A DNA stretch of 24,114 nucleotides. Origin: a virus. Every line of letters starts with the position of its first letter. Position 1 is the stretch's first letter. Positions 1 to 24,114 of the stretch are shown here, in pieces. Made by a program: the position numbers and the translations under genes. The notes under the pieces are model-generated. The model saw only the letters and a program-made list of their open reading frames with translations. It made no database searches and had not been told where the DNA came from. The DNA is taken from positions 1 through 24,114 of IMG/VR virus record IMGVR_UViG_3300035670_001222. One strand, 5' to 3'.

Positions 1-496
<496 letters not shown>

Positions 497-515
497 AACT
501 ATATTTGATTTTTGT

Positions 516-1382
516 TTACGATTTGTGTGAATCTAATACTTTTTGTACTGATTCTTTTACTTCTTCCCATTTAACAGTACGGATACCACCTTCAGGTAAT
601 AATTCACCATATTGTACAGGATCAGGACGACCTAATTTAATAAACGCCTCTACACGCTCAACAGATGCTGCTGATTTGTAATCAGATAACCAAATATCAT
701 CTGTTAATTTAATTGGTTTGTATGATGTATTAGTACGTTTATATACTTCATCAAAATCAAAACCTAATGTGTTACATGCTGCTAAACCATCTTTTAAAAT
801 ACCGAATTTATCTGTATCAAGATATGGAGTATAATGGTAAACATACTCACTGTCCCAGTTGCCTACTTTAAATGCTTCAAAATCTTCATCTCTAAATTCT
901 TGTCTACAATCAGGATAAATTGCATGATCACCAGCATGAATACCCATTGCAATAGCAACATCTTGTTTTTCTCCTCTAGTAGCAATTGATAATGCTACTG
1001 CTTGGATTAATGAACTGAATATTTTATTACGGTTAGGTACAACTGTTTCTTTCATGTTGTCTTGTTCGTAATGTCCTTCAGGAACATCTTGTCCACCTTC
1101 TACTAATGCTGAATTTAGTAATTCAGATAAACCATCTAATTTAATAATTTGATGTGTAACCGGGTGCCATGAATAATTTTTGTCATTATCGAATGGAGGG
1201 TGATTTGCGCTCCAAACATCATTAATGTAATCTACCAATGCGGCTGCACGTTGTAATTCTACTTTGTGTTTTTGACCATAGTCAAAACCTAATGCTGTTA
1301 CTTTATAGCCTTTAGCTAATAGGTGTAACAATAATGAACTACTGTCCATACCACCTGATAATGATAAAACTGCTTGTTTCAT
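516..1382 (-). CDS. queC: QueC-like 7-cyano-7-deazaguanine (preQ0) synthase lacking the zinc cysteines
   Basis: QueC converts 7-carboxy-7-deazaguanine to preQ0 using ATP and ammonia. This 288-aa protein has the PP-loop SGGMDS at residues 9-14, then FDYGQKHKVEL, PNRN at 116-119, and the QueC signature HAGDHAIYPDCRQEF ending at residue 163. The C-terminal part is recognisable (KRTNTSYKPI near 215-224, VERVEAF at 241-247, PDPVQYGE at 253-260). At the places where the family has its four zinc-binding cysteines this protein has Ser, Tyr or Ala (TNTSY; DYKSAAS at 234-240). Only two cysteines exist in the whole protein (159 and 203). It sits below a terminator that closes the queD-dpdA unit and is followed by an HTH gene. 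The family call is firm; activity without zinc is not established. A role in DNA modification rather than tRNA queuosine is inferred from the nearby DpdA-like gene. Confidence 0.9.
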   Translation of the reverse strand: MKQAVLSLSGGMDSSSLLLHLLAKGYKVTALGFDYGQKHKVELQRAAALVDYINDVWSANHPPFDNDKNYSWHPVTHQIIKLDGLSELLNSALVEGGQDVPEGHYEQDNMKETVVPNRNKIFSSLIQAVALSIATRGEKQDVAIAMGIHAGDHAIYPDCRQEFRDEDFEAFKVGNWDSEYVYHYTPYLDTDKFGILKDGLAACNTLGFDFDEVYKRTNTSYKPIKLTDDIWLSDYKSAASVERVEAFIKLGRPDPVQYGELLPEGGIRTVKWEEVKESVQKVLDSHKS

Positions 1383-1423
1383 TTTAAATGAATTTGTTTA
1401 TTTGGGATTGTATTTATTTATTA

Positions 1424-1447
1424 AACGCTTACTCCCGTTTAAGCGTT
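1424..1447 (-). terminator. Rho-independent terminator after the 70-aa gene
   Basis: In the minus-strand RNA, AACGCTTA (1447-1440) pairs with TAAGCGTT (1431-1424), giving an 8-bp stem with an 8-nt loop. An A/U-rich tract (TTAATAAATAAATA) follows, which is weaker than a pure U-run. The upstream arm contains the stop codon of the 70-aa gene (1439-1441). It marks the likely end of the transcription unit that begins at the thioredoxin gene. Confidence 0.7.
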
Positions 1448-1651
1448 ATTGAATAATGCTTTAATTTTGAAAAACTGATCTAGAAATGGTTTTTCATAAG
1501 TAATAATAGTACCATTCTTATAAGGAGAATGAGCAACTACTTTAGTACTACGTTTTGCTTTTACAATTTTAGAAAAAGCATATACTTGTTTGCCCAAAGC
1601 AGAACCTGCTGGTTTGCCTAGATAATCATAAAGTGAAATCATTGTTTGCAT
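1439..1651 (-). CDS. Hypothetical 70-aa protein
   Basis: I do not recognise a characterised family. The protein is 70 aa, basic (many Lys and Arg around residues 25-40), and has no predicted signal peptide or membrane segment. It begins MQTMISLYDYLGKPAG; a second in-frame ATG at codon 4 is an alternative start. The C-terminal half (TIITYEKPFLDQFFKIKALF) looks like a small alpha/beta fold. It starts 5 nt after the stop of the DpdA-like gene and ends inside a terminator hairpin, so it is the last gene of that unit. Its position suggests, but does not show, a link to DNA modification. Confidence 0.6.
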   Translation of the reverse strand: MQTMISLYDYLGKPAGSALGKQVYAFSKIVKAKRSTKVVAHSPYKNGTIITYEKPFLDQFFKIKALFNNA

Positions 1652-1656
1652 AACTT

Positions 1657-2442
1657 TTATTTTATAAATTTTTTAAATTGTTGTACGTTGAAGGTAATAT
1701 CTTCAACTTGCCCACTCAAATCTTTTTCAAAATAATACTCTAGTTTTTCTTTTGGTTTCCATGTTAAACCACTATCAGTGTATCTTTGTCCTTCAGCACC
1801 AACTAAAATAGGATTAGACGTATCTACTGATTTAACAAATGTCCAATCTTTATATGACATAAATTCTTGTGGTAATGAACATCCTAGTAAATGGTGATAA
1901 TGTGACTTTCTAATAGTATTAGATGCAACTAGGCGTCTAATAAACTCCATTCTACCATACATTGCTGCTTTTAAATGATCCATTCCTTCATATTCTTTCT
2001 GGTATGCAATGCTTGAATGGTTAAAGGCAATATGAGTGTAACCTAAATCAACTAATGTTTGATATGTTGTAATTAATTCACCCATGTCACTACCTTGACA
2101 CACAGCCATTAAATTAACTCCTTCAGGCAAATTTGGTTTATGATTAATCATCCAACTTTTAGCATTAACTAATGTTGTTGTAGCATCATTCCAAGCATCA
2201 GGAACAATAAATACATCAGGACGAACTAAATTAATTTTTTCTAATAAGTCTTCTGTGGTATGAACTACACCCTCGAAAAGACCATTATCCATGATAATGA
2301 AACGTTTATCTAAACGTGATTTTTGAAAAAATATTCTATATTGGTCATAATGATCAATTAGATGTGGTAAACAATAATCGTAATCGTTCCACTTATATGC
2401 ATGGTGCATCAATGCTAAAGGCAACTCATGACTAATCTTCAT
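1657..2442 (-). CDS. dpdA: TGT/DpdA-like 7-deazaguanine DNA transglycosylase, compact form
   Basis: The protein (261 aa) carries the landmarks of the tRNA-guanine transglycosylase superfamily. These are FIIMDNGLFEG at 48-58 (cf. DSGGFQ in TGT; Asp52 would be the base-binding or acid residue), VPDAWND at 80-86, AVCQG at 113-117 (cf. the VQGG loop), HHLLGCSLPQEF at 183-194, and FVKSVDTSNP at 202-211, where Asp207 is in the place of the catalytic nucleophile. The TGT zinc site (CxCxxC plus His) is absent. Phage DpdA relatives exchange guanine in DNA for preQ0 or a derivative, protecting against restriction. At 261 aa it is much shorter than classical TGT. It overlaps the stop of the 95-aa gene by 11 nt and lies near queD and queC, which supports a DNA-modification role. 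The superfamily call is firm; subtype and substrate are inference. Confidence 0.8.
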   Translation of the reverse strand: MKISHELPLALMHHAYKWNDYDYCLPHLIDHYDQYRIFFQKSRLDKRFIIMDNGLFEGVVHTTEDLLEKINLVRPDVFIVPDAWNDATTTLVNAKSWMINHKPNLPEGVNLMAVCQGSDMGELITTYQTLVDLGYTHIAFNHSSIAYQKEYEGMDHLKAAMYGRMEFIRRLVASNTIRKSHYHHLLGCSLPQEFMSYKDWTFVKSVDTSNPILVGAEGQRYTDSGLTWKPKEKLEYYFEKDLSGQVEDITFNVQQFKKFIK

Positions 2443-2719
2443 AATGTTCTAATTTTTTCTTTAATTTATCGATTCTAATTTGACAATACCACTTTCCTAT
2501 CCAGCTACTTGCATTTTTATAATTTTCCTCCCAGTTCCTAATTTCTTTTCGAATTGGATTATTATATTTTTCAAGTATATCGATATCGTAATAGCTGTTG
2601 TTTTCTAACATAGCCTCTTCCCAATACCCTTCAGTATAGTGGGGGATTTGTTGTTCTTGTTTTTCACGAAGAACTTTGCGACGTGCTTTTTCTAGACTTT
2701 TCAGACACTTTTTACTCAT
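2432..2719 (-). CDS. Hypothetical 95-aa charged protein between queD and dpdA
   Basis: No family is recognised. The protein is strongly charged, with a basic N-terminus (MSKKCLKSLEKARRKVLREK), a Tyr/Glu-rich middle (YTEGYWEEAM, YYDIDILEKY) and a Lys-rich end (IDKLKKKLEHYED). It looks mostly helical with no membrane segment. Its ATG overlaps the queD stop by 8 nt, and its stop overlaps the dpdA start by 11 nt, so the three genes are probably translationally coupled. This makes it a candidate partner of the 7-deazaguanine enzymes, but nothing in its sequence proves that. Confidence 0.6.
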   Translation of the reverse strand: MSKKCLKSLEKARRKVLREKQEQQIPHYTEGYWEEAMLENNSYYDIDILEKYNNPIRKEIRNWEENYKNASSWIGKWYCQIRIDKLKKKLEHYED

Positions 2720-3173
2720 ATATAGCGGTGTTTTTGCTGTGTTCCATAAATTCTACTCTTGTAACACTAACTCTACCACTAGTTTCTTCTTGAACAAATG
2801 TGTTTAATTTTTCAAAAATATATTTTGCAAATTGTTCTGCACCAACTGCTGGTAATATTCTCAGTTGGATAATACCTAGATCACTCATTGTTTTGAAACC
2901 TCCCAATGCAGGATCATCTTCAGCTATGATTGTAGTATGATCAAACATGTAGTCCATCCATTCTTTAGGATTTTTACCATCAATATTTCCTTTAGCACGT
3001 TTCATACCACCAAAATCCCAAACCCAATTACGCTCATCTAATTCACCCTCAAACCACACTCTAAATGATACTCCATAACCATGGAGAAATCTACAATGAG
3101 TACCTTCTGCTTTCCACTGACGGAATACTGTGCTGAAACCGTCAAACAACTTTGTTGATTGAAACTTTGCCAT
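2712..3173 (-). CDS. queD: QueD-like 6-carboxytetrahydropterin / 6-pyruvoyltetrahydropterin synthase
   Basis: QueD makes 6-carboxy-5,6,7,8-tetrahydropterin from dihydroneopterin triphosphate, an early step to preQ0. This 153-aa protein shows the family frame: Cys27 in THCRFLHGYG (catalytic Cys position), WDFGGMKRA at 52-60, the FDH motif (Asp78-His79), the GAEQFAKYI helix with Glu113 (pterin-binding Glu), and VEFMEHSKNTAIY at the end with Glu144. Two of the three usual zinc histidines appear changed: the first (FxAAH) region reads FSTVFRQW, and HGH reads HGY (His31, Tyr33). The ATG at 3171-3173 is one base from the upstream stop, and the gene overlaps the next one. The fold is confident, but the exact reaction is less so, because the PTPS family also includes pterin enzymes of other pathways. 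Confidence 0.82.
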   Translation of the reverse strand: MAKFQSTKLFDGFSTVFRQWKAEGTHCRFLHGYGVSFRVWFEGELDERNWVWDFGGMKRAKGNIDGKNPKEWMDYMFDHTTIIAEDDPALGGFKTMSDLGIIQLRILPAVGAEQFAKYIFEKLNTFVQEETSGRVSVTRVEFMEHSKNTAIYE

Positions 3174-3174
3174 A

Positions 3175-3393
3175 TTAATTATCTTTTTTTACTGTGATGT
3201 TTGATCTGAATAGAATTCCTGCCATTAGATTTAATCCACATGCTTCCCAGAAACCAATATATCTAACTCCAAAAATACTTGGCATTAGGTGATTCCATAA
3301 AAATTGTAAAGGTAATCCAAATAGTAAGGCAGCCAAAGCTAGTAACCCTACAAGATAAGCTGCTTGTTCGATTGGTTTCATGTTATTATTCAT
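3175..3393 (-). CDS. Small membrane protein (two hydrophobic segments)
   Basis: The product is 72 aa. A first hydrophobic helix spans about residues 10-31 (AAYLVGLLALAALLFGLP) and a second, weaker one about 46-63 (GFWEACGLNLMAGILF). The polar C-terminal tail ends KKDN. The pattern WNHLMPSIFG followed by FWEACGLN resembles small inner-membrane proteins seen in many bacteria and phages; I know no assigned function. An internal ATG at codon 5 is an alternative start. The start overlaps the preceding stop by 8 nt. A holin role is possible from size alone, but there is no lysis gene next to it. Confidence 0.6.
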   Translation of the reverse strand: MNNNMKPIEQAAYLVGLLALAALLFGLPLQFLWNHLMPSIFGVRYIGFWEACGLNLMAGILFRSNITVKKDN

Positions 3394-3589
3394 TTTCTGT
3401 TTCTTCGTTATTTAATTCGTCTAATTCGGCTTGACTTACTATTTTCCAATTCTTATCATCGTCAATAATAGTATAAACTTGATCCATTATCTCTTCTAGT
3501 TCTTTATTTAGTAGAGTAACATCAATGTCTTCCTCAGTTAACTGAATTTGGATTTGTTCTGCTCTATTTAGTAATTCTATTAAGTTCAT
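3386..3589 (-). CDS. Hypothetical acidic 67-aa protein
   Basis: The protein is small, acidic and probably helical (EELNRAEQ-like heptad feel at the N-terminus, Asp/Glu-rich throughout, ending NNEETENE). No family is recognised. Its ATG overlaps the TGA of the DUF5522-like gene (ATGA), and its stop overlaps the start of the membrane-protein gene, so it is translationally coupled on both sides within the nrd-que unit. Confidence 0.55.
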   Translation of the reverse strand: MNLIELLNRAEQIQIQLTEEDIDVTLLNKELEEIMDQVYTIIDDDKNWKIVSQAELDELNNEETENE

Positions 3590-3786
3590 TTTTTCTTATT
3601 TGGAGTAAATTTAAGTAATTCTTCTGACAGAACCACTCTTCCCTTGGTATTTCTTGGTTCATAGGGGCAATGTCTGCAGTGGTCACCACAGCAACTACCT
3701 CTATTAATATGGAAGAGCGCAGTGAAAATCACGCGCTCACCTTCCACATAATAGTCAACTCCGTTTTTTAATTGTCTATCCTTCAC
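3586..3786 (-). CDS. DUF5522-like Cys-rich small protein
   Basis: This 66-aa protein has LKNGVDYYVEGERVIFTA followed by GSCCGDHCRHCPY (Cys32, 33, 37, 40), which matches my memory of the DUF5522 family, common in Bacteroidetes chromosomes. The cluster of four cysteines and a His suggests a metal or iron-sulfur site, but the family function is unknown. The chosen start is a GTG at 3784-3786 that overlaps the nrdA stop; conserved residues begin right after it and no nearer ATG exists. The gene is placed directly after nrdA, which may point to a redox or metal role around the reductase; this is inference. It is also one of the better hints about the host phylum. Confidence 0.72.
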   Translation of the reverse strand: MKDRQLKNGVDYYVEGERVIFTALFHINRGSCCGDHCRHCPYEPRNTKGRVVLSEELLKFTPNKKK

Positions 3787-5500
3787 AAGATATACATTCA
3801 GATAAACGTTGTAGGTTGTCTCCTCTCAATACTGATTCAGTACGTAAATAGTATAATGTTTTAATACCTAATTTATGTGCTTCTTTATGTACTTGGGATA
3901 TCCATTTTGGAGTATCATTTGGATCAAAACATAAATTTAATGAAATTGCTTGATCAATATATTGTTGTCTAATAGCGTTTTGTTTTACTATTTCTAACTG
4001 ATTAATTTCCTTAAATGTTAAGAATACTGATTTTTCTTCATCAGTTAAAATATAACTAGGAACATTAATTACTGATCCTTGATCTTTTAAAATTTGATCC
4101 CAAACACTATCAATATTGTATCCCTTTTTATCTAGTAATTCTTCTAGAATTTTATTTCGTTTAATGAATACGCCTTTTGCTGTTTTAAGGTTATATACAT
4201 TCGCGGGGATTGGTTCAATTGATGGTGATACTCCACCTGAAATATGAGCATTTGATACCGTTGGTGCAATTGCTAAATGGTGGGAATGTCTTAATCCAGT
4301 ACCTTTACACCATTCTGGTTCTCCATATACTTCGGCTTGATCACGAGATGCTTTTAGAGTTTCTGTTTGAATAAATTCAGATATAATTCTAGTTAATGCT
4401 GATGATTGGATGCTAGCAAATGGTAATCCTTTTGATTGCAATAATGTATGCCATCCTAAAACACCAATTCCAATTGCTCTACCTTTAGTAGCAGAACGAA
4501 CTGTGTTTTCCATAAATTTGATATTCTTAGCTCTATCAATAAATTCTTGTAATACACCTTCTAAGAACCAACATGCTACTTCTGGTAATGTCATACCATT
4601 ATCAAATTTATAGTCTTTCCATTCGTCCCAACGTGCTAAATTCAATGATGATAAACAACAAATAAATGAATGTAATTCGTCTGTGTATAATGAAATCTCA
4701 CTACAAATATTTGTCATTGATACATGAAGGTTTAATTTCTTATATCCTTCAGGATTCACATTATTCACATTATCTTCAAACATGATATAAGGTTCACCAG
4801 TTTCAAGACGTGTTTTTAATATTTCACCCCACAAACGCATAGAACGTTCATCTTTATTTTCTAATTTATCCATAAATGTGTCATCAACAACAACACATTG
4901 GTGTAAATTTAAACATTGGCGATTAACATCACCTTTTGGTCTACGGATTTGTAAGAATTCTTCAATATCAGGGTGGTTAATGCTTAGATTAACCGATGCT
5001 GCACCTCTTCTAACTGATCCTTGATTTGTAGCAAGAATAGTTGAATCATAAATTTTACACCAAGGCACTACACCTTCAGATACACCATTATCTCTAATAG
5101 ATTTACCTCTACCTCTGATACGAGATACTCCAATACCAACTCCACCACCTTGAGATGATAATCTCATTAGTTCTGAATTTGCGTCTGCAATACCCTCAAT
5201 TGAATCACCAACGTCAATACCAAAACATGAAATAGGCATTCCACGTTCAGTACCTAAATTTGACAATACTGGAGATGCTAAACATAACCAGTTTTTTACT
5301 ATTGCTTCGTAGAATATTGGTTGTAAATCTTTACGTCTTAATCTACGTGAAGATGCTTTACTTACTCTTTTAAATGCGCCAAATACATCTTCATCAGGCA
5401 TTAAATACCCTTTAGAAATCATACTTAATGCTATTTCATCCATCCAAGAAGGAAAATCTTTACCTTTAACCCAGGTACTGGTGTCTACTTGTATACTCAT
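3776..5500 (-). CDS. nrdA: Ribonucleotide reductase class I alpha subunit, compact
   Basis: NrdA reduces ribonucleoside diphosphates to deoxy forms with a radical delivered from NrdB. The ATG at 5498-5500 is preferred (574 aa). A TTG 30 nt upstream would overlap nrdB, whereas the ATG follows the nrdB stop by 14 nt. Catalytic features are visible: Cys92 in SCFG, Asn264-Cys266-Glu268 in TNICSE, Cys281/282 in the CCLSSLN motif, the radical-path pair Tyr550-Tyr551 in TLYYLRTES, and the C-terminal shuttle pair Cys569/Cys572 (CISC). The protein starts close to the catalytic barrel and lacks the N-terminal ATP cone, so dATP feedback inhibition is probably absent. It is shorter than typical NrdA/NrdE (700 or more). 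It sits with nrdB and thioredoxin in one unit. Confidence 0.93.
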   Translation of the reverse strand: MSIQVDTSTWVKGKDFPSWMDEIALSMISKGYLMPDEDVFGAFKRVSKASSRRLRRKDLQPIFYEAIVKNWLCLASPVLSNLGTERGMPISCFGIDVGDSIEGIADANSELMRLSSQGGGVGIGVSRIRGRGKSIRDNGVSEGVVPWCKIYDSTILATNQGSVRRGAASVNLSINHPDIEEFLQIRRPKGDVNRQCLNLHQCVVVDDTFMDKLENKDERSMRLWGEILKTRLETGEPYIMFEDNVNNVNPEGYKKLNLHVSMTNICSEISLYTDELHSFICCLSSLNLARWDEWKDYKFDNGMTLPEVACWFLEGVLQEFIDRAKNIKFMENTVRSATKGRAIGIGVLGWHTLLQSKGLPFASIQSSALTRIISEFIQTETLKASRDQAEVYGEPEWCKGTGLRHSHHLAIAPTVSNAHISGGVSPSIEPIPANVYNLKTAKGVFIKRNKILEELLDKKGYNIDSVWDQILKDQGSVINVPSYILTDEEKSVFLTFKEINQLEIVKQNAIRQQYIDQAISLNLCFDPNDTPKWISQVHKEAHKLGIKTLYYLRTESVLRGDNLQRLSECISCEG

Positions 5501-5514
5501 CTTATAATTTAATT

Positions 5515-6465
5515 TTAAAGGTCTGACCAATCTGCGTTTGACTTTGAATAACTAGTCACGCGTCCTGCAAAGAAATCTTGGTGGGTTTTTCCACTTGTTA
5601 AATGTCCAAACCATTCCATTTGTTTTAATAGGTTAGGATCAATATCATTAAAAATACCATTATAACCTAATTCAACCATTTTCTCATTTGCTCTTGCTTT
5701 GATAAATGTTTTTAATTGAGGAATATTTAATCCTTCAATATCTCCCATTTCAAATGCTTTATCAATAAAATCAAATTCTAATTGAACAGATAATCGACAA
5801 GCTTCTGCTACAGATGAACGCATTTCTACTGTATCTAATTCAGGTTGTTCTTCTAATAATTTTCTAAATAACCAACACCCTGCTTTTGAATGTAATGACT
5901 CATCTCTAACACTCCACTCTACAATTTGACCTGTTCCCTTCATTAAATTTCTTAATTGAAAAGACATTAATATAGCAAATGAAGAAAACAAATTAACGCC
6001 TTCAGTAAATGCTGAGAATATAGCTAATGATAATGCTTTTTCTCTAATGTTATCACCAGGTACTTCAATCAAACGATCAATTTTTGCTTTTGATGTTTCA
6101 TCTTCTAAAAATGCCTGGAAATCATCTAATCCTAATTCTTCATTTAATCGAGCATAAGCTTCAGCGTGGATGCTTTCAAAATCAGCAAACACACGAGCCA
6201 TAGCTTGGATTTCTGGTTTTGGGAACCATAATGATACTTTGGTAGACCAATAATCATTAACGTGTACTTCTGTTTGAGCGAATGATTTTAAAATATTTCC
6301 TATCAAATTCTTTTCTGAATCTGTTAGTTTTAATTTCCAATCGTTTAGATCAGAAGCTAAAGGTACTTCATCAGCTAACCAATGCACTCTATGTTGGTCT
6401 TTATAGAAGTTGAATGCTTCTTGGTATTCAAATGGTTTGTAGAAAATACGTGGTTCCGTTATCAT
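5515..6465 (-). CDS. nrdB: Ribonucleotide reductase class I beta subunit
   Basis: NrdB holds the di-iron site and tyrosyl radical that start catalysis in NrdA. The 316-aa product has all expected ligands in the right order: Glu66 (AQTEVHVNDYW), Glu97 and His100 in FESIHAEAY with radical Tyr104, Glu155 (FTEGVNLF), and Glu189 with His192 in RDESLH. The gene overlaps the thioredoxin stop by 4 nt and is followed by nrdA. The C-terminal tail (SNADWSDL) would be the part that docks on NrdA. Length is slightly short of the roughly 320-390 aa norm, with nothing essential missing. Confidence 0.95.
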   Translation of the reverse strand: MITEPRIFYKPFEYQEAFNFYKDQHRVHWLADEVPLASDLNDWKLKLTDSEKNLIGNILKSFAQTEVHVNDYWSTKVSLWFPKPEIQAMARVFADFESIHAEAYARLNEELGLDDFQAFLEDETSKAKIDRLIEVPGDNIREKALSLAIFSAFTEGVNLFSSFAILMSFQLRNLMKGTGQIVEWSVRDESLHSKAGCWLFRKLLEEQPELDTVEMRSSVAEACRLSVQLEFDFIDKAFEMGDIEGLNIPQLKTFIKARANEKMVELGYNGIFNDIDPNLLKQMEWFGHLTSGKTHQDFFAGRVTSYSKSNADWSDL

Positions 6466-6722
6466 TTTAATGAATTTAATAAGTTAACTAATGTTGGTTT
6501 TGATTGCATACCCAAGGTACGCTTTACTTCTTGCCCATCAACCTCTATTACTAAAGTAGGAACTGAACGAATATTATATTTTAATGCTGCATCAGGGTTA
6601 CTGTCTACATCTATTGTTTCGAAATTAACATCAGTTAATTCTGATTTGATTTGTTCCATTAAAGGAGCAAGTTGCTTACATGGGCCGCACCAGGCAGCCG
6701 TGAACCTTTTTACCGTTACCAT
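6462..6722 (-). CDS. Thioredoxin
   Basis: This 86-aa protein has a full thioredoxin core. The active site AAWCGPCKQLAP places Cys12 and Cys15. A VDSNPD strand follows, and the cis-proline motif is RSVPTLV. It is short because the N-terminal strand and helix before the active site are reduced, as in many phage thioredoxins and glutaredoxin-like NrdH/NrdC proteins. It probably re-reduces the C-terminal cysteine pair of NrdA, whose gene is two positions downstream. It is the first gene after an ATATTTAT box at 6742-6749 and overlaps the nrdB start, so it opens the nrd-que transcription unit. Confidence 0.93.
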   Translation of the reverse strand: MVTVKRFTAAWCGPCKQLAPLMEQIKSELTDVNFETIDVDSNPDAALKYNIRSVPTLVIEVDGQEVKRTLGMQSKPTLVNLLNSLK

Positions 6723-6740
6723 AATTTTTATTGTTGTAGT

Positions 6741-6750
6741 TATAAATATA
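6741..6750 (-). promoter_or_regulatory. ATATTTAT box upstream of thioredoxin (candidate phage promoter)
   Basis: On the minus strand the sequence TATATTTATA lies 19 nt (core to ATG) before the thioredoxin start. The same 8-base core occurs at similar distance before four tail genes. It overlaps one half of a perfect 14-bp palindrome (6748-6761). Promoter function is inferred from the shared position only. Confidence 0.45.
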
Positions 6751-6761
6751 GTATATACTAT
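6748..6761. repeat. Perfect 14-bp palindrome at the helicase/thioredoxin junction
   Basis: ATAGTATATACTAT is identical on both strands. It covers the helicase stop codon (6758-6760) and abuts the ATATTTAT box. It could be an operator for a dimeric regulator; it is also a simple A/T-rich palindrome that could arise by chance. Confidence 0.4.
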
Positions 6762-8140
6762 TGACCTTTACTAAGCTCAAAAAACTTTTGTTGAAGATAA
6801 TCTCTATCGTCATTATTAACGCTACTGTATTGATTTACAGGTTTTGAGTCATCGTCATCATCATCCTCTAATGGGGTTTCGTATATATCTATTTTTCCGT
6901 TTGATGTATCTATTTTGGAACCAAATGTTAATCCGTCAGCACCATATCTGTTTTTCATGACGTGCCAACGTCCGGTTCCATTTACTTTATCTTTTCTTCC
7001 TCTTGCTAGAGATAAAATAATATCTCCAATCATAATTTTTTCATATGAACCAGCTGCATTATCTCCTTCAATAATATTGCTTTTAGCAGCACCTCTATTT
7101 GCTTGTGAAGGTGATATAACTGGTATTCCTAATTCTTTAGCTAATGCTTTAGCTCCAACATAAACATCATCAATTTCTTCCTTACGTTCTCCATTTCTAG
7201 AGCGAGATGAACTCTTAACATAATCAAGATAATCAATAATAATTAAATCAGGTTTGAAATCATGTTGCATTTCCAGTTGTTGAAGGTGAGCCTGGATAGT
7301 ATCGAATGATGCTCTTTTAGGTGGGTATTCTTTGATTACTACTTTACCTCTAACTTTACTAATAGTTTCTTCAACTTTAGCTCTATTTTTATCTAAGGTA
7401 TCAACAGGTATTCCTGTAAACACAGCATCATATCTTTTACCTACATAACCTTCAGCTAATTCAAGTGAATAATGTACTACATTATATCCCATAGCGGCCG
7501 CATAAGCTCCCATATCAATAACAGCCCATGATTTACCACCTCCAGGGTTACCAAATACTAGTACTAGATCTCCTTTACCCATCCCACCTTGAGTTAGACT
7601 ATTAAATACAGGCCAAGGGAAAGGTATTGCATTTCTATCATCTACTCTATATCTTGATTCAATATCTTTATCATATTCATGACCAATATTTTTATCTTCA
7701 CCTGCTTTTAAGGCATTATTCATTAGTGTTTTAATACTATCATAATCACCCATACCAAGCAAATCAACAGAAGTCATGATTGCTTTTTTTACTTGTTGGT
7801 TTTTACAAAAATTAGTAAATTCATTCTCTACCCAATCCAAATCATTTGCTTGTGATTCTTTATAAGCTTCTCTCAACCCCTCAGTAATAGCAATTTTTAA
7901 AACATCATTATCAACCTTCTTTACTTCAGTAGACAGTACCTCCATTGTTGGTACTGTATGATACTTAGAAAAATATGATTGTATTTCTTTAACAATCCAT
8001 TGATTAGCTTGATTTTCAAAATATTCTTTTTCTAAAGAATCAGACACATTTACTAAGAAGTTCTTCTGTGTTAATAATGCTCCAATTACTTTCGTTTGAA
8101 ACTGAGGTCCGTATGCTTGTAATTTTTGTAATGTTGTCAT
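6758..8140 (-). CDS. DnaB-type replicative helicase (T4 gp41-like)
   Basis: This 460-aa hexameric helicase candidate unwinds DNA at the phage fork. An N-terminal helical domain (1-150) is followed by the RecA-like motor: Walker A GNPGGGKS at 197-204, the catalytic Glu227 in SLELAE, Walker B LIIIDYLDYV at 299-308 (Asp303), and the SPSQANRG motif at 343-350 with the sensor Gln346. The C-terminus carries a run of Asp (EDDDDDDSK) and ends KFFELSKGQ, a tail type often used for partner contacts. It starts 13 nt after the nuclease gene and precedes thioredoxin. The order UvsX - RNase H - helicase fits a T4-like replication module. No primase was seen in the window. Confidence 0.9.
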   Translation of the reverse strand: MTTLQKLQAYGPQFQTKVIGALLTQKNFLVNVSDSLEKEYFENQANQWIVKEIQSYFSKYHTVPTMEVLSTEVKKVDNDVLKIAITEGLREAYKESQANDLDWVENEFTNFCKNQQVKKAIMTSVDLLGMGDYDSIKTLMNNALKAGEDKNIGHEYDKDIESRYRVDDRNAIPFPWPVFNSLTQGGMGKGDLVLVFGNPGGGKSWAVIDMGAYAAAMGYNVVHYSLELAEGYVGKRYDAVFTGIPVDTLDKNRAKVEETISKVRGKVVIKEYPPKRASFDTIQAHLQQLEMQHDFKPDLIIIDYLDYVKSSSRSRNGERKEEIDDVYVGAKALAKELGIPVISPSQANRGAAKSNIIEGDNAAGSYEKIMIGDIILSLARGRKDKVNGTGRWHVMKNRYGADGLTFGSKIDTSNGKIDIYETPLEDDDDDDSKPVNQYSSVNNDDRDYLQQKFFELSKGQ

Positions 8141-8153
8141 AACTTTTTTAAAT

Positions 8154-9182
8154 TTAATTAAGAGAATTTAAGTAACCAAATACTTCTGTAAGCCAATTAT
8201 CTACGTTTGGTATTGACTCTCCCAATTTATCATTCACGTATATTTGATGAAATAAATACTTATTTAATTCATATGAACCATTAAAAGCATCTTTTACCAA
8301 CTGTTTGTTCTCAGGTGATAAGAAACTTCCATCCAAAGACATCAGTCGTTCATTAATTTCTAATTGATGTCTTCTTTCTACTACTGATAGATATAATTTA
8401 TTTTCATCTATTTTATTAGCAGATGACTCGATAATATCACTTAGTTCTAATTTATTCTCATTGATTAATTCAGGGAATAATTTAAGCAACTTAACAGGTC
8501 CTAAACCTGCAATTCCAGGAATATTATCAGATTGATCACCCATCAATATTTTATAATTCAAGAAATTATAACTACTAACACCGAATTCTTCTAATACATC
8601 TTTTGGTTTATATACCTTCTTTTTAACTGGAGAGTATACTTGGACTTTGTCTGAAATTAATTGTAAGAAATCTTTGTCAGCAGACATAATAGTTACGCTT
8701 GTTGTCTCATTATACGCCTGGAATTTATTTGATAAGTAACCAATAATATCATCTGCTTCCAAACCATCAATACTAACAACTGTAACTGGTAGGCATTTAA
8801 GATATTGAATTAATCTTGCCATCTGGTTATTTATACTCTCTGTTTCTTCTTCTTTTGAAGAGAAAATAGAATAATTTGTCATGCGGTTAACATGACGATT
8901 TGCTTTATACTCAGGGTATAAATTTCTCCTAGCATTCGAACCACCAACACCATCAAATACAATTACTACTTTAGTTGGATTAAGCATTTTGATTGCATAA
9001 CCAATTGATTTCAAAAATCCAGTTAGACCACCAATGTGGTGGCCATTTGGATTGATGTGATTAATCATAGTAAACGACCTCAAGAATGTATTGAGGCCGT
9101 CTATGATTAAGATTGAGTCTAATTGTGTCCTAGTGTCTGGTTGAATACTTGAGATTAGATCAAAGTATTTATTCTTGGACAT
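8154..9182 (-). CDS. rnh: 5'-3' exonuclease / flap nuclease (T4 RNase H-like)
   Basis: This FEN-family nuclease (342 aa) removes RNA primers and flaps on the lagging strand. Metal-binding acidic residues appear in family order: Asp28 in LIIDGLNTF, Asp77 in VVIVFDGVGG, Glu142-Asp144-Asp145 in LEADDIIGYL, Asp169 and Asp171 in SADKDFLQLI, and Asp216 and Asp219 in GDQSDNIPGIAGLG, the last being the helix-hairpin-helix entrance. RRNLYPEYKANR at 85-96 is the DNA-binding arch region. Its ATG overlaps the end of uvsX by 14 nt, in a different frame. Size is close to T4 RNase H (about 305 aa). Confidence 0.9.
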   Translation of the reverse strand: MSKNKYFDLISSIQPDTRTQLDSILIIDGLNTFLRSFTMINHINPNGHHIGGLTGFLKSIGYAIKMLNPTKVVIVFDGVGGSNARRNLYPEYKANRHVNRMTNYSIFSSKEEETESINNQMARLIQYLKCLPVTVVSIDGLEADDIIGYLSNKFQAYNETTSVTIMSADKDFLQLISDKVQVYSPVKKKVYKPKDVLEEFGVSSYNFLNYKILMGDQSDNIPGIAGLGPVKLLKLFPELINENKLELSDIIESSANKIDENKLYLSVVERRHQLEINERLMSLDGSFLSPENKQLVKDAFNGSYELNKYLFHQIYVNDKLGESIPNVDNWLTEVFGYLNSLN

Positions 9183-10260
9183 CTACTAAATTTATTTCTT
9201 TAAAATTTTCTTCCATTTCATCTTCCTCAACAATATCAAAATCAGCTGATCCTAGAATTTGTAGCCACTCATGTGAGTGATCTTTTTTATAAGTATCAAT
9301 TGCTTTTTTATCATCAGGGATGAAACCATGGACTGTCATTGTAACAGTACCTTTTGTTTGTACACCTGTAACGTGATTTTTATCAGCAGAAATCTTAGTA
9401 CGTTTAGCAAATTCAACGTCTTTACCATCTTTAGTTGCTTTTATTTTGCTAGTACCACTGTTTGATACGTTACCAAATGTAATTACAAAAGATGAATCAA
9501 AGAACATTGTATCACCACCTTTATTTTTCAATTTAGGTTGTTCCATTGGTGAGTTTGGTTTTGCAACCCACACCTTATTAACTGCTACAAACGTATTTGT
9601 ATATGGTTGATTTTCTTTACGAGATAAGATAATCTTTTGATTAATAAAGTTACCAAATGTTTGAGACATTGCTCCAGCATTCCATTCATTATTATTTTTA
9701 TTTGACTCAACAGATAATCTACATGGAATAGATCCTACTGAATCCCACAAGAATAATAAATCAAATGGTAATTTACCGGATGCTTGTTCACTTAATAGGT
9801 CAGCTACAAAAGCACCTACATCTTCAATTGTGTTTAGTGAACCTCTATCTACATACAAGAAGAAACCTTTATAATCAATAACCTCACCTGTTTCAGGATC
9901 AGCTACAGATGTTAGTTCAAAACCCATTTGTACAGCATGTTCCCAATTCCATTTCATCTCAGTGATGATGAAAACTGGTAGAACACCCATCTTTTGAGCA
10001 GATACTGCTGCCTCAAGCATTGCTGTTGTTTTACCTGTATCTGAATGACCACGTAACAATGTTATATGGCCCATAGGAATACCTGGGATAGACAATACAT
10101 CTTGGAATGCCTTTGAAAGCGGAATCCACCTTTGTGGTTTAAATTTAACAGATTGATCTAAGAATTTAGATTTCTTAAATGCATCAATGTTAAATGATTT
10201 TTTTAACGATTCGGATACAACCGTCGTTAGACTGTCTTTACTTTTAGCCATTTTAGCCAT
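9169..10260 (-). CDS. uvsX: UvsX/RecA-like recombinase
   Basis: A strand-exchange ATPase of 363 aa. Walker A is GHSDTGKT at 71-78, the catalytic Glu101 lies in ITEMKW, and Walker B LLFLWDSVGS at 168-177 has Asp173. A DNA-binding loop region follows near 190-250 (EWNAGAMSQTFGNF, then KGGDTMFFDS). The C-terminal tail is acidic (EEDEMEENFKE), as in UvsX and RecA. The first codons repeat (ATG GCT AAA twice, giving MAKMAK), so translation could begin at either ATG three codons apart. It follows the gp32-like gene with a 6-nt gap, its natural partner in strand exchange and replication restart. Confidence 0.93.
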   Translation of the reverse strand: MAKMAKSKDSLTTVVSESLKKSFNIDAFKKSKFLDQSVKFKPQRWIPLSKAFQDVLSIPGIPMGHITLLRGHSDTGKTTAMLEAAVSAQKMGVLPVFIITEMKWNWEHAVQMGFELTSVADPETGEVIDYKGFFLYVDRGSLNTIEDVGAFVADLLSEQASGKLPFDLLFLWDSVGSIPCRLSVESNKNNNEWNAGAMSQTFGNFINQKIILSRKENQPYTNTFVAVNKVWVAKPNSPMEQPKLKNKGGDTMFFDSSFVITFGNVSNSGTSKIKATKDGKDVEFAKRTKISADKNHVTGVQTKGTVTMTVHGFIPDDKKAIDTYKKDHSHEWLQILGSADFDIVEEDEMEENFKEINLVDVQE

Positions 10261-10266
10261 TGTTTA

Positions 10267-11085
10267 TTAATCATTAAATAGTGAATCAAACTTATCAGTC
10301 GCTGTTGCTTTAGGTTTTACATCTAAAGTGTAAGGTTGAATTGGAGAGTTGAAATCTTTTAAGAAATCATCTTCCTCATCTACAATTGATGTTGGAGTTG
10401 CTTCCGGAGTTGATTCATCTTCAGGAGATAGCCACTTTTGCAATATGTCTTTCAACGCATCGTAAGTGTACTTTCGATTAATAGCTAAGATGTCAGGTTG
10501 TTCTTCTAATGATTTAGTAACAAATGCAGCATCATCAGAGATTGGTGTAGATTTTGGTTTTGGTCTTAAAGTACATTTAATACCTTTTCTACCAGCAATT
10601 ACATCTTCGATTGCTTCAACTGTAAAATCACGACCATCTGTAATGTCTGTAAAATCACCGTAATCTTCATCACTAGCGATACCCATTAATTGGTCATTAA
10701 CTAATTTACCAACTTCCCATAGACGTACACCTGCACTCTCTTCACCGCGAACGATTACTGGAGCAAAATAACGTGTTTTAGGAGAAATTTTGTTGGCTAG
10801 AGTCCAATCATCTTTATCGGATGATTTACGTAGTTTCTTAGCGAAGTCTGTGATTGGGTCTTCTTCACCCCAGTTACTTAATGCTAAGATTGGTCCTTTT
10901 GAAAAACCATAGTGCATTTGAACTTCGCGCAATGGCCACTCTTTTCTAAAAGTGTTTGGGACGATTCTGATCTGGTGTTTGCCTGCTTTTGGTTTCCAGA
11001 AAATTTTAGTGTAGTCGATTTTTTCACGACCTGCGCCTCTGTTGGCGTTCGCTTCAAGCTTCTGCTTGACAAAACTTAAATCCAT
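10267..11085 (-). CDS. Single-stranded DNA-binding protein, T4 gp32-like
   Basis: This 272-aa protein coats ssDNA at the fork and during UvsX recombination. It has a basic N-terminus for cooperativity (KQKLEANANRGAGREK), the OB-fold core start FWKPKAGKHQIRIVP at 29-43, the conserved block YFAPVIVRGEESAGVRLWE, and an acidic tail rich in Asp/Glu that ends DKFDSLFND, typical of SSB partner-binding tails. T4 gp32 has a zinc finger with three Cys; this protein has a single Cys (IKCTL), so that zinc site is absent. It is directly upstream of uvsX. Its leader contains two small hairpins that could serve autoregulation. Confidence 0.9.
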   Translation of the reverse strand: MDLSFVKQKLEANANRGAGREKIDYTKIFWKPKAGKHQIRIVPNTFRKEWPLREVQMHYGFSKGPILALSNWGEEDPITDFAKKLRKSSDKDDWTLANKISPKTRYFAPVIVRGEESAGVRLWEVGKLVNDQLMGIASDEDYGDFTDITDGRDFTVEAIEDVIAGRKGIKCTLRPKPKSTPISDDAAFVTKSLEEQPDILAINRKYTYDALKDILQKWLSPEDESTPEATPTSIVDEEDDFLKDFNSPIQPYTLDVKPKATATDKFDSLFND

Positions 11086-11164
11086 ATTGTTTTTGTTTTA
11101 ATTGTAAGTCGTTCTATGAACGGAATATATTGTGAATCTATGATTCTAAATTTTGACCTCCAAA
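11086..11164 (-). promoter_or_regulatory. Structured leader of the gp32-like gene
   Basis: In the 79-nt gap the minus-strand RNA forms GAAUC-AUA-GAUUC (11146-11134) and CGUUC-AUA-GAACG (11122-11110), two 5-bp hairpins with the same AUA loop and 11 nt between them. The remaining 24 nt up to the ATG are unstructured and A-rich. T4 gp32 represses its own translation through a leader pseudoknot followed by an unstructured A/U tract; the layout here is similar, but the function is inferred. Confidence 0.4.
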
Positions 11165-11581
11165 CTATTTGTTGAAGTCTATTATCTTATGGATTGCTGT
11201 ATCTAATCTACGTAGGTCAGGGCCATCCGTTAATAAAATACAGTTTTTATAGTCATTCCAATTTACGATAAAATTTTTGTCCACCACACCATTGTTTAAA
11301 GTTCTTATTAAAGTATTAAGAGCATTAATAGTGTACAAGGTGTTTGATTCTTTTTTACGATGTAATAAGATAGTATTGGCCAGCGGTGCATCTTGCATGT
11401 TGCCCGAGTCAATATTATATGTACACATCAATTCTTCACTTTGTGGAGATTCAAGAATGAATATCTTATTGAAAAGAATAGCGTAACGACGATTGATTGT
11501 GTTAACTGTATTTTCCAAATCCAATGGAGTTGTAAATGTACAGAATAATTTGTTCAAGTCTAGTTCGTTTAATTGTTCCAT
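11165..11581 (-). CDS. Hypothetical 138-aa protein in the replication module
   Basis: I do not recognise the family. The protein is soluble-looking, of mixed alpha/beta pattern: MEQLNELDLNKLFCTF, then FILESPQSEELMCTYNI, a central TLYTINALNTLIRTLN helix, and VNWNDYKNCILLTDGPDLRRLDT near the end. No signal peptide or membrane segment is seen. It lies between the polymerase-like gene and the gp32-like gene with a 9-nt gap upstream, suggesting a replication or regulatory role. Its ATG is the only reasonable start. The A/T-rich sequence just before it is also the end of the upstream gene. Confidence 0.65.
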   Translation of the reverse strand: MEQLNELDLNKLFCTFTTPLDLENTVNTINRRYAILFNKIFILESPQSEELMCTYNIDSGNMQDAPLANTILLHRKKESNTLYTINALNTLIRTLNNGVVDKNFIVNWNDYKNCILLTDGPDLRRLDTAIHKIIDFNK

Positions 11582-11590
11582 AATAAATAT

Positions 11591-12880
11591 TTATATTTTC
11601 TCCAAACCGTGATACGATTGGCCTTGTTTAATGGTTACTGGATATTTTAATGTATTTATTATATCCAAAATTAATTCTTTATCCTCTTCACTATAATCAA
11701 ATAAGAAGGCATCATAAGTATACAATACTAATTTTGTTTTTTTACCTTCTAACTTACTTAATATTGATTCTAATAATTTAACATTAGTTGATGTTTCTTT
11801 ACTTTGAACTACATAATTAAATAACTTTGATCGAGTCATATCAGCGTCAGGCATAAATACCTTATTTTCTGTTACTAATTGCTTCCCATATTGGTACGTA
11901 TCCCACATACCATCTGTATAAGATAATACTTTTTCAAAGAATGGTTTAGATTGATATTCACCCCATACACCACCATATAACTGTTTAAATGTTAATTCTT
12001 TAGCTTCTTGTTGTGATACACCTAACACATATCCTAGATATTCGTATGTATTTTTTTCTTTAGGAAAATCAAATCCAACCATTTCACCAATCAATCGTGG
12101 GTGATACCCCTGAAAATCAATTTCAATAAATTTATCATTTTCTGGTTTAAAACATGCACGTTCACCATCATCTTTATTCAATGCTGCAAAGTTAATGCTA
12201 TTAAATGTGTTTGATGGGCGTGAAGTTGTTGTATATAGATTATATTGAGTGTATATTCTACTGCGATTTAAATTAAATTGTGGGTTTGTTAACTTCCCAT
12301 TGTAATAATCAATAAAGCAGTTTTTATCGACCATTATGCCGTTTTTTTCAATATGGTAGAATACGTTTGATGTATGAAAATTTTGAAATTCAAATACTTT
12401 ATCTGCAGTTGAATATTGCCTAATGACAGGCCAAACCATATCAAATATAGTTTCACACATTTCATAATGTTTACTAATTGGTATTAAACAATTAACATTA
12501 GGTAATGAATAGTGTTTACTGTAATAATAGTTAATACAAGTGTTGTCTAATGATTTAATATCAACTTGTTCAATAAAATTTACATCATACAATTTATCTG
12601 CTAATTGGGGATAATAATGTAATGCTTTTTTCTTGTCTAATGTAAATAATCTATCTGTGTTGTTTAATAACCAAAATAACATTTCTGGTTTGCTTATACC
12701 AAACGATTCGTTGTGGTTTAAACACAATATATATCCCTTTTTACCATTAAATGGTCTAATATATATTAAACTTAATTCAGTAAGAGATGGATGGAAATTG
12801 TCATTAAACGGAATGAACCGAATAAAGCAATCTTCGAATGCACGAGGCAGTTGTGATGATTTCTCAATGATATAAAACAT
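11591..12880 (-). CDS. Divergent family A DNA polymerase-like protein
   Basis: The C-terminal 260 residues (of 429) match the PolA palm and fingers in order. HIEKNGIMVD occurs at 176-185. TTTSRPSNTFNSINFAAL at 217-234 fits the template-binding TGRLSS..NLQNIP motif. Motif A is IDFQGYHPRL with Asp255. Motif B is AKELTFKQLYG with Lys294, Phe298, Tyr302 and Gly303 in the canonical spacing. An Asn355/Gln359 pair matches the family's N..Q. Motif C reads TYDAFLFD, with Asp390 present but the usual HDE replaced by YDA. The first 170 residues could be a decayed 3'-5' exonuclease domain. T4 itself uses a family B polymerase, so this may be the phage replicase, a repair enzyme or an inactive relative. 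The fold call is good; activity is uncertain. Confidence 0.75.
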   Translation of the reverse strand: MFYIIEKSSQLPRAFEDCFIRFIPFNDNFHPSLTELSLIYIRPFNGKKGYILCLNHNESFGISKPEMLFWLLNNTDRLFTLDKKKALHYYPQLADKLYDVNFIEQVDIKSLDNTCINYYYSKHYSLPNVNCLIPISKHYEMCETIFDMVWPVIRQYSTADKVFEFQNFHTSNVFYHIEKNGIMVDKNCFIDYYNGKLTNPQFNLNRSRIYTQYNLYTTTSRPSNTFNSINFAALNKDDGERACFKPENDKFIEIDFQGYHPRLIGEMVGFDFPKEKNTYEYLGYVLGVSQQEAKELTFKQLYGGVWGEYQSKPFFEKVLSYTDGMWDTYQYGKQLVTENKVFMPDADMTRSKLFNYVVQSKETSTNVKLLESILSKLEGKKTKLVLYTYDAFLFDYSEEDKELILDIINTLKYPVTIKQGQSYHGLEKI

Positions 12881-12923
12881 AACCTTTTTTTTGTAGACCT
12901 GAATGTAATAACTTTTCTCTGCC

Positions 12924-13175
12924 CTATAAAAATTTCTTCAAATTGGGGTTAAGAAGAGTTTTTAGAACTCCATTAACATCTTTTATTGAAAGCATTTTTT
13001 TATATTCTGGGTTTTGTTTGGTTATTAATTCCTTAGCGATTGAATTGTATTCTCTACCTTCATAAAATTTATTATTCAATACAAAGAAAGGTCCTTTATA
13101 AGCGACTAATGTATCCTTATAAACTAACTCACCATGTGATTGTTTGACTTGTATTTTATTTTTAGGTATTCTCAT
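12924..13175 (-). CDS. Hypothetical 83-aa protein following the baseplate hub
   Basis: The ATG overlaps the stop of the hub gene (TAATG), so it is probably translationally coupled to it. The product is basic (MRIPKNKIQVKQ..., ending NPNLKKFL). Residues about 15-43 (GELVYKDT, YKGPFFVLNNKFYEGREY) look like a small beta-rich repeat of the kind seen at the tips of Bacteroidetes phage tail proteins, but I cannot name a family. Expected role: minor baseplate or tail-tip component, from position only. Confidence 0.55.
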   Translation of the reverse strand: MRIPKNKIQVKQSHGELVYKDTLVAYKGPFFVLNNKFYEGREYNSIAKELITKQNPEYKKMLSIKDVNGVLKTLLNPNLKKFL

Positions 13176-16100
13176 TATCCTATTAGTTTTACAGCTTCAT
13201 TATACATACTTAATCTGCTGTTTATTATATCTTGACTAGGTTCACGACTAGCATCTCCTGTAACCCATTCTTTATAATAAACTTTTACCCAATCTGTTGC
13301 AGTATTTACTTTTGTTCCTTTAGTTATAAAGGTAGTAGTCCCACCTACATAGACACCTCTTCTTTCAATATTACTTACAGCAAATTCAGCTCCAATTTCC
13401 CAAGTAGCAAAAACAGCAAATCCTCTTAATCTACCACCACTATCCACAACGTTAACGGTTCCTGTGATATCATTATCATATTGGCTATTCCATCTACTAC
13501 CATCTGTTTGAACGCCAAAGAAATTATTATTAAATCCTTTTAATTGATCCCCAGCTCCTTGTTCACTAATTGCTTTAGCCAGTACTGCTATTGCTACATT
13601 TTTATTTAAACCTGATTTTATTTTATTTTTAAGATAAGTTGCTAATTGGGTTTTAAGAATATATGTTCTTTCAAAATCAACAACTGGTTTTTCAGGATAC
13701 GCATTTCTAACTATACCTCGAACTCTATTAGCATTTTCATTAGTTGATGTTTCTGGGGTTAGATCAATAACTAATTTGTCATAATCCCAATCAAACCCAC
13801 CTTCAGGATTATCTAATATAATAGTTTGAGCTCCGATTGTTGTTGTCCAATCCCCACTTTTAACATCTTGGGAAATATCTGTTACAATATATCCTAACTG
13901 ATTTCCAAACCCATTTCCTTTATATCCTTTAGGTAATGCATTTTCTGATATTCTAAATAAATTTCCTATTATCATTCCACCTAAACCATCAAATGTTAAA
14001 GATAATTTTGTAGGAATAATTACATTAAATCCGTTTCCAGGTACTTTAAAATAGTTCCTAGTAAATTGAATTAAATCACGTAAAGCATTTTTATAATCTC
14101 CATTAGAAGATGTTGAAGAAGCTTCAGATACAGTTCCTTGAACTGCAGTATTAGCAAAAAATTCAGCTATTTTACTTAATGCTTTTGATATAGACTCATA
14201 AGCAGCAGCAGCATCTTTTATATATTTATCAAATTGTTTTTGAGAATTATCAGGGATTGATAAAGCTCTATCTGTTATTCCATTACTGTATGCTTTTAAA
14301 GATGCTGAATCTGTATTTAATAAATCTTGATTAGCTTGAGCAGCAATAGATATCATTGCTGATTGTTCAGGAAATATCTGTGATTGTAGTGTATAATTTC
14401 TAACTACTGATTTTTTGTTTTGAACTTCTATTTGAAAAGAATTTTGAGCAGTTGATAATTGTCCAGTAAAGTTTACATCAATTATACTTGCCCTTTCATC
14501 ATCAACATATATTTCAAAACTATTAAGGTTACCAATAGCTGCTTGGCAATCCTTTAGAGTACCCTTTAAAAAATCATATAAATTAATTTCATTTCGTTCT
14601 TGACGATCTGAGTTTCCTAAATCTGCTGTTATTTTTTTATATAAATAATTTAGATTAATATATATATTTCCTATAACACCCTTTTCATCAGCAATGTTTT
14701 TATCTACAAATTTTTTATTTAATTTTGAAAGATATTGAATTACTGATTTGTTTTGGGTAATAGTTTGTTGAGCAGCTGCAGCAGTTGCTGCGGCTTGAGC
14801 AATGTTATCTTGTTTAGTAATGTCTGTACTTATTGAAGCATCTTTTCTTGGGTTTACACCTTTAGGACCTGCTACATCTGCAAAAGCTTCTATTATAATA
14901 TCGCCGGTAATGCTATCATCAAATACTTCTAAGGCTTGCATAAAAGTTAATTGATTAGGACTATCTGCTTTAAAAGGTTCTATTGACCAATCACTCCCAC
15001 CTACATTTCTCTTTTCAAGAGTGTAATAAGTATAACCATTTAAATTACCAGTTACTATATCAAAAAGTCCTTTAGAAACTACACCATTTCCCTTAATACC
15101 ACTAACTCCTGCAAAATCCCAAAAAATAAATTTTTCATCAGCTGATGTTAAACCATTACCAAGATTATTAACACCACTTCTAGCCTTAATTGAATAACCA
15201 GTTAAAGATGCTTGTTCTATTATTGTTTTTCCAGTACCTCTTACTAGTTCATATTGGCGTTGTAATTCTTGATAAGCTAACTCTGCTGCATTTAGATCTC
15301 TTTTAGGTTTGGTTGGATCTCCCCCTTGATATGTAATAAAATCTTTTATTGTTTTTATAACATTAACTTCATCTGTAGTTGTAGACATAGCTTCTTTTAA
15401 AGCAAAAACTACTACTGATTTAGCTTTAGTAATCTCAGCAGGGAATCTTGTTGGGTCAAACCCAACTACCCCAATCTCAGCATTTATAACATCTTGTAAG
15501 GTTTGAGATGACCCACTAGTAGTAAATGTTACATTTACTCCATTTTCCCAAACAGGAGATGAAATTATACATGTAGAAGGTTCTACTGATACTTGTAATG
15601 GATTCCACAAACATGTTGTAGGTTTTAAATCACCATTATTATCTTTAGAAGATGTTGTTATTATTAAAGGAGTATTTGATGTATTTAAAATTGAATAATT
15701 TAAAACATGACATAAACTCTCTAAAGTGATATATGCTTGGATGTTATTTGTTAATAACGGGTCTGTACTATCTTGAGGGGGAGGTGGAATTCCTCCTGGG
15801 CTGTCAATAGCAAAAAATTCTAAAGTTGGGGTATTTGGATACTGTGCTGCTACTAACTGTAGTGATACCCCTTCTGCTAGTCCACCTGGTTGTCTTGTTG
15901 AGGCATAAGCATAAAACTCACTTATTATTCCCGCTAAATAATTTTTATCATATGAATTAATTATTTTTTGCTTATCATAATTACCAAGTAACTCAGGTTT
16001 GCCTAACACCTCACCACTAACAGAAGCAGCAACTGAATTAAAAGCCATATTTGTGTTATTGACTTTCAATGATTCAATCACCTCACCAACTGATATAATA

Positions 16101-16774
16101 GTTGTTGTACAATCATATCCTCCATCTGTTCTAGCAGTCCATGAATAGTTTTTTATTTTACCATACATGGCATCATAGTTGCCTTGAGAATTTTCAATTT
16201 TAGCTCTTAATTCTTTAGTAATTTCAGAAATAGTCTTGGGTGTAGTAATATTTAAAATATCATAATACTCATCCATTTGTTTTAATTGACCATTTCCATT
16301 CTTATCTTCTACTAAATAGTTTGACCAACCCCACTCTATAAGAAGTGTGTATCCGGGTCTCATGTATAATACTTCTAGATCTTCTAATTGGTTAATATCC
16401 CAACATTTGAAGTTTACAACTACTTCTCGTAATGAACCATAAGCACCTTTATTTTTAACAGAAATATTATCAATACCAGGCATTGGTCTAAAACCTAATG
16501 GACCTTTTTTATAAGTACCATTATTATTCCCAAATCCTTTATTCATTTGGTATTGACCTGCACCTGTGTTTGATGAAACACCATTAAACAATACATTATT
16601 TTTGGCTAAGTCTGCAGAACCATTAACGTTTACACTAGAACTCATCCTTACCCAAGATGATCTTGAGTTTAAATGTTTAACAGCAGCATTTCTAATATCA
16701 CCAGAAATTAATTTTTGGCGAGTTTCGATTTGTTGTTGTATATATCCAGGAAATGATTCTTTAAATATAGACAT
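13175..16774 (-). CDS. Baseplate hub protein with C-terminal peptidoglycan hydrolase-like domain
   Basis: A very large (1199 aa) tail protein. The N-terminal region (1-150: GPLGFRPMPGI at 91-101, GSLREVVVNFKCWD, LEVLYMRPGYTLLIEWGW ending at 150) is a module I associate with baseplate hub proteins of Bacteroidetes myophages. The middle is long and beta-rich, with an Ala/Gln helical stretch near the ITKQDNIAQAAAT segment. The C-terminal 163 residues (1037-1199) look like a glucosaminidase or lysozyme-like domain: AISEQGAG with candidate catalytic Glu1071, then GFNNNFFGVQTDGSRW, and a Trp/Tyr-rich end. Such a domain would cut peptidoglycan as the tail tube passes, the role of gp5 lysozyme in T4. 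It lies after the LysM/gp53-like gene with a 7-nt gap. Confidence 0.75.
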   Translation of the reverse strand: MSIFKESFPGYIQQQIETRQKLISGDIRNAAVKHLNSRSSWVRMSSSVNVNGSADLAKNNVLFNGVSSNTGAGQYQMNKGFGNNNGTYKKGPLGFRPMPGIDNISVKNKGAYGSLREVVVNFKCWDINQLEDLEVLYMRPGYTLLIEWGWSNYLVEDKNGNGQLKQMDEYYDILNITTPKTISEITKELRAKIENSQGNYDAMYGKIKNYSWTARTDGGYDCTTTIISVGEVIESLKVNNTNMAFNSVAASVSGEVLGKPELLGNYDKQKIINSYDKNYLAGIISEFYAYASTRQPGGLAEGVSLQLVAAQYPNTPTLEFFAIDSPGGIPPPPQDSTDPLLTNNIQAYITLESLCHVLNYSILNTSNTPLIITTSSKDNNGDLKPTTCLWNPLQVSVEPSTCIISSPVWENGVNVTFTTSGSSQTLQDVINAEIGVVGFDPTRFPAEITKAKSVVVFALKEAMSTTTDEVNVIKTIKDFITYQGGDPTKPKRDLNAAELAYQELQRQYELVRGTGKTIIEQASLTGYSIKARSGVNNLGNGLTSADEKFIFWDFAGVSGIKGNGVVSKGLFDIVTGNLNGYTYYTLEKRNVGGSDWSIEPFKADSPNQLTFMQALEVFDDSITGDIIIEAFADVAGPKGVNPRKDASISTDITKQDNIAQAAATAAAAQQTITQNKSVIQYLSKLNKKFVDKNIADEKGVIGNIYINLNYLYKKITADLGNSDRQERNEINLYDFLKGTLKDCQAAIGNLNSFEIYVDDERASIIDVNFTGQLSTAQNSFQIEVQNKKSVVRNYTLQSQIFPEQSAMISIAAQANQDLLNTDSASLKAYSNGITDRALSIPDNSQKQFDKYIKDAAAAYESISKALSKIAEFFANTAVQGTVSEASSTSSNGDYKNALRDLIQFTRNYFKVPGNGFNVIIPTKLSLTFDGLGGMIIGNLFRISENALPKGYKGNGFGNQLGYIVTDISQDVKSGDWTTTIGAQTIILDNPEGGFDWDYDKLVIDLTPETSTNENANRVRGIVRNAYPEKPVVDFERTYILKTQLATYLKNKIKSGLNKNVAIAVLAKAISEQGAGDQLKGFNNNFFGVQTDGSRWNSQYDNDITGTVNVVDSGGRLRGFAVFATWEIGAEFAVSNIERRGVYVGGTTTFITKGTKVNTATDWVKVYYKEWVTGDASREPSQDIINSRLSMYNEAVKLIG

Positions 16775-16781
16775 AACATTT

Positions 16782-17081
16782 CTAGTTGTTTAATTCATTA
16801 AATGTACGTAAGACTTCGTTGACATTCAAAGGAATTCTTAATTGAGTTCCTGGTTGTGGAAACATAGAACCTTTAGTTATATTATTATTAGCCATAGATA
16901 TGATCCACCAATATTCTGGGTTCTGGTAATATGTGTATGCTAATAAGTCTAATCGATCCCCTGTTGTTGTAATAACAAAAATATCTTCACTGCTAATAGG
17001 AATATTAGGGTATAACTTATTTTTATAATAAGTCTTATTTGTAAATTTTTCTGTTAATATAGTATTTTGTTCGTATCTCAT
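16782..17081 (-). CDS. LysM-domain baseplate protein (T4 gp53-like)
   Basis: The 99-aa protein contains one LysM-like unit: GDRLDLLAYTYYQNPEYWWII at about 41-61, AN at about 64-65, and a closing PGTQLRIPLNV. T4 gp53, a baseplate wedge protein, and P2 gpX carry the same kind of domain and bind other baseplate parts rather than cell wall. The gene lies between the tail-tube-initiator-like gene and the hub gene, where such a joiner is expected. It starts at the ATG at 17079-17081 with a 9-nt gap upstream. It is about half the length of T4 gp53. Confidence 0.75.
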   Translation of the reverse strand: MRYEQNTILTEKFTNKTYYKNKLYPNIPISSEDIFVITTTGDRLDLLAYTYYQNPEYWWIISMANNNITKGSMFPQPGTQLRIPLNVNEVLRTFNELNN

Positions 17082-17090
17082 ATAGATCTA

Positions 17091-19100
17091 TTATACTAGG
17101 ATTGTAGGGGTAAGTCTTGTAGGATCTAACGCCTTTAATGCTGAAATATCTTCTTGTCTTTTTGATAAAGGTGCTGTAGGTATAGTTGTTGGAAGTACTC
17201 TTTCAACATCACTACCAACGTAATTAGACCCATAATCAGCAAATCTAACACCATTTCCTCCTTCAATTGTAGCACCTTTAACCCAAGGATTAGTATCACC
17301 TTGTAACATAACAGGTGAATTTACTCCTTTTTCAGGAATCATATTATCTCCATTGTTTTGTAAACCAATAGGAATAAATGTTAAATCAACATCAATAATA
17401 TGAGGTAACTCATATAATTTTCTTTCAGCTGCAGTTCCTCCTTCTGGTTCATCTATTGCTATTTCCCAAGGAGTATCATTAGATATTTTAAATGAAAGAT
17501 TTGTTATAATTCCTATTTGTCTATAGAAATAATTACCTATAGTCATTTTAAAGAAATTACCTTTCATGTAACCATCAGTATAATCTGGCATCATGGATGA
17601 TGCTAAATAATTTAATTTTTGGTACATTGGTTGCATTTCCATCTCTGATAATGCTGCTACTTTAAATCCTATACTTACACTACGCCCAAATCCAGAATAT
17701 GTGTATAAATTTTCTCCTCTACCTACGTATTTAAAGTTATTCCAATCTGCTGTTATACTATCATTAAAACTAGTTAAATATGATCTAAATACCATAAACG
17801 TACTAGCTTCAGTTTTATTATCAATTGATTCAATTCTAAATTTAATTAAATCACGTATATTATAATGTTTACCACCAATCTTAACTAATGAATTATTTGC
17901 TGATGTTGAACCAGTAAACAATGGAGTTAAATTGATTGCATCTTTTCTTCCACTTCCTATTCTTATTTCTCTAGAAGCATTGGCTATTTTATTGTCATTT
18001 GCTTTGATAGTAACTGTATCTCCTAAATAATTTGTATATTTTAATTCACTGATATTAGAATTATAAACAGGAACATCAGTTGCTCTAAAACTAGTAGATG
18101 AAGCATTAAATAAATTAAATGGTACTTTTGGATTACGTATTCCCGCTACAAATTTATCTCCATATTTTCTTCCATTAAAAACAATTTGATCTTTTTCTCC
18201 ATCAGCTAATTGTCCACCAATAGAATTTTTTCTAGCTTCACTTTCTGTATTTAATGACCAAGAATTGTTGTATGAAGCAAATGTTGAGTTAACAGAGTCA
18301 TTTATAGTATAAATTCCTGGTCTAATTTCACCCCTTGTAATATTTGTTATCCCTAAACCACCTAATGATTCAGGACCTCCTTGATAGCTATATAACACAC
18401 TATTTCCAATACCAGGCAATGGTATTGCTCTTTTAAGAATTGGAAAACTACTTAATAGATTTTGAAATTTATTTAAAATTTTATTGGCAGCTTTAGGTGT
18501 TCTTTCATATAATTTAAGTACACTACTGTTTGTATCTTTAAATGTGCTTCCAGTATTATTAAAGAAATTTTCATATTTAGTAGTACCAATTAGTGGAAAT
18601 AAACCTGCTCTATCTGTATGTAAACCAACTCCTTGTAAAGCTACTTGTGTTAATGTATTTGTTGGAGAATATAGTTGGCCTGGGTATGGTGCTAATTTAT
18701 TAGCTACATTTACTATTGCTTTACCTATTTTTCCAAAGAATGATGTTGAACCTGCAAATGGATTACTTACTAATGTTGAGTTACCTCCATTAGGAATAGA
18801 ATTCATTTTTTGTAATGATATTTGCTTAACAGTAAATGCAGGGCCCGTTCTTAAATCTAATAAAAAATTACCAATACGAGAAGCATCTACAATCCCACTT
18901 GCTGGTTTTGAGTTTTTAATATCAATTTTATTTCCTAAAATGTTAATTTGTTTAGGAATTATATTCAAAATGGTATCCACTAACGGAACACGACCTGTGT
19001 CTATGTTACCTGTTACAATATCAGTAGTAATATATGGTTTATTATCACCATATGAAATACTGCGCAATTTAGTATCATTCAATTTACGAATTAGTGGCAT
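17091..19100 (-). CDS. Tail tube initiator / baseplate protein (gp48/gp54-like position)
   Basis: This 669-aa structural protein has a Gly/Asn/Ser-rich N-terminal two thirds without a clear domain. A conserved-looking block spans residues 435-581 (FMVFRSYLTSFNDS, WNNFKYVGRGENLYTYSGF, FKVAALSEMEMQPMYQKLNYLASSMMPDY in pieces, then MTIGNYFY and LPHIIDVDLTFIPI). That block has the alternating pattern of tail-tube-like folds, in which a DUF-like initiator caps the tube. In T4 the genes after the tape measure are 48 and 54, the tube-baseplate connectors, which matches this position. The assignment rests on position and pattern, not on a sure sequence match. A 17-nt gap separates it from the 100-aa gene upstream. 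Confidence 0.6.
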   Translation of the reverse strand: MPLIRKLNDTKLRSISYGDNKPYITTDIVTGNIDTGRVPLVDTILNIIPKQINILGNKIDIKNSKPASGIVDASRIGNFLLDLRTGPAFTVKQISLQKMNSIPNGGNSTLVSNPFAGSTSFFGKIGKAIVNVANKLAPYPGQLYSPTNTLTQVALQGVGLHTDRAGLFPLIGTTKYENFFNNTGSTFKDTNSSVLKLYERTPKAANKILNKFQNLLSSFPILKRAIPLPGIGNSVLYSYQGGPESLGGLGITNITRGEIRPGIYTINDSVNSTFASYNNSWSLNTESEARKNSIGGQLADGEKDQIVFNGRKYGDKFVAGIRNPKVPFNLFNASSTSFRATDVPVYNSNISELKYTNYLGDTVTIKANDNKIANASREIRIGSGRKDAINLTPLFTGSTSANNSLVKIGGKHYNIRDLIKFRIESIDNKTEASTFMVFRSYLTSFNDSITADWNNFKYVGRGENLYTYSGFGRSVSIGFKVAALSEMEMQPMYQKLNYLASSMMPDYTDGYMKGNFFKMTIGNYFYRQIGIITNLSFKISNDTPWEIAIDEPEGGTAAERKLYELPHIIDVDLTFIPIGLQNNGDNMIPEKGVNSPVMLQGDTNPWVKGATIEGGNGVRFADYGSNYVGSDVERVLPTTIPTAPLSKRQEDISALKALDPTRLTPTILV

Positions 19101-19117
19101 CCTTTAGTTTTAATTTA

Positions 19118-19420
19118 TTAGTAACGACCTTCTGTTGGACCTAAGTCTTTATATTTTTTACCTGTTGCTGATTTGTATTGAACAGCTTGGGTATTTTTAG
19201 GGGCCATACTATCTAATTCGTCTAATGTAGATTCAGCTCTAACTGCTGCAGAGCCATTAAAGTCTACTAATTTAATTTTAGGATCAGTATAGATTGAATA
19301 TGTGTTATGTAGTTTATTTGCAGTTGCATCTGGTGCTACATATCCAAATTCGCGTTTACTAAGTTTTTTAGTTCCGTCTAAGCTAAAGTTGCTTTTTGTG
19401 TGTTGATCAATAATTGCCAT
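19118..19420 (-). CDS. Hypothetical 100-aa protein after the tape measure
   Basis: No family is recognised. The protein opens MAIIDQHTKSNFSLDGTK and has KREFGYVAPDATANKLHNTYSIY in its middle, with a polar C-terminus (KKYKDLGPTEGRY). No membrane segment is seen. It has its own ATATTTAT box 26 nt before the ATG, like the other tail genes. Its place between tape measure and tube initiator suggests a small virion or assembly protein. Confidence 0.6.
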   Translation of the reverse strand: MAIIDQHTKSNFSLDGTKKLSKREFGYVAPDATANKLHNTYSIYTDPKIKLVDFNGSAAVRAESTLDELDSMAPKNTQAVQYKSATGKKYKDLGPTEGRY

Positions 19421-19442
19421 GGTTTGTGATTTATTTTATACT

Positions 19443-19456
19443 ACGTATAAATATTT
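19443..19456 (-). promoter_or_regulatory. ATATTTAT box upstream of the 100-aa gene
   Basis: Minus strand AAATATTTATACG, with the shared core at 19454-19447. The gap from core to ATG is 26 nt. It lies only a few bases after the tape measure stop codon (19459-19461); no hairpin terminator is visible at this junction, unlike at the three upstream ones. Confidence 0.45.
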
Positions 19457-19458
19457 GA

Positions 19459-21558
19459 TTATGCTAACTTATATGAACCTTGTACTAATGTTGAACCTAC
19501 TGCTCTACCATCCATATTAACTATGCCAGGTTTATTATTGTTTTCCTTAGTTATACTAATTAAGTTTTGCATTAAGCCTTCTAATCGTGAACTTCCTTCA
19601 CCAGATGGTGGTTTTACATTAGTTCCAACAAGTATATTATCATCAGGTCTTGTTTTAAAAGATCCAGCAGAACTCATAATAAGAGAACCATCAGATCCAA
19701 TAAATCCATCGCTCATTGGTTTTGCAGCTTCTGCTTTAGCAGTAGAAAAAGCACCCATACCTGCCGCAATTGCGGCTAATATTACAGGAATTGCTATACC
19801 TAAAGTCATTGCTGATTGAGCACTAATAGCTCCTGCTGCTACTATACCCATTTGTACAGCCATTGCTCCTAAACTTGCTATAGTTTTGACTAAAGAAATC
19901 CCAGCTAAAGCTCCTATAACACCATATAATACAGTAGCATTACTGGCTATTGATGCAAACCCATCTATTAATCTTCCTAAAGGACCTGCTACTAAATTTC
20001 CAATTAAATCTTGAAGTTTAGTTACAGCAGCATTAAATTTATCTTGTGCTGATAATTGTTCTAATCTATTAGCTACTTCCTCTCCACCAATTGCTAAAAC
20101 TTCTGATCTAGATTTACCTAACATCTGTTGTTTTAATAATTGGTCTGATAAAGAATCTGCTGATAATCCTAAAGATTCAGCTAAGGCCTTTTGTTGAATT
20201 ACGTTTAATTTAGAAAATTCATTAAAATCCATTGCTTGAGCTGATAATTCTTTGGCAACAGTTGCTTGGTCACCTTTTAAGGCAGCCATTCTAGCATTTT
20301 CTAAATTTAATTCTTTACCTGTTAATAATTCAGATTTTAATTCATTATCAATTGATGATTCAAAATTAAGAAGAGATTCTGCTTGAGCTTTAGTTTGTTC
20401 TAAAGTAGTACCTAATAATTTTGTTTGGGTTACTGCTTCAGCTATTGCTCGAGGATTGCCTTTAAAATTAGCTAATAATTGGCCTGATACTTTACCAACA
20501 TCATTTAATACTTCTCTATTATCTAATTGAATACCGTTTTGTGCCTGTAATGCTTGAGCGGTACCTAAAGCTTCTATTGTTATTGATTTAGAACTTTTAC
20601 CAGTTGCCAAACTTAATTGAGATAATTTAGCAGCAGATTCAGCATTTATACCCATTTTTTGGGTTAATACTGTGAAGTTTTGTAATAAATCTTTAGATCT
20701 AGGAACATTAAACCCTAACTGCTTAGATAACTGACTAAATGATTCAAGTAATTTATCTGTTGTTACCGCAGCATCTCCTATTTCTCTACTAAATTGAGTA
20801 AATTCACCTCTAACATCATTGGCTTCTCCTTTAGTTAAAGTTAAAGACTTTGCAAGTTCAGTTACTTGTTTATCTGCTTTAAACCCTTGGGTCATGAAGA
20901 AAGTAAATACTGTTAACGGATCTAAAAGATTTGTTGTAATACTTTTTCCTAAAGAAGATAAACCAGCTCCTAATGTTGTAAATCTATTAGCTCCTTTTTT
21001 AGCAGCTGCTTCTTGGATATCTCCTAAAACTTTTTCACTATTTATTAATCCACCTAGTACTGGTATTTTATTTAGTCCTTTAACTGCATTTCCTAGAAGC
21101 CCAATATTGTGTTCAATTTTTAAAGCTGTCTTTTCTTGTTCTTTAAGTTCACGTGTTCCTTCAGTAATTGCTTCATTTATTTGATCCTGTAATTTTCTAG
21201 ATTCATCTTCTGTTATATATTCATTTTTTCTAGCTGTAATTACTTGATTTATAGATCTAATTTTCTTTTCTTCTAATTCTCGAAGTTGATTTGATAATTC
21301 TTTAGAAGAAAGTTGACCTTTATTTAATTTTAACTGGTTGTCAATTAATTTATCTCCACTTTTTCCTAAAGAAGTCATTAATGAACCAACACCTGATCTT
21401 AGACTTCTAACATATTGTTTAGTATATTCATCAGCGTCTATTAAATTTTCATTAAGATTTTGTTTAATAGAAGCACCTAAACTTATAAAGGCATCCTTTA
21501 AAATTTCAGCGGTTTCCGCAGTTTCTCTTAATATTTGATCGGGTGTTTTATCAGCCAT
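19459..21558 (-). CDS. Tail tape measure protein
   Basis: This protein of 699 aa sets tail length. The N-terminal half is helical and charged with coiled-coil character (e.g. SNQLRELEEKKIRSI, KEQEKTALKIEHNI). A long hydrophobic zone at 543-604 (VLYGVIGALAGISLV to GIAIPVILAAIAAG) holds two or three membrane-type helices, as in many tape measures that insert into the host membrane. The end has the tape-measure C-terminal pattern GFIGSDGSLIMSS...DDNILVGTNV. It lies after the gp26/gp51-like pair, the usual place. By the rule of about 0.15 nm per residue the tail would be roughly 100 nm. It has its own ATATTTAT box and a terminator upstream. Confidence 0.9.
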   Translation of the reverse strand: MADKTPDQILRETAETAEILKDAFISLGASIKQNLNENLIDADEYTKQYVRSLRSGVGSLMTSLGKSGDKLIDNQLKLNKGQLSSKELSNQLRELEEKKIRSINQVITARKNEYITEDESRKLQDQINEAITEGTRELKEQEKTALKIEHNIGLLGNAVKGLNKIPVLGGLINSEKVLGDIQEAAAKKGANRFTTLGAGLSSLGKSITTNLLDPLTVFTFFMTQGFKADKQVTELAKSLTLTKGEANDVRGEFTQFSREIGDAAVTTDKLLESFSQLSKQLGFNVPRSKDLLQNFTVLTQKMGINAESAAKLSQLSLATGKSSKSITIEALGTAQALQAQNGIQLDNREVLNDVGKVSGQLLANFKGNPRAIAEAVTQTKLLGTTLEQTKAQAESLLNFESSIDNELKSELLTGKELNLENARMAALKGDQATVAKELSAQAMDFNEFSKLNVIQQKALAESLGLSADSLSDQLLKQQMLGKSRSEVLAIGGEEVANRLEQLSAQDKFNAAVTKLQDLIGNLVAGPLGRLIDGFASIASNATVLYGVIGALAGISLVKTIASLGAMAVQMGIVAAGAISAQSAMTLGIAIPVILAAIAAGMGAFSTAKAEAAKPMSDGFIGSDGSLIMSSAGSFKTRPDDNILVGTNVKPPSGEGSSRLEGLMQNLISITKENNNKPGIVNMDGRAVGSTLVQGSYKLA

Positions 21559-21576
21559 GTTTTATTATTATTACGT

Positions 21577-21587
21577 CGTATAAATAT
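21577..21587 (-). promoter_or_regulatory. ATATTTAT box upstream of the tape measure
   Basis: Minus strand ATATTTATACG; the core lies 21 nt before the ATG. The terminator hairpin of the preceding gene (21591-21613) ends only 3 nt upstream of the box, leaving no room for a separate -35 element. Confidence 0.5.
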
Positions 21588-21590
21588 AAG

Positions 21591-21613
21591 AAGCGCCTAT
21601 TTTTTAGGCGCCT
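21591..21613 (-). terminator. Hairpin terminator after the gp51-like frame
   Basis: AGGCGCCTA (21613-21605) pairs with TAGGCGCTT (21599-21591): a 9-bp GC-rich stem with one G-U pair and an A5 loop in RNA. The stop codon of the gp51-like frame lies at 21604-21606. A short U/A tract (CTTATATTTATA) follows, which also forms the next ATATTTAT box. Confidence 0.7.
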
Positions 21614-21939
21614 CTCTTAGATGTAAAATCGGGTGGGGTTATAACGTTAGAAGTGGTGGATTTACCTCCTCTCGCGTTTTCTGCGGCTTGTTGTGCGTCT
21701 TCTGTTGCTTTGTTTTCTTCATCATAGTATTTCTTTAATTCATGGAATGTGTATCGTCTTAACCAATTGGGCATTGTATAAACAGTGTACCAATCATATC
21801 CACCTTTGCCATGAAATACTACTTCATGTATTTGTTTAAATATGGAGAGCCTATGCTCCGAGGTCAGGCCAAAAAAAGTCAAGACCAATTGTAAAAGGTA
21901 TGCCCTCCTCAACACCCTCTGGATAGAATTTAAGTTCAA
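21604..21939 (-). CDS. gp51-like tail assembly protein, probably made by +1 frameshift from the gp26-like gene
   Basis: The frame has no usable ATG: the open frame begins at a TTG inside the gp26-like gene, and its first ATG comes only at the MPNWL segment, after conserved-looking residues. The characteristic part is SEHRLSIFKQIHEVVFHGKGGYDW followed by TVYTMPNWLRRYTFHELKKYY (shown in two pieces) and an Ala/Glu/Gln-rich tail. In T4, genes 26 and 51 are adjacent and lie just before 27, 28 and the tape measure gene 29. The frame is +1 relative to the gp26-like gene and becomes continuous with it at the T7 run 21877-21871. It is probably the C-terminal extension of a tail assembly chaperone. A TTG or other non-ATG start remains possible. 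Real start therefore uncertain. Confidence 0.65.
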   Translation of the reverse strand: MNLNSIQRVLRRAYLLQLVLTFFGLTSEHRLSIFKQIHEVVFHGKGGYDWYTVYTMPNWLRRYTFHELKKYYDEENKATEDAQQAAENARGGKSTTSNVITPPDFTSKRGA

Positions 21940-22606
21940 TACCTGGTTGTACTTGAGAATAATATTCTCTTAATGCTCTAGCATCTTTTGCTAATAAAAA
22001 CCCACCATCAACAAATTGTCTAATTTCAGCTACGTCACGTTTACCATTAATTGATGTAATAATATATTTTAATCGTGTTGTTGCTTCGTATGAACCTTGT
22101 GGATTTACTTTTAATAAACCTCTAATTTCAGCTTCAATTTTTTTCTCATCACCATGGGTTAATAATCTGAAAGTAATAGTATTATCAGTATGAGGTAGTT
22201 TATATGTAAATTCATTTATCCCTTTATTCAATAAAGTTTCATCAATTTCTTTTTCTTTCAAATTAGCTAAATCTACAACCTCGTTACGTGGGGTTCTTGA
22301 TTTAGGATCTAGAAAAGATACTGGGTAATCTTTACCATAACCCAAAATACGAGCAGCAATTAATATTGCATCTTTATCTGCTACTAATAATTCATCAAAG
22401 TTAATAGGAGTTACTATTAATGATTGTAACAATCTATCAATTACTGTTCCGTTTTTGATATAGTTTTGGTTTGTTAATATGTCTTCTTCTTTAGCTGACA
22501 TATATTTCATTTCAATTTCACCTTTAGATAGTGGTGATTCTGTTGGGTATAGTAGGCCTTTTGAAGGCAACGAAACCATTTCTGTAGGTAGCTTTAATTC
22601 GCTCAT
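21851..22606 (-). CDS. T4 gp26-like baseplate hub / tail assembly protein
   Basis: The N-terminus SLPSKGLLYP, then GEIEMKYMSAKEEDILTNQNYIKNG (in two parts), DELLVADKDAILIAARILGYG and VVDLANL match the T4_baseplate (gp26) family pattern: a beta entry, a helical part and a central strand pair. The usual zinc cysteines between GYG and the VDL motif are absent (VSFLDPKSRTPRNE). Length 251 aa against 208 in T4. It lies between the tail tube and tape measure, where phages keep tail assembly chaperones. The last 29 codons overlap a second frame (gp51-like). ATG at 22604-22606, with an ATATTTAT box 24 nt upstream and a strong terminator before that. Confidence 0.8.
   Translation of the reverse strand: MSELKLPTEMVSLPSKGLLYPTESPLSKGEIEMKYMSAKEEDILTNQNYIKNGTVIDRLLQSLIVTPINFDELLVADKDAILIAARILGYGKDYPVSFLDPKSRTPRNEVVDLANLKEKEIDETLLNKGINEFTYKLPHTDNTITFRLLTHGDEKKIEAEIRGLLKVNPQGSYEATTRLKYIITSINGKRDVAEIRQFVDGGFLLAKDARALREYYSQVQPGIELKFYPEGVEEGIPFTIGLDFFWPDLGA
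21871..21877 (-). other. T7 slippery run, candidate +1 frameshift site
   Basis: In the gp26-like frame the codons are GAC TTT TTT TGG, 18 nt before the TAG stop. A slip of +1 by the Phe tRNA from TTT to TTT keeps perfect pairing and enters the gp51-like frame (GGC CTG ACC). A -2 slip would enter the same frame. No stop codon interrupts either path. Confidence 0.5.
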
Positions 22607-22625
22607 ATAACATTTTTATTTTGTG

Positions 22626-22640
22626 CGTATATAAATATAT
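22626..22640 (-). promoter_or_regulatory. ATATTTAT box upstream of the gp26-like gene
   Basis: Minus strand ATATATTTATATACG, core 22638-22631, 24 nt before the ATG. The U-tract of the preceding terminator (22651-22642) runs directly into the box. Confidence 0.5.
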
Positions 22641-22641
22641 A

Positions 22642-22670
22642 GAAAAAGAAAGCGTCTGTAAAACAGACGC
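22642..22670 (-). terminator. Rho-independent terminator after the tail tube gene
   Basis: GCGTCTGT (22670-22663 in minus reading) and ACAGACGC (22659-22652) form a perfect 8-bp stem with a 3-nt loop. The RNA continues with UUUCUUUUU. A-rich sequence on the other side (22675-22682) means the hairpin could also stop plus-strand transcription. Confidence 0.9.
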
Positions 22671-22698
22671 CTCTAAAAAAAAGAAATATGAAGGGGAA

Positions 22699-23187
22699 TT
22701 AAAAATTCAATACGCAGTAATCCATAGCAATTGTTAAAGAGATGTTTAATGGTGCTTCTGAGCTCCAATCCATGTCTCCAAAATTTGCTGATTTTGCATA
22801 AGCTCCTTTGATTTTCCATTCGCTTACTACATCACCTACTGGGCCTAATACTGATAATGTTAAGTCTTTTTTATAAAAATCAGAATAACCATCACGGCCT
22901 GTTACTGATTCATGTGCTAAACGTGCCCATTCCATTACTGCTTGTGCACCACTTGGAGTAATTGGATCATATAATTCTAAAGTCATATCATTCCACTTAA
23001 CTTTACCTTTTACTTTACGGTAAATATTAATATGGTCTAATACTATTTCTCCAGCATCAAATGATGGTGAAGATGCTTTCTTAATCAAATATGCTGGGAT
23101 GCCGTTAATTTCACAGATAAATCTATTTTGAACTTTTGGTTCAAAGGCTGTGAAAAATATTTCGTTGGCGTCTAAAATTCTTGGCAT
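22699..23187 (-). CDS. Tail tube protein (T4 gp19-like)
   Basis: The tube protein (162 aa, T4 gp19 is 163 aa) stacks into the inner tube within the sheath. Family features are present: VQNRFICEINGIPAYLIK near the start, EIVLDHINIYRKVKGKVKW, MTLELYDPITPSG, then AVMEWARLAHE and the last strand LNISLTIAMDYCVLNF. Its place right after the sheath is the standard sheath-tube order. The ATG at 23185-23187 has an A-rich leader. An ATATTTAT box lies 26 nt upstream, and a terminator follows the gene. Confidence 0.92.
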   Translation of the reverse strand: MPRILDANEIFFTAFEPKVQNRFICEINGIPAYLIKKASSPSFDAGEIVLDHINIYRKVKGKVKWNDMTLELYDPITPSGAQAVMEWARLAHESVTGRDGYSDFYKKDLTLSVLGPVGDVVSEWKIKGAYAKSANFGDMDWSSEAPLNISLTIAMDYCVLNF

Positions 23188-23210
23188 GTTATTATTATGT
23201 TTTCTGTCTA

Positions 23211-23224
23211 TTAATAAATATTAA
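23211..23224 (-). promoter_or_regulatory. ATATTTAT box upstream of the tail tube gene
   Basis: Minus strand TTAATATTTATTAA, core 23221-23214, 26 nt before the ATG. It is directly below the sheath terminator stem (23226-23253), with only 1 nt between. Confidence 0.5.
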
Positions 23225-23225
23225 T

Positions 23226-23253
23226 AAGTAGGACTCCTTGCGAAGTCCCACTT
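23226..23253 (-). terminator. Hairpin terminator after the tail sheath gene
   Basis: AAGTGGGACT (23253-23244) pairs with AGTCCTACTT (23235-23226): a 10-bp stem with one G-U pair and an 8-nt loop, 4 nt after the sheath stop. What follows is A/U-rich (ATTAATATTTATT) rather than a pure U-run. Confidence 0.7.
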
Positions 23254-23257
23254 AATG

Positions 23258-24114
23258 TTATCCTGGGAACGTTGCTCCTGTAGGTAATACTGTGAAATCC
23301 AACACAATGAATTCAGCTGTTTTACTTGGTTGTAAATAAATTTGACCAACTAACTGATTTCTATCAATTACGTCTGATGTGTTGTTTGAATCATCCATTA
23401 CTACTTTGAAAGCATATAAACCTTGACGTTGTACTACTGATTCTAAATATGGTTCAGCTATTGATAAGAATTTATTTCTTGTTGTTGCTGTATTTTGTTC
23501 AAATACTAATGAACGACCTACTTGACCTAAGAAACCTTTTAATGTAATCAATAAACGACGAACGTTAATTCTATCTAATGAAGTTGATTTTTTCTGTAAT
23601 GTCTTTTGACCAAACGCTACAACACCTTCTCCAGGGAATGAAGCTAATGGGTTAATGTTTGTATCATATAAACTATCACGATCTTCTTGAGATAATCTTC
23701 TTTCAGCTCTTAATACTGATCCGATTCCACCACGATTTAAACCTGCTGGAGCGAACCATTCAGCACCTACTTGATCGTTGAATGCGAATACACCACCCAT
23801 TACTACTGATGGTGGACACCATACAGCCTTACCTAAATTATTACTAAATAATTGTACCCATGGGTAATATGCAGCACCATAACTTGAACCAACTGCAGTT
23901 GAAGCTGTAACAGCTGCTGCTACATTAGCTCCATATGCTGTAGTATCAAGAATTGCCATTGAATCACCTCTTCCTTCACATACAGCAACTACATCATCTA
24001 CTAATGAACTTAAAGGACCAGTACCTAATGTTACACCAGGAACTAATAATAAGTTAAAGCTATAATCATCTTTATTTGATAATAAAGTTAAAGCATCTGT
24101 GTAATCAGCAGCAA
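23258..24114 (-). CDS. Tail sheath protein, partial (N-terminus outside window)
   Basis: The contractile sheath protein (T4 gp18 type). The open frame continues without stop to the window edge, so the in-frame ATG at 23957-23959 is an internal Met and not the start: residues before it (DDYSFNLLLVPG, then CEGRGDSMAILD) are the typical sheath core. About 285 residues are visible. The C-terminal domain shows FNDQVGAEWFAPAGLNRGGI, INPLASFPGEGVVAFGQKTL, INVRRLLITLKGFLGQ and LQPSKTAEFIVLDFTVLP, which form the sheath-sheath linking arms and tube contact. The stop is at 23258-23260. A terminator follows 4 nt later, then the tail tube gene. Confidence 0.95.
   Translation of the reverse strand, partial: AADYTDALTLLSNKDDYSFNLLLVPGVTLGTGPLSSLVDDVVAVCEGRGDSMAILDTTAYGANVAAAVTASTAVGSSYGAAYYPWVQLFSNNLGKAVWCPPSVVMGGVFAFNDQVGAEWFAPAGLNRGGIGSVLRAERRLSQEDRDSLYDTNINPLASFPGEGVVAFGQKTLQKKSTSLDRINVRRLLITLKGFLGQVGRSLVFEQNTATTRNKFLSIAEPYLESVVQRQGLYAFKVVMDDSNNTSDVIDRNQLVGQIYLQPSKTAEFIVLDFTVLPTGATFPG

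Follow-up and report, generated by a model that had tools for sequence, protein, structure and literature searches.

The known minimal gene set for the DNA base dPreQ0 consists of FolE, QueD, QueE, QueC and the transglycosylase DpdA (PMC6884629). The amide ADG is an intermediate of the QueC reaction on the way to preQ0, and a zinc motif is described as a hallmark of functional QueC (PMC13329287). How much of the guanine is exchanged differs between the described systems: the DNA of the phages CP220 and CPt10 contains 100% dADG (PMC8306585), while the insertion motif of the Pseudomonas phage Iggy is given as GA in the title of the paper on it. Complete guanine replacement has been established for very few phages, which in the literature surveyed are CP220 and CPt10.

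The window described here is a stretch of 24,114 nucleotides from the virus record IMGVR_UViG_3300035670_001222, which belongs to an uncultured phage. Its assignment to a T4-like Bacteroidetes phage, made in a first-pass annotation, is supported by matches to sheath, tube, UvsX and SSB proteins, and the closest isolate overall is the Flavobacterium phage immuto (sheath 57%, helicase 52%). The window very probably encodes part of a 7-deazaguanine DNA-modification system of a known kind, for which product, extent and protective effect can be proposed from the genes.

Gene content of the window and its relatives

Genes for QueD, a TGT-fold protein and QueC form one tight minus-strand operon at 516-3173 (Table 1), exactly where the first-pass annotation had placed them, and its reading as a DpdA-type 7-deazaguanine DNA-modification cassette is still the best one, supported by the TGT-superfamily fold of the central protein. 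The overlaps of QueD with g95 and of g95 with DpdA amount to 8 and 11 nt. Comparison with relatives gives dN/dS values of 0.08 for DpdA, 0.085 for QueD and 0.25 for QueC, which indicates that these are real genes under purifying selection; g95 has a value of 0.25, and g70 is under weak constraint (0.62). In one scan, DpdA homologues were found on 64 other viral contigs. Of the 65 sources counted, with the window among them, 61 have QueD and 61 have QueC; g95 and g70 have homologues in 44 sources each and g78 in 40. A pattern search in bacterial genomes found no relatives of the transglycosylase and so gave no lead to a host. The truncated epimerase gene at the window edge probably lies outside the modification chemistry proper.

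Table 1. Features of the cassette and its downstream neighbours in the window
Feature	Position	Strand	Remarks
QueD-like	2712..3173	-	153 aa; Pfam PTPS 6.1e-15; phrog_2389 (QueD) 1.4e-39
g95, small protein, predicted ORF	2432..2719	-	between queD and dpdA, overlaps both
DpdA-type transglycosylase (predicted)	1657..2442	-	261 aa; fold model, Foldseek and PHROG
g70, small protein, predicted ORF	1439..1651	-	between dpdA and queC
QueC-like	516..1382	-	288 aa; Pfam QueC 4.9e-34; PHROG QueC 2.1e-35
g78, small basic protein, ORF	260..496	-	downstream of queC; clade-conserved
Sugar-nucleotide epimerase, gene start	1..230	-	cut by window edge; Pfam Epimerase 4.6e-11

The cassette was also said to follow directly on the reductase genes and thereby to link precursor supply with modification. 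NrdB and NrdA do precede it, but three small ORFs lie in between, and the link to precursor supply is weak, as the reductase at that site is a different, B12-dependent one in most relatives.

FolE and QueE are absent from the window, for which the first-pass annotation had offered three explanations: a location elsewhere, supply by the host, or a bypass. The first is borne out by the relatives and the other two are not needed. In relatives that share 12.5 kb of collinear sequence with the window at 91% identity (the collinearity reaching L002:12463), the start of QueE lies 0.8 kb past the position of the window edge and that of FolE 1.9 kb past it; the gene order in L002 and L004 is epimerase, then queE and folE. 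The minimal set is thus divided between QueD, DpdA and QueC in the window and QueE and FolE in all 14 large relatives, from which it can be expected that the phage of the window, whose sequenced genome is a fragment, has a QueE and a FolE of its own. A phosphoribosyltransferase gene, for which a role in guanine salvage is attractive, adjoins folE at no more than 19 of the 37 loci that allow the comparison.

The QueE of the relatives carries a 35-residue insertion inside its iron-sulfur motif (CX3C-X35-C). Neither Pfam Radical_SAM nor the immuto QueE sequence retrieved a QueE from the 14 relatives, the three Radical_SAM matches being located far from the cassette, which at first suggested a pathway without queE; this idea was dropped when gene-cluster mapping yielded the divergent QueE and PHROG QueE profiles confirmed it. 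The search for tailoring enzymes covered QueF and formyltransferase and found neither in any of the 14 large relatives (0/14 each). QueF matches in 10 of the 14 genomes were rejected, as they are below the cut-off and coincide with FolE.

The predicted transglycosylase and two enzymes that have lost zinc ligands

The 261-aa protein matches no Pfam family and belongs to phrog_19058 (3.8e-34), whose function is not annotated and which also contains proteins of CP220 and immuto; the CP220-type transglycosylase may correspond to the DpdA3 of Cui et al. 2023. Searches of PDB sequences with the transglycosylase, as a single sequence or as a profile, returned nothing useful, and the fold alone is informative. 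Structure prediction, on which the first-pass annotation had let its reading depend, places the protein within the TGT superfamily: the AF2 model (pLDDT 94.8, pTM 0.91) has as its best Foldseek matches in the PDB a TGT (2pot, 2.1e-7) followed by DpdA (7ui4, 4.4e-7), with TM-scores of about 0.57-0.66 on the 261-aa query; the matched TGT chains are longer by about 100 aa. Residues D52 and D207 are invariant in 43 sequences of the clade and in 8 distant relatives and are collinear with D63 and D206, which are invariant in phage DpdA1, although the profile comparison with phage DpdA1 is weak (E 0.054). From what is known of TGT, D52 and D207 are presumably the catalytic Asp pair. Fold and residues support the prediction of a DpdA-type DNA-guanine transglycosylase, which would exchange the base in DNA.

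The QueD-like protein aligns with a subfamily characterised by FR..(T/S)HC..LHGY and is of the 6-carboxytetrahydropterin synthase type. In the alignment it keeps the positions of the catalytic Cys, the Asp-His and the Glu, while two of the three zinc-binding His are replaced by Phe and Tyr, as in the subfamily to which the QueD of Iggy also belongs; the residue roles are those of E. coli QueD. With the NCBIfam QueD model, whose cut-off is 89, the protein scores 29 bits.

The QueC-like protein matches solved QueC structures in its fold (3.1e-9; 2pg3, 3bl5), and alignments show that it keeps SGGxDS, YxQxHxxE, VPxRN, YPDC and the essential Tyr, with motifs as defined in PMC13329287. The zinc motif C(x)8CxxCxxC is gone: all four Cys have been lost, their positions being taken by the invariant Ser220, Asp234, Ser237 and Ser240, and all 57 QueC proteins of the clade (57/57) have zero or one Cys in the zinc stretch. 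It is for this absence that the protein is termed QueC-like. It passes the Pfam QueC cut-off (118.1 against 22) and scores 110.6 bits with TIGR00364, the QueC equivalog of NCBIfam, which is below the cut-off of 150.3. No Gat domain is present on the window QueC. A QueC without the hallmark zinc motif, a QueD without two zinc ligands, the weak profile match to phage DpdA1 and the TM-scores of the structure matches were all counted against the reading as a modification system.

Proposed pathway and alternatives

In the preferred reading, FolE, QueD, QueE and QueC would convert GTP into preQ0 or release the amide precursor ADG. The 261-aa transglycosylase would then act post-replicatively: it would excise guanine from the phage DNA, forming an intermediate linked to Asp, and put the 7-deazaguanine base in its place, and the modified guanine would confer resistance to host restriction. 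As the relatives have neither QueF nor formyltransferase and the window QueC has no Gat domain, dPreQ0 or dADG is the expected product. We lean towards the base staying dPreQ0, with dADG as a possible second outcome.

A variant of this reading concerns the zinc-less QueC itself, which might halt at the amide so that ADG instead of preQ0 is inserted. ADG is indeed formed by QueC en route to preQ0 (PMC13329287), the four zinc Cys are all gone in the window clade, and CP220, which has a related transglycosylase, carries dADG. However, CP220 has dADG with a QueC that retains the four Cys, and Iggy is reported with dPreQ0 and a QueC that lacks them. The loss of zinc and the presence of ADG thus do not go together, and zinc loss was rejected as a general cause of ADG, so that such a halt appears rather unlikely. 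As the QueC and QueD of Iggy are of the same types, the zinc-less chemistry of the window type probably still yields preQ0.

The extent of modification is a separate matter. The transglycosylase groups with that of CP220, whose DNA is fully modified, rather than with those phage DpdAs that are motif-specific, which makes near-complete replacement plausible; the chance that most or all guanines are replaced may be put at about even. The identity to the CP220 protein is only 34%, and the carry-over of product or extent from that phage is uncertain for this reason. It is a tentative and somewhat doubtful proposition that this clade of large Bacteroidetes phages exchanges practically all the guanine of its genome by means of a short transglycosylase, and that it makes the preQ0 for this with a QueC that has shed its zinc site (0 of 4 Cys), a QueD in which one of the three His is left and a QueE whose iron-sulfur motif contains a loop of 35 residues. 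If this were true, zinc would be dispensable for nitrile synthesis by QueC.

Since transglycosylases rarely give complete replacement, the base could instead be exchanged on a guanine deoxynucleotide before replication, brought to the triphosphate by a kinase and incorporated by the polymerase, by which replacement would be complete. For Campylobacter phages, a triphosphate route that needs no DpdA has been put forward in the past (PMC6884629). In CP220, immuto and CC_R7 a thymidylate-kinase-like gene adjoins the dpdA homologue or is at most two genes away from it, and the homologue is near a DNA polymerase gene in immuto, CC_R7, BSTP12 and phiST; in the window clade, however, no match to such a kinase was found within about 10 kb of dpdA. 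Enzymes of the TGT family have polymers as substrates, and dADG phosphates were reportedly absent from the nucleotide pools in a Campylobacter study, which makes exchange before replication very unlikely.

Similarly unlikely is the prospect that the genes raise tRNA queuosine of host or phage, with the 261-aa protein as a tRNA transglycosylase or as a protein unrelated to the pathway. QueC, QueD, QueE and FolE are common to tRNA queuosine synthesis, a boost of Q has been proposed for some phages that carry these genes without DpdA (PMC6884629), and the best fold matches include TGT structures. Yet bacterial TGT inserts preQ1 and QueF is missing from all 14 relatives, the protein falls about 100 aa below the length of the matched TGT chains, and the DNA of CP220, whose protein belongs to the same family, is fully modified. 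That the QueC-like protein is a protein modifier of the QatC or Cap9 type in a defence or signalling system is hardly credible, for although QueC-fold proteins can modify proteins (PMC13329287) and both the fold and the sequence searches return Cap9, the motifs YxQxHxxE, VPxRN and YPDC that QatC lacks are intact here, no CBASS or Qat partner was seen among the conserved neighbours, and QueD, QueE, FolE and DpdA travel with the gene.

Comparison with known systems

With DpdA homologues on 64 contigs in one scan, the window clade is a candidate for a large second group with complete guanine replacement. In lacking zinc ligands, QueC and QueD depart from the signature that textbooks give for these enzymes, yet they are part of intact pathways under selection, which poses a clear biochemical question as to the role of zinc. 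The family assignment also flags likely transglycosylases among unannotated phage proteins, such as gp056 of CP220 and the BSTP proteins of Bacillus phages that go by the name of NadR or integrase.

The phage immuto (vB_FspM_immuto, Immutovirus) resembles the window in its QueC (59%), QueD (73%) and DpdA of the same family (33%), and it shares the zinc-less QueC and the QueD subfamily. It differs in having QueF and formyltransferase near dpdA, neither of which was found in the window's 14 large relatives, and in the separate location of its queC, away from the rest of the cluster. CP220 and CPt10 (Firehammervirus) have a transglycosylase of the same family (phrog_19058, 34% identity) in a genome with QueD, QueE and QueC and without formyltransferase; in contrast to the window, their QueC and QueD retain the zinc ligands, the genes lie dispersed, dpdA is followed by a kinase gene and the host is another one.

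The Queuovirinae Iggy and CAjan (an E. coli phage), both with dPreQ0 systems, have FolE, QueD, QueE, QueC and DpdA in one cluster, and Iggy resembles the window in its QueC without zinc motif and its QueD of the FR type, whereas QueC and QueD of CAjan have the zinc ligands. In both, DpdA is another, longer protein (306-312 aa) with motif-specific insertion. The transglycosylase of the Cellulophaga phage phiST is very similar in its predicted fold (Foldseek 8e-17) and its QueD is 71% identical, but the two transglycosylases share only 21% sequence identity and fall into different PHROGs, and no QueC lies within the 25 kb read. DpdA of the bacterial Dpd island (7ui4), the second fold match among PDB entries, has 413 aa compared to 261 aa here. 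Set beside these systems, the kit itself is of a known kind, but in two of its enzymes the zinc sites by which their families are defined have been lost.

Gene content of the cassette and its surroundings

Five genes on the single-contig, 24,114-base record form a cassette, and the 7-deazaguanine DNA-modification gene set in it is real and correctly read as such in the first-pass annotation. The first three genes overlap by 8 and 11 nt (QueD, 95-aa and 261-aa proteins). QueD matches its Pfam family (6.1e-15) and the phage QueD PHROG (1.4e-39), as does QueC (4.9e-34 and 2.1e-35), and the 261-aa protein has a predicted TGT/DpdA fold. Purifying selection acts on the cassette genes: compared with relatives, the median dN/dS is 0.08 (261-aa protein), 0.085 (QueD) and 0.25 (QueC).

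Features of the window, its related viral contigs (L002, L008, L049) and phages CP220 (L067) and BSTP12 (L070)
Feature	Location	Strand	Remark
QueD, 95-aa, 261-aa, 70-aa, QueC, in that order	window 3173-516	minus	same direction throughout
DUF5522 protein, 66 aa	window 3586-3786	minus	CCGDHCRHC motif
NrdA and NrdB	window 3776-6465		class I ribonucleotide reductase
429-aa protein	window 11591-12880	minus	no Pfam match
QueE	L002:13231-14061		0.8 kb past point matching window edge
FolE	L002:14380-15054		1.9 kb past point matching window edge
Xanthine/guanine phosphoribosyltransferase-like gene	L002:15038-15448		adjoins folE
Class II reductase (example)	L008:6791-8641		B12-dependent
GIY-YIG homing endonuclease (example)	L049:15660-16448
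CP220 gp056	L067:12001-12777		annotated hypothetical
BSTP12_038	L070:7896-8684		annotated NadR

The DUF5522 gene (1.3e-17) adjoins the cassette in 57 sources. The reductase class is cleanly swapped between relatives at one site upstream of the cassette, where the window and some relatives carry NrdA and NrdB while most have a single class II enzyme (TIGR02505, 1.1e-79). In several relatives, homing-endonuclease genes (TIGR01453, 5.1e-24) are inserted inside the cassette and around it.

The window also encodes a sheath, a tail tube, a UvsX-like recombinase and SSB, and among isolates Flavobacterium phage immuto is the nearest (57% for the sheath, 52% for the helicase), so that the initial description as a T4-like Bacteroidetes phage is reasonable, with the putative host suggested solely by immuto. 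The 429-aa protein has DNA polymerase A-like motifs and a profile weakly matching the Klenow fragment (0.009); it is possibly a compact divergent polymerase. A second PolA-like frame, of 441 aa, is present in immuto.

Precursor synthesis beyond the window edge

A single scan of viral contigs recovered 64 relatives, the longest contig reaching 183 kb. In two of these, L002 and L004, the sequence runs collinear with that of the window for 12.5 kb at 91% DNA identity, as far as window position 1 (L002 position 12463), and QueE and FolE follow shortly beyond. The absence of both genes from the window had been noted at first with three explanations, of which a location elsewhere is the probable one; host supply or a bypass need not be assumed. 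FolE is present in all 14 large relatives. QueE was initially missed, being undetected in these 14 with Pfam Radical_SAM and the immuto QueE query; a phage QueE profile found it in 14/14 (L002 copy 5.1e-40), and the idea of a queE-less pathway was dropped. Its iron-sulfur motif is CX3C-X35-C in 49/49 full copies, whereas the spacing is much shorter in other phage QueEs.

The metal sites of QueC and QueD are likewise remodelled. Functional QueC is described as marked by a zinc motif, C(x)8CxxCxxC, and as requiring zinc (PMC13329287). All 57 proteins from the clade (the window and its relatives) have one cysteine or none in this stretch, and by our own position mapping the four zinc positions are Ser220, Asp234, Ser237 and Ser240, invariant in a 42-sequence alignment. 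The protein retains SGGxDS, YxQxHxxE, VPxRN and YPDC as well as the essential Tyr, and solved QueC is still the best structural match of the model. The motif is also lost in immuto, RHEph06, Pan1, PaP002 and Iggy, but retained in CP220, CAjan, Dp-1, phi38:2 and CC_R7. In the QueD subfamily of the window, shared with immuto, phiST, MA9V-3, RHEph06, Pan1, phi38:2, PaP002, Iggy and Mendera, two of the three zinc histidines, assigned by analogy with E. coli QueD, are Phe and Tyr. Iggy is reported with dPreQ0 in a paper cited in PMC11008142; therefore this type of QueC and QueD pair appears compatible with preQ0 synthesis, judging from this one phage.

The phosphoribosyltransferase-like gene adjoins folE in 19 of 37 testable loci, was found by profile in 8/14 large relatives, and its family also occurs in immuto, phiST, CP220 and CC_R7. 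As each exchange frees one guanine, its product could recycle guanine to GTP, an accessory idea that we do not claim.

A probable DpdA-type transglycosylase

Pfam and NCBIfam searches gave no meaningful match for the 261-aa protein, which belongs to phrog_19058 (function unknown in PHROG). Among phage records, tblastn matched CP220-group Campylobacter phages (34%) and immuto (33.5%), whose homologue is annotated as DNA guanine transglycosylase; weaker matches were to Cellulophaga phiST and to Bacillus phages. The TGT/DpdA-like identity first proposed is borne out by a structure model built from 43 clade sequences (pLDDT 94.8), whose top matches are 2pot, a tRNA-guanine transglycosylase (2.1e-7), and 7ui4, the DNA preQ0 insertase DpdA (4.4e-7); all of the 50 PDB matches listed are TGT except the latter. 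The best named viral fold match is the phiST protein (8e-17).

Only L25, D52, N53, D82, T90, H184, L186, G187, S205, D207 and N252 are invariant in eight distant members. These resemble, in motif and order, the invariants of ordinary phage DpdA (D63-S64, D105, H187, G190, S204, D206), despite a weak match between the two profiles (E 0.054). D52 and D207 would presumably serve as general acid/base and nucleophile, as in TGT.

CP220 gp056 and BSTP12_038 also look like transglycosylases of this family. In CP220, immuto and CC_R7 (L067, L066, L068) the transglycosylase gene has a thymidylate-kinase-like gene beside it or close by, but none was matched within about 10 kb of it in the window clade.

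Probable product and relation to known systems

GTP would be converted by FolE, QueD, QueE and QueC, in this order, to preQ0 (or ADG), which the transglycosylase would then probably insert into phage DNA in place of guanine. Neither QueF nor a formyltransferase was found in the 14 large relatives, unlike immuto, where both lie near dpdA; sub-threshold QueF matches were rejected as FolE. Minimal gene sets yield dPreQ0 in CAjan and Rosebush (PMC6884629), and gene content makes this the somewhat favoured base in the window phage. The transglycosylase family points to dADG, as in CP220, which we consider a tentative second candidate; the same kinship puts near-complete replacement of guanine at roughly even chances. 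Whichever base is made, putative protection from restriction would follow the established role of such bases (PMC6884629).

The window system is of a known kind; its novelty lies in the size of the clade, a cassette complete without tailoring enzymes, the remodelled metal sites in QueC, QueD and QueE, and the link to a complete-replacement transglycosylase of the CP220 type. DpdA3 was reportedly defined by Cui et al. in 2023 as the type allowing complete replacement. In CP220 and CPt10 DNA, 100% of dG is replaced by dADG (PMC8306585), and Hutinet et al. (2019), having found no DpdA in dADG Campylobacter phages, suggested a DpdA-independent route (PMC6884629).

Follow-up and report, generated by a model that had tools for sequence, protein, structure and literature searches.

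The tail locus of the virus examined here very probably carries a programmed +1 frameshift cassette that is strongly conserved and codes for a tail assembly chaperone of lambda type within the T4 gp26/gp51 (PF12322) family. Judged from comparative sequence analysis, one gene seems to yield two tail-building helper proteins by means of a +1 slip at a run of T residues. The window is the whole 24,114-nucleotide stretch of IMG/VR record IMGVR_UViG_3300035670_001222. On its minus strand the tail sheath gene is followed by a gp19-like tail tube gene, a gp26-like gene that overlaps an ORF in another frame, and the tape measure gene (Table 1). The 3′ end of the gp26-like gene reads GAC TTT TTT TGG CCT GAC CTC GGA GCA TAG, and the codons bear out the earlier note, which had placed a possible +1 slip at the run of seven T's 18 nt before the stop, the distance at which the second TTT lies ahead of the 0-frame TAG. 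The next ORF is +1 relative to the gp26-like gene, is open from 21969 to 21604, and contains no ATG. Counting from the first TTG of this ORF, at 21939, reproduces the 89-nt overlap that had been described together with the missing ATG; further possible non-ATG starts exist in the same frame. The gp26-like gene and the +1-frame domain, called T below, sit between the tail tube and tape measure genes, the position that a G/GT cassette occupies, and the matches of both neighbours (phrog_4542/PF06841 for the tube, the immuto protein for the tape measure) agree with the placement first proposed.

Table 1 Features of the window discussed in the text.
Feature	Position	Strand	Description
gp26-like gene, predicted short tail assembly chaperone (TAC-N, ‘G’)	21851..22606	−	251 aa, ending in FFWPDLGA
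Slip site TTT TTT T(GG)	21871..21877	−	P-site codon would be the second TTT (21874-21872); re-pairing +1 base possible
0-frame stop TAG	21851..21853	−	6 codons past the slip codon
+1-frame C-terminal domain (‘T’)	21604..21870	−	88 codons + stop, GLTSEHR...KRGA
Predicted fusion TAC-NC (‘GT’)	21604..22606	−	333 aa, ...IGLDFF^GLTSEHR..., hypothetical translation
Tape measure protein	19459..21558	−	699 aa; downstream; aligns with the annotated immuto tape measure (29% identity, 510 columns, E 1e-42)
Tail tube gene (gp19-like)	22699..23187	−	Upstream; phrog_4542 5.1e-27, PF06841 6.7e-7
Imperfect inverted repeat	21827-21811	−	Inside T
QueC-like gene	519-1382	−	PF06508 4.9e-34, phrog_1550
T4-like replication block	3776-11085	−

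The arrangement was followed in a set of 269 loci including the window, made up of the closest relatives (the best 80 of 561 IMG/VR matches) and of extra searches seeded with immuto, Mel-JY01, SP-15 and LR756508, with at most the best 80 loci kept per search. Five loci are incomplete, leaving 264 with a complete gp26-like gene; 255 of these are testable for frame, the others being eight whose flank is shorter than 200 bases, and LR756511, which lacks a slip site of this kind and has an ATG of its own. At 80% identity the locus set forms 77 clusters. TTT TTT TGG CCT GAC is kept in all 80 of the closest relatives (best 80 of 561), and tblastn places the T protein in the +1 frame in 79 of them, that is, in all those where it could be matched. 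Across the wider set, 253 of 255 testable loci have a +1 frame that runs on for 40 codons or more beyond the 0-frame stop, a measure that for the more distant loci does not by itself amount to homology of T. The 0-frame stop follows the slip codon by 3–6 codons in these 253 loci, and in none of the 264 does frame 0 itself continue into a recognisable T motif. The commonest slip codons in the 264 loci are TTT TTT TGG CCT (197), TTT CTT TGG CCT (35) and TTC TTT TGG CCT (14), followed by TTT CTA TGG CCT (4), CTT TTT TGG CCT (3) and TTT TTT TAC CCT (2), with TTT CTT TAC, TTT CTA TTC, TTC TTG TAT and TTC CTT TGG CCA once each; SP-15 has TTT TTT CAC (at two loci, of which one is a second copy), LIS04 TTT TTT AGT and GXN1 TTC TTT CGT. 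Most variant sites retain a codon able to re-pair one base on, the least tidy being TTT TTT A of LIS04, where perfect re-pairing needs a slip at the first TTT. Conservation of the T run and of the frame relation had been named in advance as a check on a programmed shift joining the two frames, and that proposal is supported by how widely the frame relation, the slip run and the lack of a start are conserved.

The slip codon itself is under visible constraint. Where the second codon encodes Phe it is TTT in 65 of 65 clusters, while elsewhere in those genes Phe is written 517 times as TTT and 159 times as TTC (23.5% TTC), giving a log10 probability of −9.9 if the clusters were independent, which they are not fully. 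Even genes that prefer TTC (TTT:TTC of 2:8 in SP-15, 0:5 in LIS04 and 1:5 in GXN1) still use TTT at the slip codon. The first codon is less constrained across clusters (69 TTT, 5 TTC, 2 CTT), as would be expected if the second codon is the one that slips. Differences in the T frame fall at codon positions 1, 2 and 3 in the proportion 9655/5292/24312 (1301 non-independent pairs), and this third-position bias indicates that the T frame evolves as protein. The window contains the 12-mer TTTTTTTGGCCT once, whereas 0 of 100 shuffles have it, so its presence exceeds chance. Runs of seven T's have 14 matches on both strands of the window against 39.6 expected in shuffles, and are therefore rarer than chance; on the coding (minus) strand the only ones are the slip site and an overlapping pair in the intergenic gap 22675-22682. 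The scarcity of T7/A7 extends across the window, which looks like avoidance of homopolymers.

In 89 of 253 loci (26 of 72 clusters at 80% identity) the stretch that begins at the upstream +1 stop and ends 15 codons beyond the slip contains no ATG, GTG or TTG. The upstream stop lies 8 to 125 nt from the slip in the 253 loci (median 26), so that the T frame often opens just ahead of the run. A separate T gene started at TTG, GTG or a non-AUG codon (for example CUG right after the run), with no frameshift, could draw on TTG 21939 and the other in-frame starts of the window, on an ATG somewhere within reach in 106 of 253 loci, and on the ATG-started genes of L260, L265, L088, KVP40, P-SSM2 and S-PM2. 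Separate initiation may apply at some loci, but as the general explanation we consider it very unlikely, given the 89 loci that offer no start, the start positions that vary among close relatives whereas the slip run does not, and a constraint that falls on the third position of a Phe codon in the upstream frame. L260 and L265 act as a natural control: the slip run is lost (TTC TTG TAT; TTC CTT TGG CCA), and the T domain, now with its own ATG 5–8 nt from the stop, has moved to another frame. Relatives with an ATG-started gene and no slippery run, which the earlier note had said would speak against a shift, are thus present (2 of 255), but with the domain in a different frame from that of the window. 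Slippage of RNA polymerase at T7, producing a subset of mRNA with T6 (or T9), is slightly less probable again; the run does lie within an A+T-rich gene, but interrupted runs (TTTCTTT, TTCTTTT, TTTCTA) retain the frame relation, which argues against it.

By the established rules of tRNA re-pairing an uninterrupted T7 allows a slip of either +1 or −2, and both directions had initially been entertained. A ribosomal −2 shift of Mu type, with the product DFFFGLTSEHR, would be permitted by the unbroken T7 of 197 of 264 loci, but about 56 loci have a site that bars −2 re-pairing of the P-site tRNA and permits +1, with an identical frame relation. These sites are TTC TTT TGG (14), TTT CTT TGG/TAC (36), TTT CTA (5, with TTT to TTC re-pairing) and TTC TTT CGT of GXN1 (1). 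They favour +1 over −2, so the +1 half of the first proposal stands and the −2 half, barred in relatives with TTC TTT TGG, TTT CTT TGG or TTT CTA TGG, falls away; we rate −2 as more doubtful than either a separate start or polymerase slippage. An error of sequencing or assembly that splits one gene has the presence of a homopolymer in its favour and is practically negligible. Hundreds of metagenome contigs show the identical relation, as do the immuto, Mel-JY01 and SP-15 genomes, and conservation of the frame relation, the run and the lack of a start far beyond close relatives excludes a homopolymer error in the window contig, contrary to the caveat raised at the outset.

For the programmed +1 shift, we infer slippage, its rate, the P-site mechanism and the chaperone function as follows. 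Most ribosomes would read the gp26-like gene to its own stop and release the short chaperone. A minority would pause while the P site holds the second UUU, paired with Phe-tRNA, and the A site holds UGG; this tRNA would then re-pair on the overlapping UUU one base on, and GGC would be decoded next. The slip would add the 88-residue helical domain through the junction ...DFF-GLTSEHR.... If the analogy with lambda gpG/gpGT holds, the tape measure would be coated by the short form, and the long form would recruit the tail tube. Folding of 72 cluster representatives window by window gave no clear downstream RNA stimulator. The mean fold z is −0.41 at the slip site and −1.07 at +30, with upstream values of 0.08 to −0.71, and no stimulator is claimed since comparable dips occur elsewhere (−0.82 at +90, −1.40 at +180). 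A hairpin near +45 in some loci was considered as a stimulator and set aside; it falls inside the stretch coding for the conserved HEIVFHG and is apparently too distant from the slip. Separately, an imperfect inverted repeat of the ATGAAGTAGTATTTCAT type is seen in the window and in L010, about 45 nt past the slip, and is probably codon-driven.

The gp26-like protein matches PF12322 (E 6.3e-6, 26.5 bits, cut-off 24.5) and phrog_150, a baseplate hub family (3.9e-11), and 29 of 38 members of the gp26-like alignment match PF12322 at E ≤ 0.01. P-SSM2, S-PM2, KVP40, Vi01, SP-15, GXN1 and LR756511 each have one PF12322 copy and T4 has two. The Pfam model of PF12322 finds no match in SPO1, immuto or Mel-JY01; immuto and Mel-JY01 are relatives of the window by direct alignment. 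G and T were modelled separately because a joint alignment misaligned the T rows. For the short protein, the AF2 model (pLDDT 93.6) has as its best match in VIA-align, among 535 aligned PDB chains, the HK97 tail assembly chaperone 2ob9, a weak match at Z 5.0 (rmsd 4.6, 98/104 residues; next chain Z 3.9), and Foldseek is likewise weak (E 3.0); the likeness of the predicted structure to an HK97-type chaperone fold is suggestive, not decisive. PDB offers no useful match for the T model (pLDDT 77), one of three aligned chains reaching Z ≥ 2 (a tRNA synthetase domain, Z 2.5). A PDB sequence search returned nothing meaningful and NCBIfam no real match. T weakly matches phrog_634, phrog_32580 and DUF6760, in 7 of 28 members each. 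DUF6760 was rejected as the identity of T (best 0.0024 in 7 of 28; window T 16.8 bits against a cut-off of 27), and no paper naming it was found in the literature searched.

A profile built from 68 window-lineage T domains scores LIS04 at 21.0 bits, KVP40 at 15.5, SP-15 at 15.1, GXN1 at 15.0, P-SSM2 gp51 at 13.8, LR756511 at 13.5 and S-PM2 gp51 at 13.4, the best shuffled decoy being 6.2; it does not match the −1 domain of Vi01. T4 gp51 scores 6.9 bits in HMMER (decoy 6.6), which is not significant. In profile-profile comparison with hhalign, seven gp51 C-termini reach 82% probability with the SP-15/cyanophage T set and 34% with the whole set, the latter at a score of 22.8 against 16.6 for the best of 40 column-shuffled decoys. 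Non-significant by HMMER and moderate by hhalign, the T4 gp51 C-terminus was not accepted as a T homologue and is kept as a lead. In immuto (L082), an annotated 36-aa hypothetical protein at 4839-4949 starts at an ATG inside T, so the deposited gene misses about half of T. The C-terminal domain is in this way mis-annotated or missed.

The comparison with T4 refines the name gp51-like given to the downstream frame. T4 gp26 and gp51 are both full-length PF12322 paralogues (E 8.8e-64 and 3.9e-52); where the shift would lie, gp26 stops with ...KEFFELL while gp51 continues. Unlike the window, T4 has two divergent genes and no shift, and the earlier description of genes 26 and 51 as separate is correct. 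The name is apt in the cyanophage sense (57-aa gp51) but not against the 249-aa T4 gp51, a PF12322 protein plus an extra C-terminus, so that the true T4 counterpart of the +1 frame would be that C-terminus only. It is weakly alignable with window T and may, on this slender likeness, correspond to it. Cyanophages and KVP40, with gp26 and a short gp51, have the same domain pair and the same FF position as the window; they differ in that T is in the −1 frame. In the S-PM2-like loci (L290-L369) the gene ends T TTT TTC plus one codon plus stop, with T in −1, in 80 of 80; an ATG lies within 15 codons in 55, none does in 25, and 18 have no start codon at all in that reach. From these 25 loci, a −1 shift probably also produces the short gp51 of cyanophages. 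The Vi01-like loci (Ackermannviridae, L370-L387) read GAR ATT TTC ATY TAA followed by a −1 ORF of about 50 codons in 18 of 18. TAATG occurs at the junction in L384-L386 and is absent from the other Vi01-like loci. One reading of this distribution, to which we give an even chance of being right, is that the T4-type chaperone had, ancestrally, one fixed slip position at its FF end and that lineages re-solved the long form differently, the T4 state being derived and frameshift-free within a frameshifting family. The routes would be +1 at TTT-T/TTT-C/CTT-T (the window lineage, SP-15, GXN1), −1 (at T TTT TTC in cyanophage-like loci, and also in Ackermannviridae), separate genes (L260, L265, LR756511), and duplication without a shift (T4 gp26 and gp51).

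Elsewhere, the window carries a QueC-like gene of queuosine/7-deazaguanine biosynthesis, possibly serving DNA modification, and a T4-like replication block with both ribonucleotide reductase subunits, a DnaB-like helicase, a 5′-3′ exonuclease, a UvsX-like recombinase and a gp32-like protein. The NrdA-like ORF of this block starts at TTG.

The chaperone identity of gp26 and gp51 is probably already known, and the main interest of the window's variant of the known tail-chaperone frameshift lies in its +1 direction and in the light it sheds on the T4 exception. No report of a +1 shift in the gp26/gp51 family was recognised in the literature searched, in which the 2022 paper by Vladimirov, Gautam and Davidson (Virology 566:9-15) is represented by its title and by citations. 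That title concerns T4-like chaperone genes and a mechanism other than frameshifting. According to one review, long-tailed phages conserve the G-T shift, ‘except T4’ (PMC5009743), and other papers list gp26 and gp51 as hub assembly chaperones (PMC3004832) and describe cyanophage gp51 as lacking the first ~200 residues of T4 gp51 with a similar C-terminus (PMC3037559). Passages citing Vladimirov et al. 2022 attribute two chaperone genes to T4-like phages, a short one and a longer fusion, and mention poly-T −1 signals in T4-like TAC-N genes (PMC10885494, PMC12846349). Relatives of the T4 ‘exception’ family appear to frameshift +1 in hundreds of environmental phages, and natural variants that gain or lose the slip form a ready series for studying UUU-U +1 slippage and the replacement of a frameshift by gene duplication.

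At the +1 sites of RF2 (CUU-UGA) and influenza PA-X the P-site tRNA re-pairs one base on. The CTT TGG of immuto and the TTT CGT of GXN1 resemble these two sites, that of PA-X being given as UCC-UUU-CGU (PMC3498833). In the window, by contrast, the A site would hold a sense codon, UGG, and no stimulator is known. The chaperone gene of Pseudomonas phage Adele is likened to the window by a poly-T slip at the end of TAC-N and differs in shifting −1 at GTTTTT (PMC12846349). Lambda gpG/gpGT and the other long-tailed phage chaperones (PMC5009743) share with the window two overlapping frames between tube and tape measure and, as predicted for the window, a slip near the end of ORF 1 that adds a C-terminal domain to a minority form. 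Where the window departs from lambda is in the +1 rather than −1 shift, at TTT-T, and in its protein family, PF12322.
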